Below are positions 1 to 64,000 of a stretch of 64,000 bases of DNA, in pieces. The position numbers and the translations under genes were made by a program. Below the pieces are notes generated by a model. That model searched no databases, was not told the DNA's origin, and was given only the letters and a program-made list of their open reading frames with translations. This stretch comes from Polyangium spumosum (lineage in GTDB: Bacteria > Myxococcota_A > Polyangia > Polyangiales > Polyangiaceae). Positions within the stretch are counted from its first letter, which is position 1. Each line of letters begins with the position of its first letter. The stretch spans positions 186,001-250,000 of the forward strand of contig NZ_WJIE01000001.1 of NCBI RefSeq assembly GCF_009649845.1, in the 5' to 3' direction.

Positions 1-140
1 ACCGCGCCGGCGCCATGTTTGCCCGAGGCGACGTGGAGGAGCCGCGCGACGAAGAACCTCGTCCGCGGGGCGGCCCGTTTGCTCGGCGCGGCCGGTTCCT
101 TGCGCCGAGAGCGCGGGTGAGGGCACGATCCAGCGCCCCG

Positions 141-731
141 ATGTCGAAGCCCAGGATCGTACAAGCCGGTAGCCCCGTCCTCCGCGCCGCCGCCGCGCCC
201 GTCACGAGGGATCAGATCACGAGCCGGGAGACCCGCGCGCTCGTGAAAAAGATGGTCGAGGTGATGCGCCAGGCGCCCGGCGTGGGCCTCGCCGCCCCGC
301 AGATCGGCGTGAGCTTGCAGGTGATCGTGCTCGAGGACGACCCCTCCCGCATGGCGCGCCTCACGCAAGAGCAACGCGAAGAGCGCGGCCGCGCGCCGTT
401 CCCCCTGACCGTGATCTTCAACCCCGAGCTGCGCACGATCGGCGAGGAAAAAGCGACCTACTTCGAAGGGTGTTTGTCCGTCGCGGGGTACATGGCGCTC
501 GTCGAGCGAGACGTCTCCGTCGAGGTGACGGGGCTCGACGAGAGAGGGGAGCCGCTGCGCTGGGAGGCGAAGGGATGGCCCGCGCGGATCCTGCAGCACG
601 AGGTGGATCACCTGCGCGGCGTGCTCTACGTGGATCGGATGCTCTCGCGGACGCTCTCGTGCAACGACGAGATGGGCGCGCGCTGGCTCTCGGAGCCCGT
701 CGCGGAGGTGAAGAAGGTCTTCGGCGCCTGA
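141..731 (+). CDS. def: peptide deformylase
   Basis: This cytoplasmic metal enzyme removes the N-formyl group from nascent proteins. All three family motifs are visible: GVGLAAPQIG at residues 47-56, EGCLS at 109-113 with metal ligand Cys111, and HEVDH at 153-157 giving the other two ligands and the catalytic Glu. The 196-residue length is normal for the family. I chose the ATG at 141, whose product begins MSKPRIVQAG, because that is where the family's N-terminal strand begins. The open frame runs upstream to 15, but that extension is Arg/Pro-rich and looks untranslated. The gene is followed by a strong hairpin and then the convergent protease gene. Function is nearly certain; the start is likely. 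Confidence 0.95.
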   Translation: MSKPRIVQAGSPVLRAAAAPVTRDQITSRETRALVKKMVEVMRQAPGVGLAAPQIGVSLQVIVLEDDPSRMARLTQEQREERGRAPFPLTVIFNPELRTIGEEKATYFEGCLSVAGYMALVERDVSVEVTGLDERGEPLRWEAKGWPARILQHEVDHLRGVLYVDRMLSRTLSCNDEMGARWLSEPVAEVKKVFGA

Positions 732-734
732 AAA

Positions 735-781
735 GCGACACGCGCCGCGCCGGGTTCGACCGGACGAGCGGCGCGTGTCGC
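735..781. terminator. bidirectional hairpin terminator between def and the M4 protease
   Basis: A perfect 14-bp inverted repeat (arms 735-748 and 768-781) lies just after the def stop and just after the stop of the convergent protease gene. On the minus strand the hairpin is followed by TTTT, so it fits a rho-independent terminator best for the protease. It probably also blocks read-through from def. Confidence 0.75.
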
Positions 782-797
782 CTACGAGCTCCTCAGA

Positions 798-2633
798 TCA
801 CTGCTCTTCGGCCCGGAGCGTGACGCCGGACGAAGACTTGTAGCCGTAGATCTTGATGTAGTACGTGCCGCTCTGCGCCGGGTTGAACTCGCAGACCTCT
901 TCGTTGCCCGTGAGGTACGGCCGGCAGGAGTAGGCCGACGCGGTCGGCGCGCTGCCGTACCGCACGTAGAGATCCGCGTCGCCCGTGCCGCCCGTGATCA
1001 GGATCCGGACCTTCGAGGCCGCGGACGACTTGCTGACGGTCCACGTCGTGCTCCACTTCTTCGCGCCGAGCGAGATGCCGGTCACTTCGCCGAGCGAGGT
1101 CCACTCGGAGCCGCCACCGCCGCCGCCGCCGCCGCCGCTGCTGCCCACGCCGACGGCCGCCCACGCCTCGCTGATCGACGTCGCCGCGTCCGCGCCGTAG
1201 AGCTCGTTCGCCGCGTCGACGGTGCAGGTGCGGGCCGCCGCGAAGTTCGAGCTCGCGCCGAGGCAGTTCGTGTTCGCGTCGTAGAAGATCGCCGCGCCCA
1301 TCTGGATGCTGGTCATCGCGTTCGAGCTGAGCGCGGGGACCTGGTTCGACGTCTCGCCGCGCGGGTGCGTGCCGCCCATGACCGCGAGGTAGAACGCGAG
1401 GTTCGCGATGCCCGAGTTCCAGTGCACGCCGCCGTTGTCCTGCGAGCCCTGGTAACGCTCGGGGTAGTAGTCGTAGTCGCCCGCCAGCTTCGGGTCGTTC
1501 ATGTAGCGGAGCGCGTCGCCCGACGTGCCCGGCGTCCAGCACTCCTCGCCGATCTTCCACGTGTTCGCCGAGACCGAGCCGTCGCGTGCCGCCTCGATCG
1601 CCGCGCCGAAGATGTCGCTCATCGCCTCGTTCAGCGCGCCGGACTCGTAGCTGTAGGTCAGGTTCGACTCGTACGACGTGACCGCGTGCGTGAGCTCGTG
1701 GGCCACGACGTCGAGCACCGTGAGCGCCGACGAATTCACGCCGTCGCCGTCGCCGTACACCATCTGGCTGCCGTTCCAGAACGCGTTGACGTAGTTCTTG
1801 CTGTAGTGGACGGTCGACCTGATCGCCGTGCCCGAGCCCGTGTAGCTGTCGCGGCCGAAGTTGTTGAAGTAGTAGTCGTACGTGCGACCTGCGTTGTCGT
1901 GCGCCATGTTGACGATGGCGTCGGAGACCGCAGCCTGGCTCTCCGAACGCACGAGCGTGCCGGGCAGCGACGTGCCGGTGTTCGCCGTGTACGTCTGCCG
2001 GTTGCGGGCCGTCTGCAGGTTGTCGTACTGGTCGACGATCTCGCCCGTCTGCGCGTCGACGAAGACCACGGGCATCGTGGGCGTGCCGTCGTTCAGCGTC
2101 CCCTCGAGCTGCACGCGGTACGTGAGCGCCGCGCCGAGCATCGGGCGGGGCACGATCTGCAGATCCGTGCCGATCTCGCGCGAGACCACGCCGTCGACCG
2201 CGCCGAAGGCGACCGTGCGCGCGTCGACCGCGGCGAGGGTCGGCTTCGTCTCGACCTTGAGGTTCCGGTGCAGGTAGTCGCGCACGTTCTGGAGCCGGCC
2301 GCGCTTGTCGAGGCGCACGACCGCCTCGCCGCCGAAGACCGGGACGCCTTCGATCGACTGCGTGAAGCGGCTCACCGCGTCGCCCTGATCGTTGATACGC
2401 ACGCGCCGGACGGCCAGGTCCCCGGCCCCGCGCACGACCTCGGGCCGCTCGGCCGCGATCTTCTGGATCGCGAGGTCCGCGGCGACCTTCTCCGCTTGCG
2501 CGTCATGGCCGACGAAGACGCGGTCATTTTCATCCTGCGGAGCGGCCTGATTCTCGACGTCCTGGCCGTCCACGGCGCAGGCGGCGAGGAGGAGCGTCAG
2601 GGGAGCGAGCGTGACAAGGCGACGATTACGCAT
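798..2633 (-). CDS. secreted M4 (thermolysin-like) metalloprotease with C-terminal PPC domain
   Basis: This 611-residue preproprotein has a signal peptide ending in a lipobox-like LLAAC near residue 19. Next comes an FTP/PepSY propeptide (about 40-200), then the thermolysin catalytic domain. The zinc motif HELTH (His312, Glu313, His316) is followed by the third-ligand helix reading GALNEAMSDIFG. A run of nine glycines links the catalytic domain to a C-terminal pre-peptidase (PPC) beta domain of about 100 residues. It should be exported and process itself to a neutral protease, typical of predatory or saprophytic bacteria. A GAGGTG Shine-Dalgarno sequence precedes the ATG. The 240-bp upstream gap (2634-2873) is AT-richer than its surroundings and has a perfect TTGACA on the minus strand (plus-strand 2722-2727), a possible -35 box. 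No clear -10 is seen. Confidence 0.93.
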   Translation of the reverse strand: MRNRRLVTLAPLTLLLAACAVDGQDVENQAAPQDENDRVFVGHDAQAEKVAADLAIQKIAAERPEVVRGAGDLAVRRVRINDQGDAVSRFTQSIEGVPVFGGEAVVRLDKRGRLQNVRDYLHRNLKVETKPTLAAVDARTVAFGAVDGVVSREIGTDLQIVPRPMLGAALTYRVQLEGTLNDGTPTMPVVFVDAQTGEIVDQYDNLQTARNRQTYTANTGTSLPGTLVRSESQAAVSDAIVNMAHDNAGRTYDYYFNNFGRDSYTGSGTAIRSTVHYSKNYVNAFWNGSQMVYGDGDGVNSSALTVLDVVAHELTHAVTSYESNLTYSYESGALNEAMSDIFGAAIEAARDGSVSANTWKIGEECWTPGTSGDALRYMNDPKLAGDYDYYPERYQGSQDNGGVHWNSGIANLAFYLAVMGGTHPRGETSNQVPALSSNAMTSIQMGAAIFYDANTNCLGASSNFAAARTCTVDAANELYGADAATSISEAWAAVGVGSSGGGGGGGGGSEWTSLGEVTGISLGAKKWSTTWTVSKSSAASKVRILITGGTGDADLYVRYGSAPTASAYSCRPYLTGNEEVCEFNPAQSGTYYIKIYGYKSSSGVTLRAEEQ

Positions 2634-2873
2634 GGGCTGACACCTCGACGAAAAAAAGAAGGTCGGAGCGGACGGATCCGGAAGTCCGGAGAATGCGGAC
2701 CTTCGTTAATTTCTCGATTGGTGTCAACGCCGATCTGTGTCGCAGCCGAAAAATATCTGTAATGGGTGAATCCCACTACGATTTAAATGCAACGACGTTG
2801 CGTTGGCTGCCTTCGTCGGAACGGTGCACCTACACTGGAACGCGGAGGGTGCACGCTGGGCTGACCAGGTGCC

Positions 2874-3506
2874 CTACGGGACGACCACCGTGTCATTCGT
2901 CAGGAGCGGCAAATTCTCGCGCAGATCGCCGCCCTTCACCACGGCCGAGAAGGCGAACGGGATCCGCCGCTCCCCGTGCTGATCCTTGCGCACGATGACG
3001 ATCTCGTTCGACGCGGCGAACCGCGTGAATCCGCCGGCGAGCGCGATCGCCTGCAGCACCGTCACTTGCCCCGACGGCGTGAATTCGCCCGGCCGCGTCA
3101 CCTCGCCGAGCACGTAAATGCGATAGCTGTGGAGCTCCGCGACCTCGACCGAGACGACGAGCGGCTCCGTGTAGAACTGCTGTCCCTTCGTGGTGATCTC
3201 CTTGGCGATCTGCTCGACGGTTTTTCCGCCGCAGGCGACGTCCCCGACGAGCGGCAAGGTCACGAATCCGTCGGGACGCACGGTGACCCTGCGGCTGAGC
3301 TGATCGTTGTGCCAGACGCGCACCTCGAGCACGTCCCCGGCGCCGACGGTGTACGTCCGCATGACGCGCAGCTCCGTCGTGTAATCGTAGCTCGGCCGCG
3401 CTCCGCCGCAGCTCGCCGAGAACGAAAGCCCCAGGACGACCAGGCATCCGCGCGCGAGCCGTCCCGGAGCGCCCCGGGCGATTCTCTTCTTTTGGTGCAC
3501 ATCCAT
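2874..3506 (-). CDS. Wza-like polysaccharide export lipoprotein
   Basis: This 210-residue outer-membrane lipoprotein belongs to the polysaccharide export (Poly_export/SLBB) family. A basic N-terminus and hydrophobic stretch end in a lipobox with Cys33. The export domain follows from TYTVGAGDVLEVRVW, continues through GFVTLPLVGDV, and ends in one SLBB-type beta-grasp segment (YRIYVLGEVTRPGEF). The start at 3506 is chosen because GGAGGA stands a few bases before it, although the open frame extends to 4088. It is divergent from the polymerase-like gene 48 bp away and belongs to the exopolysaccharide cluster. It is shorter than E. coli Wza, as is common for the minimal exporters of this phylum. 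It probably forms the outer-membrane channel for the polymer made by the neighbouring genes. Confidence 0.85.
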   Translation of the reverse strand: MDVHQKKRIARGAPGRLARGCLVVLGLSFSASCGGARPSYDYTTELRVMRTYTVGAGDVLEVRVWHNDQLSRRVTVRPDGFVTLPLVGDVACGGKTVEQIAKEITTKGQQFYTEPLVVSVEVAELHSYRIYVLGEVTRPGEFTPSGQVTVLQAIALAGGFTRFAASNEIVIVRKDQHGERRIPFAFSAVVKGGDLRENLPLLTNDTVVVP

Positions 3507-3554
3507 GGCATTCCTCCGACGAGCAAGGTCACCCATGGCAAACGGTGATCCCGA

Positions 3555-5090
3555 ATGCCCGGACCTCCATCCCCTGCTACGAAAGAGGCCGCGCGCGCGG
3601 CGGAGAGCCCTCTCGAACGCGCGCCGTCGGGGGACATGACCTCGTTCATCGTGTGCGTGCTCTGCGCGCTCGTCGTCTTGAAGCCCCAGGAGTTCGTCCC
3701 GGCCCTCTCGGGGCTGCCGCTCCTTTACCTCGTGTTCGGCCTCTTCACCGTGGCATTCGTCGCGGACGTCCTGCGCGGCCGCGCCCGGGTCGATCTCCCG
3801 CCGCACCTGAGCTTCGTCCTCGCTTTTTTCCTGTGGGGGGCGCTCGTCACGCTCGTGCGCAGGCCCGCGCGCCTGCAGACGGAGGGGCTCGACCTCGCCA
3901 TCGTGTTCTGCATCTTCGGCGTGATCTCGCTCGGCCTGGGCAACACGAAGGCGCTCCGGAGGTTCTGCTGGACGCTGCTCCTCTGCATGATCTTCGCGAC
4001 GACGGTGGCGATCGTCCAATCGCGCGGCCCCTGGGGCTGCATGATCGCCGACAAGAACGACTGGGAGGGCAAAGGGGAATTGCAGCATGACGGCCGGGGC
4101 TGCGAGACCGTCCTCGATTGCCGGAGGGACGGGCTCCCGGACGTCAATTACCGTTGTGAGCGCGTCGGGCCGTTCGGCACGGCCACGATCGGGGGTCGCG
4201 TGCGGTATCGCGGCACGCTCGCCGATCCGAACGAGCTCTCGCTCGCCGCCGTGATGGCCTTGCCGTTCGCGCTCGCGTTCGCCGAACGAAGGCGCGCGCA
4301 GCGTGATCCGAAGCAGCAGCCGACCGCCGCGTCTTTACGGCTCCCGCTCCTGCTCACCGATACCTTGCTCTCCAAAATTGAATCGATGTTCCGCGTCGTC
4401 CCGGCGCTCCTCGTCGCCTTTGCGTTCGCGGTGATGATCATCCTCTCGCAGTCGCGTATGGGCGTCCTCGTCTTCCTCGTCGTGATGGGGCTCGCGTTCA
4501 TCCGGCGCGCGGGCGTGTTCGGCGTCGTCATCGGCTGCCTCGCGTTTCCGCCCCTGCTCTTGCTCGGCGGGCGGAGCGGGGCGGAGGCCGAGGCGTCCGC
4601 GGACGAGCGGCTCGATCTCGTGGCCGAGGCGCTCATGATGATCAAGCGATCCAAGGGGATCGGCTTCGGGGTCGGCCAGTTCGCCGACGAATCCACCCTC
4701 GGGCTCACGGCGCACAACAGCTACCTCCTCGCCGCGGCGGAGACGGGGATCATCGGGGCTTGCCTCTTCTCGCTCGTGCTCTACGGCGCCCTCAAGATCC
4801 CGCTGAAGCTCTGGTTCGGGTCGTACGACGTGGACGCCGAGCTCCGTCGCCTCGCGCCTGCGCTCGCCATCTCGCTCGTGGGGGCGTACGTCGGCATCTT
4901 TTTCCTGTCGTGGTCGTACAAGGAGTTCCTTTACATGCAGCTCGGCGCCTCCGCGGCGCTTTACCAGGCCGCGCGCGCAGAGGACGCGCGCTTCTCGGTG
5001 CGCATCGACCTGCGCGAGGCCCTGACCGTCTGCGGGCTCTGTCTCTTGCTCTTCCCGATCGTGTGGATCGTGCTGCACGTGGTTGGCTGA
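3555..5090 (+). CDS. O-antigen ligase / Wzy-type polymerase-like membrane protein
   Basis: A 511-residue integral membrane protein with about ten to twelve hydrophobic segments. It has a large hydrophilic loop at about 150-215 carrying several cysteines. RYRGTLADPNELSLAAVMALP follows, the typical O-antigen ligase/Wzy (PF04932) region, and a later segment resembles the family's glycine- and histidine-containing loop (GFGVGQFADESTLGLTAHNSYL). Enzymes of this family join polysaccharide repeat units at the periplasmic face. Its place between the exporter and the Wzc-like gene supports a polymerase of an exopolysaccharide. ATG 3636 (MTSFIV) would trim 27 hydrophilic residues and is a possible alternative start; neither start has a convincing ribosome site. 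Substrate specificity cannot be read. Confidence 0.8.
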   Translation: MPGPPSPATKEAARAAESPLERAPSGDMTSFIVCVLCALVVLKPQEFVPALSGLPLLYLVFGLFTVAFVADVLRGRARVDLPPHLSFVLAFFLWGALVTLVRRPARLQTEGLDLAIVFCIFGVISLGLGNTKALRRFCWTLLLCMIFATTVAIVQSRGPWGCMIADKNDWEGKGELQHDGRGCETVLDCRRDGLPDVNYRCERVGPFGTATIGGRVRYRGTLADPNELSLAAVMALPFALAFAERRRAQRDPKQQPTAASLRLPLLLTDTLLSKIESMFRVVPALLVAFAFAVMIILSQSRMGVLVFLVVMGLAFIRRAGVFGVVIGCLAFPPLLLLGGRSGAEAEASADERLDLVAEALMMIKRSKGIGFGVGQFADESTLGLTAHNSYLLAAAETGIIGACLFSLVLYGALKIPLKLWFGSYDVDAELRRLAPALAISLVGAYVGIFFLSWSYKEFLYMQLGASAALYQAARAEDARFSVRIDLREALTVCGLCLLLFPIVWIVLHVVG

Positions 5091-5181
5091 ATCGTATGTT
5101 GACGACAAACCATTGCGCCGATGGGGGACCGAGCATGGTCATTGCCGGACGGCTCCTCGCGCCCGAGCGCGGAGGGAGCAG

Positions 5182-7893
5182 ATGGTCCGCCTGAGCACCG
5201 AGAGCACACCGCGCGAGCGACTCGCGCGGATCGTCGTCCTCATGAAACGAACGCGCAGGTATGCGCGGAGCACGGTCGCCATCGCCGCGACGCTCGTCCT
5301 CGCTTCGCTCTTGCTCGCGCTTTCCACGAAACGCATCTACCGGAGCGAGACGACGGTCGTCTACCGCGAGGTCGTGCGCGCCGGCCGCGAGGGCGAGAGC
5401 CCGGCGCAACGCGCGGCGCGGCTCGGGCCACGATTGAAGGAGATCGTGCTCGCGCGGAACAACCTCTCCTCGATCATCGAGGAGTTCAACCTGTATCCGG
5501 AGCTCGCGGAGAAATCGATCCTCGAGGCCATCGCGGAGATGCAGAAAAACGTCTCCTTCCGCGCCCGCACCCAGGACACGTTCGCGCTCTCGTTCTCGCA
5601 CCACGATCCGGCCACGGCGCAGGCCGTCACGAAGCGGCTCGCCGAGGTGATGATCGAGGACTACACCAAGGACAACCTCACGACGGCCGCGCTGAACCAC
5701 GACGTCTTGCGGCGCGAGCTCGACGAGGCCAATCGCGCGGTCGAGGACGCGAGCCGGGCCCTCGCGCGGTTCCTCGCCAAACACCCGCAGTTCACCTGGG
5801 GCATCAACGACTCGCCGTACGCCCCGACGGCGCCGCAGCCGAGCGCGGCGGCCGCGGCCCCGCGCCCGAACCCGGCGAATCGCGCGCCGCAGGCGAGCCG
5901 GGAAAAACCCCCCGCGGATCCGGTGCTCGGCCGGCTCTTGCGCCGGCTCGGGCAGATCGACGCGGAGCTCGCCGGCCATTCCGCCAGGCCGGGCGCGCCG
6001 CCGGTGCCGCCGGTCAACCTGACGGACGCCCAGAAGCAAAGGGACGCGGCGGCGGCGGCGCTGCAAGCGGCGGAGGCGGATCTCGCGACCAAGCTGCAAA
6101 GGGTCACGGCCGTGCACCCGGACGCGATCTCCGCGCAATCGAAGGTGGCGCGGGCCCGGAGCGCGCTCGCCGCGGCCGACAAGACGCTGGAGGTCTTGCG
6201 CACGGGCGCCGTCGGGCCGCCGCCCGTCGATGCCGAAAGGATCGACCCGGGCCGCCGGGCCGCCCTCGAAGAGGAGCGCCGGCAAATCACGGCGCAAATC
6301 TCGGCGCGCAGGGCGACCGCGTCGCGAAGCCGGGCGGGCTCCGTCACGACCCCGGCCCCCGCGCCGGCGGCGGACGCAGCGACGAATACGCCGACGGATC
6401 CCGAAATCGTGGAGCTCGAGACCGAGTGGCACAAACTGCGGCTCGACCTGGAGCGCGCGCGCGACCATTTCCGCAAGGTCCAGGACAAGGAGCGCGGCGC
6501 GAACATGACGGCGACGGCCGCCGAGCAGGAGGCCCAGGAGGCGCTCGTCGTGGCGGATCCGGCCTATCTGCCGGTGAGGCCGGATCGCGGTCGTGGACGC
6601 GTGTTCTTCGCCGGATCGTTCGTCGCGTTGTTCCTCGCGCTCGGCTATGCAGGCTCGCGTGTCCTGCTCTGCGAGACGATCCTCGACGAGGGCGACGTCG
6701 AGGCGCTCGGCGGGCCGCAGCTTCTCGTCTCCGTGCCGCACATCCCGGAGCCGAAGACGAGCGCTGCGCTCGTCACGCGAGATTCGCAGGGTCCTCGTTC
6801 CCAGCCGCCGCCCGAAAAGGGCGACGAGGGCGGGCCGAAGAGCCGGCCGCCCGAGAGCGGCTCGATCGAGATTCGATTCGAGGAGGCCCCGGCGGACCTC
6901 ACGGACGAACCCCGCGTCATTCCGCTCGGCGCGCCGCCGCCGCCCGCCGCGGAGCTGGAGGACGATCCGCTCCCGCCGAAGCGGATCCGCATGCAAACGC
7001 TGCCGTACGGCGCGACGCTCGCGGATTACCTCGCGAAGGCGCAAAACGAAGCGCCGCCGCCGCCCGAGGAGCCCGAGGCCGAGGAGCTCGAGGTCGCGCC
7101 GGCGGGCGACGCGGACGAGCCGCCGCCGAGCGAGCCCGCCGCGCTCTCCCTGCGGAACCCGAATGCGGGCGCGGTCATGATCGCGCCCGAGGTCGAGGTC
7201 GTCGGGACGCCCTTCGACCCCGAGAACGAAGGCGCGCTCTCGCTCGTGCGCGGCGCGCCCCCCGCGGTGCTCGGCGCGTTGCGCGTCTTGCGACATCGGC
7301 TCGAGCAGAAGCGGGGCGAGGGGCCGCTCGTGGTGAGCGTGCTCAGCCCGGGGATCGGCGAGGGCAAGAGCGCGGTCGCGGCGCGGCTCGCGATGACCCT
7401 GGCCGAGGCGGAGCGGGCGCGGGTCGTGCTGGTCGAGGGCAACCTCGGGCGGCCGCGGCTCGCCTCGATGCTCGGCGTGCGCGTGCCCGAGGAGATGGGC
7501 TTCTCGGCGCAGCTCCGCCGCCACATGAGCGGCCGCTGGGAGCCGTGGAGCGTGCTCCGGATCGGCGCCTCGCTCTACGTGCTCGCCGAGCCGGAGGCGG
7601 AGGCGGCGTTCCCGACGGCGCTGCATTCGACGTGGTTCGAGGGGGCCGTGCGCGCGCTGCGCGAGAGCTACGATTACGTGGTCATCGACGGCTGCGCGGT
7701 GCTCGGCTCGGGGGACGCGAACGTGCTCGAGGACGTGAGCGACGTCTGCGTGCTGCTCGCCCGCGTGGGCATGACGAAGGGCAGCGAGCTCTCGCGCGCC
7801 GCAAAACAGCTCGGCGATCGGCGCATGTTCGGGGTCGTGCTGAACGACGTGCGCGAGGACGGCAAGGAGCCGCCCGGGAGGATCGGCGCATGA
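5182..7893 (+). CDS. Wzz/Wzc-like chain-length protein with BY-kinase-type ATPase domain
   Basis: This 903-residue protein has a membrane segment at about 35-55 and a long periplasmic Wzz-type coiled region. A second membrane segment near 475-495 leads into a disordered Pro/Glu-rich linker of about 200 residues. The C-terminal P-loop domain resembles bacterial tyrosine kinases: Walker A SPGIGEGKSA, a Walker A' strand VVLVEGNLGRPR, and Walker B YDYVVIDG. Family members control exopolysaccharide chain length. Two departures stand out. Walker A' lacks the usual Asp pair, and no C-terminal tyrosine cluster is present, since the protein ends DGKEPPGRIGA. Kinase activity may therefore be weak or depend on a partner. 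GGAGGGAG precedes the chosen ATG. The stop overlaps the next start (ATGA), so the two are translationally coupled. Confidence 0.82.
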   Translation: MVRLSTESTPRERLARIVVLMKRTRRYARSTVAIAATLVLASLLLALSTKRIYRSETTVVYREVVRAGREGESPAQRAARLGPRLKEIVLARNNLSSIIEEFNLYPELAEKSILEAIAEMQKNVSFRARTQDTFALSFSHHDPATAQAVTKRLAEVMIEDYTKDNLTTAALNHDVLRRELDEANRAVEDASRALARFLAKHPQFTWGINDSPYAPTAPQPSAAAAAPRPNPANRAPQASREKPPADPVLGRLLRRLGQIDAELAGHSARPGAPPVPPVNLTDAQKQRDAAAAALQAAEADLATKLQRVTAVHPDAISAQSKVARARSALAAADKTLEVLRTGAVGPPPVDAERIDPGRRAALEEERRQITAQISARRATASRSRAGSVTTPAPAPAADAATNTPTDPEIVELETEWHKLRLDLERARDHFRKVQDKERGANMTATAAEQEAQEALVVADPAYLPVRPDRGRGRVFFAGSFVALFLALGYAGSRVLLCETILDEGDVEALGGPQLLVSVPHIPEPKTSAALVTRDSQGPRSQPPPEKGDEGGPKSRPPESGSIEIRFEEAPADLTDEPRVIPLGAPPPPAAELEDDPLPPKRIRMQTLPYGATLADYLAKAQNEAPPPPEEPEAEELEVAPAGDADEPPPSEPAALSLRNPNAGAVMIAPEVEVVGTPFDPENEGALSLVRGAPPAVLGALRVLRHRLEQKRGEGPLVVSVLSPGIGEGKSAVAARLAMTLAEAERARVVLVEGNLGRPRLASMLGVRVPEEMGFSAQLRRHMSGRWEPWSVLRIGASLYVLAEPEAEAAFPTALHSTWFEGAVRALRESYDYVVIDGCAVLGSGDANVLEDVSDVCVLLARVGMTKGSELSRAAKQLGDRRMFGVVLNDVREDGKEPPGRIGA

Positions 7894-9056
7894 AGGGGAT
7901 CTCCACGCAAAAGGGCGGGATCGCGCCCTGGGCCGAGAAGATCGCGCCGTGGATGGGGAGCTGGGCCGAGGCGCGGCTCGTGCGCGGCGTCGAGCGGCTC
8001 GTCTTCGGCGAGGTGACGCGGCCGAAGCACGTGCTCGTGGCGATCTGCGACCATTTCGAGCCGCTCTGGAGCGGCGACCCGAAGGCCCCGGGCGCGGCGC
8101 CGCTCTCGCGCGGGCTCACCCGGGTGCAGGCGTGGCGGCGTGGTTATCCCGCGCTCGCCGCGTCGCTCCGCGATTCGAACGGCAGGCCCCCGCGGCACAC
8201 GTTTTTTTATCCGGGGGACCAGTACGATCCCGCGCTCGTCGAGCCGATCGCCGAGCTCGTCGCGATGGGCCTCGGCGAGGTGGAGGTGCACCTGCACCAC
8301 GATCGCGACACGCGGAGCACGCTGCGCGAGAAGTTCGAGGCGACGCTCGCCTCGCTCGGCCGTCACGGCCTCGTGCCGCGGGTGCGGGGCGCGGATCGAT
8401 GGGCGTTCATCCACGGCAACTGGTGCCTGGCGAACGCGCGCGCCGACGGCGCCCATTGCGGCGTCGACGACGAGCTCGACCTCTTGCACGAGCTCGGCTG
8501 TTACGCCGATTTCACGTTCCCGTCGGCGCCGGACCGGACGCAGCCGCGCATCGTGAACAGCATTTATTATCCATCCGGCGACGTGAAGCGCCGCAAGGCG
8601 CACGAGCGGGGGCGGCCGGCGAGCGTGGGCGACGGGCGCATGGAGCGGGTGCTCTGCATGCAGGGGCCGCTCGCGCTGTCGCTCCGGAAGGGCCCGGGGC
8701 TGCCGCTGCGGATCGACGCGGGCGCGTTGACGGCGAAGGATCCGGCCAGCTTGCGGCGCCTGCGGAGCTGGATCGATCAGGGCGTCTCGGTGCGGGGCAA
8801 GCCCGAGTGGGTGTTCGTGAAGTTATCGACGCACGGCGCGCCCGAGCGCGAGGCGGAGAGCCTGCTCGGCGCCCCGCAGCGAAGGTTCCACGAGGCGCTC
8901 GTGTACCTCGGGAGGCAGGAGGGCTTCCGGGTGCATTACGTGACGGCGCGGGAGATGTACAACATCGCCCGCGCGGCGATGGATGGCCGGCTCGGGGATC
9001 CGTTCGAGCACCGCGATTACGAGGTCCCCCCGGCGGCGCGGGCCTGTCAGGCCTGA
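7890..9056 (+). CDS. polysaccharide deacetylase-like protein of the exopolysaccharide cluster
   Basis: This 388-residue soluble protein overlaps the upstream gene by four bases, with GGGAGG ahead of the ATG. It looks like a divergent NodB-type (beta/alpha)-barrel deacetylase. CDHFEP near residue 50 could be the metal-binding Asp/His start, and HTFFYPGDQYDP and EVHLHHDRDT supply His/Asp clusters. A later FTFPSAPDRTQP segment resembles the arginine loop of the fold. If so, it would deacetylate the sugar polymer or a lipid-linked intermediate. No signal peptide is visible, so it probably acts in the cytoplasm or at the membrane. The operon position is certain; the enzymatic role is inferred, since the classical motifs are only loosely matched. 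Confidence 0.6.
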   Translation: MKGISTQKGGIAPWAEKIAPWMGSWAEARLVRGVERLVFGEVTRPKHVLVAICDHFEPLWSGDPKAPGAAPLSRGLTRVQAWRRGYPALAASLRDSNGRPPRHTFFYPGDQYDPALVEPIAELVAMGLGEVEVHLHHDRDTRSTLREKFEATLASLGRHGLVPRVRGADRWAFIHGNWCLANARADGAHCGVDDELDLLHELGCYADFTFPSAPDRTQPRIVNSIYYPSGDVKRRKAHERGRPASVGDGRMERVLCMQGPLALSLRKGPGLPLRIDAGALTAKDPASLRRLRSWIDQGVSVRGKPEWVFVKLSTHGAPEREAESLLGAPQRRFHEALVYLGRQEGFRVHYVTAREMYNIARAAMDGRLGDPFEHRDYEVPPAARACQA

Positions 9057-9059
9057 TCA

Positions 9060-9090
9060 CCCTCCCTCTCCGCGCGGCGGCGAGGGAGGG
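9060..9090. terminator. hairpin between convergent genes
   Basis: A 9-bp inverted repeat (CCCTCCCTC at 9060-9068, GAGGGAGGG at 9082-9090) with a 13-base loop sits between the stops of the deacetylase-like gene and the convergent response regulator. It has no U tract, so it is at best an inefficient intrinsic terminator. Confidence 0.4.
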
Positions 9091-9111
9091 GGCCTTCTCC
9101 TTCACGCGTGT

Positions 9112-9747
9112 TCAGATGTCGATGAGCCCGGCGCGGACGGCGAGCCGGGTCAGGTCGGCGACGCTGTGGGTCGCGACCTTCGCGCACAGGCGCGCGCGGT
9201 GCGTCTCGACCGTCTTCACGCTGATGGCGAGGTGCGCGGCCACCTCCTTCGCGCTGCTGCCCATCGCGAGCAGCCGCAGCACCTGCCGCTCGCGCTCCGA
9301 GAGCGACGCGAGCACGTCGCCGCGGGCGGCGTCGCGGCGCTGGAGCGCGCGCACCATGGCCGCGCTCACGTCGGGTGAGACCGCCGTGCGGCCCTTCGCG
9401 ACCGTGCGTATCGCGTCGACGAGCTCCTTCATGCGGCATCGCTTCGACAGATACCCGTCGGCGCCCGCGCGCATCGCCTCTCCCACGCGGAACTCGTCGC
9501 GGAAGGTCGAGAGAACGAGCACGCGTGTCTCGCCGAACGACTTGAGCTGCCGGATGAGCTCGGTCCCGCAACGGTCCGCGAGCGACAGCTCGATCACGAC
9601 GACGTCGAAGGGCTGCCGGTTCTTCTGCGAGAGCGCCTCGCGCGCGCTCTCCGCCTCCACGACGAGCGTGACATCGGGCTCGTCCCGCAGGGCCTTGGCC
9701 AGCGATTCCCGTACGACATTCTGATCATCGACCAGCAAGAGCTTCAT
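9112..9747 (-). CDS. NarL/FixJ-type response regulator with Glu at the phosphoacceptor position
   Basis: This 211-residue protein has a receiver domain (about 1-120) and a LuxR-type helix-turn-helix (about 145-205, containing SERERQVLRLLAMGSS and VKTVETHRARL). In the receiver, the acidic pair Asp7-Asp8, the Ser80/Thr81 switch and Lys102 are in place. The residue aligned with the phosphorylated Asp is Glu53, in FDVVVIELSL, and its codon is GAG. Glu here often mimics the phosphorylated state, so the regulator may be permanently active or may respond to another signal. No histidine kinase gene is adjacent. Targets are unknown; the 306-bp region upstream holds palindromes that could be its operator. 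Confidence 0.88.
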   Translation of the reverse strand: MKLLLVDDQNVVRESLAKALRDEPDVTLVVEAESAREALSQKNRQPFDVVVIELSLADRCGTELIRQLKSFGETRVLVLSTFRDEFRVGEAMRAGADGYLSKRCRMKELVDAIRTVAKGRTAVSPDVSAAMVRALQRRDAARGDVLASLSERERQVLRLLAMGSSAKEVAAHLAISVKTVETHRARLCAKVATHSVADLTRLAVRAGLIDI

Positions 9748-10053
9748 GGTTTTCCCCCTCGCCCCAGCATTACCGTGAGAACCCCCTCGAAATGAACCCG
9801 CTTTTCATGTCGGGTTTGCCCCGTCAGGGGGGAAAAACCCGTATCCGGGCGTGACGGAACGCCCGGACGAACCATCGGGCAAACCTTTTTGCTGTACACC
9901 TGTGCGGGTTTCACCTGTACACATGCGCCGCCCCCGCGCTCACCCCGGCTCCGCGTTCCGCCTCCATCCCCCGGCGTCCGCTCCCGCTGCCGCGCGTGCT
10001 CCGTTCTTCCTGACATCTCACGACGAGCTGCTAGTGCAGAGGGCGAGCTCCCC
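9748..10053. promoter_or_regulatory. divergent regulatory region with palindromes
   Basis: This gap separates the response regulator (minus) from the acyltransferase (plus). It contains a perfect 9-bp inverted repeat, TCCGGGCGT (9844-9852) and ACGCCCGGA (9859-9867), with a 6-base loop. It also holds two TGTACA palindromes at 9893-9898 and 9916-9921, 23 bp apart, each next to CACCTG-like bases. Either could bind a dimeric regulator. No gene is evident in the gap. Confidence 0.35.
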
Positions 10054-10947
10054 ATGCAGAGCGACATCCGGCACATCGCGGAGGAGCTCCGCCCCGACTC
10101 CGCGTTCCTCCGTCGGCTGATGGTCCGGGCCGTGACGAACGGCCCCGAGGCGCTGCTCCGGTACGGCCCGCTCGTCTTCGGCCCCGCCTTCGGCGCCGCC
10201 CTGCGCGACAAACGCGAGAGCGTCCGCCGCAACCTCCGCCGCGTCCTCGGCCCGCGCCCCGCGCTCGTGGAGCTCCGGGACCTCGGGGCCGTCTTCGCGA
10301 ACTACGGGAGCTGCCTGACCGAGGCGATGCTGCTCGGCACGCCCCGCGGCCGCGAGGTCGGGCTCGTCTCGAACACGACCGGCGGCGCGAACTACGAGGC
10401 GTGCGCGGCCGAAGGGAAGGGCATCCTCGTGGCCACGGCGCACCTCGGCGGCTGGGAGGTCTTCGGCCCGGCGCTGCGCAGGGTCCGCGCGAAGAACGTG
10501 GTCGTGGTGATGGCGCGCGAGCGCGACGCGCAGGCCCGCGCGATGCAGGACGAGCTGCGCGAGCGCTCGGGCGTCAAGATCGTGCACATCGGCGAGACGG
10601 CCTTCGACGCGCTGCCGCTCCTCCGGCACCTCAAGCAAGACGAGATCGTGGCGATGCAGATCGACCGCGTGCCCCCCGGGATGCGCGCGCGCTCGGTCGC
10701 GCTCTGCGGCGCGCCGTTCCAGGTCCCCGAGGGCCCGCTGATGCTCGCGGCGCTGAGCGGGGCGCCGATCCTGCCGGTCTTCACGCGTCGCGTCGGCTTC
10801 ATGCACTACGAAGCCAAGATCCTGCCGCCGATCCGCGTGCCCCGCCGCCCGAGCGCGAGCGACCTCGACGCGGCCGCGCAGCGCCTGATGGACGATCTCG
10901 GCGCGTTCCTGCGGGACAACCCCACGCAGTGGTTTCACTTCGTGTGA
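10054..10947 (+). CDS. LpxL/HtrB-like lysophospholipid acyltransferase
   Basis: This 297-residue protein belongs to the bacterial lipid A biosynthesis acyltransferase family. The catalytic HX4(D/E) motif is His130-Leu-Gly-Gly-Trp-Glu135, in ATAHLGGWEVFG. Downstream are the typical acceptor-site segments DEIVAMQIDRVPPG and GAPILPVFTRR. Family members transfer a secondary acyl chain to lipid A precursors or to other lipids at the inner membrane. The hydrophobic N-terminal region is short, suggesting peripheral attachment. I used the ATG at 10054 because the product then begins just before the conserved fold; the frame is open further upstream but reads Pro/Arg-rich. The gene converges with mlaF-like, leaving one base between stops. 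Whether lipid A or an ornithine/ether lipid is the substrate cannot be decided. Confidence 0.8.
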   Translation: MQSDIRHIAEELRPDSAFLRRLMVRAVTNGPEALLRYGPLVFGPAFGAALRDKRESVRRNLRRVLGPRPALVELRDLGAVFANYGSCLTEAMLLGTPRGREVGLVSNTTGGANYEACAAEGKGILVATAHLGGWEVFGPALRRVRAKNVVVVMARERDAQARAMQDELRERSGVKIVHIGETAFDALPLLRHLKQDEIVAMQIDRVPPGMRARSVALCGAPFQVPEGPLMLAALSGAPILPVFTRRVGFMHYEAKILPPIRVPRRPSASDLDAAAQRLMDDLGAFLRDNPTQWFHFV

Positions 10948-10948
10948 G

Positions 10949-11698
10949 CTACAGCGGGCCTTCCGTCAGCCCGTGGACGAACTGCCGGACGTAGGGATCT
11001 TCGCTCGTCTTCGCCTCCTCCGTGGTGCCATCGAAGACGAGCCGGCCGCGGTAGAGCATGCCGACACGATCGGTCACGGTGAGCAGCCGGTCGAGGTCGC
11101 TCGACACCATCACCACCGTCGCCCCCGCGGCGCGTTGCTCGTCGCGGAGCAGCTCGAAGATGCGCTGCGACGTCACGGGATCGAGGCCGGCCGCGGGCTC
11201 GTCGTACAGCACGATCTCCGCCTTCGTGATCGTCGCTCGTGCCACGCCGACGCGCTTCTTCTGCCCGCCCGAGAGCCCTGCTGGCAAGCGGTCCTCGAAG
11301 CCGGGCAGCGACACGACACGAAGACGCTCGGAGACCCGCTCGGCGATCTCTTCCTCGGCGTAGTTGAAGAGCCGGCGCAGCGGGAAGGCGATGTTCTCGC
11401 CGACGGTCATGTAGTCGAAGAGCGCGTTGTTCTGGAACAACATGCCGAACCGCAAGCGGAACTGCTGCAGCTCGAGATCGCTCATCTTGTGCACGTCCTG
11501 CCCCTCGACGAGGATGCGCCCCGCGTCGGGCCGATAGAGCCCGGTGATGAGCTTGAGCAACACGCTCTTGCCCGACGCGCCCGGCCCGATGAGGCCGTAC
11601 AGGCAGCCACGCGGGATGCAGAGGTTCACGCCACGCAGCACGGTGCGCGCGCCAAAGCTCTTCGTGAGGTCCTCGATCTGGATGAGCGGCTCGGTCAT
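10949..11698 (-). CDS. MlaF-like ABC transporter ATPase (lipid transport)
   Basis: This 249-residue ABC ATPase has Walker A GPGASGKSVLLK, Q-loop FQNNALFD, signature LSGGQKKRVGVAR, Walker B IVLYDEPAAGLDP, and an H-loop substitution (VMVSSDLDRL, where His is usual). The Tyr-Met-Thr-Val segment after the Q-loop (ALFDYMTVGENIAFPLR) is typical of the MlaF/Ttg2A group. That group powers MlaE permeases moving phospholipids between membranes. The permease (mlaE) and substrate-binding (mlaD) genes are not adjacent, so partners must be encoded elsewhere. The Ser in place of the switch His is unusual and may slow hydrolysis. The next gene upstream is a kinase-derived membrane protein 34 bp away. Confidence 0.82.
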   Translation of the reverse strand: MTEPLIQIEDLTKSFGARTVLRGVNLCIPRGCLYGLIGPGASGKSVLLKLITGLYRPDAGRILVEGQDVHKMSDLELQQFRLRFGMLFQNNALFDYMTVGENIAFPLRRLFNYAEEEIAERVSERLRVVSLPGFEDRLPAGLSGGQKKRVGVARATITKAEIVLYDEPAAGLDPVTSQRIFELLRDEQRAAGATVVMVSSDLDRLLTVTDRVGMLYRGRLVFDGTTEEAKTSEDPYVRQFVHGLTEGPL

Positions 11699-11732
11699 GG
11701 GACGTGGTGACGAGCCCCGAGCCGCGCCGCCT

Positions 11733-13298
11733 TCACTGGGCCGCGAACGACGTGCGGGAGACGTCGAGGCGCGGGTGCGACGGGAAGGACAAGCCGCGCA
11801 CCTGGCCGGCGATGCAGGAGTTGAGCCCCGGGTTCGAGGGGTTCGTCGTGACGGTCACGCCGACCGCGCGGCCATTCTGCACGGCCGCGCAGACGTTGAC
11901 CGAGACCGACGGCGGCACGCTGCACGCGTTGAGGTAGGTGCCACGGTTGAGCACGTTGCCGTACGCGCCGGCGGTGAGATCGGGCGGCGCGTCCTTGCTG
12001 TAGTCCTCGACGTACCTGGCCTGCGCGCCCTCGCAGCTCATGCCGCCGCCGAGCGTGGGGTACTTGCCGCCGCCGCCACCGACCACGCCGCCGCCGCCTG
12101 CGGGGCCCGACTTGCCCTTGCCGAGCCCGGCGTCGACCTCGACCGCGACGACGCTGTCGCCCTGGACCTCTTTGCTGTCGTCCTTGCTGCCGCGCTTGCT
12201 GAGCAACCAGCCGGCGAAGCCCGCGCCGAGGACGCCGATGACGGCGAGGCCGATGAGCGCCTTGTACTGCGTGCCCTTGCGCTCGGCGACGACGACGGCC
12301 TCGAGGTTCTTCTTCTCCTGCTTGATGTCGCGGTTCAGCTTCGCCTGCTCGGCGTACGGGGCGAACTGCTCCCAGTCCTTGATGAACCGCTCCTCGTTGA
12401 GGATGGAGTCGCGCAGGGGGTTGTCCCCGGTGAAGTTGCCCGTGGCGATCTGCTGCAGGACCTCGACCGCGCTGAACGGGCCGTGATCCATGCCGTCCTT
12501 GATGACGACGTAACGCGGGCGGGGATCGGACTCGAGCGCGGCCTTGAGGTCGGCGAGGCGCTGGGTGGGATCGTTGGCGTTGCGGACCTGGGGCGCCTGG
12601 ACGACGGCGATGGGGAAGGGGCCATCGTGCACGGGCGCCGCGGGCCGCGCCTGCGAGACGGGCGCGCCGCCGATGTTCGGCGCCTTGGGCGCGGCGGGGA
12701 TGGCGACACCTCCGCCGGCCGCGGCGGGCGGGATGAGGGACATGGCGACGTCGATCTCGACGCCGTCGTCGAGGCCCGCGTCCGTGGGCGGCGGCGCGAC
12801 GGAGGCGCCGGGGGCGACGTTGTGGAGGGCCTGCGCGAGGGCGCCGAGGTCGGCGGGGCGGTGCTTGGCGTCGGCGACGAGGGCCTTGCCGAGGATCATC
12901 TCGAGCGAGGCGGGCAGGTCGGGCACGACGTCCGTGGGCCGCTTCATGCCCGGACCGACGCTGCCGCTCGTGAGCATCTCGTAGAGGATGGCGCCGATGC
13001 TGAAGACGCTCGCGCGTGCGTCGCCGGGCGTGCCTTTGCGACACTCGGGCGCGATGCAAGCGCGATCGGCGGGGAGCTCGGGGAGCGCCTCGGCCTTGTC
13101 CTCGAGCAGGCTGACGGCGGTGCCCGTGTAGAGGATGGCGGAGGGGTGGACGAAGAGGGCTTTGCCCTCGCGATGCAGCTCCCCGATCTCGGTGCAGAGC
13201 GGCACGAGGACGGAGAGCGACTCTTTCAGATCGAAGGTCCGTCCGGAGGCTCGACGCGCCTCCATCTCGGCTCGGAGTGTACCGGGCGTGATGGACAT
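11733..13298 (-). CDS. membrane protein with a partial pseudokinase lobe and a GYF-like domain
   Basis: This 521-residue protein begins directly in what looks like the C-terminal lobe of a Ser/Thr kinase. Position 45-60 (GKALFVHPSAILYTG) replaces the HRD catalytic loop, LLEDKAE replaces DFG, and CIAPECRKG (81-89) plus ARASVFSIGAILYEML (94-109) match the APE and following helix. The ATP-binding lobe and all catalytic residues are absent, so it cannot be an active kinase. After a Pro/Ala-rich linker, residues about 260-320 (RYVVIKDGMDHGPFSAVEVLQQI) resemble a GYF_2-type fold. A membrane helix at about 345-362 leads to a Gly-rich segment and a C-terminal domain with paired cysteines. It probably senses or scaffolds at the envelope. 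The ATG at 13298 gives the only compact N-terminus. Confidence 0.7.
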   Translation of the reverse strand: MSITPGTLRAEMEARRASGRTFDLKESLSVLVPLCTEIGELHREGKALFVHPSAILYTGTAVSLLEDKAEALPELPADRACIAPECRKGTPGDARASVFSIGAILYEMLTSGSVGPGMKRPTDVVPDLPASLEMILGKALVADAKHRPADLGALAQALHNVAPGASVAPPPTDAGLDDGVEIDVAMSLIPPAAAGGGVAIPAAPKAPNIGGAPVSQARPAAPVHDGPFPIAVVQAPQVRNANDPTQRLADLKAALESDPRPRYVVIKDGMDHGPFSAVEVLQQIATGNFTGDNPLRDSILNEERFIKDWEQFAPYAEQAKLNRDIKQEKKNLEAVVVAERKGTQYKALIGLAVIGVLGAGFAGWLLSKRGSKDDSKEVQGDSVVAVEVDAGLGKGKSGPAGGGGVVGGGGGKYPTLGGGMSCEGAQARYVEDYSKDAPPDLTAGAYGNVLNRGTYLNACSVPPSVSVNVCAAVQNGRAVGVTVTTNPSNPGLNSCIAGQVRGLSFPSHPRLDVSRTSFAAQ

Positions 13299-13420
13299 CG
13301 GCGCCACCTTATCTCCGAAGGTGGCCCGCACTCAACATGCGGCGCGGGGGATCGGGACGGAGAGGGGAAATCGCGAGGAAAGGAGGCTGGTCGCCGGGCT
13401 TTCCAGCTCAGGACGAAGGA

Positions 13421-13645
13421 CTAGGAGAGCTGGGAGGGAGGCGTCTTGTTGGAGCGCTCCTCTTCGATGAGGATCGTGAAGACGAGCCCGGCGCCGAGGA
13501 TGGGCAAGAGCCAGATGAGCTGCGACTGGAGGATCTTCTGCTTGCGCTCGAAGAGGCGGCTCTTCCAGACGCGGACGGTGAGCCAGGCCTGGAAAGTCAC
13601 GAGAGCGAGGAGAAGAGCGCCGAGGATGCCGTCGAAGAGGTCCAT
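13421..13645 (-). CDS. small two-helix membrane protein
   Basis: This 74-residue protein has two hydrophobic helices, about 8-25 (ILGALLLALVTFQAWLTV) and 43-60 (LIWLLPILGAGLVFTIL), separated by a basic loop. The second helix with its Leu-Pro-Ile-Leu-Gly resembles the N-terminal anchor of PLDc_N proteins, but that is weak. It lies 122 bp upstream of the pseudokinase gene on the same strand. Function is unknown. Confidence 0.6.
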   Translation of the reverse strand: MDLFDGILGALLLALVTFQAWLTVRVWKSRLFERKQKILQSQLIWLLPILGAGLVFTILIEEERSNKTPPSQLS

Positions 13646-13735
13646 GGGAGTGGGGGGAACCTAGCCAGCCAGGCTGGGCTTTCAAGGAGGGGGGCGGGCG
13701 ATTTTCGGGGCGGGGGGCGGGAGGAGGTTACCACC

Positions 13736-13764
13736 TTGACCCGGTTTCCGGCCGTTGCTCATCT
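13736..13764 (+). promoter_or_regulatory. candidate promoter of the ATPase/PIN pair
   Basis: TTGACC (13736-13741) and TCATCT (13759-13764) are separated by 17 bp and end six bases before the ATG of the ATPase gene. If used, transcription would begin at or very near the start codon. The -10 match is weak. Confidence 0.35.
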
Positions 13765-13770
13765 TCGCGC

Positions 13771-15084
13771 ATGACCTCCCGCGCCACGCCGTCGCTCCGC
13801 ATCTCCCGGCTGGTCGTTCAGAACTTCCGCACGTTCCACGGCCCGACCGAGATCCCGCTCGCGTCGTCGGAAGGCGTCGCGGACGAGGTCGCGGTGTTCC
13901 ACGGGGGGAACGGGAGCGGGAAGTCGAACGCGCTGGCGGCGCTGGAGTTGTTCTTCAGGGGGGCGCTCCTGTGGCTTCGCAGGCGTGCCAACCTGAAGTC
14001 TGAGACGCTCACGCTCGGCTGGGACAGCGCGGAAGCGACGTCAATCTTGTTCCTCTCCCATCGGGATTGGCCGCCCGGGATCCGCGAGCCCATGCGGATC
14101 GAAGTTCACTTCGAGGGGAATGATCAGACGCTCGCGGTGGACCTCATCCAGGCGGGTAGCGATTGCAACCTCATCGTGGACGGCGTCGCCCACCTAGGCG
14201 GCAACTTGAGTGTCGGTCTTCTACGAGACCCATATCTCGCGCCGCTCCGCACGAAACTGGAGTCACCCCTGGGAGCCGGCAGCCAACCACTCCTTCGACT
14301 GGATGCGCGTCGCCGGGAGTCGCGCTTTTACAGCAGCCTCAATCAGCAGCTTGGTCCCCAGAAGACGAGCGCCCCCGATAGCCCTCTGTCTCGCGAACTA
14401 GCCACACGCCTCCTCGATCTCGCGACCTCTCTCGAACCCCTCGACACCGAGCGCTGGCGCGCCTTTACGCAGCTCGTCTCGCGCTTCAAGACGCTCGCGG
14501 GTCGCGAGGTCAACATCCTGCGCCTCCCCGACGGCAGCGCCGATCTCCGCTTCGAGATCCGCGGCAAGCAGATCCTCCGCGTCTCGGAGCTCAGCTCGGG
14601 CGAACAGCAAGTCGTCGCCCTCTGCGCCGCCGTGCTCACGTCGCGCGCGGCCATCGTGGCGATCGAGGAGCCAGAGATCAGCCTGCACCCGGACTACCAG
14701 GAGCTCCTTCGCGACGTGCTGCGCGAGCAAGTGCGAAGCGGCCTCGTCGACCAAATCATCCTGGAGAGCCACGTCCCTATCTTCGATGGCCCCGAGGTCA
14801 TCCGCTTCAGCCGATCCCCCGAGGGCGTGACGTCCGTCGTACGGCAGCCCTCCGACGCGCACGACGCGCTTCGACAACGTGCTCGTAAGAGCGGCGCCGA
14901 GGATCAGTGGGTGACACCCGACGGGTACACGAAGCTGCCGAAGGTCATGCTCGACAACCTCGGGCTACAAGCCGGTGGTTACCTCTGGTTCGCACGATCC
15001 ACACCTGGGGGACGCTGGGAAGCCTGGAAGACCGAGGAGATCGACGACGCCCTCGGCCTGCCTGGCGACGACGCAGAGGACTAG
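13771..15084 (+). CDS. OLD/RecF-like ABC-type ATPase with C-terminal AbrB-like domain
   Basis: This 437-residue protein starts with the typical SMC/RecF/OLD strand (LRISRLVVQNFRTF). Motifs in order are Walker A GGNGSGKS (45-52), signature LSSGEQQ (274-280), Walker B IVAIEEPE (295-302) with ISLHP as D-loop, and H-loop ILESH (330-334). No TOPRIM domain follows, unlike OLD and GajA. Residues about 380-420 (VTPDGYTKLPKVMLDNLGLQ, then AGGYLWFAR) read like an AbrB/SpoVT swapped-hairpin domain, the DNA- and toxin-binding fold of VapB antitoxins. The next gene, 3 bp downstream, is PIN-like (VapC-like), so the ATPase may be a sensor fused to an antitoxin. It sits next to a repeat array and transposon, fitting an accessory region. 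ATPase assignment is firm; the AbrB reading is by eye, and the role is inferred. Confidence 0.8.
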   Translation: MTSRATPSLRISRLVVQNFRTFHGPTEIPLASSEGVADEVAVFHGGNGSGKSNALAALELFFRGALLWLRRRANLKSETLTLGWDSAEATSILFLSHRDWPPGIREPMRIEVHFEGNDQTLAVDLIQAGSDCNLIVDGVAHLGGNLSVGLLRDPYLAPLRTKLESPLGAGSQPLLRLDARRRESRFYSSLNQQLGPQKTSAPDSPLSRELATRLLDLATSLEPLDTERWRAFTQLVSRFKTLAGREVNILRLPDGSADLRFEIRGKQILRVSELSSGEQQVVALCAAVLTSRAAIVAIEEPEISLHPDYQELLRDVLREQVRSGLVDQIILESHVPIFDGPEVIRFSRSPEGVTSVVRQPSDAHDALRQRARKSGAEDQWVTPDGYTKLPKVMLDNLGLQAGGYLWFARSTPGGRWEAWKTEEIDDALGLPGDDAED

Positions 15085-15087
15085 TCC

Positions 15088-15612
15088 ATGTTCCGTCTAT
15101 GGCTCGATACGAACTGCGCGCGGAGCGCGCCGAGGCTCCGGAAGCTCCAGCCGCTCGCGCGAGAGAAGGGGGTTACGGTCGTCATCCACCCGCAGGTCTA
15201 TCTCGAGCGGCGGCGCCAGATGCGCGTGGAGAAGGGTGATGCCTTCTCGTCGCAAGTGTTCGACGACCTCGTCGTGAAACAGCTGGGTATTGAGGTCTCC
15301 AAGCTCGAACTCGCTCAGTCGCTCGCCGCGGCCTGGGCAGACACGCTCTACGATCGGTATCCGACCGCTGAAGCGTGGGAAGGCGCCAAGCAAAAATCGC
15401 TCGGCGGTGAGCTCCGCAAGGGCTTCGAGGTCCCTCCCGGCGACATGCCCATGACCACGGACTGGCTCGTCTCCCTCCTCGTGGAGAGCGACCCCACCGC
15501 GCGGATCGTCACGCACGACGACGGCGAAGAGTGGCGCGCGCTCCGTGAAGCCAAGCGTGTCCTCTCCTGGAACGAGGCGATCACGTGGCTCGAAGGCCTT
15601 CCCCCCGCCTGA
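15088..15612 (+). CDS. PIN-like nuclease (putative toxin/effector)
   Basis: This 174-residue protein fits the PIN pattern of four acidic residues: Asp7 in LWLDTN, Glu40 in VYLERRRQ, Asp125 in MTTDWLVSLLVE, and Asp144/Asp145 in ARIVTHDDGEEW. The first and last lie at the ends of predicted beta strands, as in VapC ribonucleases. The spacing between the second and third acids is longer than in a minimal PIN (about 130 residues total), giving a helical insert at about 55-115. It starts 3 bp after the ATPase stop and is surely co-transcribed. PIN proteins usually cut tRNA, rRNA or mRNA and are held inactive by an antitoxin. Here the AbrB-like tail of the ATPase is the obvious candidate partner. 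The fold is inferred from motif spacing only. Confidence 0.6.
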   Translation: MFRLWLDTNCARSAPRLRKLQPLAREKGVTVVIHPQVYLERRRQMRVEKGDAFSSQVFDDLVVKQLGIEVSKLELAQSLAAAWADTLYDRYPTAEAWEGAKQKSLGGELRKGFEVPPGDMPMTTDWLVSLLVESDPTARIVTHDDGEEWRALREAKRVLSWNEAITWLEGLPPA

Positions 15613-15639
15613 GCCTGTAGGCCAGTCCGCACAATCGAC

Positions 15640-15927
15640 GTTCCCCTCCGTCGCAACGCTCCCAGAGCCGGTTCCAGAGCGATTCCCACGCGTCGCAACG
15701 CTCCCGGATCCGGTTCCGGGGCGATTCCCACACGTCGCAACGACCCCCAGATCCGGATCCCGGACGGTTCCCACGCGTCGCAACGCTCCCAGATCCGGAT
15801 CCGGGACGATTCCCACACGTCGCAACGCTCCCAGAGCCGGATCCGGGACGGTTCCCCCGCGTCGCAACGACCTCCAGATCCGGATCCCAGACGATTCCCA
15901 CACGTCGCAACGCTCCCAGAGCCGGAT
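15640..15927. repeat. tandem array of 42/43-bp repeats (left part)
   Basis: About seven head-to-tail copies begin at 15640, 15681, 15723, 15766, 15808, 15850 and 15893, each 42 or 43 bp with roughly 80-95% identity. Each copy contains TTCCCACRCGTCGCAACG followed by CCGGATCC-like bases, and there is no unique spacer. The first copy is degenerate. The last stops after 35 bp, where the transposon-like element begins; its missing 7 bp and half of a further copy resume at 19774. The array starts 27 bp after the PIN gene stop. No function is known. Confidence 0.9.
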
Positions 15928-15969
15928 GGTAGTGGCTGGATCCGGCCAGTCCTGAAAAGTGGCCGGGTT
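15928..15969 (+). repeat. left inverted end of the element
   Basis: Terminal GGTAGTGGCTGG followed 16 bases later by AAAGTGGCCGGGTT. The same two blocks occur in inverted order at the right end. Repeated GTGGCCGG cores look like multiple transposase-binding sites. Confidence 0.75.
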
Positions 15970-16245
15970 TGAACCGGCGCCCGGCACACGCCCGCTCTAC
16001 TCCCGAACGCCCGCCGCGGACCGTTCGCGTCCGATCCTCGCACGTCGCGCTTGACCTTCGCTTCGGCTCGATTCCGCGTCGACGCGTACCCGGACGAACC
16101 TCTCAAGATGAGACATTCACTGTCCTAGCCGAGCGCGAAACACCGCAAAACGCGGGCGATCCGTGCTATTGTCCCTTCATCACTTGAACCGCTCCGATGA
16201 GTCGCCGCGAGAGACGCGCGACGCCGGAGCGCTGGCGAGGGGACC

Positions 16246-17370
16246 ATGGCGAACGTCCTGGATCCGGAGAAGCGTCTGCGCGTGCTTGCCGCCCTGGTAG
16301 AGGGCAACAGCGAGCGCGCGGTCGAGCGCATGACGGGCGTCAACCGCGAGACCGTCGGGCGCCTCTCGCTCATGTTCGGCGAGGGCGCGATCCGGCTGCA
16401 CAACCGCGTCGCCCGCGATCTCGCGTGCTCGCTCGTGACCGTCGACGAGCAGTGGTCGTTCGTGAAGAAGAAGCAAGCCCGCGTAACCATCGACGATTCA
16501 TCGGACGTCGGCGAGGCGTACACCTTCGTGGCGCTCGACGCGTCGAGCCGCTTCGTCATCGCGTGGCACGTGGGGAAGCGCGACCAGGCGTCGACGGACA
16601 TCTTCATGAACGACGTCCGCGCCCGGCTCGTCGTCATGCCCGCCATGACCTCGGACGGCTTCGCCCCGTATATCAGCGCGATCGGCGCGTCCTTCGGTCC
16701 GAGCATCGACTATGCGCAGACCGTCAAGAACTACACGAAGCGCGGACGGCGCGAGGGAGGGCCGGATCATCGGTACGAGCCGCCCCGCGATCCCTTCATC
16801 ACGAAGAAGGTCGTCTACGGGGCGCCGAACCTGGACGCGGCGAGCACGGCCTACGTCGAGCGCAACAACGCCACGATGCGCCACCACATCGGCCGCATGC
16901 GTCGCCTCTGCTTGGCGTTCTCGAAGAAGCTCGCCAATCACCGCGCCGCGGTCGCCCTGAACTACGCCTGGTATAACCTAGGAACGATCGTGAAGACCCT
17001 CCGCGTGACGCCCGCCATGGCCGCCGGAGTCACGGATCACGTCTGGTCGCTGGAGGAGTTCATGGCGGCGTTGCTCGACGAGACGCCGTGCGAGGCGCCC
17101 ACGAAGCGGGAGCTACGCCCGCGGACGCCCGAAGGGACGGCGCGAGAGCTCCCCGGCGGGCGCGGCTTCCTCCGCGTCGTCGACGGCGGGAAGGGCAAGG
17201 CGAACGAGGCGCCGAAGCCTCCCCAGCCTCCCCGGCCTCCCGCTCCGGTCCGCTACGCGACGCCGCACGTGGACGATCACGAGGCGCACTGGGAGCAGAT
17301 GGATCTCCTCGCGTGGCGTGCGCGGGAGCGGCAACTGTCGTTCTTCGACGACGAGCCGGACGACGAGTAG
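16246..17370 (+). CDS. IS1-family-like DDE transposase
   Basis: This 374-residue protein has an N-terminal helix-turn-helix (about 8-45, LRVLAALVEGNSERAVERMT). Its DDE core has Asp67 in VDEQWSFV, Asp137 in TSDGFAPY and Glu205 in YVERNNATMR. The conserved tail TPAMAAGVTDHVWSLEEFM follows. This matches the broad group of IS1-like transposases with a single intact reading frame. The C-terminal 100 residues are Pro/Arg-rich and extra to the family. The ATG used follows GAGGGGACC. It is the only recombinase gene between the element's inverted ends, so it may move the element. Proteins of this group are, however, often stable host genes. The preceding 276 bp inside the element hold no gene. Confidence 0.82.
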   Translation: MANVLDPEKRLRVLAALVEGNSERAVERMTGVNRETVGRLSLMFGEGAIRLHNRVARDLACSLVTVDEQWSFVKKKQARVTIDDSSDVGEAYTFVALDASSRFVIAWHVGKRDQASTDIFMNDVRARLVVMPAMTSDGFAPYISAIGASFGPSIDYAQTVKNYTKRGRREGGPDHRYEPPRDPFITKKVVYGAPNLDAASTAYVERNNATMRHHIGRMRRLCLAFSKKLANHRAAVALNYAWYNLGTIVKTLRVTPAMAAGVTDHVWSLEEFMAALLDETPCEAPTKRELRPRTPEGTARELPGGRGFLRVVDGGKGKANEAPKPPQPPRPPAPVRYATPHVDDHEAHWEQMDLLAWRARERQLSFFDDEPDDE

Positions 17371-17783
17371 CGCTCTCGAAAGTTGGTTCGAATTCGAACA
17401 CTCCTTACATGAGTGTGAATTCGAAGACCAGGCCACAGCACGAACACACTGGACAGCCCTCGAACCATGGACTAAGCCGTGGTCGTGGTCGCTTGCCGTA
17501 CAGACGGTCGCCTTCGTCCAGGGATGTTCTCTAGACTTTGGCAGATTGTCTCAACTTGAGATTAGTCGCAACTTAAAAGTTGTTGACCGGCGACGCGGCG
17601 AACGACCCACGGAGGCCGGAACCAAAAAGAAAGGCGAGCAGCAGAGACGTAAACATCCCCACAACTCGCCTATCACCCGATTGGACCCGGATGGTAGGCA
17701 GGTAGCACGAAGGCTAACTTCGTCAAGGGGTCGTTTTGTCCAACGGCTGCGGCGCGTCTGGGAAGGTCCGGACAACGCAGTAG
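17371..17783. other. non-coding stretch in the element with three palindromes
   Basis: This 413-bp gap lacks a convincing gene and is less GC-rich than its surroundings. It contains GTTCGAATTCGAAC (17386-17399), a perfect 14-bp palindrome that also pairs with TGAATTCGAA at about 17416-17425 to make a larger imperfect hairpin. Further on are TCTCAACTTGAGA (17549-17561) and CAACTTAAAAGTTG (17569-17582), 7 bp apart and sharing CAACTT. These are plausible operators for the helix-turn-helix proteins encoded in the same element. Confidence 0.5.
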
Positions 17784-18041
17784 GTGGCTAAGCAGAGTAC
17801 CAACCCCAAGAACATCAACTTCCGCACGTCGTACATCCACCACCGCACCGGGAAGCGAGTCTACGCCCGGCCCGGGCATCCATTCCCGATTCCGAGAGGT
17901 TCGAGGCGTAAAAAGCGCATCGAACCGGCTCCGTCCGAGCAACTTGTGCTTCCTGGGATGGAGATGTTCGTCGAAGCGCCCCGACCGCCGCGTCCTCCGG
18001 CGAAGGTGAGGACGCCGAAGAAAGCCCGCGGCAACCGGTAG
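17784..18041 (+). CDS. small basic protein of unknown function
   Basis: This 85-residue protein is rich in Lys, Arg and Pro, with a GTG start. Its first half (INFRTSYIHHRTGKRVYARP) looks folded; the C-terminus (PPRPPAKVRTPKKARGNR) is basic and probably disordered. It lies inside the element between the transposase and the convergent regulator cassette, and is followed by a clear terminator. There is no strong ribosome site. The composition suggests nucleic-acid binding, but no family is recognised. Confidence 0.5.
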   Translation: MAKQSTNPKNINFRTSYIHHRTGKRVYARPGHPFPIPRGSRRKKRIEPAPSEQLVLPGMEMFVEAPRPPRPPAKVRTPKKARGNR

Positions 18042-18059
18042 CGGGCGGGTAGAGGGGGA

Positions 18060-18101
18060 GCGTCGGGCGTCTGGGCTTCGGCCTGGGCGCCCGACGCCTT
18101 T
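18060..18101. terminator. intrinsic terminator between convergent genes in the element
   Basis: A perfect 10-bp stem, GCGTCGGGCG (18060-18069) with CGCCCGACGC (18088-18097), is followed on the plus strand by CTTTT. It directly abuts the stop of the sigma-like gene and closes the plus-strand 85-residue gene. Confidence 0.75.
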
Positions 18102-18689
18102 TCAGCGCTTCTGCTTCCGCGACCAGCGGGGCCGACCGTACCTCGCGGCGAGCTGCCGTCGGGCGGTCATGGTCGCGTTGTAGACCGTGTGCAGTTCGAT
18201 TCCGAGCCGCGCGGCGATGTCCTCCGCGCTCTCGCCCTGCACGACGAGCAGAAGGACGCGCATCGGCCGTGCCTTCGACCGTGCGAGGTGACGGAGCACG
18301 CGCCGCGCCTCCGCGATGTCCTCCGGACGCGCCGCGGGATCGGAAAGGTCGCGCTCGTGCTCCTCGCCGATCGGGACGTGCCGGGCGTCCTTGCGGCGCA
18401 GCCGGGCGGCCTGGTTGCCCGCGACGCGCCACGCGATGTTGACGAGGAGCGAACGGATCACGACGTCGGGCGGGTCGGTGTACGCGCCGCGCACGCGCCC
18501 CTCATCGACCATCTGCCAGAGAACGTAGAGCGCGTCCTGCGTCACCTCGTCGGCGTCCGCCTCGCCGAGCACGGGCCACTTCGCGCGGAGGTAGGAGCGG
18601 GCGAAGCCGCGGTAGGCGTCGAGATCGCGCGGCGTCGCTTCGACGACGGGCTCGCCGGGGCGCTCGGGATCGTGGCGGTACCGGATCAC
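18102..18689 (-). CDS. ECF-like RNA polymerase sigma factor
   Basis: This 195-residue protein has a sigma-2-like region (about 38-80, DADEVTQDALYVLWQM) and a sigma-4-like helix-turn-helix (about 145-185, VQGESAEDIAARLGIELHTV). Between them is a charged linker. It starts with GTG after GGAGG, and that start overlaps the stop of the upstream HTH gene by four bases. It is the last of four overlapping genes, so expression is translationally coupled. ECF sigma factors redirect RNA polymerase to a few promoters. Inside a mobile element this one could drive the element's own genes. No anti-sigma with membrane helices is seen; the small HTH proteins may take that role. Confidence 0.72.
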   Translation of the reverse strand: MIRYRHDPERPGEPVVEATPRDLDAYRGFARSYLRAKWPVLGEADADEVTQDALYVLWQMVDEGRVRGAYTDPPDVVIRSLLVNIAWRVAGNQAARLRRKDARHVPIGEEHERDLSDPAARPEDIAEARRVLRHLARSKARPMRVLLLVVQGESAEDIAARLGIELHTVYNATMTARRQLAARYGRPRWSRKQKR

Positions 18690-18952
18690 GGCCCACCTCC
18701 GCAAACGAGCCCGAGAAGGACCGCCAGATCGATCCGCGTCACGCGCGCCACCTGCGCGGCGAAGTGAACCGACGCGCGGATCTCGCCCGCGACGACCGCG
18801 CGCATGTACCGGCGCGAGTAGCCGAGCGAGCGCGCGGCGATGCGGACGCTCGTTCCGCGGGCGAAGCGTTCGAGCCTCGCGCGGACGCGTTCGTTCTGCT
18901 CCTCCGTGAGCGTCGCGGGGACGCTCATCGGCTCCCGATCTTGCTCGCTCAT
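18686..18952 (-). CDS. small helix-turn-helix protein (third of three)
   Basis: This 88-residue protein has a helix-turn-helix at about 32-80 (GTSVRIAARSLGYSRRYMRAVVAGE). It resembles its two upstream neighbours in fold and spacing, ending in a Leu-Leu-Gly segment. ATG 18952 follows GGGAGG. It overlaps both neighbours by four bases. It may repress or partner the sigma-like protein; this is inference from position. Confidence 0.65.
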   Translation of the reverse strand: MSEQDREPMSVPATLTEEQNERVRARLERFARGTSVRIAARSLGYSRRYMRAVVAGEIRASVHFAAQVARVTRIDLAVLLGLVCGGGP

Positions 18953-19272
18953 GACGCGCCTCCCTTCCGACGAGGGGAGGACACGAGGACGAGCGCGGGC
19001 GCCTTCCGCGGGGGAGCCTTCCCGACGAGCGCGTCTTCGAGCGACAGACCGACCGCGCGGGCGATGCTCCGGGCGAGAGCGATGTTGCCGGGCTCGATCC
19101 CGTCGCAGAACGCAAGCACGAACGACCGGCGGAAGCTCACGAGGTGAGCGACCTTCGTCCACGTCCCGTGCTCGCGGTGAAGGTGGCGCAGGAGGGCGCG
19201 GAGGTTCGAGCGCTGGATCTCGATCAGGTCCGAGCCGCGGAGGGGACGGACGCGGTACTTCGAGGTCGTCAT
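18949..19272 (-). CDS. small XRE-like helix-turn-helix protein (second of three)
   Basis: This 107-residue protein has a Cro/XRE-like helix-turn-helix at about 37-85 (GTWTKVAHLVSFRRSFVLAF, then ARSIARAVGLSLEDAL). A short basic tail (VLVSSPRRKGG) follows. Its ATG overlaps the stop of the upstream HTH gene and its stop overlaps the downstream start, four bases each. The shared architecture with both neighbours suggests ancient tandem duplication. DNA target unknown. Confidence 0.65.
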   Translation of the reverse strand: MTTSKYRVRPLRGSDLIEIQRSNLRALLRHLHREHGTWTKVAHLVSFRRSFVLAFCDGIEPGNIALARSIARAVGLSLEDALVGKAPPRKAPALVLVSSPRRKGGAS

Positions 19273-19613
19273 CGCGCCGCCCCCTTCCCGCAGAGGGGAC
19301 ACGCGTCGGCGACGACGGGCGGGCCGATCAGTCGTTCGACCGTCGAGCCCACCGATCGGGCGACGGCGAGCACGAAGCCGAGCGAGACGCGCCCGGTGCT
19401 CCCGGCCTTCTCGACCGTGGAGAGCGAGAGGCCCGTCGCGGCGGCGAAGCACGGGTACGAACCGAACGCGCGCCGGAGATTCCGGATCGCCGCGCGGAGG
19501 CGGGCGCGTTCGGCGGAAGACAGGGAAAGCTTGGGGTTCTTCTTCGGGCGACGACGGGACGGACGTCCGCCGTCTTGCCCCTCGCGCGAGGGACGAACTA
19601 GGGTGAGCGTCAC
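19269..19613 (-). CDS. small XRE-like helix-turn-helix protein with CPLC tail (first of three)
   Basis: This 114-residue protein leads the four-gene overlapping cassette. After a basic N-terminus (RPSRRRPKKNPK), residues about 35-95 form a Cro-like helix-turn-helix (GSYPCFAAATGLSLSTVEKA). The C-terminus ends with CPLCGKGAAR, half of a zinc-ribbon-like motif that could pair in a dimer. I chose the GTG at 19613 because GGAGG stands eight bases before it. The open frame continues to 19697 without a ribosome site. It is likely the autoregulated first gene of the cassette. Confidence 0.65.
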   Translation of the reverse strand: MTLTLVRPSREGQDGGRPSRRRPKKNPKLSLSSAERARLRAAIRNLRRAFGSYPCFAAATGLSLSTVEKAGSTGRVSLGFVLAVARSVGSTVERLIGPPVVADACPLCGKGAAR

Positions 19614-19730
19614 GATCGTGACCTCCGGTGAGAGGTTGCGGTCGAGCCGCCTCGGGGGATGTAGGAGTCCTCCGAGGCGGCGCCTTTTCAGGCCCACTCA
19701 CCGTACGGCATCGCGATCGCGTTGTGGCCG

Positions 19731-19765
19731 AACCCGGCCACTTTCAATCAAAACCGGCCACTACC
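19731..19765 (-). repeat. right inverted end of the element
   Basis: Inverted copy of the left end: AACCCGGCCACTTT (19731-19744) and terminal CCGGCCACTACC (19754-19765), followed immediately by the second AGCCGGAT copy. Confidence 0.75.
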
Positions 19766-19773
19766 AGCCGGAT

Positions 19774-19799
19774 CCGGGACGATTCCCACACGTCGCAAC
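19774..19799. repeat. right remnant of the interrupted 42-bp repeat array
   Basis: CCGGGAC (19774-19780) supplies exactly the 7 bp missing from the last unit at 15893-15927. The next 19 bp (19781-19799) are the first half of another unit in the same orientation. This shows that the array predates the insertion. Confidence 0.85.
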
Positions 19800-19866
19800 C
19801 TCGATGGCTCCGCTTCCGGGCGCGTTCCGCCTTCGCGGCCCCGCCTTCTTGGCTAGAGTGTCGCCC

Positions 19867-20964
19867 GTGCGGCTCCGGATCCTCGCCTGCGCGCTCGCCC
19901 TCGCCGCGCCGCTCGCCCTCGCAACCTTGCTCGGCGCGGGCTGCGACCTGCCTTCCTCCGATGTCGACGGCGGGGATCTGCGCGGCGTCTTCGATCGAGA
20001 CGCCGCAGCCGCCGACGCCGCGGCGAGCGACGCAGGCCGGAAGGACGCAGGCCGGAAGGACGGCGGAGCCACGCCCGCCCTGCCGGCGTCGGCCGTCGCC
20101 AAGCCGGTCACGCGTCCCCCGACCGAAGGGAGCTGCGTCGCGGTCGACGGGCTGCCGGACAAGGACATCAAGCGCACCCTCGGACGGCCACCTTGCCCCG
20201 GCGCCGAGGTCCTCGAGTGGAAGGACGCCGCAGGCGCGCCGCGTTACGCCTGCGTCATCACGCCCAAGGGCATCGAGACACGTGCTCCCTTGCCGCTGCT
20301 CGTCTTCTTCCACGACGCCGGCGACAACCCGCGCAGCGTCGACAAGGAGACCTCCCTGCGCAAGCTCGGCGCTCGCTTCGACCTCACAGGCGACCCCGCG
20401 CACGCAGGGTTCATCGTCCTCTCCCCGCAAGGCCGCGCCCTGCACGGCAACCGCGAGGGCGCCATGTTCGACATCGACTACACCGGCGAGGACAACGTCG
20501 ACGTCGCCACGACCGACCACTTCATCTCCGTGCTCACGACGCGCGGACACGTCGATCGACGCCGGATCTACGCCGTCGGCGCCGGGCACGGCGGGCACAT
20601 GGCCGCGACCTACGCGATGATGCGCGCCGATCGCGTCGCCGCGTTCGCCACGTACGGCAGCGACGCGCCACGCGCCGCGTGGTCCTGCCCAGGTCCGCCG
20701 CCGCCCGCGTTCGTGATGTACCGGGCCTGCGATCAGATCTCGCCTTGCGCCTCGGTCGAGCGCTGGCTGCGCTCGCGCGACGCGCTCGCGGCCGAGACCA
20801 CGGGCCTCCGGCTCGGCGCCGCGAACGCCGAGGAGCCCTCGTGCGCGATCGACAAGAAATGCACGAAGATCGTCGGGACGGCCCTCCACCGCCGCTGGCC
20901 CAAGGGGCGCGAGGCGGACCTGCTCCGGTCCCTGTCGCGCCACACGCTCTCCGTCGCGCCCTGA
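19867..20964 (+). CDS. lipoprotein related to PHB-depolymerase/feruloyl-type esterases, nucleophile lost
   Basis: This 365-residue protein begins with a signal peptide and lipobox LLGAGC. An Asp/Ala/Lys-rich linker leads to an alpha/beta-hydrolase fold resembling the LpqC/PHB-depolymerase family: PLPLLVFFHDAGDN carries the oxyanion strand, and YAVGAGHGGHMAATYA is the nucleophile elbow. In that elbow the expected Gly-x-Ser-x-Gly reads Gly-Ala-Gly240-His-Gly, so the catalytic Ser is replaced by Gly. The GGG codon is clear. It is probably a binding protein or a dead esterase at the cell surface. Several cysteines could form disulfides. The GTG at 19867 is preferred; GTG 19858 and ATG 19804 are also in frame. 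A TAGAGT hexamer sits eight bases before the start. Confidence 0.68.
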   Translation: MRLRILACALALAAPLALATLLGAGCDLPSSDVDGGDLRGVFDRDAAAADAAASDAGRKDAGRKDGGATPALPASAVAKPVTRPPTEGSCVAVDGLPDKDIKRTLGRPPCPGAEVLEWKDAAGAPRYACVITPKGIETRAPLPLLVFFHDAGDNPRSVDKETSLRKLGARFDLTGDPAHAGFIVLSPQGRALHGNREGAMFDIDYTGEDNVDVATTDHFISVLTTRGHVDRRRIYAVGAGHGGHMAATYAMMRADRVAAFATYGSDAPRAAWSCPGPPPPAFVMYRACDQISPCASVERWLRSRDALAAETTGLRLGAANAEEPSCAIDKKCTKIVGTALHRRWPKGREADLLRSLSRHTLSVAP

Positions 20965-21020
20965 TCGAGGAGCCTCGAAATTGGCTCGGATCGAGCCCCG
21001 GGTGGTACCCTTCGAACGCG

Positions 21021-21983
21021 ATGTCGTTGCGACCGACCTACACCTCGGACCTCGCGCTCGAAACGCTGCTCGACGTCCTCGACGAGGCGGCGCTCGTCTT
21101 CGATGAAGGGCTCGTCTGCCGCGCCGCGGGGCGACGCGTGGCGGCGCTGCTCGGGCTCGACCCGAGCTCGTGCGTGGGGCAGGGGCGCGCGAGCTTGCTC
21201 GGGCGGGTCGGCGAGGGCGCGCCGGAGATCGCAGGGCAACTCGCGGCGCTCGATGTCTCCACGCGCGCGGCCGAGCGCGTGGAGATCGATCCGCTGGAGG
21301 TCGCGGGGCCGCCGTCGCGCTCGTTCGTGTGGACGAGCGCGCCCGTCGTGAAGGACGGCGTGGTGGTGGGGCGGATCGACGTGGTGCGTGATCAGAGCGC
21401 GTCCGCGGCGATGGCGCACAAGCTCGACGAGGTGTCGCGGGTCGACACGCTGACGGGGCTCGCGAACCGGCGTCGCTTCGAGGAGGAGTGCGAGCGCGAG
21501 CATCGGCGCGCGCAACGCGTGTGGGACTCGTACGCCGTGGCGCGCGTGGACGTCGACGGCATGCGGGCGGTGAACGAGGCGCGCGGGCGGGACGAGGGAG
21601 ACGCGCTGCTCCGGCTGCTCGGCGCGGCGCTGCGCGCGTCACGAAGGCAGTACGACGTGGTCGCGCGGTGGGGGGACGACGAGTTCGTGGTGCTCTTGCC
21701 CTGCGTGGATCACGGCGCCGTGGAGAGCGTGCTGTCACGCGCGGCGGCGCAGATGGTCGCGGCGGCGAAGGACGCGGGCTTCGTGATCACCTTGAGCGTC
21801 GGCGTCGCCGTGTGGAGGCCGCCGTCGGCCGATGGCAGCGCGGACGTGCTCGGCCGCGCGACGGCCGCCCTCGACGCCGCGAAGCGCCGCGGCGCGGGCG
21901 CGATCCTCGTCGATCTCGGCGGGACGAACATCAAGAGCGACCTCGAGCACGTCGCGGACGAACCTCCCGAGCGGATCGAGTAA
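21021..21983 (+). CDS. GGDEF-family protein with altered signature (GDDEF)
   Basis: This 320-residue protein has a PAS-like N-terminal half (about 10-130) and a diguanylate-cyclase fold (about 140-305). DTLTGLANRRRFEEE opens the GGDEF domain as usual and DVDGMRAVNEARG is the metal and substrate strand. The signature is Gly218-Asp-Asp-Glu-Phe222 instead of GG(D/E)EF. Losing the second Gly usually abolishes or lowers cyclase activity, so it may bind GTP or c-di-GMP or act as an effector. No TM helix or receiver is present. The gene stands alone between the esterase-like lipoprotein and the glutamine-synthetase-like gene. TACCCT lies ten bases ahead of the ATG. Confidence 0.8.
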   Translation: MSLRPTYTSDLALETLLDVLDEAALVFDEGLVCRAAGRRVAALLGLDPSSCVGQGRASLLGRVGEGAPEIAGQLAALDVSTRAAERVEIDPLEVAGPPSRSFVWTSAPVVKDGVVVGRIDVVRDQSASAAMAHKLDEVSRVDTLTGLANRRRFEEECEREHRRAQRVWDSYAVARVDVDGMRAVNEARGRDEGDALLRLLGAALRASRRQYDVVARWGDDEFVVLLPCVDHGAVESVLSRAAAQMVAAAKDAGFVITLSVGVAVWRPPSADGSADVLGRATAALDAAKRRGAGAILVDLGGTNIKSDLEHVADEPPERIE

Positions 21984-22038
21984 CGAGCGCCGGGGCCTCC
22001 GCGCGCCTCTTGCGGAGCTGTGTGGTACGACTCGCCGC

Positions 22039-23400
22039 ATGGGTGGGGGATCCTGTGACGAGCTCCTCGGCGAGCTCGAAGGGCGAGGCGTTCGAAGGGC
22101 GAAGATCGGCGGGTTCGACGTCGATGGCGTGCTTCGAGGCAAGTACGTGTCGCTGGAGAAGCTGCGCTCGGCGCTGTCGAGCGGCTTCGGGTTCTGCGAC
22201 GTCATCTTCGGCTGGGACATCGGCGACGTCCTCTACGACAACACGCGCGTGACCGGCTGGCACACGGGCTATCCCGACGCGCACGCCGTGCTCGATCCAT
22301 CGACGCGGCGGATCATGCCGTGGGAGCCGGACACGGTGGCGATGCTCGCGGACTTCCGCGACGAGGGCGGCGGCCCGCACCCGGCGTGCCCGCGCGGGGC
22401 GCTGAAGCGCGTGATCACGCACGCGGAGTCGCTCGGCTACCACCCGAAGCTCGCCTGCGAGTACGAGTTCTTCCTGTTCAAGGAGTCGCCGGCGTCGCTC
22501 CACGAAAAACGCTTCCAGAAGCTCGAGCCGCTCTCGCCGGGGATGTTCGGCTACTCGTGGGTGCGCGAGGGCCAGAACAAGGACCTGATGACCGCGATCT
22601 TCGAGGGGATGCGCGCCTTCGACATCGAGCTCGAGGGGCTACACACGGAGACGGGGCCGGGCGTGTACGAGGCGGCGATCCGGTACGACGACGCCTTGCG
22701 CGCGGCCGACAAGGCGGCGCTCTTCAAGGTCGCGATGAAGCAGATCGCCCACGAGCACGGGCTCAGCGTGACCTTCATGGCGAAGTGGAACGCGAGCCTG
22801 CCGGGCTCGTCCGGGCACCTGCACCAGAGCCTGTGGAAGGACGGCGAGAACGTGTTCTCGGGGCCCGCATCGGAGGGCGGGATCTCGAAGCACCTGCGCC
22901 ACTACATCGGCGGGCAGCTCGCGTGCATGCGGGAGCTGACGGCGCTCGTGTCGCCGACGATCAACGCGTACAAGCGGTACGTGCCCGGCGTGTGGGCGCC
23001 GCTCACGGCGACGTGGGGCTTCGAGAACCGCACGACGGCGCTCCGGGTCGTGGGCGCCGGGACGAAGGCCGCGCGGGTCGAGGTGCGGCAGGCGGCGGCG
23101 GACATCAACCCGCACATCGCGATGGCGGCGACGCTCGGCGCAGGGCTCTACGGCATGGAGAACACGATCGAGCCGGGCGCGCCGATCACGGGCGACGCGG
23201 GCGAGGGTGGTGAAGGGCGCGAGCGGCTGCCGCGTACGCTGGCCGAGGCCACGGCGTTGCTCGCGGAGAGCGGGCGCATGCGGAAGATCCTCGGCGAGGC
23301 GTTCGTCGATCACTACGTGCGCACCCGTCAGTGGGAGGTACGCCAGTACGAGCGCGCGGTGACGGACTGGGAGCTCGCGCGATATTTCGAGGCCATCTGA
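22039..23400 (+). CDS. glutamine-synthetase-family enzyme (gamma-glutamyl-amine ligase-like)
   Basis: This 453-residue enzyme has the glutamine synthetase beta-grasp N-terminus and catalytic domain. Visible metal and substrate motifs are ACEYEFFLF, GPGVYEAAIRY, the histidine-containing GSSGHLHQSLW, and NPHIAMAATLGAGLYG. Divergent GS enzymes of this kind (PuuA/GlnA3-like) ligate glutamate to polyamines or other amines rather than to ammonia. The adjacent iron alcohol dehydrogenase, 22 bp away on the same strand, supports an amine- or alcohol-degradation role, but the true substrate cannot be read. The C-terminal adenylylation Tyr loop of GlnA-I is not seen. A role in nitrogen assimilation proper is less likely. 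Confidence 0.85.
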   Translation: MGGGSCDELLGELEGRGVRRAKIGGFDVDGVLRGKYVSLEKLRSALSSGFGFCDVIFGWDIGDVLYDNTRVTGWHTGYPDAHAVLDPSTRRIMPWEPDTVAMLADFRDEGGGPHPACPRGALKRVITHAESLGYHPKLACEYEFFLFKESPASLHEKRFQKLEPLSPGMFGYSWVREGQNKDLMTAIFEGMRAFDIELEGLHTETGPGVYEAAIRYDDALRAADKAALFKVAMKQIAHEHGLSVTFMAKWNASLPGSSGHLHQSLWKDGENVFSGPASEGGISKHLRHYIGGQLACMRELTALVSPTINAYKRYVPGVWAPLTATWGFENRTTALRVVGAGTKAARVEVRQAAADINPHIAMAATLGAGLYGMENTIEPGAPITGDAGEGGEGRERLPRTLAEATALLAESGRMRKILGEAFVDHYVRTRQWEVRQYERAVTDWELARYFEAI

Positions 23401-23422
23401 AGGACGAAGGCGGGGGAGACGC

Positions 23423-24565
23423 ATGGGACAACTTTCGACGTGGAGCTTTCCGACGCGTATCGTGTTCGGGGCAGGGGCCACGAAGCAGGCGGGCGCCGAG
23501 GCCACGCAGCTCGGGTGCAAGCACGCGCTCGTCGTGACGGACAAGGGGGTCGTCGGTGCGGGGCTGCTCGCGCCGATCGAGGCGTCGCTGCGCGAGGCAG
23601 GGATCACGTGGACGGTCTTCGACGGCGTGCTCGGCAACCCCGTCGAGGCAAACGTACACGACGGCGTGCGCGTGTTCCGTGAATGCGGCGCCGATCTCGT
23701 GGTCGCGGTCGGAGGTGGATCGCCGCTCGACGTGGGCAAGCTCGTGCGCCTCGGCGTCCACCACAACCGCCCGCTCGCCGAGTACGACGACGCGATCGGC
23801 GGCGATCGGCACATCACAGCGAACGTGCCGCCGATGCTCGCGCTGCCCACGACCGCGGGGACGGGGAGCGAGGTGGGTCGATCAGGCGTGGTGACGCTCG
23901 ACGCCACGCATCGAAAGACCGTGATCTTCTCGCCGCACCTGCTCGCGAACGTGGCGCTCCTCGATCCCGAGCTCACGCGCTCGATGCCAGCGTTCCTCAC
24001 GGCCGCGACGGGGATGGACGCGCTCACGCATTGCCTGGAGGCGTACGTGGCGAAGGGGGATCACCCGATGGCAGACGGCATCGCGCTCGAAGGGATCCGT
24101 CACGTCGGGCGCTGCCTCGAGCGGGCCGTGAAGAACGGCGACGACCTCGAGGCGCGCGGCGGCATGATGAAGGCAGCGATGATGGGCGCGGTCGCGTTCC
24201 AGAAGGGGCTCGGCGCGTGCCACTCGCTGGCGCACCCCTTGTCGAGCGAGCACGGGACGCACCACGGCCTCGCAAACGCGATCTGCCTGCCCGCAGTCTG
24301 CGCGTTCAACGGAGAGGTCGTCGGCGCGCGCCTCGCCGAAATCTCGGTCCTGCTCGGCGGCAATCCAAGCCCCTCCGGCTGCGTCGAGGCCCTGCGCCGG
24401 CTGCGCGATCGGATCGGCTTGCCGCCAACCCTCACGCAGGCAGGTGTGCCGCGCTCGAACCTCGAGAGGCTCGCCGATCTCGCCTTCCAGGACGCCTGCC
24501 ACGCGTCGAACCCACGCCTCTGCACCCGGGATGACCTCCGCGCGCTCTACGAGGTTTGTTTCTGA
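23423..24565 (+). CDS. iron-containing alcohol dehydrogenase
   Basis: This 380-residue group III dehydrogenase starts with an NAD-binding region: GAGATKQAG, then VVAVGGGSPLDVGK, the pyrophosphate loop. PTTAGTGSEV follows, as usual in this family. The metal-binding site is given by GMDALTHCLEAY (Asp and His) and ACHSLAHPLSSEHGTHHGLA (two His). It oxidises an alcohol or reduces an aldehyde with NAD(P). Together with the upstream glutamine-synthetase-like gene it forms a probable two-gene operon. The window offers no aldehyde dehydrogenase or amine oxidase to complete a pathway. Specificity is open. Confidence 0.9.
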   Translation: MGQLSTWSFPTRIVFGAGATKQAGAEATQLGCKHALVVTDKGVVGAGLLAPIEASLREAGITWTVFDGVLGNPVEANVHDGVRVFRECGADLVVAVGGGSPLDVGKLVRLGVHHNRPLAEYDDAIGGDRHITANVPPMLALPTTAGTGSEVGRSGVVTLDATHRKTVIFSPHLLANVALLDPELTRSMPAFLTAATGMDALTHCLEAYVAKGDHPMADGIALEGIRHVGRCLERAVKNGDDLEARGGMMKAAMMGAVAFQKGLGACHSLAHPLSSEHGTHHGLANAICLPAVCAFNGEVVGARLAEISVLLGGNPSPSGCVEALRRLRDRIGLPPTLTQAGVPRSNLERLADLAFQDACHASNPRLCTRDDLRALYEVCF

Positions 24566-24589
24566 GCGGTTTTTTTTCTGGGAGGCGCT

Positions 24590-24612
24590 GCGCTGGGGCT
24601 TTGCCCCAGCGC
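24590..24612. terminator. perfect 10-bp hairpin after the dehydrogenase gene
   Basis: GCGCTGGGGC and GCCCCAGCGC flank a TTT loop. A T-run (TTTTTTTT) lies 12 bases upstream of the hairpin rather than after it, so classical rho-independent termination on the plus strand is doubtful. It still probably marks the end of the transcript. Confidence 0.45.
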
Positions 24613-24667
24613 GAGGCTCCTTTCGACTGCTGGCGGATTTCCTCGGAATGCGTTAGGTGTCGGGGCG

Positions 24668-25297
24668 ATGGCTTCTGCCACGGCTCCGGGTCGCGTCGAA
24701 TCGTCGAAGCCGGCGACTTGCCGGATGTTCGAAACTCCGCTCATCGAGCGGTTTTCCCGCATCCATCCGGCGACGCCGTTCGTGTTCTGGATACCGGTCT
24801 ACAGCTACCTCGCGTTCCGCGGGTACGAGAACGGCGTGGGGCTCGGGGCTGGCCTCGGGCTTGGGTTCCTCGGCCTCTTCGCGTGGACGCTGGCCGAGTA
24901 CGTGCTGCACCGCTGGGTCTTCCACTATGTGGGGCCGCGGCTCTGGCAGCGCCGGGTGCATTTCGTCCTGCACGGCGTCCACCACGACTTCCCCCAGGAT
25001 GCCGATCGCCTGGTGTTCCCGCTCGGCGCGAGTATCCCCTTGGGGATCACGTTTTATCTGCTCTTCCGCGCGATCGTGGGCCCCGTGCTGGTGGATCCGC
25101 TCTTTGCGGGCTTCGGGTTCGGCTATCTCGTCTACGATGGCACGCACTACGCGATTCACCACTTCCGGATGAGCTCGCGCTGGGGCAAGTGGATCAAGCG
25201 CCACCACATGATCCACCACCATACGGGCCAGCACGCGCGCTGGGGCGTCTCGTCGCCGCTCTGGGACTACGTGTTCCGGACGATGAAATCGTCCTGA
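24668..25297 (+). CDS. fatty acid hydroxylase (sterol desaturase family)
   Basis: This 209-residue membrane protein has the di-iron histidine clusters of the family: EYVLHRWVFH, HFVLHGVHHD, DGTHYAIHH and KRHHMIHHHT. Three to four hydrophobic helices place these at the cytoplasmic face. The order and the LHR...H start match bacterial fatty-acid 2-hydroxylases, which modify sphingolipid- or lipid-A-bound acyl chains. Myxobacteria make hydroxy fatty acids and sphingolipids, so this is reasonable. The ATG at 24668 follows GGGGCG. Confidence 0.88.
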   Translation: MASATAPGRVESSKPATCRMFETPLIERFSRIHPATPFVFWIPVYSYLAFRGYENGVGLGAGLGLGFLGLFAWTLAEYVLHRWVFHYVGPRLWQRRVHFVLHGVHHDFPQDADRLVFPLGASIPLGITFYLLFRAIVGPVLVDPLFAGFGFGYLVYDGTHYAIHHFRMSSRWGKWIKRHHMIHHHTGQHARWGVSSPLWDYVFRTMKSS

Positions 25298-25339
25298 ACA
25301 GCGCCCGCCGGCTGGAACGGGCCCTGCTGAGCGCCCGGC

Positions 25340-25696
25340 ATGAGCCGGAAGGGTGGGCGGAGTGTGCGCGCCAATGCTGGCGTGCGGGAAGTGCGGACGG
25401 TTCATCGGCCGGACGGGGAGCTCGATCAGGTCGAGGGGTTGATCTACCGGGCGCGAAAGCTGCGTCGGCGAGGGGATACGCGGGGCGCGATCGTGCTGCT
25501 GCGGCAGGCTTGCTCGCAGGATGAGTGGCGCGCGCGGACGTTCACGTTGCTCGGGGCGCTCTTGTCGGAGGACGGTCGCCACGACGAGGCGGTGATGGCG
25601 TTGACACACGCGCGCTGGCTGCGGCAACGAGCCGGGGAGGGGCGACGCGCGGCGGTGACGGCGCGGCTGCTCGAAGCGGAGCTGGCGGCGCGTTAG
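25340..25696 (+). CDS. small TPR-like protein
   Basis: This 118-residue basic protein has two helical hairpins with TPR-like spacing (VEGLIYRARKLRRRGDTRGA and TFTLLGALLSEDGRHDEAVM). It may be an adaptor. Its stop overlaps the stop of the convergent 81-residue zinc protein by four bases. No family is recognised beyond the TPR pattern. Confidence 0.55.
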   Translation: MSRKGGRSVRANAGVREVRTVHRPDGELDQVEGLIYRARKLRRRGDTRGAIVLLRQACSQDEWRARTFTLLGALLSEDGRHDEAVMALTHARWLRQRAGEGRRAAVTARLLEAELAAR

Positions 25697-25938
25697 GACG
25701 CGGCGCGGACGGGGCGCAGGGCGCCTACGTGGATGGTGCGCAGGGTGTTGCGGCCGCAGAAGGGGCAGGCCCACCCGATGTCGAAGCGCTCGTCCGAGGC
25801 CCCGATGCTGTGCGCGGGCGCGACCTCACGCGTCCGCCCCCGCGACGCCGTCCCCGAGACGACGTGATGCTTCTCGTCGAGCGTGGCAGTCAGGATCGCC
25901 TGGCACTCGCATCGGCTCTGCACGCTGAACTGGCTCAT
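25693..25938 (-). CDS. small zinc-ribbon-like protein
   Basis: This 81-residue protein has two Cys pairs: CEC near residue 10-12 and CPFC near 58-61 in IGWACPFCGRNTLRTIHVG. The second is a typical zinc knuckle. It resembles the small zinc-ribbon proteins common in myxobacteria that accompany regulators. ATG 25938 has a GGGAG ahead. Function unknown. Confidence 0.6.
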   Translation of the reverse strand: MSQFSVQSRCECQAILTATLDEKHHVVSGTASRGRTREVAPAHSIGASDERFDIGWACPFCGRNTLRTIHVGALRPVRAAS

Positions 25939-26087
25939 GGATCTCCCGCATGGGCGAGCCGCCCCGGACGATCGGGGCCTCGGCTTCGCCGGTGATTCGA
26001 CCGCGCCGCTTATAAAGCGTGGAGTGATCAGGCTCAAGGGGGTTAACCTCGCCCTGGCTTCTGTCGCTTGTCGGGAGGGAAGGGAAT

Positions 26088-26585
26088 ATGGGGGCGCGTG
26101 GGGGGTTCCGAGCGGCGATGATCGAAACACGAACGGACGTCGAGGCGCGAGGCCGCCGGATCCTGGTGGCCAGGGATTCGCGCCTCTCGACGTGTGATGC
26201 GCTCGTCCAGGGGCTCGAGCCGCTGATCGAGGATGTCGAGCTGGTCGAGGCGTACTCCGTGGAGGCGGCGCGCTCCTGGGCGAGGGGAGGTCCCTTCGAT
26301 CTCTGCCTGGTTTGTCTGGATTTGCCGCCGGCGCCGCGGGGCGCGGCGAGGCTCGCCAAGGAGCTCTGCGCGCGCAACCAGCGCGTCGTCTTGATCACGC
26401 GCAGCCTGCGATGGTTGCCGGCCGATGACCTGGAGCTCCGGGCCCTGCCGTGGATCGTGCCCGAGGCGGATCCGACGAGCGTGCTCCCGTTCCTGCAGAA
26501 GGACGCGGCGCCCGCGGCCTCGCAGACGCGTGGTCGCGCGAAGACGTTGCCTCCGCGCGAGCTGCCCGCCGCGAACGAGCGTTAG
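26088..26585 (+). CDS. receiver-like protein without phosphorylation site (pseudo-receiver)
   Basis: This 165-residue protein folds like a response-regulator receiver (RRILVARDSRLSTCDALVQG, then GGPFDLCLVCLDLPPAPRGA, then NQRVVLITRSL). The acidic pair at the end of the first strand is reduced to one Asp. The third strand has Cys-Leu-Asp, in which the Asp could correspond to the phosphoacceptor. The conserved Lys is not seen. The C-terminal 30 residues are disordered. A strong GGGAGGGAAGGG precedes the ATG at 26088. It may bind partners rather than receive phosphate. Confidence 0.55.
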   Translation: MGARGGFRAAMIETRTDVEARGRRILVARDSRLSTCDALVQGLEPLIEDVELVEAYSVEAARSWARGGPFDLCLVCLDLPPAPRGAARLAKELCARNQRVVLITRSLRWLPADDLELRALPWIVPEADPTSVLPFLQKDAAPAASQTRGRAKTLPPRELPAANER

Positions 26586-27937
26586 TCCGAGCCGACCGGC
26601 AGGACCTCGATGAAGCGGATCGTCGCCGAGCCCGGCCCTTCGAGGCCGATCACGAGCTCGACGTCTTCCTTCCCCGTCACATCCAGGCTGCGGCCACCTT
26701 CGAGCGAGAGCGTGCGGATCCTCGATCGTTCGCCCGCGGCGGCGCGGAGCGCGAGGTAGAGGTGGCTCGCGGGTTTTCCGAGGACGAGTTTGTCGCCCTC
26801 GCCCGACTCGCAGCGGAACGAGGCCTTGCCCGCGAGCGCCTTCGTCTTGCTCGTGCTGCAGGTCGACGCGAGGTGCGGCTCGCTCGCCGCCTCGGCGCGC
26901 GCCGCGAGGATCACGGCGTTGTTCTGCACGACCTCCACGTCGTCGAACTCGACCGTGCCTGCGCCACGCGCGCCGATCCCCACGTAAAACCCGCTCGATC
27001 CAGGCGTGGCCGTGAGCGTCGTCGTCTGCGTGCCGGCGCCCGCGGCGACGCGGAACACGACCGTGCTCTCGACGGCCTCCGGGTCCTCGATCGAGCGGAG
27101 CGCGACCTGGAGCTCGCCCGCCTGCGCGGCGCGGTACTTGAAACGAATGGTGAGCTCGTCGCCGGCGGCGATGAGCGGCGACGGCGACGGCGTGTACGAG
27201 CCGAGGACACGCACGCGCGTGCGGCCCCCCAGGGAGCGGAGCTCCTCGGCGGGCACACGGAGCGCGTCGTGCGTGCCTGCGGCCGTCGACTTGATGGTGA
27301 CGTTGCCGTCGGACGTGGTGACGGTGACGCCCGCGCCTTCGATCCGCGCGAGCGCCTCGCCGCGTTTGCTCTTCTTCGTGGGCCTGCTCGGCGCCGGGGC
27401 CGCGCCGTCCGCGCCCGGGGCCGCGTTCGCCCCGTCGAGCTTGGCGGCGATCTTGGCGACGCCTTCACGGAAGCGAGCGACGTCTTGCGCCTCGACGAAC
27501 TTGCGCGCGTCCCAGAGATCGATGAGCTCCTTCATGAGGCCCGCGAGGCGCTGATCCTCGGCGGCGTGCTCGGCGGGCTTCGTCTTGCACGTGTTGTAGG
27601 ACTCGCAGAGCGTGACGCGCTCTCCCTTCAGCTTGGCGGCGAGATCGGCGGCGGCGCGGATCGCCTCGATGCGTTGCTCGGCGCCGCGGCTCGCGCCGGC
27701 GATCTTGAGGGAGCTCGACACGTCGAAGGAGCCGAAGTCGTCGGCGATCTCGGCGCAGCTCTCCCGAGGGATCGTGCCGACCGGCTCCGGGCACTCGATC
27801 TCGGGGCTCTGCGCGGACGCGCCGCCGGCCGAGGTCTGAGCGCCGCCGCAGCCGCTCGTGGTCGCGGTCGCGGTCGCGAGGGCGAGGCAAGGGAAGAAGA
27901 GCGCTGCCGCGAGAAATCTGGGACGAGCGGGAGGCAC
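26582..27937 (-). CDS. lipoprotein of unknown function with C-terminal beta-sandwich
   Basis: This 451-residue lipoprotein has a signal peptide ending near TTSGCGG (lipobox Cys). Residues about 40-160 form a helical region with five cysteines; after a Pro/Ser/Lys linker, about 200-450 look like two beta-sandwich, carbohydrate-binding-like units (FYVGIGARGAGTVEFDDVEV). It may bind surface polysaccharide. No ATG is available; GTG 27937 gives a compact signal peptide. Its stop overlaps the convergent pseudo-receiver stop. The family is not recognised. Confidence 0.6.
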   Translation of the reverse strand: MPPARPRFLAAALFFPCLALATATATTSGCGGAQTSAGGASAQSPEIECPEPVGTIPRESCAEIADDFGSFDVSSSLKIAGASRGAEQRIEAIRAAADLAAKLKGERVTLCESYNTCKTKPAEHAAEDQRLAGLMKELIDLWDARKFVEAQDVARFREGVAKIAAKLDGANAAPGADGAAPAPSRPTKKSKRGEALARIEGAGVTVTTSDGNVTIKSTAAGTHDALRVPAEELRSLGGRTRVRVLGSYTPSPSPLIAAGDELTIRFKYRAAQAGELQVALRSIEDPEAVESTVVFRVAAGAGTQTTTLTATPGSSGFYVGIGARGAGTVEFDDVEVVQNNAVILAARAEAASEPHLASTCSTSKTKALAGKASFRCESGEGDKLVLGKPASHLYLALRAAAGERSRIRTLSLEGGRSLDVTGKEDVELVIGLEGPGSATIRFIEVLPVGSD

Positions 27938-28074
27938 GGAGAGCGAAGGTAATACAGGTCGGGCCACGTGCGGGGAGAGAGCTCGGGTCCGCGTCGTCGG
28001 CCGGGGCGGAAATTCGAGGTGTCCGAGGGTCTTGCCAAGCTCCGCGGGATTGGCTAAACATGCGTTCGCAGTTC

Positions 28075-28150
28075 GCGGGACTAGCTCAGTTGGTAGAGCA
28101 TCAGCTTCCCAAGCTGAGGGTCGCGAGTTCGAGCCTCGTGTCCCGCTCCA
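28075..28150 (+). tRNA. tRNA-Gly(CCC)
   Basis: A 76-base cloverleaf with acceptor arm GCGGGAC/GTCCCGC, D-arm GCTC...GAGC, and anticodon stem TCAGC/GCTGA around loop TTCCCAA with anticodon CCC at 28108-28110. The T-loop is GTTCGAGC. The 3' CCA is encoded (28148-28150). It reads GGG codons. Confidence 0.95.
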
Positions 28151-28320
28151 GGTAGAAGACGCCGCGTTCCGGGAAAACGCAGCGCACGCAGAGAACGTGG
28201 CGGCTACGGCCGCCACGTTGCTTTTGTGCTCCCGAAGGCCGCCTGGAAGCGTCACGACGCGCCGAGGCGGGCTCGAGCATCGAAGCGCCTGTCCGCGTTC
28301 GCGGAGCGGGGGCGCGCAGG

Positions 28321-29769
28321 ATGCACCAGGGACAAAGGGTGGCGTGGAACGCCGCCTTGATGATCGCAAAGCAGGCCATCATGGCCGTCCTGAGCGTCGT
28401 CTACGTGGGCTACCTGGCGCGTCGGCTGGGCGTCTCCGCGTGGGGGGAGCTGCAGGCGTCGCTGGCGATCACGTCGATGGCCGCCGTGGTCGCGGGCCTC
28501 GGGGTGCGCGGATATCTGGCGCGCGAGATCGCGGTGACGCCGGAGCTCGGGCCGAGGCACCTGGGGTCGGCGCTCGTCGTGCGCGGCGCGATGGGCGCGA
28601 CGACGCTGCTCTGCGCGACGGCGTTCACGGCGGCGACGCGGTCGGGCGAAGGCGCGTGGCTCGTGGTGATCGCGGCCGCGTCGCAGCTCGCCACGATCCT
28701 CTACACGACGATGTGGCTGAGCTTCGAGGCGCACGAGCGCTTCCAGTACATCCTGTACGTGGAGCTCGGCGCGCGGCTCTTCGTCATCGCGCTGTCCGTC
28801 GCGCTCGTCGCGTCGGGCCTGGGCGTGCTCGCGGCCGCAGGAGCGCTCGCGCTCGGCAACGCGCTCGAGCTCCTGCTCACGTATCACTTCCTGCGAAAGC
28901 GGCTCTATCAGCCGCGGCTCGAGGTGGGCCTCGACGAGCTCGTGGCCATCGCGAAGAAGAGCATCCCGCTCGGGCTCATCGGCGCGCTGCTCGGCGTCAT
29001 CCGGCAGGCCGATCGCGTGATCCTGCGCTGGCTCGACGGGGAAGCGGCGGTCGGCGTGTTCAGCGCGGCGTGGGTGCTGGTCGAGCAGCTCGAGCTGATC
29101 TCCGATCTCGTGCTCGGCGCGGCGTTCGCGGCCGGGATGCGGCTCTACGCGCACGATCAACCAGGCTTCGTGAAGCTCTTCCGGACGGCGCTCGTGGTGG
29201 CGGCGGCGCTCGGGCTGCCGCTCGCGGCGGGGGTGAGCCTCGTGGCGCCGGACGTGGTCGCGCTCGTGTACGAGGGCCGCGACTTCGCGGGCACGTCGGA
29301 CGTCTTGCGGGTGCTCGCGTGGCACGTGCCGGCGACGTTCGCGTTCCAGGTGGCCGCGCTGCCGCTGCTCGCGTCGAAGCGCGAGAGGCACCTCGCCGCG
29401 GTGCTCGCGCCCGCGCTCGTCGCGAACGTGGCGCTCGACATCTGGCTCGTGCCGGAGCACGGCGCGCTCGGCGCCGCGTTCGCCGCGCTCGTGGCCTCGG
29501 CGGGGATGTTCGTCGCGACGGGGTTGCTCGCGCTGCGCTTCATGCGAGAGGCGCCGCTCGGGCGGCTCGGTCGAGCCACGCTGGCGACGGTGATCATGAC
29601 GCTGGTGGCGCTCGCGGCGCTACGCGCGGTGGGGCTCTGGGCCGCGGTGCTCGCGGGCGCGATCACGCACGCGGCGCTGCTGCTCGCGCTGCGCGTGGTG
29701 ACGCTCGCGGAGGTCCGCGCGCTCGCGCGACGCAAGCCGGAGAAGGGTCACGAGGCCGCGGTGACGTGA
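28321..29769 (+). CDS. Wzx-like polysaccharide flippase (MOP superfamily)
   Basis: This 482-residue protein has about twelve to fourteen membrane helices. The N-terminal AKQAIMAVLSVVYVGYLARR and ADRVILRWLDGEAAVGVFSA are typical for Wzx/RfbX flippases. It should turn lipid-linked sugar repeat units to the periplasmic face for polymerisation. It sits 19 kb from the exopolysaccharide cluster at 2.9-9 kb, so they may or may not cooperate. It is preceded by the tRNA gene and a 170-bp gap without visible features. Confidence 0.85.
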   Translation: MHQGQRVAWNAALMIAKQAIMAVLSVVYVGYLARRLGVSAWGELQASLAITSMAAVVAGLGVRGYLAREIAVTPELGPRHLGSALVVRGAMGATTLLCATAFTAATRSGEGAWLVVIAAASQLATILYTTMWLSFEAHERFQYILYVELGARLFVIALSVALVASGLGVLAAAGALALGNALELLLTYHFLRKRLYQPRLEVGLDELVAIAKKSIPLGLIGALLGVIRQADRVILRWLDGEAAVGVFSAAWVLVEQLELISDLVLGAAFAAGMRLYAHDQPGFVKLFRTALVVAAALGLPLAAGVSLVAPDVVALVYEGRDFAGTSDVLRVLAWHVPATFAFQVAALPLLASKRERHLAAVLAPALVANVALDIWLVPEHGALGAAFAALVASAGMFVATGLLALRFMREAPLGRLGRATLATVIMTLVALAALRAVGLWAAVLAGAITHAALLLALRVVTLAEVRALARRKPEKGHEAAVT

Positions 29770-30133
29770 GCCCCGAAGGCGCGGACGGATGAGGTTCGTT
29801 CGCGCGGAACGAGGCCCCGCGAAACGCAGAGGAGGGCACGCGGACGGCGCGCTCGTCAGCCCGAACATCACGCGCCGTCCGGCCTCTTTCTCGCGCGTGG
29901 ATCGAGCAAGCGAGCCTACGAATGACGCTGGCGAGCGAGGGAGCTTGCGCCATGATGATCTCGTGGCGGAGGGGGGTGATTTCAAGGTGCGACCAAGGCG
30001 GAGGCGCGATCGCGGTCCGAGCCGAGCGCGCCCGATGGACAGGCGATCACGCACGGCGACGGCGACGTCGGCGAGGTGGCCCTTCCCCGCATCGAAGCCG
30101 GCGTCGCGCGGCGCGCTGCCGGAGCGTCTGCCG

Positions 30134-31450
30134 ATGGGCGCAGGAGGCTACGAGCTCCTCGAGCAGCTCGGCTGCGGCGGGATGGCGGAGGTCTTCCTCG
30201 CGCGAAGGCGAGGGCTCTACGCCATCGAGCACATGGTGGTGGTGAAGCGGCTGCGCGACGAGTTCCGCGCCGCGCCGTCGGTGGTGAAGATGTTCGCCTG
30301 GGAGGCGTGGATCTCGGCGCGCCTCTGCCACCCGAACATCGCGCGGTTCTACGACTTCGTCTCGCACCGCGGGCGCGATCACCTCGTGCTCGAGCACGTG
30401 CGCGGCCCGGACCTCGCGACGCTCTGCCGCGCGCTGCACGCGAGCGGGCGATCACTCCCGTTCCGCGCGGTGATCGAGGTCGGCGCCGCGGCCGCGCGCG
30501 CGCTCGCGCACGCCCACGCGCTCGAGGACGACGACGGCGTGCCGATCGGCCTCGTCCACCGCGACGTGAGCCCGCAGAACATCCTCGTGTCCGTGGACGG
30601 CGAGATCAAGCTCATCGATTTCGGCGTGGCGAAGACGACGAGCGCGCACGTCCCGCGCGACACGGTGCCGGGCCTGGTGAAGGGGAAAATGGGGTACATC
30701 GCGCCGGAACATCTGCGAGGACAGCCGCTCGACGCGCGCGGGGACGTCTACGCGCTCGGCGTGGTGCTCTTCGAGATGCTGACGGGCCGCCCGCTCTTCC
30801 GGCGCGGCGGGGACGAGGAGATGATCCGGCAGGCGCTCGACGCGGAGATCCCGCCGCTCACGTCGCTCCGGCCGGACTGTCCCGCCACGCTCGAGGCCGT
30901 CGTGCGGCGCGCGCTGGCGCAAGATCCGCGGGACCGATTCGAGAGCGCGGCGGCGATGGAGCAGGCGCTCCGCGTGGTGGACGCGGAGCTCGCGGACGAG
31001 AGCGGGTCCCTCTCGCTCGCGGAGCTCGCGCGCGAGGTCCACGAGGCCGGCCACGCGCCGGACACGTGGCCGGAGCCGAACTCGCCACGACGAACGACGT
31101 CGCCCGCAATGTCGGCGCCGACGGACGATCCCGCGGCGGAGGACACGCGGCCCGAAGGGTTCCGGCGAGCGCGGGTGGTGACGGGCGCGCCCGCGGAGAT
31201 CGCCGCGGAGACGAACGTCCGGTGCGACGCGACGCGGCCGGACGTGCCGCCGCGGGTCGACGAGCCCGACACGATGATCGCGGCTCCGCCTCCGCAGAGG
31301 CGCTTCACCTTCTCTCCGCGCTTCGTGCCGCTCGTGGTCGCGTTCGTGATGGGCGTGCTCGTCGCGGCCGCCGCGCGCGGCAGCACGCGGCCCCTCGGTC
31401 CGGCGCGTGACGCGTCCGCCGACGCGACGGACCGTTCGAGCTCAAAATAA
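30134..31450 (+). CDS. Ser/Thr protein kinase with C-terminal membrane helix
   Basis: This is an active-looking kinase: Gly-rich loop LGCGGMAEVF, Lys in MVVVKRL, HRDVSPQN, DFG in IDFGVAK, and GYIAPEHLRG. Then comes a disordered 130-residue linker with acidic and Pro segments, and one membrane helix near the C-terminus (FVPLVVAFVMGVLVAAA). The kinase domain faces the cytoplasm and only about 25 residues are external. Myxobacterial kinases of this type act in development and predation. Start is uncertain: I chose ATG 30134 (MGAGGYELLEQLG) because the kinase begins at once; ATG 30035 and 29789 are in-frame alternatives that add a low-complexity Arg-rich leader. Confidence 0.85.
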   Translation: MGAGGYELLEQLGCGGMAEVFLARRRGLYAIEHMVVVKRLRDEFRAAPSVVKMFAWEAWISARLCHPNIARFYDFVSHRGRDHLVLEHVRGPDLATLCRALHASGRSLPFRAVIEVGAAAARALAHAHALEDDDGVPIGLVHRDVSPQNILVSVDGEIKLIDFGVAKTTSAHVPRDTVPGLVKGKMGYIAPEHLRGQPLDARGDVYALGVVLFEMLTGRPLFRRGGDEEMIRQALDAEIPPLTSLRPDCPATLEAVVRRALAQDPRDRFESAAAMEQALRVVDAELADESGSLSLAELAREVHEAGHAPDTWPEPNSPRRTTSPAMSAPTDDPAAEDTRPEGFRRARVVTGAPAEIAAETNVRCDATRPDVPPRVDEPDTMIAAPPPQRRFTFSPRFVPLVVAFVMGVLVAAAARGSTRPLGPARDASADATDRSSSK

Positions 31451-31485
31451 AAAGCGCCCCGCGCGGGACCAGCCCGCCGCGGGGC
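31446..31485 (-). terminator. rho-independent terminator for the GlsB-like gene
   Basis: Read on the minus strand, a GC-rich stem (arms 31456-31467 and 31472-31485 with one bulge) is followed by GCTTTTTATTTT. It also lies just after the kinase stop on the plus strand, so it may serve both genes. Confidence 0.75.
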
Positions 31486-31515
31486 ACGCCTTCGAACCAC
31501 GATCGGGACGCGGTC

Positions 31516-31773
31516 CTAGGCGGTTCGACGGCTCGTCGCGATGTTGTAGATCGCGAGGATCAGGATCGCGCCGATGATCGACATGATGAAGCCGCCGGTC
31601 GACTGGTACGACGGGTAGATGCCGAGCACGCGTCCGAGGAAGCCGCCGAGCAGCGCGCCGCCGATGCCGAGCAGCACCGTGATGATGAACCCTCCGGGAT
31701 CACGTCCCGGCGTCAACAGCTTCGCGATCACGCCAACGACGAGACCAAACAGAATCCAGAGCAGAATGTACAT
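31516..31773 (-). CDS. GlsB/YeaQ/YmgE-family small membrane protein
   Basis: This 85-residue protein has three hydrophobic helices with glycine-rich turns (WILFGLVVGVIAKLLTPGRD and ITVLLGIGGALLGGFLGRVL), the pattern of the transglycosylase-associated/YeaQ family linked to stress response. GGGAGG lies nine bases before the ATG. Role in the envelope is not defined even in model bacteria. Confidence 0.88.
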   Translation of the reverse strand: MYILLWILFGLVVGVIAKLLTPGRDPGGFIITVLLGIGGALLGGFLGRVLGIYPSYQSTGGFIMSIIGAILILAIYNIATSRRTA

Positions 31774-31917
31774 GCTCGTCAACCTCCCTCTCGCGCGGCA
31801 CGCGCGGCGCACACGTCGTGCCGCGCAGGCGGGGTTACGCCGCGAGGACGTCCGCCCGCATGTCGTCGATGCAGCCTGCGTGCCGGGCAGAGCGTGCACC
31901 CCCAGGCAGCACGAACG

Positions 31918-32349
31918 TCACGGTTTTTCCTGTTCTTCAGGACAAGGAGGTTTGCCCTCGACGCCACACGCGGGCGCGTCGCCAGGGCTCGTCGGTCCGC
32001 CATGCCCAGGGCCGTAGCCGTGCGACGAGCCGTACCCTTGATCGCGCTCCTCGCCACGTGGGCGCGCGCGGCGCGAGACACCTCGGCGCTTGGCGTGCGG
32101 GCGCATCTGGATCTCGTGCGCGCCGGCGGGCAACGTGCCGGCGACGAGCTCGGCGCCGCACGCGCATCGCGGCGCCGCCGTCGCGCCCTCGGCGGCGACC
32201 ACGAGGAAAAGGCGGCTGCACTCGGAGCAACGGAACACCTGCCCCGAGGTCGGGCTCGCCGCGGCCTCGACGACGGATCGAGGCGAGGCGCTTCGCGCGG
32301 GGGACGTTCCCTCCGAGCCTGGAATCGCTCTGCGTGTAGTGCTGGACAT
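31918..32349 (-). CDS. small zinc-ribbon-like protein
   Basis: This 143-residue protein has a Cys4 knuckle (VFRCSECSRLFLVV then PRCACGAEL, about 40-70). A His/Gly-rich C-terminus (GYGSSHGYGPGHGG) follows, ending with two more Cys. ATG 32349 is used. It lies between the GlsB-like gene and the trehalose-phosphate-synthase-like gene on the same strand. Coding is supported by the clean zinc motif; the function is unknown. Confidence 0.5.
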   Translation of the reverse strand: MSSTTRRAIPGSEGTSPARSASPRSVVEAAASPTSGQVFRCSECSRLFLVVAAEGATAAPRCACGAELVAGTLPAGAHEIQMRPHAKRRGVSRRARPRGEERDQGYGSSHGYGPGHGGPTSPGDAPACGVEGKPPCPEEQEKP

Positions 32350-32387
32350 GAGGCCTGAAGGTTCAGCACGTCCGGTGCCATCCCTCG

Positions 32388-33836
32388 TCACCGTGTGCCG
32401 GTGATACGTGCGGACGCAGCGAGGCGCGTCGCTCGGGAAGCGACCCGCTCGTCCGTCACCTGCGAGAGCCGCGCGAGGAAGTCCGAGGCCCAGCCTTCCA
32501 CGGAGAGCCGGGAGACCCTGGCCTTCAGCGCGTCCATCCGCGCGGCGTCGCCGGGCGTCTCGGGAGCGAGCGCGACGTGCTCGATCGCCGAGACGAGCCC
32601 CTCGTCGTCGTAGGGGTTGACGAGGTGCGCCTCGGGCATCACGTCCGCCGCGCCCGCGGTCGTGCTGAGCAGGAGCCGACCGTTCGGCCTGGGCCGCGTG
32701 GCGACGTACTCGAAGGCGACGAGGTTCATGCCGTCGCGCCTGGGCGTGACGAGCGCGGCGTCGGCCGCGAGGTAATACGCGGCGAGCTCGGTCGACTCGA
32801 AGCTCCGCGCGAAGAGGTGCACGGGCTTCCTGCGCAGCGCGCCGAAGCGGCCCTGGATGCGGCCGACCGCGGCCTCGATCCGCTGCCGGAGCTCACGATA
32901 CGCCGGCACCGTCTCGCGGCTCGGCACGCCGATCTGCACGAAGGTGACGCGCTCGCGGGCCTCGGCGCTCTGCTCGAGCAGGCGCTCGAAGGCCTCGAGC
33001 CGCTCGGCGATGCCCTTCGCGTAGTCCATACGATCCACCGCGAGAAGCACACGCCCGCCGCCGAGATCGGCCCGGATCCGCGCGGCCTCTGCGGCCACGT
33101 CCTCGTCGCGCCCGAGCTTCGCCCACCCCTCGACGTCGATGCCGATCGGCCACGCCTCGATCCGCGCGGCGCGCGAGCCCCGCGGCACGACGATCGATCC
33201 TCCGTCGCTCGTGTGCGTGATGCCGAGCTCGTCGAGCGCGTCGCGGAAGGCGCGCACGTACCGCGGCACGTGCAGGCCCACGAGGTCCGCGCCGAGCAGG
33301 CCCTCGATGAGCTCGGAGGCCCAGGGCAACACCCGGAGGCTCTCGGCGGCGGGCCAGGGGATGTGCCAGAAGAAGCCGATCGTGAGGTCGGGCCTTCGCG
33401 CGCGGAGCAGGGCAGGGACGAGCGCGAGCTGGTAGTCGTGGATCCACACGATCGCGCCCGGCGGGGCGTTCTCGGCGGCCGCGTCCGCGGCCGCGCGGCA
33501 GACGTCGAGATACGCGCGCGTTTGCTCGGCCTGGAAACGGCAGACCTCGACGAAGCCGTGCGCGAGCGGCCAGAGCGCGCCGTTCGAGGCGCCTGCGTAC
33601 CAGGCCGCGCGCATGGACGAAGGGATGGAGAGGGCACGAACGCGGAAGGGCAGCTCGCTCGTGTCGCAAGCGTCGTGATCGGCGCCCGTCGCGATCCAGG
33701 TGCCGCGCGCCCTCCGCATGAGCGGTAACAGCGCAGAGATGAGGCCGCCCGGCGCGCGGACGATGCCGTTCGGCGTGCTCACGAACGGCGCGCGCGCGCT
33801 CACGATGACGAGGCGGCGCGGGGATCGAGTCTTCAT
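32388..33836 (-). CDS. GT20 glycosyltransferase, trehalose-6-phosphate-synthase-like
   Basis: This 482-residue enzyme matches OtsA in order: [63 protein letters not shown], and [15 protein letters not shown]. It makes trehalose-6-phosphate from UDP-glucose and glucose-6-phosphate, or, in the sister group, glucosylglycerol phosphate. The Trp in FFWHIPW is shared with both groups, so the acceptor is not certain. No phosphatase domain is fused, and no otsB gene is adjacent. It would give osmotic and desiccation protection. The 126-bp gap to the next gene is divergent. Confidence 0.85.
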
Positions 33837-33906
33837 GGGGGACGGCCATGCGAAAGCGATGCCGTCGTGGGCGGTCTCGCGTACGAGGGGATGCCCGGCG
33901 CGGGAT

Positions 33907-33937
33907 TTGCTCGACGCGCCTGCTCGTGTGGTAGGGT
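33907..33937 (+). promoter_or_regulatory. candidate promoter of the PEGA/TPR lipoprotein-like gene
   Basis: TTGCTC (33907-33912) and TAGGGT (33932-33937) are 19 bp apart and 25 bp ahead of the GTG start. Similar pairs occur elsewhere in the window. Confidence 0.3.
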
Positions 33938-33961
33938 CGGAGATCGAGGAGACAACGTCCC

Positions 33962-34993
33962 GTGCGCCTGCATCGCTTCGCCCCGATCGCCACCGTCGCC
34001 GCCGTCGCGCTCGCCCTCCTGTCCTCTCGCCCTGCTTCGTCGCAGACGGCCGAGGAGAAGGCGGCCGCGCGCTCCCTGGCGCAGCAAGGCGCCGAAGCCC
34101 TGCAGAACAAGAACTACAGCGAGGCGATCGACCTGCTCAGCCGGGCCGAGGCGATCATCCACGCGCCGCCGCACCTGCTCTTGATCGGGCGCGGGCAGGT
34201 GGGTCTCGGCAAGCTGGTCGCCGCGCGCGAGACGTTCCTCAAGATCATCCGCGAGGAGCTGCCCGCGAACGCGCCCGCCGCGTTCAAGCGAGCCCAGGAG
34301 GACGCGCAGACCGAGCTCTCGGCGATCGAGCCCCGCATCGGCTCGTTGCGGATCGTGCTCACGGGGCCAGGCGCGGCGGATCCCTCGAAGGTGACGGTCA
34401 AGCTCGACGAGCAAGGCGTCACGTCCGCGCTCATCGGTGTGCACCGCCCGATCGATCCGGGGAAACACGTGGTGACCGCGACGGCGGCCGGGCGTAGCCC
34501 GGTCACGCAGGAGGTCACGCTCGGCGACGGCGAGAAAAAAGAAGTGTCGCTCGAGGTCGAGGCGCCCGCGGCGAACGCGCCGCCCGACGGACAAACCGGC
34601 GGGGGGGTCGGCCCGACGGGCCCGGAAAAACCGCAGAAGTCGAGCCCGCTCAAGTACGTGGGCATCGCCGGGATGGGCCTCGGCGGCGCGGGGATCATCA
34701 CGGGCGCCGTGTTCACGGCGATGTTCGTGAGCAAGTCGAACGAGGCGGACGAAGCGTTCGCGGCCTGCCCCAGGCCGTGCCCCGACGCCGAGAAGGCGAA
34801 GATCGACGAGCTCGACAACGCCGCGGCCTCGCGCGGGACGGGCGCGATCGTGGGCTTCGCGGCCGGCGCCGCGCTGGCCGGCGCAGGCGTCGCGTTGTTC
34901 CTGATCGGGAGTAAGAAGCAGGACAAACCCGCGAGCGCGCTGGTGGTGCCGTACGTCGCGCCGAACAGCCTGGGGTTCGTCGGGCGGTTCTGA
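33962..34993 (+). CDS. exported TPR/PEGA-like membrane protein
   Basis: This 343-residue protein has a signal peptide (to about 27, ending ASSQ) and two TPR-like helices at about 32-95. A PEGA-like beta domain follows (about 125-205; VHRPIDPGKHVVTATAAGRS), then a Pro/Gly-rich linker and two membrane helices near 225-245 and 285-310. This layout is frequent in myxobacteria and probably bridges periplasm and membrane. GTG start with GAGGAG 14 bases upstream. No specific function is known. Confidence 0.65.
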   Translation: MRLHRFAPIATVAAVALALLSSRPASSQTAEEKAAARSLAQQGAEALQNKNYSEAIDLLSRAEAIIHAPPHLLLIGRGQVGLGKLVAARETFLKIIREELPANAPAAFKRAQEDAQTELSAIEPRIGSLRIVLTGPGAADPSKVTVKLDEQGVTSALIGVHRPIDPGKHVVTATAAGRSPVTQEVTLGDGEKKEVSLEVEAPAANAPPDGQTGGGVGPTGPEKPQKSSPLKYVGIAGMGLGGAGIITGAVFTAMFVSKSNEADEAFAACPRPCPDAEKAKIDELDNAAASRGTGAIVGFAAGAALAGAGVALFLIGSKKQDKPASALVVPYVAPNSLGFVGRF

Positions 34994-35047
34994 CGTGGGC
35001 CTCACGCCTCATCCCGAGGAAGAGACGGGATGAGGTGAGGGAGCCGG

Positions 35048-36577
35048 TCAATACCCGAAGTCGCCGGTCGTACCGCCCTTGTTTGGCTTGGTCGTCGCCG
35101 TGGCGGAGGGCTTGGGGAGCGTGCCCCAGAGCTTGGTGGACGGCGTCCCGAGTGGTGCCGCGCTGCTCGTCGTCGGCGCCCCGCTCGCGACGGGATCCGT
35201 GGTCGTCGCCTCGGGCGGCGTCGGGTCGTCGAGGTCGATGGCGCTCGCGGTCGGCTCCGCGGTGGGGGGCGTGGCTGCGGGCGTTTCGACGGGCGCGGCG
35301 ACGCTCGTCGCGATGGGCGGAGCGGCGCTCGTGGTGGCGGTCGGGATCGATCCGCCGGCCTGCGCCGAGTCTTTTTTGCCGAGCATCAGGTAACCCGCGA
35401 CGCCGAGCCCCGCGATCAGGACGACCCCGACGAGCCCACCCACGACGGCGCCCGCGCGTGATGGCTTCGGCGCGGCGGCGCCCGAGGTGTGACCCCACGC
35501 GTTCGCCGTGCCTTGCGAGCCGTCGAGCGAGTGCCCGGTTTGTCCCGTCACGTGCATGCCGGGGATCACGCCGGGCGGAGGTGTCGCCATGCCGACGCCG
35601 GGGATCATGCCGGGCAGCGGCGTGTGCGCCATCGGGCCCGGGGCGACGAGCAAACCCGGCGGCATCGTGGGAGGACGCGCGCCGGGGACGATCATGGGCG
35701 GGCCTCCGCCGCGCGCGGCTTGCCACGCGAACAGCGCCTCCTTGAACTCGGCGCAGGACTGGAAGCGGTTCGCCTGCTCGCGCGCCATCGCGCGCTGGAT
35801 GATCATGCAGAACTCGGGATCGAGGTCCGGGACGAACTGCTGCGGGGGCGGCGGCAGCTCGAGCGCGATCTTGAAGAGCAGCTCGTTGAACGTCTCGGCG
35901 CGGAAGGGGACCTGGCCCGTCGTCGCCTGGTAGAGCACGACGCCGAGCGCGTAGATGTCGCTGCGCGCGTCGACGACGGCCATGCCACGCGCCTGCTCGG
36001 GGGACATGTAATACGGTGTGCCCACGACCGAGCCGGCCCGCGTGACGTTCATCTCCTCGCCGTCGCCGCTGAGCTGCGAGAACTTGGAGACGCCGAAGTC
36101 GAGGATCTTCACGAAGTCGGCGCGGCCCGCCTTGTTCGGCAGGATGAAGATGTTGTCGGGCTTGAGATCGCGATGGATGATCCCCGCGGCGTGCGCGGCG
36201 GCGAGCGCGTCGAGCACCTGCGCCATGATCGGGATGCTCTGCGGCGGCGCGAGGCGGCCGGATCGCTTGATCCGGGCGCTCAAGGTCTCGCCGTCGAGGT
36301 ACTCCATGACCATGTAACGCGCCCCGTCGGACAGGACGCCGAGGTCGAGCACCTCGCAGATGTGCTCCGAGCCGATCCTCCCTGCGGCCTGCGCCTCGCG
36401 TTCGAAGCGCGCGACGGTCTCACCCGAGCCGGAGACGCTCGCGTGCAGGACCTTGATGGCGACGCGGCGCTTGATCCGCGTGTTCTCGCCCTCGAAGACC
36501 GCGCCCATCCCTCCCGTGCCGAGGAGACGGACGATGCGGTACTTGTCGTCGATGACTTGGCCGGGGGTGAGGGTCAT
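35048..36577 (-). CDS. Ser/Thr protein kinase with Pro-rich linker and external tail
   Basis: This 509-residue kinase begins at once with the fold: LGTGGMGAVFEGEN, VAIKVL, HRDLKPDN, DFG in LDFGVSKF, and GTPYYMSPEQARG. Catalytic residues are intact. After a Met/Pro/Gly-rich linker comes one membrane helix near 385-405 (AVVGGLVGVVLIAGLGVAG). The outer tail is rich in Ala, Pro, Ser and Thr and low in complexity. It is a transmembrane Ser/Thr kinase of PknB type without PASTA domains. ATG 36577 gives the usual myxobacterial N-terminus, although the frame is open far upstream. It is divergent from the Hsp70-like gene, 207 bp apart. Confidence 0.9.
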   Translation of the reverse strand: MTLTPGQVIDDKYRIVRLLGTGGMGAVFEGENTRIKRRVAIKVLHASVSGSGETVARFEREAQAAGRIGSEHICEVLDLGVLSDGARYMVMEYLDGETLSARIKRSGRLAPPQSIPIMAQVLDALAAAHAAGIIHRDLKPDNIFILPNKAGRADFVKILDFGVSKFSQLSGDGEEMNVTRAGSVVGTPYYMSPEQARGMAVVDARSDIYALGVVLYQATTGQVPFRAETFNELLFKIALELPPPPQQFVPDLDPEFCMIIQRAMAREQANRFQSCAEFKEALFAWQAARGGGPPMIVPGARPPTMPPGLLVAPGPMAHTPLPGMIPGVGMATPPPGVIPGMHVTGQTGHSLDGSQGTANAWGHTSGAAAPKPSRAGAVVGGLVGVVLIAGLGVAGYLMLGKKDSAQAGGSIPTATTSAAPPIATSVAAPVETPAATPPTAEPTASAIDLDDPTPPEATTTDPVASGAPTTSSAAPLGTPSTKLWGTLPKPSATATTKPNKGGTTGDFGY

Positions 36578-36744
36578 CTGGCCGTCGCTCGCGAGAAGCG
36601 GAAGGAATCCAACACGTATCGAGCTTACCACGGGTGCCGGGCGCGAGCCCAGGAGGCGCGAGGGGATCCGGGCACGAAAGGCCGCATCGACCCGGGGCGC
36701 CCCGGGGCCCGCTCTCACCGGGGCCTCGGGTCGACAAAGCGCCT

Positions 36745-36775
36745 TTGCCGGGACCGCGCATGTTCGTGTTAAGGT
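36745..36775 (+). promoter_or_regulatory. candidate promoter of the Hsp70-like gene
   Basis: TTGCCG (36745-36750) and TAAGGT (36770-36775) are 19 bp apart, with ATG nine bases further. If real, the transcript would be leaderless or nearly so. No Shine-Dalgarno sequence is visible. Confidence 0.3.
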
Positions 36776-36784
36776 CGCCCCCGT

Positions 36785-39310
36785 ATGTCGCTCTACGAGC
36801 TGTCGATCGACGACGCCCACCTTCGCGAGGCCGAGAGGCTCACATCGCTCGAGGGGAGGGGCTTTCCGACGCTGGTGACACGGTGGGAGTCGCGCCTGTT
36901 CGATCAGCCCTGGTCCACCACGCTGGTGCTCGACTACACGATCCCCCTGCCTCCGCTGCCCGCCTCGCAGCAGTTCATCGAGGTGAGGATCGCCGCGTAT
37001 GTGGGCGGCGCGCCGACGAAGTTCCTCTACTTCGGCACGGAGATGAACTCGAGCGTGCCCCGCATCGGGCCCGAGATGGAGAACCAGATCGGGTGGACGA
37101 AGCAGTACCAGGAGTACCGGCTCGACGAACACACCTCGCCCGTCCCGTACCTCAAGCTGATCCAGACGACGCCGCGCATCTACGGCGCAGGCGCGCAGGA
37201 CTATTACAGCCCCGCGATCAAGGTGGAGCGGTACGACGGGACCGCGTCGAGTGATCACCTCGCCGATCTGTTCCCGACGGTGGTGGCGAACCTGCCCTGC
37301 GTGAAGGGGCACCTGCTCACCGATCCCTCGGCCGGCCTCTGGAACGGCGCGCGGTACGTGGGGCAAACGGCGATCGCGATCCTGCGCCAGGGCAAGGTCG
37401 TCGGCATCCACCGGCGGATCGGGCGCACGGACAAGGACGCGGTGCCGCCGGAGATCAAGCGGCGTGATCCGAAGCTCGACGTGCTCAAGGAGTGGGTGTC
37501 GATCGATCTCGGATCGAGCACGACGGTCGTCGCCCTGCGCGGCGATCGCAGCGCGCCGGAGCTCGTGCGTATCGGCGCGACGAGCGCGCCCGTGGTCTCG
37601 GCCGACTACGAGAACCCGAGCGAGATCTCGTTCGAGCAGCTCGGGCGCACGCTGAAGGCATGGCGCGATCGCGTGATCCTGCCGATGACGCGCTGGGGCG
37701 AGGTCTCGATCGGGCACGCGGCGCGGGCCGCACGCAAGCGCGGCGGCGAGGAGACGATCGCGATCAGCGCGGCGACGCTCACGCACCTGCCGATGCTCCG
37801 CGAGCGCGTGGATCGCAAGGAGAAGATCTCGCTCCGCGGCCGCGGTGATCCCGAGACGCAGGAGACGCTCAAGAAGCCGGCGCCGCCGATCATCGACGAG
37901 GACGGGATCGGCGCGCACGATCCCTTCGATCCGATCGAGCTCTACGCCTATTACATCGGCCTGCACGTCAACCACAGGACGCGCGGCATCCACACGCGTT
38001 ACCTCGTGGCGATGCCCTCGGGCTGGAGCGACGACCGGCGCAAGAGCGCGCTCGTCGCCGTTCGTCGCGGCATCTTCCGCAGCTTGCCCGCCGGCATGCT
38101 CGAGTTCCACGACATGGACATGCTGAACGTGGTCGACGCGGGCCCCGCGGCGATCCCCTTCGCCGCCTTCGCGTTCCGCGCGTTCGCCGTGCAGCCGAAG
38201 CCCGATCCGGTGCCCTTCGTGGCGATCGACGCGGGCGCGAGCGAGACGGGCGTGGTCTACGGCCTGTTCCGCAACGCCAAGCCCGACGAGCAGATGGAGG
38301 GCGGCTACGAGCGGATGATCGAGTACCTCGACCCGACGAGCATCCCGTGGTTCGGCGGCGAGCGGCTCCTGCACAGGCTCGCGTATCGGCTCTACGTGGC
38401 CGCGGAGGCGAGCGTGGGCGCGGCGCGCGTGCCCTTCGATCGTCCGAGCGAGGAGACGCCCGTGGGCGCGCTCGAGCACCTGCTCATCGCGAGCCCGGAG
38501 GGGCGCGCGAACGCCGAGGCCTTGAAGGACGCGATCCGGCCGCTGCTCGAGGGCGGCGACGCGCGCATGCCCAAGTCGATCAAGCTCGCGACGCTCGACG
38601 GGCCGTTCTTCGATTTCCCGCTCGAGGTGGATCGGCAATCGATCGCCGCGGAGATCGACGGCTGGTTCTCCGAGGCGGTCGAGGAGGTGCGCGTGGGCCT
38701 GGAGAAGGCGCTCGAGAAGATCGGGCGCGATCCGGATCCGTACGATGGTCTGCGCGTGATGCTCGGCGGCCGCATGAGCATGCACCCGGCGCTGCTCGAC
38801 AAGCTCACGGCGACCTTGCCGAAGAACGTGAAGATTCACCGCTTCATCGAGCCCGATCGGCTGAACCTCGGCGCGCCGACCGTGAAGACGGCGTGCGCGC
38901 TCGGCGCCCTCGCGATGAAGTTCGAGCGCATCGGCGCGAACGTGCGCGCCGAGAAGCGGGACGCCTTCAAGTATCGCGTGGGGCGGAACCGCCACGGCCA
39001 GCTCGCCGACGTGCTCGATCCCGCGGTCGAGTACGACGTGTGGCGCGAGGTCGGCGCGTGCACGAAGCCGAACGTCGAGGTGCTCTACATGCGCGCCGAG
39101 GACGACGGCGAGGTCGCCGCCGACGATCCGCGCGTGGAGGTGTCGATCTGCAAGCTCGGCGCGACGGCCGTCGGGCAGCGGATCTACATGCGCGCGGTCG
39201 GCCCGATCCGCGTCGAGGTCAGCGTCGGTCCTCCCGGCGGCGAGCCTGCCGCGGGCGCGCCGGTGTGGTGGATCGATCTGAAGGAGAACCTCGCCCGGCC
39301 CAAGGCGTAG
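36785..39310 (+). CDS. Hsp70/actin-like ATPase with large N-terminal domain
   Basis: This 841-residue protein has ASKHA-type nucleotide motifs in its centre and C-terminal half. Phosphate-1 is VSIDLGSSTTVVAL near residue 238, phosphate-2 is FVAIDAGASETGVVYG near 477, and the adenosine motif is VMLGGRMSMHP near 656. The 237 residues before them are beta-rich (TTLVLDYTIPLPPLP and IEVRIAAYVGGAP) and match no domain I know. There is no DnaK substrate-binding domain; the C-terminus is another beta-rich segment. It may be a protein-remodelling or scaffold ATPase. No DnaJ or GrpE gene is near. It stands alone and ends at a good terminator. Confidence 0.72.
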   Translation: MSLYELSIDDAHLREAERLTSLEGRGFPTLVTRWESRLFDQPWSTTLVLDYTIPLPPLPASQQFIEVRIAAYVGGAPTKFLYFGTEMNSSVPRIGPEMENQIGWTKQYQEYRLDEHTSPVPYLKLIQTTPRIYGAGAQDYYSPAIKVERYDGTASSDHLADLFPTVVANLPCVKGHLLTDPSAGLWNGARYVGQTAIAILRQGKVVGIHRRIGRTDKDAVPPEIKRRDPKLDVLKEWVSIDLGSSTTVVALRGDRSAPELVRIGATSAPVVSADYENPSEISFEQLGRTLKAWRDRVILPMTRWGEVSIGHAARAARKRGGEETIAISAATLTHLPMLRERVDRKEKISLRGRGDPETQETLKKPAPPIIDEDGIGAHDPFDPIELYAYYIGLHVNHRTRGIHTRYLVAMPSGWSDDRRKSALVAVRRGIFRSLPAGMLEFHDMDMLNVVDAGPAAIPFAAFAFRAFAVQPKPDPVPFVAIDAGASETGVVYGLFRNAKPDEQMEGGYERMIEYLDPTSIPWFGGERLLHRLAYRLYVAAEASVGAARVPFDRPSEETPVGALEHLLIASPEGRANAEALKDAIRPLLEGGDARMPKSIKLATLDGPFFDFPLEVDRQSIAAEIDGWFSEAVEEVRVGLEKALEKIGRDPDPYDGLRVMLGGRMSMHPALLDKLTATLPKNVKIHRFIEPDRLNLGAPTVKTACALGALAMKFERIGANVRAEKRDAFKYRVGRNRHGQLADVLDPAVEYDVWREVGACTKPNVEVLYMRAEDDGEVAADDPRVEVSICKLGATAVGQRIYMRAVGPIRVEVSVGPPGGEPAAGAPVWWIDLKENLARPKA

Positions 39311-39329
39311 CTTCGTTCTCTCGAGGGAA

Positions 39330-39359
39330 GGGTGCGCTCGTCATGGGCGCACCCTTTTT
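39330..39359 (+). terminator. rho-independent terminator after the Hsp70-like gene
   Basis: Stem GGGTGCGC (39330-39337) with GCGCACCC (39347-39354), then TTTTT. It also blocks read-through into the convergent next gene. Confidence 0.85.
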
Positions 39360-39376
39360 CATTGGAGTTCCAACGA

Positions 39377-40594
39377 TTATGGATGGCGCCGCGCAACGTA
39401 GAAAAAGTCGCGCGGCGACGGGTCCTTCACGTAGTCGGTCTCGCGGTAGTCGATCTTCGGCACGAGCGACGCGGCGAGGCTGCGCTCGGCGCCGGGCGGG
39501 TGATCGAAGAGCAGGAAGCGCGGAAAGGCGTAGTTGACGTCGAGCTGCGCCGCGGCGTGCGCGCCGGCGGCCTTTATCGCGCGCGCCAGCGATTGCGCCG
39601 TGACGGCCTCGCCGAGCGCGTAAAAGAGCGTGCGCCCCGTCGCGTCGACGCCGATCGCGGACCTGCGGATCACCGTCTCGCCGCTGACCGTCGCGCCCCA
39701 GTTCCTGTTGTACTCGGTGAGCTTCTTGTTGAGCTCGCCGCCTTCGACGAGGCACGCAGGTGTCTGCCGGTACGCCGCCATCTCGGGCTCGGTCGGCGCG
39801 AGCGCGGGCCAGGTGCCGATGCGGACCGAGCCGTCGCGGTAGAGGCCCACGGTGCAGGCGAATTTGCGCGGGGGCAGGAAGGTCTTGCCCTCGATCATCA
39901 TGCCGTACTGCCCGTGCAGCGCCTTGAACCCGCCGTTGAAGGCCGCGACGAGATCCGGATGCTCGGCGCGCGGGATGAGGCCGGGTCGCGCGGAGAGCGG
40001 CACGTTTTCCGAGACGGGCTCGGTCGTGCCCGCGACGAGGCGGATCGTGACGCGTTGCAGGTCCATCGCGACCACGGCGACCGCGGCGAAACCGCGCTTC
40101 CGATCGGGGTGGACCACGGCCTTGGCCATGCTCGGCGGTTCGCCCTCGCGGCTGCCCTCGGCCATCACGAGCCACGTGCCGTCGCCCTTCGCCGCGACGT
40201 TGGCGAAGGGCGGATCGAAGCGCGGCGGGGGAAAACCCGGTGCATCGGGCGCGGACGCGTCGGGCGCGCCGTCGACCTTCGCAGGCACGAGCTCGGGCGC
40301 CGGCGCGGCGGGCAGGGCGGCCGGGGTCTCCCAGAACGTCGTCGGCGCCTCGTCGCCGTGGCGCCAGACGTTGACGCGGTCCGCGACGCCGTAGGCCGTG
40401 TCCTCGATCCACGCGACCACGGAGGGCCCGAGCACCGCGCGCACGCCGTCGGCGAGGGCGGGGCCGAAGCCGGGCACGTTGTGGATCGCCCACCACGTCG
40501 CGCCCCCTGCGACGAGCGTGACGCCGAGGCCGATGCCCAGGCGCCTTCGCCAGCGTCGCGGCTTCTTTTTCTTGTCTGTCTCGGGGCCGGTCAC
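39377..40594 (-). CDS. phosphodiester-glycosidase (NAGPA)-like membrane-anchored protein
   Basis: This 405-residue protein has a basic N-terminus (KKKKPRRWRRR) and one membrane helix near 22-40. After a Pro/Ala linker, residues about 140-400 match NAGPA-type phosphodiester glycosidases: LVAAFNGGFKALHGQYGMM, TVIRRSAIGVDATGRTLFYA, and QLDVNYAFPRFLLF. In animals the enzyme uncovers mannose-6-phosphate; bacterial relatives act on teichoic or exopolysaccharide phosphodiesters. The Asp/Asn in the last motif replaces Asp-Gly-Gly-Gly of the classical family. The GTG at 40594 is used; an upstream TTG at 40633 is possible. Confidence 0.72.
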   Translation of the reverse strand: MTGPETDKKKKPRRWRRRLGIGLGVTLVAGGATWWAIHNVPGFGPALADGVRAVLGPSVVAWIEDTAYGVADRVNVWRHGDEAPTTFWETPAALPAAPAPELVPAKVDGAPDASAPDAPGFPPPRFDPPFANVAAKGDGTWLVMAEGSREGEPPSMAKAVVHPDRKRGFAAVAVVAMDLQRVTIRLVAGTTEPVSENVPLSARPGLIPRAEHPDLVAAFNGGFKALHGQYGMMIEGKTFLPPRKFACTVGLYRDGSVRIGTWPALAPTEPEMAAYRQTPACLVEGGELNKKLTEYNRNWGATVSGETVIRRSAIGVDATGRTLFYALGEAVTAQSLARAIKAAGAHAAAQLDVNYAFPRFLLFDHPPGAERSLAASLVPKIDYRETDYVKDPSPRDFFYVARRHP

Positions 40595-40655
40595 GGGGGC
40601 GGGAGGGTAGCCCAGGAAGCCCCGGGGACCCAAGCGGAGGCGTGTGTGCGGAACC

Positions 40656-41144
40656 TCAAACGACCTGGCCGTGCGCCATCGTTTTCGGCCCGTCCTTGAA
40701 GAGGATCTCGACCTTGCCGCGATCGATCACGCGCGCGACGACGCCGTCGCCGAACTTCGGATGACGGATGAGCTCGCCGGGGCCGAGCGTGAGCGTGACG
40801 CGGTAGGGCTTGAAGGCGCCCATCGGTTGCCCGGCGATCGCGTGCTCCCACTGCATCGTCTGGTCACGCTCGCGTTGCGCGGCGGCGCTCGCGCGGGCGC
40901 CCGACGTCTTGCGCTCCTCGCCGCCTTCGCGTCTCGTCGCGCTGGCCGACTTCGTCTTCGGCGCGAGCGGCGCGAGCTTCTCGCTCTTCGGGCGGCGGTA
41001 GAGGTGATGTGAGCCGCACGTCTTGCACTCGACCTTCTTCACCTCGTCGCCGACCATGGCGATGATGCGATGAGTCAGGTCGAGCTTGCATTTCGTGCAA
41101 TAAGAATCGATCTCGCCACCGGTCTTCGGCTTCTTCGTGATCAC
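40656..41144 (-). CDS. zinc-ribbon protein with CarD-like/Tudor-like end
   Basis: This 162-residue protein has an N-terminal Cys4 zinc ribbon (Cys16, Cys19, Cys40, Cys43). After a basic linker comes a small beta domain (about 128-160, IRHPKFGDGVVARVIDRGKV) resembling the CarD/TRCF RNA-polymerase-binding fold. Such proteins modulate transcription by binding polymerase or nucleic acid. Its start overlaps the stop of the upstream gene by four bases. Confidence 0.65.
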   Translation of the reverse strand: MITKKPKTGGEIDSYCTKCKLDLTHRIIAMVGDEVKKVECKTCGSHHLYRRPKSEKLAPLAPKTKSASATRREGGEERKTSGARASAAAQRERDQTMQWEHAIAGQPMGAFKPYRVTLTLGPGELIRHPKFGDGVVARVIDRGKVEILFKDGPKTMAHGQVV

Positions 41145-41704
41145 GTACCCTCGCGTCTCTTGCGCTCGCGCCGCGTCTCTTTTCCTCGATCCTTGACCGT
41201 CACGTGCGCGGAGACGGACGGCTTCGGCAGACCCCTCTGGCTCTCCGTGGCTGCCGCCTCGCCCTCCTCCGGCTCCTCGGCGTCGGGCTCCGCGGCCGGC
41301 GCTTTTTCGGCCGGGCGCGCGTCGTTCGGGACGAAGCGGATCTCCGTCTTGATCTCGAACGAGAGCTTCGTGAGCACCTTCGTCAGCTCGTCGGCGAACT
41401 GCGTGTGCTCGAGGACGTCGCGGATCTCCTTCGCGACGACGCGGTAGAGCCCCGTCTTCGTGTCGTCGATCTGCTGGTAGAGGTAGTTCAGGACCTCTTT
41501 CGGCAGCTTCATGTCCCCCACGAAATGCCGAAGGGTGTCGGGGCCTTCGCTCAGCTTGCCGACGCCGGTCTCCACGGCGCGCTCGACGGCGCGCTTGAGC
41601 AGCTCCGGGATGGCGCGGTCGAAGGTGCGCCGCCGCTCCGTCTCCGGCTTCTCCCCCTCGGGCGGCTGCTCTTCACGGTGCGGAAGATCGTCGATGTCGC
41701 CCAT
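41141..41704 (-). CDS. charged helical protein of unknown function
   Basis: This 187-residue protein has a folded helical middle (about 25-125; AIPELLKRAVERAVETGVGK and EIRDVLEHTQFADELTKVLT) and disordered ends rich in Glu, Ala and Arg. It is encoded with the downstream zinc-ribbon protein, overlapping by four bases. The pattern recalls phasin-like or coiled-coil adaptors, but this is weak. ATG 41704 is preferred over GTG 41716. Confidence 0.55.
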   Translation of the reverse strand: MGDIDDLPHREEQPPEGEKPETERRRTFDRAIPELLKRAVERAVETGVGKLSEGPDTLRHFVGDMKLPKEVLNYLYQQIDDTKTGLYRVVAKEIRDVLEHTQFADELTKVLTKLSFEIKTEIRFVPNDARPAEKAPAAEPDAEEPEEGEAAATESQRGLPKPSVSAHVTVKDRGKETRRERKRREGT

Positions 41705-41737
41705 CCGCCGGCTCACTAGCCAGGAAGGGGGGTGTCG

Positions 41738-42397
41738 TCAATCGGACATCGACACCCGGAGCCCCCAAACCTCCGCGACGACCGTTCCCTTTCCGCGCCG
41801 GGCGGCAAGCTCCACCGTCAGGGTATCGTCCTCCAGCGGACAGAACGGCCGATCAGGCTGGACGATGGGCCACCGATCCTCGCCATGATCCTTGGCGATC
41901 GACGTGCCCCGGCTCGATCGGACCACGACGTCGAGGTCGGTCACCGTCGGGTCGGCCACGGCAAAAACCCGATAACATTCGCCTTTTTTGGCCTTCAGCG
42001 GGAACGAAACCGGCGCGCCCCCCTCGGCGACCTCCCCCTCGAACGCCTCCTTCGTGACCCGCCGCATTCCGTTTGCAGGCCCACAGAGCATGGTCAGCCG
42101 GGTGAGGTCCTTCCGTGGATCCCCTTCGAGGCGAAAGTTGCCGTAACAACGAACCCAGGGACCACCCACACGAACGGGCGAGGCGACGGGATCTTCTTCG
42201 CGGGCGAGGGGACGCCCCGCTTCGGCGACGCCGCCGTCGGCGTCGGTCGGGGCCTCGCCGAGCATCGAGGGCGGGAGCTTGGGCAGGGGCGGGGTGGGCG
42301 GCGGGGACGAGGCGTCGACGGCGCCGCCGGCCTGCTCCCAGGGGCGCGGGCGGTCGCGGCAGGCGGCGAGGGAGAGGCACGCGAGCGCGACGAGCAG
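41738..42397 (-). CDS. lipoprotein of unknown function
   Basis: This protein of about 220 residues has a hydrophobic leader ending LSLAAC (lipobox). An Asp/Pro-rich segment precedes a C-terminal domain with two Cys pairs (CYGNFRLEGD, LCGPANGM, CYRVFAVADP, FCPLEDD). No ATG, GTG or TTG lies near the expected start. The boundary given is a CTG codon. The next candidate is TTG 42484, which would overlap the divergent pepP start. The coding frame is supported by the lipobox; the true start is unknown. Confidence 0.6.
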   Translation of the reverse strand: MLVALACLSLAACRDRPRPWEQAGGAVDASSPPPTPPLPKLPPSMLGEAPTDADGGVAEAGRPLAREEDPVASPVRVGGPWVRCYGNFRLEGDPRKDLTRLTMLCGPANGMRRVTKEAFEGEVAEGGAPVSFPLKAKKGECYRVFAVADPTVTDLDVVVRSSRGTSIAKDHGEDRWPIVQPDRPFCPLEDDTLTVELAARRGKGTVVAEVWGLRVSMSD

Positions 42398-42454
42398 CGA
42401 CGCGCGGCGCGGCGGGTTTGGCCGGGGAGGGTTCTGCGCTAGAGTCCGCGTCCC

Positions 42455-43752
<1,298 letters not shown>

Positions 43753-43756
<4 letters not shown>

Positions 43757-44889
43757 AGCAAAAAACGAAGGGCCACGCAGGGGAAGCGGCGTCGCGAGCC
43801 GTGACGCTCGTCGCGGAGCTCGCGGGCTGGTTCCGGAAGAGCGCGCGGGATCTGCCGTGGCGCAGGACGCGGGATCCCTACGCGATCTGGTTGTCCGAGG
43901 TGATGCTGCAGCAGACACGCGTGGAGACGGTGATCCCGTACTACGAGCGGTTCTTGCGGCGGTTTCCGGACGTGCGCGCGCTCGCGTCCGCCGAGCTCGA
44001 CGAGGTGCTCTCGCTCTGGAGCGGGCTCGGCTACTACCGCCGCGCGCGGGAGCTGCATCGTTGCGCGCAGGAGGTCGCGGACAAACACGGAGGCGTCTTC
44101 CCCGCGGAGGCCGCGGAGCTGCGTAAGCTGCGCGGGATCGGCCCGTACACCGCGGGGGCCGTGTCGAGCATCGCGTATGGCAGGCCCGCGGCGCTCGTGG
44201 ACGGCAACGTCGCGCGGGTGCTCGCGCGCCTCGAGGCGATCGAGGACGACGTGAAGAGCACTGCGGGCATGAAGCGAATCTGGAGCGTGGCGGAGGAGCT
44301 CGTGCCGCGGGAAGAGCCCGGCGCGTGGAACCAGGCGCTCATGGAGCTCGGCGCGACGATCTGCACGCCGCAGAGCCCCGCCTGCTTGATCTGCCCGGTG
44401 CGTGACGCGTGTTCGGCGCGGGCGCAGGGCAGGGAGCGCGAGCTGCCGGTCGTGGGCGAGAAACGAGCGTCGCCACGCGTGACGATGGTGGCGGCGGTGG
44501 TGGAGCACGAGGGGCGCTTCCTGTTCGCGCGGCGCAAGGAAGGTGGGCTCTTCGGCGGGTTGTGGGAGCCGCCGATGGTCGAGGCGAAGACGGCCGAAGA
44601 CGCGAAGGCCTCGCTCTGCGGCGCGGGCGTCGCGATCGAGGCGAAGCTCGTGGAGGCGGGGCGCGTCGAGCACGTGCTCACGCACCGCGAGCTCGACGTG
44701 CTCGTCCTGCGCGCGCGCGTGGATCGGCCATGGCCCCTCGAGGCGCCGACGACGGCGCCTTACGAGAGGCTCGCGTGGATGGAGCGAGGCGCCGAGGGCG
44801 TCGGCGTCTCCACGCTGGCGCGCAAGATCCTGGCCGCGGCGAAGCCGGAGAAGAAGGGCGCTCCGCGGAGCAAGAAGGCTCGCGCGTAG
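43753..44889 (+). CDS. mutY: A/G-specific adenine glycosylase MutY
   Basis: This enzyme removes adenine mispaired with 8-oxoguanine. It has the catalytic Glu in LQQTRVETV, the HhH Lys-free loop LRGIGPYTAGAV, and the Asp in VDGNVARVLARL. The iron-sulfur cluster cysteines are in CTPQSPACLICPVRDAC. A C-terminal NUDIX-like domain (about 240-360; FLFARRKEGGLFGGLWEPPM) recognises 8-oxoG. The start is either TTG 43753, overlapping the pepP stop, or GTG 43801, closer to the usual N-terminus. It ends in a Lys/Arg-rich tail. Confidence 0.93.
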
Positions 44890-44905
44890 CGCCCCGCCCG
44901 CTCCC

Positions 44906-45499
44906 TCACTCCGTCGGCCCTGCGCGCTTGCGCGAGGCTGGCTTGTGTTGCTCGCGCGCCGCGTCTTCCAGGCCGGCGCGCTCGTCCTCCGAGAAGTACA
45001 CGTCCTCGGCCTCGGCGCCGATCTCCTCGACGAGGAAGGGCGTGTCGAGGTCCTGGCCCTCGTCCGACATGATCATGTCGCTCATGTCGCGGCCACGCGT
45101 CGCGCCCTCGAGGAACTCGGCCCCGAGGTCACCGGCGAGATCCGCGGCCGCGTCGGCATTGTCGGGATCGAAGGAAAAACCCTCGCTGACCTGATCGTTC
45201 GGGTGATGCCGGAAGACCCGGTCGCTGTCGTCGAGCGTGTGCACGGGCTCGTCCATGGCGTCGGCCGGATGCACCTTGCCCGGCAGAGGCGGCGCGGCGA
45301 ACTCGTCGAGGTCTTCGAGCACGGGCCGCGGGGCCCGCTCCTCGAACGACATCCCGGCGCGCAGCGAGGGGACGTCGCTGTGACGGCTCTGGCTGCTGCG
45401 TACGCTCGATGCGGGGGGCTGTGCCTCGGTAGACGAGGCGGACGCCCGCGCGTGTTTCGCCCCGGATCGGGCCGGCTTGAGGGGTTTGTTGCTGTTCAC
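44906..45499 (-). CDS. acidic, mostly disordered protein
   Basis: This 197-residue protein is rich in Asp, Glu, Ala and Ser. A basic N-terminus gives way to acidic stretches (DLAGDLGAEFLEGA and DEGQDLDTPFLVEE). No domain is recognised. The codon use is like that of its neighbours and the frame is long, so it is probably real. It converges with mutY, 16 bp apart. Confidence 0.5.
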   Translation of the reverse strand: MNSNKPLKPARSGAKHARASASSTEAQPPASSVRSSQSRHSDVPSLRAGMSFEERAPRPVLEDLDEFAAPPLPGKVHPADAMDEPVHTLDDSDRVFRHHPNDQVSEGFSFDPDNADAAADLAGDLGAEFLEGATRGRDMSDMIMSDEGQDLDTPFLVEEIGAEAEDVYFSEDERAGLEDAAREQHKPASRKRAGPTE

Positions 45500-45581
45500 G
45501 TCGGGCCCGAATGCAAGAGTCGCGCGCGTGATTTGACGTGCGAAGAACGCACGTTACGCGGTAAGACCCGAGGGCCCCAGC

Positions 45582-46259
45582 ATGCGCGAAAAACGCCCGC
45601 GGCCCCGCCGTTCGACGGCCCTCGTGACGACGGTCATGACAGGGTGCATCCTCGCCTGGGCGAAGGTCGCGTCCGCGGGTGAGGCCGCGCCGGCCTCGGG
45701 GGAAGAGGACGAGGCAGCGGCGAGGCGAGCGCTCCTCTACGAAACGCTCTCGGCGAAGCCCAAGGGGTACGTGCGCACGCTCGCTGGCCTCTCGTTTGGC
45801 TCCGGGCTGCGCTTCAACAACCCGTATCGTCTCGCCACGCAGCTCGGCGCGTCGGCCGAGTCGCCGAGCGCGACCGCTCCGTACCTGATGCTCACGGGCG
45901 CGCTCGCGTTCGGGCCGCCCGATGGCTTGCAGCATGGAGGGACGCTCGGGCTCTCCATCGCGCTCTCGGGCGTCGGGCAAACCGTGCTCACCCCCGGGTA
46001 CACCCTGATGTACCGCGGCCCGGGTCGACTGCTCGTGTACGGGCGAGCCGGCCCTTCGATCGTGCTCTCGCCCGACCTCAACGTGGGCCTCGAGGTCGCC
46101 GGCGGCACCGCGTTTTTCGTGACGGGCGGGCTCGGGCTCGTGCTCGACGTGGCGGGCAACCTGTTTTACGGCGCGAGCACGTGGGAGAAAAAATACCCGA
46201 CGTATCCCGTGCTCTCGGCGTCGCTCGGCGTGATCGTCGACGTGGAGTTCTTGCCATGA
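45582..46259 (+). CDS. probable outer-membrane beta-barrel protein
   Basis: This 225-residue protein has a signal peptide (to about 33, ASAGE). Alternating hydrophobic beta strands follow (GYVRTLAGLSFGSGLRF, LLVYGRAGPSIVLSP, AFFVTGGLGLVLDVAG). It ends in a terminal Phe-Leu-Pro rather than the usual aromatic residue. It starts a three-gene operon with overlaps of four bases. It may form a small barrel. Function unknown. Confidence 0.6.
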   Translation: MREKRPRPRRSTALVTTVMTGCILAWAKVASAGEAAPASGEEDEAAARRALLYETLSAKPKGYVRTLAGLSFGSGLRFNNPYRLATQLGASAESPSATAPYLMLTGALAFGPPDGLQHGGTLGLSIALSGVGQTVLTPGYTLMYRGPGRLLVYGRAGPSIVLSPDLNVGLEVAGGTAFFVTGGLGLVLDVAGNLFYGASTWEKKYPTYPVLSASLGVIVDVEFLP

Positions 46260-46666
46260 CGCGTGACCGGACACGGCCGCGCCGCGTGATCGGTCGCGCC
46301 GAGATCCTTCGCCTCGCCGCGACGCTCGTCCTCGTCGTCGCCGCGCCGACCGTGGGCGACATCGGGAGCTGCGGCGAGCCGCCCGCGGATCTCGACGCGG
46401 CCGCGTTCTTCCGCGAGAAGGCCGCCGTCGACTGCGCGCGTTGCCAGGCGTGTGACCTCAGCACCGCCGCGTGCACGCGCGCCTGTGATCCGGCGCAGCC
46501 GCTTCCGACCTTCCCCGAGGGCTGTTTCCCCATCGTGCACGACGGCGAGGTTTGTCTACGCGCGCTCGAAGCGGCCTCGTGCGACACGTACGCGAGCTTC
46601 GTCGCCGACGAGGGATCGACGATCTCGACCGAGTGCAACTTCTGTCCCCCGGAGGCGAAGCCGTGA
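46256..46666 (+). CDS. Cys-rich exported protein
   Basis: This 136-residue protein has a basic N-terminus and hydrophobic segment (about 18-36). Then come about ten cysteines in pairs (CARCQACDLSTAACTRAC, CFP, CLRALE, CNFC). It is probably periplasmic and disulfide-bonded. Its ATG overlaps the previous stop and its stop overlaps the next GTG, so the three genes are coupled. No family is recognised. Confidence 0.6.
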   Translation: MTRDRTRPRRVIGRAEILRLAATLVLVVAAPTVGDIGSCGEPPADLDAAAFFREKAAVDCARCQACDLSTAACTRACDPAQPLPTFPEGCFPIVHDGEVCLRALEAASCDTYASFVADEGSTISTECNFCPPEAKP

Positions 46667-47673
46667 GGCTCGCGCGGCGCCTCGACGCACGAGGGCTCGT
46701 CCTCGCGGCGCTCCTCGCCGGCCTCGCCTCGGGCTGCGCCGCGTTGCGCCCCGTGACGACGTCCGCGGCCGAGTACAGCGCGTACCGCACGACGCGCGTC
46801 TCGCCCACGCTCGAAGGCCGCATCGTCGCGGCGGCGCGTTACCTCGCGCGTTACCCCGACGGCGCGTTCGTGACGGAGGTCCGCGGCTTCTACACGATGG
46901 CCGAGCCGCTCTACTTCGAGGAGCACCGCGCGACGGCCGAGGGCCTACACGTCTACCTCGCTGCGCTCCCGCGTGGCCCCCACGCCGCGGAGGCGCGTCA
47001 AAGGCTCGAGCGCCTCGCCGAGAAGGGACCCCGCGCGGAGGGTGGCTTCGATCGAGCCGTCATGGACACGAACGCGAGGCTCGCGAGGCTCGCCGGCGAG
47101 CGCGGCGCCGCGCGCGAGCAGATCACGACGTCGCTCCGCATGTGGCTCGATCCGGACGCGTTCGCGCGCCCTCTCTCGGAGGCCAAGGCGGAGCTCGTCG
47201 TCCCGTGGAGCCTCTCGCTCCCGAGGCCGCGGTGCACGTGGAACGACGAGGCCCCCGGCGGAGAGATGCGCTGCGAGAAGCTCTTCGAGTTGCCTTACGA
47301 GGTCAGGAGAGGCGAAGGCACGGAGGAGCGTCAAGCGACCGTCGAGGTCGTGGTCGTCGAGGACGCGCGTGGCAGGCCGCGACGCGTCACGATCGGCGGA
47401 CCGGATCTCTTCGTGCGCCTCGAGGAGACGTTCAGCGGACGCGCGATCGAACCCGGGGATCCGAGCGGCCGCGCGGCGGGCGTCTCCCGCGCGACGGCGC
47501 TCGTGCGGCGGGAGTTTTTCGCGCGGATCTCGGACGATCCGTCGTGTCGCAAGCGCTCCCGCGCGCCGAAGATCCTCGAGCTCGCCTGCGGCGGCGTACG
47601 TGCCACCGTGGAGGCCGCCCTCGACAGCACCGACGACGACCACATCGTGATCACCCCGATGTCCTCCGACTGA
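46663..47673 (+). CDS. lipoprotein of unknown function, operon partner of the barrel
   Basis: This 336-residue lipoprotein starts with GTG after GGAGG. It has a lipobox (LASGCAAL), a helical region with TPR-like spacing (about 40-110), and a beta-rich C-terminal domain. Being third in the coupled operon, it probably works with the barrel and the Cys-rich protein at the outer membrane. No homology is evident. Confidence 0.6.
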   Translation: MRLARRLDARGLVLAALLAGLASGCAALRPVTTSAAEYSAYRTTRVSPTLEGRIVAAARYLARYPDGAFVTEVRGFYTMAEPLYFEEHRATAEGLHVYLAALPRGPHAAEARQRLERLAEKGPRAEGGFDRAVMDTNARLARLAGERGAAREQITTSLRMWLDPDAFARPLSEAKAELVVPWSLSLPRPRCTWNDEAPGGEMRCEKLFELPYEVRRGEGTEERQATVEVVVVEDARGRPRRVTIGGPDLFVRLEETFSGRAIEPGDPSGRAAGVSRATALVRREFFARISDDPSCRKRSRAPKILELACGGVRATVEAALDSTDDDHIVITPMSSD

Positions 47674-47723
47674 GCCCGAGGCGCGCATCGGGGACCCCGC
47701 GGCTCCCCGGATACGAGCCTCGT

Positions 47724-49055
47724 GTGATACACCTTCGTGCAGTGGAGATCGGCCGCGTCCTCGCCGAGCGTTACGCGCTGGTCCGCCCCCTCGCGGAGGG
47801 AGCGATGGCGACCGTTTGGGTCGCAGAGGATCGCGACACCGGCGGCGAGGTCGCGATCAAGTCGATCTCGCTCGACGCAGCCGGATGGCGCGCCGAGGTG
47901 CGTGACCGCTTCATGAAGGAGGCGCGCCTGCTCGCGCTCGCCCGGCACGAGCACCTCGTCGGCGTGCGCGACGTGGGCGAGACCGAGGACGGCTTCCTCT
48001 ACCTCGTCCTCGACCTGCTCGACGGCGAGACGCTCGCCGATCGCATCACCCGCGATCCGCCCCTCGACTGGAAGGAAGCCGGCGCGATCTCGCTGGCGAT
48101 CACGCGAGGCGTCGCCGCCCTGCACCACGCTGGGATCGTCCATCGCGACCTCAAGCCCGCAAACATCGTCCTGCATCAAACGAAGGAAGGGACGGTGCCG
48201 AAGATCATCGATCTCGGCATCAGCAAGGTGCGCGCAGCGGCGGCGGATCCCGAGCTCTGCGCGACCCTCACGGCGACGGGGCAGGTGCTCGGCACGCCGC
48301 AGTACATGAGCTACGAGCAGGCCCTCGGAGATCCAGACGTCGACGCGCGCAGCGACGTCTGGGCGCTCGGCGTGATCCTCTACGAGATGCTCGCGCGCAG
48401 GCGCCCGTTCGAAGCGCCCAACGCGAACGCGGTGCTCGCCGCGATCCGCCGCAAGGACGCGCCCGCGCTCGCCGAGGTCGCGAGCGACGTGCCCGCCGCG
48501 CTCGCGAAGCTCGTCGATCGATGCCTGCTCACCGAGCGCGAAGGGCGCTTCAAGGACGCCGCCGAGATGGCCGAAGCCCTGGAGATCGCGCTCTGCTCGG
48601 CCGCCGCGGACCCGACGCCCGCAGAGCCGCCGCCCGAGGCGAAGAAACCCGCGAGCACATCCTCCCCGAGGCTCTCGCCACCGCCCATCACGACGCCGAA
48701 GCCACGCCGCTCCCGCGCCGTCGCCGCCCTCTTCCTCGCCGCCGGCGCGGCCGTCCTGGGCGCGACGATCGCCGTCGTCGTCACGAAGGATCGAGCCCCG
48801 ACGCCGCTCGCCCCCACGAAGCCAACGAGCAGCGCCGCCGCGGCGACCACGCAGCCCGAAGCCCCTCGAGCGAAGCCCACGCCGATCCCGACACAAGCGG
48901 GAGCGACCCCGACGTCCGCGCCCGCAATACGCCCCGTGGTGCAAGCAACCAGCACGACCGCCACTTCAGCCTCGCCCCCGGCCACGCGCCCCGCGCTCAC
49001 CACGACGCGAGGCGGCACGAAACCCCTCACGCAGGTGAACGAGGCGGGTTTCTAG
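47724..49055 (+). CDS. Ser/Thr kinase with DLG variant and single membrane helix
   Basis: This 443-residue kinase has VAIKSI, HRDLKPANIV and GTPQYMSYEQALG. It departs from the norm in the Gly-rich loop (LAEGAMATVW lacks two glycines) and in DLG in place of DFG (IIDLGISK). Both are tolerated in some kinases, so activity is possible. A linker, one membrane helix near 345-365 (AVAALFLAAGAAVLGATIAV), and a Pro/Thr-rich external tail follow. It sits 38 bp ahead of an FHA/sigma-54 activator, which could read its phosphorylation. GTG 47724 or 47742 may start it. Confidence 0.82.
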   Translation: MIHLRAVEIGRVLAERYALVRPLAEGAMATVWVAEDRDTGGEVAIKSISLDAAGWRAEVRDRFMKEARLLALARHEHLVGVRDVGETEDGFLYLVLDLLDGETLADRITRDPPLDWKEAGAISLAITRGVAALHHAGIVHRDLKPANIVLHQTKEGTVPKIIDLGISKVRAAAADPELCATLTATGQVLGTPQYMSYEQALGDPDVDARSDVWALGVILYEMLARRRPFEAPNANAVLAAIRRKDAPALAEVASDVPAALAKLVDRCLLTEREGRFKDAAEMAEALEIALCSAAADPTPAEPPPEAKKPASTSSPRLSPPPITTPKPRRSRAVAALFLAAGAAVLGATIAVVVTKDRAPTPLAPTKPTSSAAAATTQPEAPRAKPTPIPTQAGATPTSAPAIRPVVQATSTTATSASPPATRPALTTTRGGTKPLTQVNEAGF

Positions 49056-49093
49056 AGTACACGGCGCCCGTTCATGATACCCACGGGTGGACC

Positions 49094-50461
49094 GTGAGCG
49101 ACACCGCTTCCCCCAAGCTGCCCGCGACCGAAATCGCGCCCCGCCAAGCAAAACAAGGCGGCGGCGTTGCGCGCCTCGTCGTCACCCAGGGACCGGGTGC
49201 CGGCAAGACGCTGCTCGTCACGCGCGCCCGCGCCACCGTGGGCCGACACCAGACCAACGACCTCGTCCTACCCGACCCACGCGTCTCCGCGACGCACCTC
49301 GAGCTCGAGCGCAGGCCCGAGGGCCGCGTGCTCGTGCGAGACCTCGGCACGACGAACGGCACGTGGCTCGGACCGCACCGCCTCAGCGAAGCCGAGCTCG
49401 GCCCGGGCGCGCTGCTCAAGCTCGGCGACTCGCTCGTCCGCGTGGAGGTCGACGACCGCGCCGAGCCCGAGCGCGGCAGCGAAGGCGGCCGATTCGGCGG
49501 CCTCATCGGCATCTCCGCCGAGATGCGTGAGCTCTTCGCGACACTCGAGCGCGTCGCGCCGAGCCAGCTCACCGTGCTCGCGCAAGGCGAGACCGGCACG
49601 GGCAAGGAGGAGCTTGCCCGCGCGATCCACAAGCACTCGCCGCGACGCGAGGGCCCGTTCGTCGTGCTCGACGCAGCCACGATCCCGCCGACGCTCGCCG
49701 AGAGCGTACTCTTCGGCCACGAGCGCGGCGCATTCACCGGCGCCGACACACGCCACATCGGCACGTTCGAGCGCGCCCACGGCGGCACGTTGTTCATCGA
49801 CGAGATCGGCGAGCTGCCGATGGACCTGCAGCCAAAGCTCCTGCGTGTCCTCGAGAGCCGCTCATTCTCCCGCGTAGGCGGCCACGAGCTCATCCCGGTC
49901 GACTTCCGCCTGATCGCCGCGACCCACCGAGACCTCCGCGCCGAGATCGAGGCGCACCACTTCCGCGAAGACCTCTACTTCCGCCTCGCCGAAGCACGCG
50001 TCTTCCTGCCGCCGCTCCGCGGCCGCCCCGCCGACATCCCGCTGCTCGCGCGCCATTTCCTGGAGGAACTCTCCACCTCCGAGCGCCCACTCTCCATCAC
50101 GGAGGAGGCGCTGCGAAGCCTCACGCTGCGCAAGTGGCCAGGCAACGTGCGCGAGCTGCGCAACGTGATCGCGCGCGCGGCAGCACTCTGCCAGGACGGC
50201 ACCATCACGGAGAACGACCTCGCCGGCGAAGGTTTTGGTTTCCGCGGCAGCGAGGCCGAGCGCGAACCGTTGGACCTCCAAGGAACGTTCGCCGAAGCAA
50301 AGTCCCGCGCAATCGATCGTTTCGAGCGCGCCTACCTCGACGCCCTCGTCCGCCGCTGCGGCGGCAACCTCTCGAAGGCCTCACGCCAAGCCGACGTCGC
50401 CCGCAACCACCTGCGCGCCTTGCTCAAGAAGCGCGGCCTGTACGACCCCGGCGATACCTGA
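49094..50461 (+). CDS. FHA-domain sigma-54-dependent transcription activator
   Basis: This 455-residue activator has an N-terminal FHA domain (about 25-115; [20 protein letters not shown], then GTTNGTW). The AAA+ domain follows: Walker [16 protein letters not shown] for sigma-54 contact, Walker [11 protein letters not shown], and the arginine-finger region [10 protein letters not shown] Fis-type helix-turn-helix ends it (about 410-450, [20 protein letters not shown]). It opens sigma-54 promoters in response to Thr phosphorylation read by FHA. The adjacent kinase is the likely input. This is a well-known myxobacterial design. GTG start. Confidence 0.93.
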
Positions 50462-50915
50462 GCCTCCACGCGCGTTCGTCGACCCGCAAGGACACGATCC
50501 GAGGTCCAAACGTGACCTTGCGAGTCGTCAAGAGCGCACTCGCCGTCCCCACACGTTCCTGCCACCTCGCCAGGACGTGATCCGTGTGCCGTTTGTACTC
50601 CTGTCCACTCACCAGAGCGCAATCGGACCTCCCAGCGCGCACTCGTCAACTCGCCAGCGCAGGATCCCGACGCCCAGCGCGCACTCGTCAGTTGACGAGT
50701 TCACACTCCGACGCGGTTCGCGTGCCTGTCGACTCGCGAGGACACGCGGGCAGCTCGGATCGCGCCCTCGTCGACACGCAAACGAGTGAGTTAGGCCGGA
50801 GGAGAGGGAAGGGGCGCTGCCCCTTCGACCCCGGGAGGGGGCTGTCCGCCCCCTCCACCCCGGACCAGGCAGGGCCTGGACCCAGGGTGGATGGCCCGAT
50901 GGGCCATCCAAGGGA
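50462..50915. other. 454-bp non-coding region with degenerate repeats and palindromes
   Basis: No gene is convincing here. The first 300 bp repeat motifs such as CAGCGCGCACTCGTCA (about 50636 and 50675) and CTCGCSAGGAC-like blocks near 50485, 50568 and 50740. ACTCGTCA/TGACGAGT (50683-50700) is a perfect 8-bp palindrome with a 2-base centre. From 50807 on there are GC hairpins, including GGAGGGGGC/GCCCCCTCC and ATGGCCC/GGGCCAT (50891-50907). Part of the latter region recurs inverted near 60.2 kb. Confidence 0.6.
50859..50882 (+). repeat. dispersed GC palindrome, copy A
   Basis: This 24-bp imperfect palindrome centres on GGACCAGGCAGGGCCTGG. Its reverse complement recurs at 60173-60196 with one base changed. 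Both copies sit just after gene ends. Confidence 0.7.
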
Positions 50916-52595
50916 TCAGATCGTCAGGATTTCGGTGTGTTCGCCCCAGGCCGCGCGCAGCACGTCGCTGATCTCGCCAACCGTCGCGCCCACCTTCACC
51001 GCCGCAAGGATCGGCGGCAGTAGATTTTCCCGACCCCGCGCCGCGCGATCAATCACGCCGAGAGACTCCGCCTTCGCCGGCGTGTCGTGCTCGGCCCGCC
51101 ACGCGCGCGTCCGCTCGGACTGCTCACGCTCGATGCGTGGATCAATCTTCATCACCGGTACAGGCGGGCTCTCCGAGGCGAACTCGTTCAGCCCCACGAT
51201 GATCCGCTTCTTCTCCTCGATCTCGAGCTGATAACGATACGCCGCCGCCTGGATCTCGCGCTGCACGTAGCCCTGCTCGATCGCCGCGACCATCCCGCCA
51301 AGCTCGTCGATCCTGCGGATGTAGTCGCGCGCCGCCTCCTCGAGCCGCGTCGTCAGCGCCTCGACCACATAACTGCCGCCGAGCGGATCCACGAAGTCCG
51401 TCACACCCGACTCGTAGCCAATCACCTGCTGCGTCCGAAGCGCCAAGGTCGCCGCCTCCGCCGTCGGCAACCCGAGCGCCTCGTCGAAGCCGTTGGTGTG
51501 CAAACTCTGGCAACCCCCGAGCACCGCCGCGAGCGCCTGCATCGCCACCCGCACCACATTCACCATCGGCTGCTGCGCGAGCAGCGTCATGCCCGCCGTC
51601 TGGCAGTGGAACTTGAGCGCCCGCGCCCGATCCGTCTTCGCGCCGAAGCGCGTCTGCATGATCGAAGACCACAACCTGCGCGCCGCCCGAAACTTCGCGA
51701 TCTCCTCGAGCAAGTTGTTGTGCCCGTTGAAGAAAAACGAGAGCTGCCCGCCGAAGTCGTCCACGTCGAGCCCAGCCTCGACGGCAGCCTTCACGTAGGC
51801 AATCCCGTCAGCGAGCGTGAACGCGATCTCCTGCGCCGCGTCGCAGCCAGCCTCACGCATGTGGTAGCCGCTGATCGAGATCGTGTTCCAGTGCGGCACG
51901 TCCTTCGAACAAAACGCGAAGATGTCGCTGATGAGCCGGAGCGAAGGCCGCGGCGGATAGATGTACGTCCCGCGCGCCACGTACTCCTTGAGGATGTCGT
52001 TCTGGATCGTGCCACGCAGCTTGTCCCTCGGGACCCCAGCCTCGTCCGCGACGGCGACGTAAAGCGAGAGCAACGTCGCCGCCGTCGCGTTGATCGTCAT
52101 CGACGTCGAGATCGTGTCGAGCGGCAACCCCGCGAGCAGCCGCCGCATGTCACCGAGCGAGTCGATCGCCACACCCACGCGCCCCACCTCGCCAGCCGCG
52201 AGCGCATGATCCGAGTCGCGCCCCATCTGCGTCGGCAGATCAAACGCGACCGAGAGGCCCGTTTGTCCTTGCGAGAGCAGGTAGTGGTAACGCTTGTTCG
52301 ACTCCTCCGCGGTGCCGAACCCCGCGTACTGACGCATCGTCCAGAGGCGCCCGCGGTACATGTTCGGCTGCACGCCACGCGTGAACGGAGGCATCCCCGG
52401 GAAGCCGAGATCCCGCGCAGGATCGAAGCCCAGACGCTCGAGCGTCTCCTCGTCGTAGAGATCGTCCGCGTCGATCCCCACCGATCCCGGAGGCCCCGAG
52501 AGCAACGGAGCACGTGGCCTCGCCGCCTTGCGCGCCTTCGCGAGACGCTTTCCAAACTCGTCGCGCTTCGATCGATCGTCGTTGCTGCTGCTCAT
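50916..52595 (-). CDS. methylmalonyl-CoA mutase family, catalytic (large) subunit without B12 domain
   Basis: This 559-residue protein has the mutase TIM-barrel: [37 protein letters not shown], and [35 protein letters not shown] and [16 protein letters not shown] follow. The carboxylate-binding Arg ([10 protein letters not shown]) is kept, favouring a dicarboxyl-CoA substrate. The C-terminal cobalamin domain (DxHxxG) is missing, so a separate small subunit is needed. It would interconvert methylmalonyl-CoA and succinyl-CoA. The meaB chaperone gene lies 11 kb away. The substrate-pocket loop reads RGVQPNMY where many mutases have Tyr, worth checking. It is last in a three-gene minus-strand run. 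Confidence 0.9.
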
Positions 52596-52614
52596 CGTTC
52601 GTCGTCCTCGACGT

Positions 52615-54288
52615 TCATCCTCGCGCGGACAGGAGCCGCGCGAGCGCCTCACCCACGGCGCGGGCAAGCTCATCCATCCTGCGCGTGCCCGTCAACGTGT
52701 CGCCGAGCTCGTCGACCATGAGCACCGCCGCCGGCCGCCCCGCCACGCGCACCGCCACGACCGCCACGTCCGGGCTCGCTCGCTCCATCACCTCGAGCAA
52801 CCCCGCATGCGCCTGCGTCTCGGGCACGGGGCCGAGGTAGATCGACGTCGCCGTCGCCGTCGCGAACACGCTCGGCACGTCGTGCGGGATCGAGAGCGCT
52901 CGCAGCGCCTCCTCGTCCCCGAACTCCTCGTTGCACGTCCAGCCGTGGAACCCGTCGCGCTTGACCGCGAAGAGCGCCACCCGACGCGCGAAGAGCGCCG
53001 CACCCCCGAGCGCGAGCGACACGATCTCGTCACGCGTCGCAGCTCGCCCGAGCGCCCCGAGGATCGCGCTCGGATCCGGAAAGGGCAGGGGAGGCGGCCC
53101 CACGAACGTCTGGCGTTGCGGCTCCTCCTCGTCGTGCCCCTCGGCCGGCACAGGCGCCGGCGCCTGGCCCTTCGCGGGCACCGGGAGCGACATCGCAGGC
53201 GGCGGCACCGACACGCCACCCCGACGCGCCGACGGCGCAGGCGCAAACGAGTTCGGCCCCGCGATCGGCTCCGCGATCGGAGCCCCCAGCACCGGCGCGA
53301 GCGGACCCGCGACGGGCGCGTCGTGGGTCGTCCAGATCGACGCCGAGCGCGGCGCCTTCTCGTCGCTCGACGCGTCCTCCACGACGCGCGGCGCCGTGCC
53401 CCCGTCGCTCGACGGCACACGCGAAAAGACCGACGGATCCAGGGTCGGACGTGTCGCGCCGCGCCACGCCGTGAGCTCGGGCGGCGCCACCGCGAGCGGC
53501 GACGGCACCGACGCCGGGCCGGGCGGCGGCGTCGACGGAAACGACACTCGCGGCGGATCGTCCGGAGCCGCCGACGCAGCCGCGGCCTTCGTCGTCGGCA
53601 ACGCCGATCGAACGGCTCGCTCGACCGGCGCAGCGCCACGCAGCGTCCCCGGCGTCCCGCGTCGTGTCGCGGGCGCGGACGCGTGCGCCGCGTCCACGTC
53701 GCTCCCCTCCGGCACACGTTTGACCAGCGGGATCGGCGTGCTGATCGTCGGCGGCGGCGGGAGCGACGACACCGGCGCGCCGTACGGCGATGCAGGCGTC
53801 GCCCGCCGTGATCGATTCTTCTTCGGGGCCTCGGGGTGCGCCGCCGTGAGCTCGATCCGCCGGATCGCCTCCTCGACCGCGCCGATCGGCGCCCGCAGCA
53901 CCCGCACCGGCGCGCCGAGGTGAAACGACATCTCCGACTCGATGTGCGTATCCAGCGGATCGGCCGCGGCCACGTCGACCGTCCCCGTGAACGGATCGAG
54001 CCGCGTCGGCAGCGCGCAGAGCCTGCGACAGAGCGCGCGCGGAAGCTTCGCCACGAGATCCGGCGCGCCTTGCACGTGACGTAGCCCCGGCCCTGCGTAC
54101 CGCGCGATCTCCTCGTCGAGCTCGGCCTCCGTGATCGCCCCGCGATCCACGAGCGCGCGCGTGAACGGGATCCCTCGCACGACCGACAGGAGAAGCGCCG
54201 CCTGCACCTTCTCCCGCGTCACCAGGTTCGCCGCGATCAGGCGTCGCCCCAACTCGACCGACACGGGGCGAACGATATCACTCTTCAT
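52615..54288 (-). CDS. MshEN (GspE N-terminal)-domain protein with long linker
   Basis: This 557-residue protein starts with an MshEN-like domain (about 10-150; [20 protein letters not shown], then [20 protein letters not shown]). This is the nucleotide- or c-di-GMP-binding module of type II secretion and pilus ATPases. No ATPase follows. Instead there is a Pro/Ala-rich linker of some 230 residues and a C-terminal GAF-like domain (about 410-555). It may report second-messenger levels to another machine. It is 19 bp ahead of the mutase gene and 24 bp after the FtsB-like gene. Confidence 0.7.
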
Positions 54289-54312
54289 GTCGGCGAGGGG
54301 CCCGATGGCCCC

Positions 54313-54612
54313 TCAACGCGACGCTGGAAACTGGAAGACGACCTCGGTCTGTCGCACGAGCCCGAGGTTGTCCCGCGCGATGCGCTCGACCGCCGTCGGA
54401 TCGTCCCGCAGCCGCTCGACCCGCCCGCGCAGCGCGTCGATCTCGCGCCTGAGCTCGGCGCTCTCCTCTTCCACCTGCTCGAGCTCCCGCTCGAGGCCCC
54501 GCAGCCGCGGCAAGCCCTCGGGGGAGAGGATCATCACAGGCACCCCGATGACGGCCACGACGAGGATCCCGACCGGCAGCACCCGCTCGATCGCCAAGGT
54601 GAGTCGACGCAC
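54313..54612 (-). CDS. ftsB: FtsB/DivIC-like cell-division protein
   Basis: This 99-residue protein has one membrane helix (about 12-30, VLPVGILVVAVIGVPVMIL), then a coiled coil (LERELEQVEEESAELRREID). The conserved C-terminal motif is DPTAVERIARDNLGLVRQTEVVF. That is the FtsB/DivIC family of the divisome, which bridges FtsL and FtsQ. Length and topology fit. Confidence 0.88.
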   Translation of the reverse strand: MRRLTLAIERVLPVGILVVAVIGVPVMILSPEGLPRLRGLERELEQVEEESAELRREIDALRGRVERLRDDPTAVERIARDNLGLVRQTEVVFQFPASR

Positions 54613-54820
54613 GTCTCCCTCCCTGCCATGGCCGGGGGCGTTCGGTCAACTTTCCGGGCTCCCGCCGTCCGGAAAGCGCACGCTTTTTTGGATCGGTTGT
54701 TCTTCGCGAACGACCGGACCTTTGGCTAGCATACGCCCGGCCGCGGGCGCCCTGGTCGGTTTGGCTGGACCGGACGTTGACCAGATGAGGGCGCCGCCGC
54801 GAAGGATCCGAGGAGATTGC

Positions 54821-57800
54821 ATGTCGATCGATATCGTCCGAGGTGAGCTCGAGCGCCTCTTCTCGCTCGATGAAATGACCGCGCTGTCGAGCGAGCTGCT
54901 CGGGCTCGATCCGGCCCAGGTGGGAGGCGCCGCCTCGAAGGCATCCTTCGCGCGCGCGCTCGCGGACCGTTGCTTCGAGAACGACGCAGAGGCCGCGCTG
55001 GTCGACGCGATCCTCGCAGCGAGGCCCGAGGCCGGCGCGTCGCTCCGCGAGCTCGCGAAGAAGGGCGCGATCGCCGAAGCCGAGCTCAAGAACGGCGAGG
55101 CGTTTGGCTCCTTCACGGTGACGCGCAAGATCGGCGAGGGCCCGCGCGCCTTCGTCTACGCGGCGACGCGCAAGGCCGAGGGCGAAGGCAAGCCCGAGGA
55201 GCGGATCCTCAAGGTCTTCCGCAAGGACGCCGCGTCGGGTCCACGCGCGCTCCATCGTTTCCTCACGGCCGTGCGGCTCGCCGCGAAGGTCGAGCACGAG
55301 AGCCTGCCCGCCTCGCTCGAGGCCGGCGTCGTCTCGGGTCGCGCGTACGTCGCGTACGCGCCCATCGACGGCCAGCCGCTCGCCGCGCGCGTCACGCGCA
55401 CGGGCGCGCTGCACATCAACGAGGCGCGCGAGATCGTCCGGCAGGTCCTCTCGGCGCTCGCCGCGCTGCACGAGGCTCGCTTCGTGCACGGCAACGTCAA
55501 GCTCGACAACGTGCTCGTCGGCCGCGGCGAAGGCGGCAAGGTCCGCGCGTACCTCGTCGACGCCGGCTGCGATCGCATGATCCGCGCGGGCTGGCCCGAG
55601 GGCGTCCCTCAGATCACGCGGAACCTCTCTCCGGAGCAGATCCGCGGCGGGCTCGTCGACACGCAGAGCGACGTCTACGCCTTCGGCACCCTGCTCTTCG
55701 AGCTGCTCGCGGGCAAGCCGGCGTTCACCGGCGAGACGTCCGCCGACGTCGCTGCCGCGCACCTCGTCCGCGAAGCGCCCGCCGCGTCCACGGTCGCGCC
55801 GAAGGGCTGGGTCAACAAGGAGCTCGACGAGATCATCACGAAGCTGCTCCAGAAGGACCCGAGCGCTCGCCCCAAGGGCGCGCGCGGCGCGCTCGATCTC
55901 GTCGATCCCAAGGCCAAGGAGGCCGAAGAGGCGCCCAAGGGCAAGACGTTCACGGACGAGGAGATCAACGACCTCGCCGACCTCCTGCTCGCCGATCCGA
56001 CGGATCACGACTCGGCCCTCGCGCTGGAGAGCGCGTCGCGTGACGGCGCCGATCCGCACAAGGTCGCCGAGGCCTTCGTGATCGCGGCCTCCGAGGTCGA
56101 CGAGGGCGAGAGCGCGGGCGAGAAGATCAAGGCCGCGGAGACGAAGAAGCAGCTCCTCTTCCGCGCCGCCCGCACCTACGAGAACGTCGCGAAGGATCTG
56201 GAGAAGGCCGAGGGCGTGCTCCAGCAGATCGTCGAGCTCGACGAGGACGACGACGTCGCGTTCAGCGCGCTCGAGGACGTGCGCCGGCAGCTCGGCAAGC
56301 ACGAGGAGGTCGTCGAGATGCTCCTCGAGCGCAGCGAGAAGGCGCAGGATCCGCCGGCTCGAGCGCGCGCGCTGAACGAGATCGGCCGCCTGTACGTGCG
56401 CGAGCTCGAGGACGTCGAGCAGGGCGTCTTCGCCTTCGCGCAGGCGCTCTCCATCCTCCCCGAGAACCAGGACTACTCGAAGGATCTCGAGCGCGCGGCC
56501 GGCAGCGACATGAAGATCTGGGCCGAGGCGCTGCAGATCCTCAGCACCGCGACGACCAGCGCCGAGATGTCGACCGAGTCGAAGATCGCGCTCTTCAACC
56601 TGCTCGGGCGCTGGTACTCCGAGAAGATCGCGCGCCCCGACATGGGCCTGCCTTGCTTCCAGGCCGTGCTCTCGGCCGAGCCCGGGCACGACGGCGCGCT
56701 CGACGGCATGGCGCAGCTCTACCGCCGCGCGCAGCAGTGGCAGGAGCTCTGCCAGATCCTCCAGACCCGCGCCGATCGCGCCGCCACGCCGGAGCGCTCG
56801 CGCGAGATCCGCGCCGAGGCCGCCGAGGTGCTGGAGACGCGGCTCAACGACGCCTCGCGCGCCCGCGACCTCTACGAGCACATCTTCCAGGAAGATCCGA
56901 GCAACGACAAAGCCGCCGACGCGCTCGGCCGCATCTACCACCGCCAGGAGGACTGGGCCGGCTACGCGAAGATCCTCGAGCGCCGCGCCGACGCGCTCCG
57001 CGGCGAGGCTCGCGTCGACGCCATCTGCAAGGTCGCCGAGCTCTACGAGGATCAGCTCAACGACCTCGGCGAGGCCACGCGCCGCTACGAGGCCGCGCTC
57101 GACGTCGACCCGCACAGCCTCACCGCGCTGCGCGGCCTCGACCGCATCTACAACCGCACGGGCCGCTACAAGGAGCTCGTCGGCAACCTGGAGAAGCAGA
57201 TCTCGATCAGCGCGACGCCTCGCCAGAAGATCAACCTCTACGAGCGGCTCGCCGGCATCCACGACGAGCAGTTCCTCGATCACGGCAAGGCCGCCGAGGC
57301 GTACGAGGCGATCCTCCAGATCGATCCGGCGCACGAGGGCACGCTCACCGCGCTCATGCGGCATTACCGCGCGCTCGAGCGCTGGGAGGACGTCGTCTCG
57401 CTCTACGAGCGCCTCCTCCGCATCGTCACCGAGGACAAGCGCGTGATCGAGCTGCTCCTCGCGATGGGCCGCGTGCTCGTCGAGCAGGTCGGATCGCCCG
57501 AGCGCGCCTCCAAGGCCTACGAGAAGGTCATGGAGATCGATCCGCAACACGGCGGCGCGCTCGAGTCGCTCGCCAACGTCCGCGCCGCGTCCGGCGACGC
57601 GATGGCGGCGCTCTCCGCGATCGAGTCGCTCGCCGTGAAGGCCACGACGCCCGAGACGCGCGCCGACCTCTGGATCCGCGCCGCCAAGCTCCTCGACGAC
57701 AAGGGCGATCGCGACGGCGCGATCGAGCGTTACAAGAAGGCCCTCGACGCCCAGCCGGGCAACGTCGCGGCCTCCACCGCGCTGCGCGCCGCCTACCTCG

Positions 57801-60154
57801 CGCGCGGCGACGCCACGAGCGCCGTCGAGCTCCTCGGCCGCGAGATCGACGCCGCCGAGGGCAACCTCGCCAAGGCGCGCCTCTACGGCGAGATGGCCTT
57901 CCTCCTCCACGAGAAGCTGAAGGACACCGAGCGCGCCCAGGCCGCCGCGACGAAGGCGATCGACCTCGACCCGACGAACATGAAGGCGCTCTACGTCTCG
58001 GGCGAGATCGCCTTCAACGCGACCCGCTTCGTCGAGGCCGCGAAGCACTTCGAGTCGCTGGCGAACCGCTCCGACGCGATGCCGAAGGACCTCGCGCTCG
58101 ACGTGGTCAGCCACTACATCGACGCGCTCAGCAAGAGCGGATCGACCGAGAAGGCCGTCTCCGTCCTGCCGACCCTGCTCGCGCTCGCGCCCGACGTCCC
58201 GGAGGCGATCCGCCGCGCGGCGAAGGTCCGCTACGACGCCAAGCAGTACAAGGAGAGCGCCGCGCTCTACGTCGATCTCACGAACCGGTTCGGCGACAAG
58301 CTCGAGCCCTCGGATCGCGCCGAGGCGATGCTCTACCTCGGCCAGGCGCGGCTCTCGCTCGGCGAGGTCGAGGAGGCGGTCCTGCCGCTGCTCGACGCGG
58401 CCGACCTCATGCCCGAGGCCCCCGAGCCCATCGCGGCGCTCGTGCGCCTCTACGAGGCGAAGAAGGACTGGGAGGAGGTCATCCGCCTCAAGATGCGCCG
58501 CATCGACGTCGTCAGCGGCGAAGAGCGCGTCGCGCTGCTGCTCGACGTCGGCGACATCATGGCGGCGCAGCTCGGCGATCGCACGCGCGCGGCGAAGAGC
58601 TACGTGGCCGCGCTCGACGAGAGGCCGGACGATCGGAAGATCCTGACCAAGCTGATGCAGCTCTACAGCGAGGAGAAGGACTGGTCGAAGCTCATCGAGG
58701 TCGTCCTCAAGCTCGCGAGCAAGATCGACGACAAGCGGCAAAAGGCGAAGTACATGCACACCGCCGCGATCGTGAGCGCCCGTCAGCTCGGCGACATCGA
58801 CAAGGCGATCGAGTACTACGACCAGGTCCTCGAGCTCGATCCTTCGCTCGACAAGGCGCTCACCGAGGCGATCGAGGTCCGCGAGCAGAAGGGCGATTGG
58901 GAGGGCGTGGAGCGCCTCTACCGCGTCGATCTCGAGCGAGCGACCGATCACAACGACACGCCGAAGATGCTCGCCACGATGGAGAAGCTCGGCGCGCTCT
59001 ACAAGGACAAGCTCGGCGCGATCGCCGACGCGATCGACGCCTACGAGGCCGCGCAGACGCTCGATCCCGAGAACCACGAGCGCGAGGAGCAGCTCGCCAA
59101 GCTCTACGCGAGCGACCCGGCGCAGTACCTCGACAAGGCCGTGTCCGCGCAGGCGATCCTGCTCCGCAGAAACCCGTACCGCCCCGAGCCCTACAAGCTC
59201 CTGCGCAAGCTCTACACCGAGTCGAAGCGAGCGGACGCGGCCTTCTGCCTCTGCCAGGCGCTCACGCTGATGAGCTTCGCCGAGCCCGACGAGGAGCGCT
59301 TCTTCAAGCGCATGCGCTCGGACACGGCCGCCGCGGCGCAGGTCCCGCTCGGCGAGGAGGACTGGTTCGCGAACCTCACGCACCCGGACGCCGACCCGCT
59401 GCTGACGAACGTCTTCGCCGTCATCCAGCCGGCCGTGATCATGAAGAACGGCCAGCCGCTCGAGGCGCTCGGTTATCAGATGGCGTACGCGATCGACCTC
59501 ATGCGGCACCCGTATCCGCTCTCGCAGACGATCGTGTTCTCGGCGGGCGTGCTGGGCCTCGAGTTGCCGCTCTGCTTCCAGAATCCCATGGATCCTGGAG
59601 GGATGAGCTTCCTGCACGCGCACACGCCCTCGATCGTGCTCGGCGCCGCCGCGCTCGCCGCGGAGGTGCCCCCGCAGATGGGCGCGTTCATCGCGAGCCG
59701 CCACCTCACGTACTACCGGTCCGGCATGTACCTTCGGCACCTCGTCCCCACGGGCACGGGGCTCCGCGCGTGGCTCTTCGCGGCGATCAAGCTCATCTCG
59801 CCGAACTTCCCGATCTCCAAGGACATCGAAGGTCCGGTGAAGGAGAACCTCGCGGTGATCGAGTCGACGATCACGGGCGCGCGCCGCGACGAGCTCGCGA
59901 GCGCAGTGACGAAGCTGCTTCAGGCCGGCGCCATCGACCTGAAGAAGTGGGTCGCGGGTGTCGACCTCACGGCCGATCGTGCGGGCTTCATCGTGGCGAA
60001 CGACCTCGAGATCGCGCACGAGATCATCAAGGCTGCCGACGACGCCTCGACCGCCGTGCCGCAGAAGGAGCGCCTCAAGGAGCTCACGCTCTTCGCGGTC
60101 AGCGAGGACTACTTCGCCATCCGCCAGAAGCTCGGCATCAACATCGACGCCTGA
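54821..60154 (+). CDS. giant pseudokinase-TPR protein
   Basis: This 1,777-residue cytoplasmic protein has a short N-terminal helical region and then a kinase-like domain (about 90-345). It keeps the overall fold (SPEQIRGGLVDTQSDVYAFG), but the catalytic loop reads FVHGNVKLDN where HRD is expected, and DAG replaces DFG. It is therefore inactive. From about 400 to 1500 come some 25 helical TPR units (repeats such as YEAILQIDPAHEGTLTAL). The last 280 residues form a conserved globular domain (PLEALGYQMAYAIDLMRHPY). No membrane helix is present. It is likely a large scaffold, seen in many myxobacteria. ATG 54821 follows AGGAGATTGC. Confidence 0.85.
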   Translation: MSIDIVRGELERLFSLDEMTALSSELLGLDPAQVGGAASKASFARALADRCFENDAEAALVDAILAARPEAGASLRELAKKGAIAEAELKNGEAFGSFTVTRKIGEGPRAFVYAATRKAEGEGKPEERILKVFRKDAASGPRALHRFLTAVRLAAKVEHESLPASLEAGVVSGRAYVAYAPIDGQPLAARVTRTGALHINEAREIVRQVLSALAALHEARFVHGNVKLDNVLVGRGEGGKVRAYLVDAGCDRMIRAGWPEGVPQITRNLSPEQIRGGLVDTQSDVYAFGTLLFELLAGKPAFTGETSADVAAAHLVREAPAASTVAPKGWVNKELDEIITKLLQKDPSARPKGARGALDLVDPKAKEAEEAPKGKTFTDEEINDLADLLLADPTDHDSALALESASRDGADPHKVAEAFVIAASEVDEGESAGEKIKAAETKKQLLFRAARTYENVAKDLEKAEGVLQQIVELDEDDDVAFSALEDVRRQLGKHEEVVEMLLERSEKAQDPPARARALNEIGRLYVRELEDVEQGVFAFAQALSILPENQDYSKDLERAAGSDMKIWAEALQILSTATTSAEMSTESKIALFNLLGRWYSEKIARPDMGLPCFQAVLSAEPGHDGALDGMAQLYRRAQQWQELCQILQTRADRAATPERSREIRAEAAEVLETRLNDASRARDLYEHIFQEDPSNDKAADALGRIYHRQEDWAGYAKILERRADALRGEARVDAICKVAELYEDQLNDLGEATRRYEAALDVDPHSLTALRGLDRIYNRTGRYKELVGNLEKQISISATPRQKINLYERLAGIHDEQFLDHGKAAEAYEAILQIDPAHEGTLTALMRHYRALERWEDVVSLYERLLRIVTEDKRVIELLLAMGRVLVEQVGSPERASKAYEKVMEIDPQHGGALESLANVRAASGDAMAALSAIESLAVKATTPETRADLWIRAAKLLDDKGDRDGAIERYKKALDAQPGNVAASTALRAAYLARGDATSAVELLGREIDAAEGNLAKARLYGEMAFLLHEKLKDTERAQAAATKAIDLDPTNMKALYVSGEIAFNATRFVEAAKHFESLANRSDAMPKDLALDVVSHYIDALSKSGSTEKAVSVLPTLLALAPDVPEAIRRAAKVRYDAKQYKESAALYVDLTNRFGDKLEPSDRAEAMLYLGQARLSLGEVEEAVLPLLDAADLMPEAPEPIAALVRLYEAKKDWEEVIRLKMRRIDVVSGEERVALLLDVGDIMAAQLGDRTRAAKSYVAALDERPDDRKILTKLMQLYSEEKDWSKLIEVVLKLASKIDDKRQKAKYMHTAAIVSARQLGDIDKAIEYYDQVLELDPSLDKALTEAIEVREQKGDWEGVERLYRVDLERATDHNDTPKMLATMEKLGALYKDKLGAIADAIDAYEAAQTLDPENHEREEQLAKLYASDPAQYLDKAVSAQAILLRRNPYRPEPYKLLRKLYTESKRADAAFCLCQALTLMSFAEPDEERFFKRMRSDTAAAAQVPLGEEDWFANLTHPDADPLLTNVFAVIQPAVIMKNGQPLEALGYQMAYAIDLMRHPYPLSQTIVFSAGVLGLELPLCFQNPMDPGGMSFLHAHTPSIVLGAAALAAEVPPQMGAFIASRHLTYYRSGMYLRHLVPTGTGLRAWLFAAIKLISPNFPISKDIEGPVKENLAVIESTITGARRDELASAVTKLLQAGAIDLKKWVAGVDLTADRAGFIVANDLEIAHEIIKAADDASTAVPQKERLKELTLFAVSEDYFAIRQKLGINIDA

Positions 60155-60172
60155 GCATCGCCCCAAACGCCC

Positions 60173-60196
60173 GGTCCAGGCCGTGCCTGGTCCGGG
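60173..60196 (-). repeat. dispersed GC palindrome, copy B
   Basis: Inverted copy of the 24-bp palindrome at 50859-50882. Further hairpins follow: CCAGGGG/CCCCTGG (60198-60218) and CCGGGG/CCCCGG near 60230. This lies in the 282-bp gap 60155-60436, which holds no gene. Confidence 0.7.
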
Positions 60197-60313
60197 TCCA
60201 GGGGTGGACAACCCCTGGTCGGGGTCCGGGGTGAAACCCCGGGCGTTGCGCTTTGGCCCCCCAACGGTACGAATTGGCGCGACGCGGCCGCGCCATTCGT
60301 GCAAGAACAGCGG

Positions 60314-60343
60314 TTGACGGGCAAAATCCTTGGTTGCTACCCT
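60314..60343 (+). promoter_or_regulatory. candidate promoter of the histone-like/Fic gene
   Basis: TTGACG (60314-60319) and TACCCT (60338-60343) are 18 bp apart, 94 bp before the ATG. This is the best -35/-10 pair in the window. Confidence 0.4.
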
Positions 60344-60436
60344 CACGCCCCGTCGAAGGGGGCCGAGGGGCCCGACAGACTCATCGTGCCGTGTCGCCGC
60401 GGGGGGTTCTCCGAGCGACCGCTGGAATCACGCTCC

Positions 60437-62227
60437 ATGGCGGCTAAAAAGACCCGTAAATTGGCCAAGAACACCAAGAAGAAGGCAGCTCCCCGAGCCA
60501 AGGCGAGTCGGCGCGCGGCCCCGCCGCGAAAAACCGCAGCGGCGAAGCTCAAAAAGAAGCCGCGCGCGCAGGCCACGAAGCGGGCGAAGCCAGCCGCCAA
60601 GAAGGCCGTCCGCAAGGTGGCCTCGACCACTGCCTCGCGCGCGAAACGCGTGGCCGTGGTGAAGAAACGCGCGGCCGTCAAGAAGGCCAAGGCCGCCGCG
60701 AAGCCGAAGAAAAAAGCGGCGGTCGTCCGCGCCAAACGCGCGCCGGTCCGAAAAGCGCAAAGCCCCGCGAAGAAGAGGGTCAAGCGCGCCATCACGAAGA
60801 AGAAGTCGAAGAAGGTCGCGCGTAAGCCCGTCCGCGCGGTCGAGCGCCGCGCGGCCCGCGTGATCCCGCGCAAGAAGAAGGCGGCGGTCACCAAGGTCAA
60901 GCGCGCCGCGCGCCCGGCCGCGAAGGCCACGAAGGCCCGCGCGGCCAAACGTGTCGCCAAGCCGGCACGTCCCAAGCGCCCCGCTCGCCCCGCCGCGAAG
61001 GCCCGCACGGTCGAGAAGGCCCGCAAGAAGGCCGAGCTGCGGGAGGCGCGGGAGGCCAGGGAGGCGCGGGAGGCCAAGGAGGCCAAGGAGGCCAAGGCCG
61101 CCGCCAAGGCTCGCGCCGCGCGCGAGGCGGAGGAGGCCGAGCGGCTCGCCGCCAAGGAGGCGCGCCGGGCGAAGAAGGACAAAGCGGCCCGCAAGGAGCG
61201 CAAGGAGAAGGAGGCCGAGAGGGCCCCGGCTCCGAAGGAGAAGGCCAAGGCCCTCCCGCTCAAGGAGAAGGGCAAAGTCGGCAAGGAGAAGCCGGCCGAG
61301 GAGCGGGCGCCCGCCGCCAAGGAAAAGGGCGGCAAGGCCAAGAAGAAGGGCAAGGAGGGCAAGCTCCTCAAGGCCGACAAGCCGCGTGAGGGTCGCCTCA
61401 TCGCGGTGCGCGAGCCTGCCCCGCGTGTCGTGACCCTGCCGCTGCCGCTCCTGCCGCCGCAGCGCCGCGCGACCATCGAGGAGCGCTCCGAGATCATCGA
61501 GAAGCGCCTCGCTGCGCAGACCGAGGAGTTCCAGAAGAACTACACGGACCGCTTCGACATGTCGTGGATCTTCCACGACAGCGCGCTCGAGGGCGTCGTG
61601 TACACCTTCGAGGAGCTACGGACGGCGCTCTCCGGGTATGCCCCGCCGGTCTCGGACACGAACCTTCAGCCCACGTACGACGACATTCGCCGCCACAAGG
61701 AGGCGATCGAGTTCGTCCGCGATTACGGCAAGAAGAAGCTGCCCGTCACGATCGACGTGATCAAGAAGATCTACCTCATCCTCCATCCGGAAGAGGGAGA
61801 CATCAAGACCGTCAAGTACCGGAAGGACATCCCGCAGCACCGGCTGTATTTCCACGAGTATGCGCCGCCGGACAAGATCGCCTACAAGGTGCGGCAAATC
61901 GTGGATTGGCTGAACGATCCCGAGACGCGCAAGACCCGCAATGGCCTGCGCATCGCGGCCCGCGCCCACTACGACCTGCTCCGCGTCTATCCCTTCCAGT
62001 CGGACAGCGGCAAGGTCGCGCGCCTGTTCATGAACCTCCTGCTCATCCGCTCGGGCCTGCCGCCGTCGATCATCCACTCGACCGAGCGGCAGCGGTACTA
62101 CGAGGCCCTCAAGGGCTCGGCCACGACCGTGCTCCAGATGGTGCAGGAGGCGGTCGAGAACGCCCTCTCCAGCGTGGAGAAGCTCCTCGACGAGTACGAG
62201 ACCCGAAAGCGCGCTTTCGTGAGCTGA
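60437..62227 (+). CDS. histone-H1-like basic protein fused to a degenerate Fic domain
   Basis: This 596-residue protein has two very different halves. Residues 1-330 are Lys/Ala/Arg-rich with KAAVKK- and AKEAKEAK-type repeats, like histone H1 or AlgP tails, and should bind DNA. Residues about 360-596 fold like a Fic domain. An inhibitory-helix-like SALEG (382-386) comes first. At the active loop the family HPFxDGNGR becomes Tyr518-Pro-Phe-Gln-Ser-Asp-Ser-Gly-Lys-Val-Ala-Arg529. The catalytic His is Tyr and the GNGR anion hole is mostly lost, so AMP transfer is unlikely. ATG 60437. A role in nucleoid binding or gene control is inferred; no partner gene is near. Confidence 0.75.
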   Translation: MAAKKTRKLAKNTKKKAAPRAKASRRAAPPRKTAAAKLKKKPRAQATKRAKPAAKKAVRKVASTTASRAKRVAVVKKRAAVKKAKAAAKPKKKAAVVRAKRAPVRKAQSPAKKRVKRAITKKKSKKVARKPVRAVERRAARVIPRKKKAAVTKVKRAARPAAKATKARAAKRVAKPARPKRPARPAAKARTVEKARKKAELREAREAREAREAKEAKEAKAAAKARAAREAEEAERLAAKEARRAKKDKAARKERKEKEAERAPAPKEKAKALPLKEKGKVGKEKPAEERAPAAKEKGGKAKKKGKEGKLLKADKPREGRLIAVREPAPRVVTLPLPLLPPQRRATIEERSEIIEKRLAAQTEEFQKNYTDRFDMSWIFHDSALEGVVYTFEELRTALSGYAPPVSDTNLQPTYDDIRRHKEAIEFVRDYGKKKLPVTIDVIKKIYLILHPEEGDIKTVKYRKDIPQHRLYFHEYAPPDKIAYKVRQIVDWLNDPETRKTRNGLRIAARAHYDLLRVYPFQSDSGKVARLFMNLLLIRSGLPPSIIHSTERQRYYEALKGSATTVLQMVQEAVENALSSVEKLLDEYETRKRAFVS

Positions 62228-62276
62228 TCCGGAGACAAACGCGGCCCCTTTTCAGGAAGGGTTCCAGAAGGTAAAA

Positions 62277-62325
62277 CCATCGCCCCGAAGGTGACGCTCT
62301 CTCGAGCGTGATCCCGGGGCGATGG
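62277..62325 (+). promoter_or_regulatory. two-tier hairpin ahead of nth
   Basis: An outer perfect 11-bp stem, CCATCGCCCCG (62277-62287) with CGGGGCGATGG (62315-62325), encloses an inner stem ACGCTC/GAGCGT with loop TCTC. It ends 22 bp before the nth ATG. There is no U-tract, so it may be an RNA leader structure or a weak terminator of the upstream gene. Confidence 0.45.
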
Positions 62326-62347
62326 CCATTTCACCGGGACCTCTGCC

Positions 62348-63157
62348 ATGACCGCGACGAACCAGGCCCGAGCGCGCGCGCAGGACACCTTCAGGCGTCT
62401 GCGCCTGATCCACACCGACGCACACTGCGAGCTCGACCATGTGAACCCGTTCCAGCTCCTCGTCGCCACCGTGCTCAGCGCGCAGACGACGGACGTGCTC
62501 GTCAATCAGATCACGCCGAAGCTGTTCGCCCGCTGGCCCGACGCGAGATCACTCGCGGCGGCGCCGGTCGCCGAGGTCTCGGCGGTGCTGCGCGAGCGGC
62601 TCGGGATGTTCAACCAGAAGGGGAAAAACATCGTCGGGCTCGCGAAGAAGCTCGCGGAGAAGCACGGCGGCGAGGTGCCGCGGACACTCGCCGAGCTCGT
62701 GGAGCTGCCCGGCGTGGGGCGAAAAACGGCGAACGTGGTGCTCGGCGTCGCGTTTGGCAGGCCCGAGGGCGTCGTCGTGGACACGCACGTGCAGCGGCTC
62801 GCGCAGCGGCTCGGCTGGACCACGGAGACGAAGCCCGAGAAGATCGAGCCGGCGCTCTGCGCGCTCTTCCCGCCCGAAGACTGGAACATGGTGTCGCTCG
62901 TCTTGATCTTTCACGGGCGAAGGGTGTGCTTCGCGAAGAAGCCCGCGTGCGCCGCGTGCGGGGTGAACGACGCCTGTCCGAGCGCGTTCGCCGCGGAGAA
63001 CGTGGGGCGCAAGCCGCCGAAGAAGCGGCCGGCCGTGGTCATCGAGGCGCCGAAGAAGAAGGCGACGGCGAAGAAGGTCGCGACGAAGAAGGCGGCCACG
63101 AAGAAGGCGGCCACGAAGAAGGCCGCGGCGAAAGGGAAGGGGAGCCGGAAGGGTTAA
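62348..63157 (+). CDS. nth: endonuclease III with basic C-terminal tail
   Basis: This 269-residue DNA glycosylase/AP lyase removes oxidised pyrimidines. The HhH motif and catalytic Lys are in ELPGVGRKTANVVLG, the Asp in VVVDTHVQRLAQRLG, and the iron-sulfur cysteines in CFAKKPACAACGVNDAC. It has a 55-residue extra tail made of ATKKA-type repeats (residues about 215-269), giving non-specific DNA affinity. Its TAA overlaps the TAA of the convergent meaB gene. Confidence 0.95.
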   Translation: MTATNQARARAQDTFRRLRLIHTDAHCELDHVNPFQLLVATVLSAQTTDVLVNQITPKLFARWPDARSLAAAPVAEVSAVLRERLGMFNQKGKNIVGLAKKLAEKHGGEVPRTLAELVELPGVGRKTANVVLGVAFGRPEGVVVDTHVQRLAQRLGWTTETKPEKIEPALCALFPPEDWNMVSLVLIFHGRRVCFAKKPACAACGVNDACPSAFAAENVGRKPPKKRPAVVIEAPKKKATAKKVATKKAATKKAATKKAAAKGKGSRKG

Positions 63158-64000
63158 CGGCCGCGGAAGGCCGTGACGAGCCGCTCGGCCGCCGTGTACG
63201 GATCGGTCTGCCGATGCGCCACGGCCTGCGCGGCCTCGTCGAGCGCGCCGCCGAGCTCGGCCATGGCCGCTTCGAGCAGCGCCTCGCGGAGCTGCGTGCG
63301 CATCGCCTCGCGCAGCCGCTCGAACCGCCGCGCCGCGCCGGCCTCCGTGCCCGTGAGCCACGCGTGATGCGCTTCGAGCTGCGTCACGAGCGCGGCCACG
63401 CCTTCGTCTCGCGTCGACACGGTGCGCGTCACGGGCGGGATCCACTTGTTCGCGTCGTGCCGCACCACCTGTTTCTGGATGTCGAGCGCGCCGGCCGCGT
63501 GTCCTCGGCTGTGCACGCCTGCCTTCACGACCTCACCACCGAGCGCGATCATCAGCTCGAGGTCTCGCACCGCGGCGTCTGCGCCCTCGCGATCCGCCTT
63601 GTTCACGGCGAAGACGTCTGCGCATTCGAGCAGGCCTGCCTTGATGGCCTGCACGTCGTCGCCGAGGCCCGGGGCCATCACCACGAGCGTCGTGTCCGCG
63701 GTGCGCGTGATCTCGAGCTCGTCCTGCCCGACGCCCACGGTCTCGACGAGGATCACGTCCGCGCCCCACGCGTCGAGCACGCGGATCACGTCCGCGGCAG
63801 AGCGAGACAAACCGCCGAGCGCGCCGCGCGTCGCGAGCGAGCGGATGAACACGTCGGGATCGCTGAAATGTGCCTGCATCCGGATGCGATCGCCGAGGAT
63901 CGCGCCGCCGGAGAAGGGGCTCGTCGGATCGATCGCAACGACGGCGACGCGCTTGCCTTGCTTGCGCAAGACCGCGATGAGCCGATCCGTCAGCGTGCTC
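63154..64000 (-). CDS. meaB: MeaB/ArgK-type GTPase chaperone of methylmalonyl-CoA mutase (5' end outside window)
   Basis: The gene runs off the right edge. About 282 residues are visible, starting just after the P-loop (STLTDRLIAVL). Motifs are VAVVAIDPTSPFSGGAILGD, switch-like GALGGLSRSAADVI, Walker B DVILVETVGVGQDELEI, and the G4-type VNKADREGA. This G3E-related GTPase gates cofactor loading and protects the mutase. The mutase subunit gene is at 50.9 kb, so the pathway is in the same region but not in one operon. It converges with nth, sharing stop bases. Confidence 0.92.
   Translation of the reverse strand, partial: STLTDRLIAVLRKQGKRVAVVAIDPTSPFSGGAILGDRIRMQAHFSDPDVFIRSLATRGALGGLSRSAADVIRVLDAWGADVILVETVGVGQDELEITRTADTTLVVMAPGLGDDVQAIKAGLLECADVFAVNKADREGADAAVRDLELMIALGGEVVKAGVHSRGHAAGALDIQKQVVRHDANKWIPPVTRTVSTRDEGVAALVTQLEAHHAWLTGTEAGAARRFERLREAMRTQLREALLEAAMAELGGALDEAAQAVAHRQTDPYTAAERLVTAFRGR

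Follow-up and report, generated by a model that had tools for sequence, protein, structure and literature searches.

An IS1-family element of Polyangium spumosum carries a cassette of three HTH proteins and a predicted ECF-type sigma factor between its ends

The element and its genes

The window, the whole 64,000-nucleotide stretch of the Polyangium spumosum contig NZ_WJIE01000001.1 that was analysed, contains a complete copy of an IS1-family element of 3,838 bp (positions 15928-19765), delimited by terminal inverted repeats and an exact 8-bp target duplication, AGCCGGAT, found at 15920-15927 on the left and at 19766-19773 on the right. The insertion target is a 42-bp tandem array (15640-15927), which continues beyond the right end, as far as about 19799. 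The left end (15928-15970, plus strand) is composed of GGTAGTGG, then the near-palindromic TGGCTGGATCCGGCCA and then another AGTGGCCGGG, and at the right end (19722-19765, minus strand) GGTAGTGGCCGG and a second AGTGGCCGGG form a direct repeat whose units lie about 20 bp from each other. An earlier note on this DNA had placed the genes described below in a mobile element, and the ends and target duplication bear this out. Just left of the element, adjoining the array, we observed a gene for an AAA ATPase (AriA/Mad3/PtuA-like) followed by one without a family match that by eye resembles a PIN gene (13771-15612), a possible defence pair outside the element.

The transposase gene (16246-17370, plus strand) is one ORF of 374 codons with a DDE_Tnp_IS1 domain (Pfam PF03400, 30.4 bits for a cutoff of 24.1). 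Termini of the IS1 family begin with a GGTRATG-like sequence and the target duplication is 8-9 bp long. The termini of the window copy start with GGTAGTG, which is of this kind, those of its relatives with GGTAATG or GGTGATG, and the duplication of exactly 8 bp falls within the family range. Classical IS1 has two ORFs joined by a frameshift, and single-ORF members of the family are known; because the transposase here is a single ORF, with no such frameshift-joined layout, the classical IS1 subgroup is excluded. No conjugation or integrase gene was recognised among the ORFs of 15928-19765, and a conjugative element (ICE) was rejected on this ground. Upstream of the transposase gene lies an extended -10-like box, CGTGCTATTGT (16162-16172, plus strand), preceded by AGACATTCACTGTCC (16111-16125, plus strand), judged by eye to be a degenerate copy of the dyad GGACA-N5-TGTCC that is conserved upstream of the transposase promoter in sister elements. 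Downstream, the cargo gene orf85 (17784-18041, plus strand), with relatives in three other elements, converges with the last gene of the cassette, and a terminator-like hairpin with a T run was seen by eye between them (18060-18102).

The cassette itself is read from the minus strand. A -10-like box, TACGGT (19700-19705), recognised by eye and found as TANNNT at the same place in sister elements, precedes a 5' leader (19614-19695) containing a covarying hairpin, for which Rfam gave no match, as for the rest of 13500-20500. The leader is followed by H1 (19269-19613, 114 aa, GTG start), an XRE-like HTH protein with a C-terminal CPxCG, by two further XRE-like HTH proteins, H2 (18949-19272, 107 aa, ATG start) and H3 (18686-18952, 88 aa, ATG start), and by an ECF-like sigma factor (18102-18689, 195 aa, GTG start). 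The four ORFs overlap by exactly 4 bp each, as the earlier note had claimed, the overlap sequences being ATGA, ATGA and GTGA. Chance overlaps were rejected because they are retained in the majority of the 21 sigma-type cassettes described below.

The three HTH proteins had also been proposed to derive from a tandem duplication. Among the window's own proteins, a likeness is detectable only for H1 and H2 (31% identity, E 0.001), and family members connect all three, H1 of one copy matching H2 at 36% identity (E 1e-11) and H1 matching H3 at 35% identity (E 4e-6). The proposed homology thus holds, the duplication itself being old and its copies since reshuffled between elements. The XRE fold comprises four to five helices, and its assignment relies on homology for H2 and H3, the latter having a weak Pfam HTH_31 match below cutoff; for H1, a structure model of pLDDT 73 gave XRE proteins as top fold matches, including the restriction-modification controller C.AhdI and lambda repressor, at weak E-values (0.02 or more). 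The sigma-like reading of the last gene was upheld, the protein being predicted to be an ECF-type sigma factor by its full-length profile match to CnrH in a search against solved structures (E 7e-10) and by a fold search in which nearly all top matches were ECF sigmas (best E 9e-4), with a poor superposition of the whole chain. Its structure model is of good quality over residues 1-90 and of lower quality from there on. Only regions 2 and 4, the two expected of an ECF sigma, were seen: the window protein matched Pfam region 4 and sister copies matched region 2, with every single-copy score below the Pfam cutoff.

Distribution, targets and cargo of related elements

We surveyed 38 related transposases in six Polyangium genomes, including 17 copies in the window's own genome (G000). 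A cassette is paired with the transposase inside the element in 35 of them, 21 with the sigma-type cassette, a few of which are devoid of H2 or H3, and 14 with a second type composed of H1' and a small H4 protein (H1'-H4). The three unpaired transposases are L126 and L138, located near contig ends, and the solitary L137; a sigma gene adjoins that of L138. All eight close copies of the sigma gene in the window's own genome lie within such elements. A sigma relative with 42% identity was also observed at L122 (6389-6925), with no transposase or H gene nearby. Outside Polyangium, elements of Sorangium and other Polyangiaceae carry H1 with one sigma factor or H1 alone, and those of two Myxococcales MAGs carry H1 alone, H1 being the cassette gene with the widest distribution. 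Because these relatives have H1 with sigma or H1 alone, H1 is probably the oldest passenger, and the same distribution suggests that sigma would have been gained after H1, and H2 and H3 after sigma.

The 8-bp target duplication is exact in 31 of the 35 Polyangium elements (one has 9 bp) and in nine of ten elements examined outside this genus. Insertion into tandem arrays, mostly with a period of 21 bp or its double, was found for 23/35 elements as compared to 4/1000 controls from the same loci, far above chance. Three elements (L041, L118 and L119) have one target duplication in common, TGTCGAGA, which suggests a second preferred target. At least eight types of end motif were distinguished, arranged as a half-site palindrome at the left end and, at the right end, as direct repeats spaced by about 20 bp, and the motif type seems to go with the recognition helix of the transposase. 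In the window copy, judged by eye, it is this N-terminal helix, not the rest of the protein, that seems to match the end motif.

Between the transposase and the cassette lies a variable cargo segment, usually of 0.55-0.65 GC. PADLOC models identified PD-T4-10 A and B in L121, PDC-S42 in L021 and PDC-S13 in L135, with weaker matches in L019, L020 and L128. Unrelated genes thus occupy this segment, defence-type ones in some copies; most other cargo genes tested gave no family match, so that the cargo need not all be defence. A two-gene cargo shared by elements of two genomes (L022, 4633-6332; L140, 11904-13726) encodes a DUF4747 protein, or an apparent relative, and a membrane protein, possibly an uncharacterised system.

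Cassette genes with separate histories

In order to compare the histories of the genes, we used the 17 elements having all five of them. Approximately unbiased (AU) tests rejected the tree of any one gene for each of the others (p at most 1.3e-4), and the pairwise identity matrices of the genes correlated at just 0.01-0.36. The window element illustrates this, its best partners in its own genome being a different element for each gene: L009 for sigma, L013 for H3, L025 for H2, L012 for H1 and L024 for the transposase. Single cassette genes thus have separate histories, and the ends, promoters and transposase stay together. Comparison of L013 and L024 shows leaders, H3 and sigma genes that are mostly 92-100% alike, and H1 and cargo that differ, the switch from alike to unlike occurring near the H1 borders. 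The H1/H2 and H2/H3 borders have a common sequence in many copies, which makes this sequence a plausible site of exchange.

In the leader hairpin, compensatory changes affect seven of nine pairs, and on most measures the hairpin scores above every shuffled or slid control. For the pairs closest in dS, sigma has a dN/dS of 0.07-0.38 and H1 one of 0.15-0.30. Across all comparable sigma pairs it is high (median 0.72) and near saturation, so that purifying selection is shown for close pairs only.

Role of the cassette and comparison with known systems

The identity and architecture of the element and of its cassette are firm, and the cassette, lying as a whole between the ends, moves with the transposase. 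Its role would be a regulatory one. On balance, we favour the view that the cassette serves an IS1-family transporter IS as a built-in means of controlling the expression of the element and its cargo. H1 and its homologues would act as regulators of the phage-repressor type restraining the element's own genes (cassette, transposase and cargo), and the sigma factor would guide RNA polymerase not to the element's two conserved promoters but to others, most likely in front of cargo or host genes, which the cassette may control. Exchange of regulators would then give coexisting copies different specificities. Against this view count the lack of a family match for most cargo genes tested, the dyad search described below and the high dN/dS of sigma across all comparable pairs.

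The earlier note had viewed the cassette as a possible switch for transfer. No conjugation gene was recognised in the element. Close to this proposal is a transposition switch in which the sigma factor would activate its own transposase and cassette. Sigma and transposase do travel together in the sigma-type cassette, and the promoter regions of the transposase and of the cassette correlate with sigma weakly yet significantly (r 0.33 and 0.36, p 0.003-0.009). However, the same regions follow the transposase far more closely (r 0.90 and 0.82; for H1, 0.19 and 0.28), and the same transposase core promoter is found alongside sigmas that share only about 34% identity and also in elements without sigma. 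The transfer switch is not supported, and the promoter evidence makes a sigma factor driving its own transposase unlikely. The GGACA...TGTCC dyad is located 50-51 bp ahead of the extended -10-like box in most copies, with both cassette types. About ten further sites of this dyad, GGACANTNNNTGTCC, were observed elsewhere in the genome, outside elements, possibly a host regulon, and for this reason its binder may be a host protein.

About as improbable, in our judgement, is a cassette acting mainly on host genes and retained for benefit to the host or its manipulation. A dyad search for a promoter motif private to one sigma clade inside its elements gave nothing beyond control, which would fit this explanation, as would the selection on the regulators seen in close pairs, but no host site was identified, and in all places where both were mapped, strong H1 matches go with this transposase clade, a tie not expected of a general host regulator. 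Least credible is a cassette carried as baggage for lying inside the ends: passenger genes of a transporter IS need not serve the element, but this one occurs in 35 of 38 copies, with conserved gene borders and leader hairpin and a low dN/dS in close pairs.

Beyond the favoured control module, the family could be, and we advance this tentatively, a transposon that reshuffles its own components, with ends, promoters and transposase as a fixed frame and with regulator genes and defence cargo plugged in and swapped at short sequences shared by gene borders, so that copies in one cell gain different regulatory specificities. The usual picture of small insertion sequences is that of a transposase with hardly anything added. 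The IS1-type element described here has a nearly obligatory set of predicted regulators, which in part includes a sigma factor of its own, and a cargo slot that in some copies appears to include anti-phage genes. Having many diverged copies per genome, the family is a natural setting in which to test how cross-regulation is avoided or exploited by mobile elements, and how such moving elements package and control defence genes. In the open-licence literature on IS1 passengers, Polyangium insertion sequences, sigma factors associated with transposons and insertion sequences in minisatellites, we found no description of an IS1-type family with such a cassette.

Compared with known systems, the sigma factor shares regions 2 and 4 and a length of about 195 aa with ECF sigmas, CnrH (4cxf) being the closest solved one by profile, but it has no recognised anti-sigma gene adjoining it, is partnered with XRE-like proteins and is mobile. 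The H proteins may share the small XRE fold of C.AhdI-type controllers and lambda-type repressors and likewise sit with cargo that may need timed expression; in contrast to both, they occur as a tandem trio accompanied by a sigma factor, and H1 carries a C-terminal CPxCG. The element resembles single-ORF members of the IS1 family in its transposase domain, GGTRRTG-type ends and 8-bp duplication, and differs from them by a conserved regulator cassette and cargo, by the diversification of its ends into motif types and by its strong preference for arrays of 21-bp period. Finally, a transporter IS (tIS) is a single IS whose ends enclose passenger genes (PMC9330008), as observed here, where the passengers are an almost obligatory regulator cassette and a variable cargo slot.

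What the first reader, a model, noticed from the sequence alone, without database searches (positions are those of the whole stretch)
60437..62227. Histone-H1-like tail fused to a Fic domain with destroyed active loop
A 330-residue Lys/Ala-rich DNA-binding-like tail joined to a Fic fold is unusual. The HPFx(D/E)GNGR loop is Tyr518-Pro-Phe-Gln-Ser-Asp-Ser-Gly-Lys, losing the catalytic His and most of the anion hole. The Fic part may be a ligand- or protein-binding module guiding a nucleoid protein. Alternatively it may carry out different chemistry.
Basis: partly seen in the sequence, partly recalled or inferred. Interest (0 to 1): 0.66.

Follow-up and report, generated by a model that had tools for sequence, protein, structure and literature searches.

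The report
Conserved Fic look-alike with basic tail
This soil bacterium carries a protein with the shape of a Fic enzyme that attaches AMP to other proteins, but its active site was rebuilt long ago and has stayed that way in its relatives, while one family later added a long histone-H1-like tail that may tie it to DNA.

Summary
The ORF at 60437-62227 encodes 596 aa: a 336-residue basic tail and a Fic-fold core (predicted pLDDT 91; best match FICD, Z 26.3). Its loop reads YPFQSDSGK instead of HPFx(D/E)GNGR. The loop is not local decay. None of 144 distinct homologues from Myxococcota has the canonical motif; His is replaced by Phe/Tyr/Trp in 142. The non-canonical rows form one clade (99/99) apart from canonical Fics of the same class. 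The gene is near-universal in that class (100 of 104 sampled genomes, as read from the listing). The inhibitory-helix Glu and the second motif Arg are kept (142 and 144 of 144). Family-specific invariants sit in the flap (Y471 in 144, H468 and R469 in 132 of 144). Most likely this is a pseudo-Fic binding module held near nucleic acid by an H1-like tail. A new chemistry is not excluded. Partner, ligand and DNA binding are untested.

The parts
60437..62227 (+). whole gene, 596 aa plus stop
60437..60994 (+). residues 1-186: H1-like Lys/Arg/Ala/Pro region, almost no acidic residues, low model confidence (probably disordered)
   Evidence: coding evidence
60995..61222 (+). residues 187-262: Lys/Arg/Glu/Ala repeat predicted as one long charged helix (block pLDDT 59-84)
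   Evidence: 5-sequence alignment only
61223..61444 (+). residues 263-336: Lys/Glu/Pro linker, low model confidence
61445..62224 (+). residues 337-596: Fic-fold core
   Evidence: pLDDT 91.2, pTM 0.89; FICD Z 26.3 over 241 residues; PF02661
61574..61594 (+). residues 380-386 HDSALEG: inhibitory-helix equivalent with Glu385 (FICD Glu234)
61817..61876 (+). residues 461-480 YRKDIPQHRLYFHEYAPPDK: hyperconserved flap region
61988..62014 (+). residues 518-526 YPFQSDSGK: altered Fic active loop
62021..62023 (+). Arg529, second Arg of the Fic motif, kept in 144 of 144 homologues

Best explanation
A pseudo-Fic: an ancient Fic-fold protein of Myxococcota that no longer transfers AMP and works as a binding module. 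Shown: Fic fold (predicted), loss of the catalytic His and of the Mg-binding acid position, retention of the inhibitory Glu and second Arg, a flap and loop with their own conserved residues, and a later, variable basic N-terminal tail. Inferred: Glu385 and Arg529 still pair, as in autoinhibited Fic proteins, which would hold the old nucleotide site shut or reduced; the conserved flap (PxHRxYFHE), which in active Fics registers the target protein, docks a conserved partner; and in the Polyangiaceae the H1-like tail and charged helix tether this core to DNA or another polyanion.
For: 0 of 144 distinct homologues keep HPFx(D/E)GN; position 518 is F 89, Y 48, W 5, H 1, S 1; position 522 has 15 different residues, acidic in 14 of 144. 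E385 equivalent is Glu in 142, R529 equivalent Arg in 144, flap Y471 in 144, H468 and R469 in 132 each. Family-specific conserved columns against 10 canonical Fics cluster in the inhibitory helix, flap and loop. Non-canonical rows are one side of a branch, 99/99, against 23 canonical Fics of the same class. Orthologue in 55 of 59 relatives at E below 1e-22. AF2 core 91.2 pLDDT, FICD Z 26.3. Tail: 41 long, 29 stub, 1 none, 13 undetermined among 84 rows of the closest group; outside it 30 none, 1 stub, 29 undetermined of 60. Precedents: BepC acts through its Fic domain without an intact motif (PMC7842960, passages); KPAA tails bind DNA in AlgP and PhaF (PMC9239181, passages); [quoted passage not shown]
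Against: No biochemistry. The old pocket is still the most family-specific conserved region, which would also fit a changed catalyst. Lys or Arg at 526 in 116 of 144 could still bind phosphate. No conserved neighbour points to a partner (largest cluster 32 of 140 loci). The flap is the least confident part of the core (pLDDT 66) and no coordinates could be measured, so the Glu-Arg pairing is inferred from alignment. In BepC the flap could be exchanged without loss of effect, so a flap docking role has no direct precedent there. DNA binding by the tail is inferred from composition.
Confidence: 0.52

Rival explanations
1. Different chemistry: the Fic fold was re-used as an enzyme whose reactive residues are the flap His/Arg/Tyr/Glu and the (S/T)G(K/R) loop, not the lost His.
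For: Family-specific conserved residues sit around the old active site: H380, D381, P466, H468, R469, Y471, S524, H547; Gly525 in 142, Lys/Arg526 in 116 and Arg529 in 144 of 144.
Against: The loop is not fixed: position 526 is neither Lys nor Arg in 28 of 144, position 522 is free, and in one phylum-level group the flap changes to a RDTSPGxY type, so no single catalytic set is conserved beyond Y471, R462, E385 and R529.
Confidence: 0.25
2. Nucleotide sensor: the core binds ATP or another phosphate ligand without turnover and changes its partner or tail contacts.
For: Gly525, Lys526 and Arg529 remain at a predicted helix start; canonical wild-type Fics bind ATP non-productively despite the inhibitory Glu (PMC3667792, passages).
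Against: Mg-binding position not conserved; Asn replaced by Ser, Pro or Thr in 142 of 144.
Confidence: 0.15
3. The tail serves a polyanion other than DNA (polyphosphate granules, RNA or ribosomes), or mainly acts as a localisation or solubility extension.
For: AlgP with a KPAA tail associates with polyphosphate granules (PMC9239181, passages). Composition alone cannot tell targets apart.
Against: PhaF and CarD tails are described as DNA-binding. No test here separates them.
Confidence: 0.3
4. Decayed remnant or pseudogene of an AMP transferase.
For: Catalytic His and most motif residues are gone.
Against: Open in nearly all sampled genomes of a class, strong constraint (5 non-synonymous against 23 synonymous codons in the core), one clade, own conserved motif.
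Confidence: 0.02

Closest known systems
FICD/HYPE-type class II Fic proteins (6i7g, 4u04; bacterial 3cuc)
   Same: fold over 241 residues at Z 26.3, N-terminal inhibitory helix with Glu-Gly, second motif Arg, Tyr-Arg before the flap
   Different: no catalytic His, no Mg-binding acid, Asn to Ser, first Arg to Lys; Ser/Thr of the inhibitory motif is Asp; different conserved flap
BepC of Bartonella (4wgj), a Fic protein shown to act without an intact motif
   Same: Fic fold (Z 13.1), non-canonical loop, non-enzymatic binding role (PMC7842960, passages)
   Different: BepC keeps His and GNGR (HxFxKGNGRxxR) and is a translocated effector with OB and BID domains; this gene is near-universal in its class
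Doc clade D2 and Fic clade F3 of PMC4454073 (passages)
   Same: natural clades with altered key motif residues (His to Gln; Asp to Asn)
   Different: other substitutions; here nearly the whole loop is replaced
XopAC/AvrAC (NF041381)
   Same: weak match of the Fic domain, E 6.5e-9, 35 bits
   Different: cut-off is 450 bits; not a member
AlgP/PhaF and CarD K/A/P-rich tails (passages)
   Same: Lys/Ala/Pro-rich H1-like tail attached to another domain
   Different: here N-terminal, also Arg-rich, with a charged helix, and attached to a Fic fold
CccR and CbFic2, Fic proteins with a helix-turn-helix (PMC9755527, PMC10628234, passages)
   Same: Fic fold joined to a DNA-binding part
   Different: those are active AMP transferases with His and an HTH domain

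Membership tests
Pfam Fic/DOC (PF02661) | model score at or above 24 bits | tested here: met
   38.4 bits
Fic fold (Fido) | six-helix Fic core | tested here: met
   AF2 pLDDT 91.2, FICD Z 26.3, rmsd 2.6 over 241 residues; a prediction, not a solved structure
Fic AMP transferases | HPFx(D/E)GNGRxxR with catalytic His | tested here: not met
   YPFQSDSGKVAR; 0 of 144 homologues have HPFx(D/E)GN
Fic AMP transferases | AMP transfer activity | not testable with these tools
   needs protein
Class II Fic proteins | N-terminal inhibitory Glu followed by Gly | tested here: met
   E385 equivalent Glu in 142 of 144, Asp in 2; Gly386 conserved throughout
Class II Fic proteins | full motif (S/T)xxxE(G/N) | tested here: not met
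   Asp in 140, Glu in 4 of 144 at the Ser/Thr position
FicTA toxin-antitoxin modules | small antitoxin gene next to the fic gene | tested here: inconclusive
   no universal neighbour, but only frames of 110 aa or more were clustered
Doc kinases | HPFxDANKR-type loop with His | tested here: not met
   loop sequence; the Doc motif is recalled
XopAC/AvrAC NF041381 | curated cut-off 450 bits | tested here: not met
   35 bits
H1-like K/A/P tail proteins | Lys/Ala/Pro-rich, acid-poor extension | tested here: met
   residues 1-196: 51 K, 31 R, 56 A, 15 P, 2 acidic
H1-like K/A/P tail proteins | binds DNA | not testable with these tools
   needs a binding assay

The most novel reading that the evidence does not exclude
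A phylum-old Fic-derived family that abandoned nucleotidyl transfer and built a new active or signalling site from the flap and an aromatic-Pro-aromatic...(S/T)-Gly loop, became a near-universal housekeeping gene of a bacterial class, and was later fastened to the chromosome by an expanding histone-H1-like tail: a new chromosome-associated activity on the Fic fold.
Probability: 0.2. Interest if true: 0.8.

Novelty: new variant of a known kind. Interest (0 to 1): 0.55.

Why it matters
Fic proteins are usually discussed as toxins, effectors or stress regulators. Here is a Fic-derived gene that looks like housekeeping: near-universal in its class, mostly one copy, strongly constrained, with its catalytic His lost on one branch of the tree. 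If it is a pseudoenzyme, it would be a natural case where the regulatory parts of the Fic fold (inhibitory Glu, flap) outlived catalysis. The tail shows how a basic extension can range from a stub of about 20 residues to over 400 in one group while the core hardly changes, which makes tail function testable by comparing natural variants.

Tried and rejected
Decay or pseudogene: rejected by spread, constraint and one-clade origin. Frame artefact of a GC-rich genome for the tail: rejected by the codon-position pattern. Operon partner: no cluster of neighbours in more than 32 of 140 loci; subclades have their own neighbours (frames under 110 aa not examined; the output was cut in the middle and its first clusters were printed again). 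Viral relatives: none in viral contigs; distant Fics in 24 phage records and 206 plasmid records, of which I fetched 9: 8 have a His-bearing HPFxxGNGR loop, one (Aneurinibacillus) lacks His. In one search two of these nine were left out of the canonical set: that one, and the Halomonas copy, whose match lies in two frames. Tail homologues elsewhere in the genome: only itself at E below 1e-3 (low-complexity matching is weak). A promoter scan found nothing; an inverted-repeat search upstream found no pair of 12 or more, so a short hairpin that I noted is not claimed. The full-length model rests on 5 sequences and has a poor Fic part; used for the tail only. PHROGs matches have no known function and were not followed. 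Not done: a search for the family in genomes outside Myxococcota (the single genome-contig scan used patterns from the closest group), so its limit to this phylum is not shown. The loop was read in only 20 of the 64 matching genomes outside the class, chosen among the stronger matches; weak matches may be ordinary Fics. Rows dropped before the 144 count: repeats of the same sequence among 198 loci and matches under 150 or 170 residues.

Full report
What is there. The window gene at 60437-62227 on the + strand encodes 596 residues. It starts 282 bases after a large gene for a Ser/Thr kinase-TPR protein (Pfam) and ends 120 bases before a gene matching endonuclease III-type HhH-GPD DNA repair proteins. 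The genome is a Polyangium relative: the core is 98% identical to that of Polyangium fumosum DSM 14668.

Anatomy. Residues 1-196 hold 51 Lys, 31 Arg, 56 Ala, 15 Pro and 2 acidic residues. The full-length model gives low confidence over most of residues 1-186, one long helix at 187-262 (block pLDDT 59-84), and low confidence again to about 342. The core, residues 337-596, is predicted at pLDDT 91.2 and pTM 0.89 from 66 aligned sequences. Its best structural match is FICD, Z 26.3, rmsd 2.6 over 241 residues, covering FICD 193-442 and thus the inhibitory helix as well. Foldseek agrees (E 1.8e-9), as do Pfam and phmmer.

The loop. FICD has HPFIDGNGRTSR, this protein YPFQSDSGKVAR. In 144 distinct homologous domains the His position is F 89, Y 48, W 5, H 1, S 1. 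The Mg-binding position is acidic in 14. Asn is replaced by Ser 127, Pro 8, Thr 7, Ala 1 and kept in 1. The second Gly is kept in 142, the first Arg is Lys 106 or Arg 10, and the second Arg is kept in 144. None has HPFx(D/E)GN. The single row with His (L153) reads HPFARHSGK, so it has not regained the motif. Canonical Fics do occur in the same class: 23 of 30 fetched loci carry an HP(F/Y)x(D/G)GNGRxxR loop in a usable domain; the other 7 were dropped.

History. A maximum-likelihood tree of 35 non-canonical and 23 canonical domains puts all non-canonical ones on one side of a branch, 99/99, in 100% of 200 bootstrap trees. The canonical rows were chosen by motif, and the bootstrap had not fully settled. 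In 59 close relatives 57 have some match; 55 are clear orthologues (E below 1e-22), two have only weak Fic matches and two none. In a 377-genome sample of the phylum 164 match. Reading the kinship column, 100 matching genomes lie within the class and 4 non-matching ones do. Those 4 are listed before the first non-matching genome from outside the class, and 193 further non-matching rows are not printed, so this count rests on the listing being ordered by kinship. Most have one match. Outside the class 64 of 273 match, on the same reading; I read the loop in 20 of these and all are non-canonical.

What is conserved. Against 10 canonical Fics (7 fetched plasmid and phage copies and 3 from the class), the columns conserved in this family but not there include H380, D381, V388, A397, R418, P466, H468, R469, Y471, R486, S524, H547 and Q552. 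Shared columns include E385, G386, Y461, R462, H511, P519, G525, R529, N533, R551 and Y554. So the family kept the Fic skeleton and the inhibitory Glu and motif Arg, and has its own residues in the inhibitory helix, flap and loop. Y471 in the flap is invariant in 144; H468 and R469 are each in 132, and one phylum-level group has another flap.

The tail. In the closest group (84 distinct sequences from the near relatives, families f1 and f8, and the named loci) 41 have tails of 116-468 residues, 29 have short starts of 16-78 residues with at least 3 Lys, 1 has none, and 13 could not be judged (truncated or no ATG). Outside it 30 have none, 29 could not be judged and 1 has a short stretch with 3 Lys. 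A tree of the cores needs 5 changes between long and other, against 23.7 in shuffles, so length is inherited but changed several times. Starts are first-ATG guesses. The tail is translated and under weaker constraint than the core. Only this gene and the neighbouring repair gene show such stretches in the window.

How it may work. In active Fics the catalytic His deprotonates the target hydroxyl and the acidic residue binds the metal ion (PMC10628234 and PMC4454073, passages read). Both are gone here, so ordinary AMP transfer is very unlikely. In wild-type Fics the inhibitory Glu forms a salt bridge with the motif Arg (PMC10628234) and prevents productive ATP binding (PMC3667792, passages). 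Both residues are kept here, which suggests a pocket held in the inhibited form. BepC shows that a Fic domain can act by binding: its motif and flap could be changed without loss of its effect (PMC7842960, passages). H1-like tails that bind DNA are described in AlgP, PhaF and myxobacterial CarD. I therefore read this protein as a pseudo-Fic docking module, placed near DNA or another polyanion by the tail in one family. Every step after the loss of the motif is inference.

Novelty. I found no paper on such a family. Searches: Fic + myxobacteria + AMPylation (0 papers); Fic domain + deltaproteobacteria (1 paper, PMC4454073, which has no occurrence of Myxococc or Sorangium); degenerate or pseudoenzyme Fic terms; Fic with Sorangium cellulosum or histone H1; Fic, pseudoenzyme, core gene or Polyangiales; Fic domain with myxobacterial names (the 8 listed of 359 have no 'Fic domain'). 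Only open-licence papers are held, and listings were read, not every paper. Non-canonical Fic clades as such are known, so this is a new variant of a known kind.

Noticed in passing
62348-63157 (+): The next gene, an endonuclease III-like repair protein, also ends in a Lys/Ala-rich tail; these two genes hold the only such stretches found in the window. A Polyangium relative's copy has a tail too (L062).
   Followed up: partly
54131-60154 (+): Upstream frame encodes a Ser/Thr protein kinase domain joined to many TPR repeats; a gene of the same cluster precedes the Fic-like gene also in Polyangium and Sorangium loci.
   Followed up: partly
L032 (own genome G000:C3, about 653017): The only other Fic-family match over the cut-off in this genome is a short Doc-type frame with HPFHNGNKR.
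   Followed up: no
L231: A Fic family protein on an Aneurinibacillus plasmid also lacks the catalytic His (loop SPFFVGNGK).
   Followed up: no
L153: One family member has His at the catalytic position but within a non-canonical loop (HPFARHSGK).
   Followed up: no
L179-L198: Phylum-level relatives include two further flap types, SPVHRDYxQ and RDTSPGxY, with loops such as YPFRRNPGT and FPFDERTGV.
   Followed up: partly
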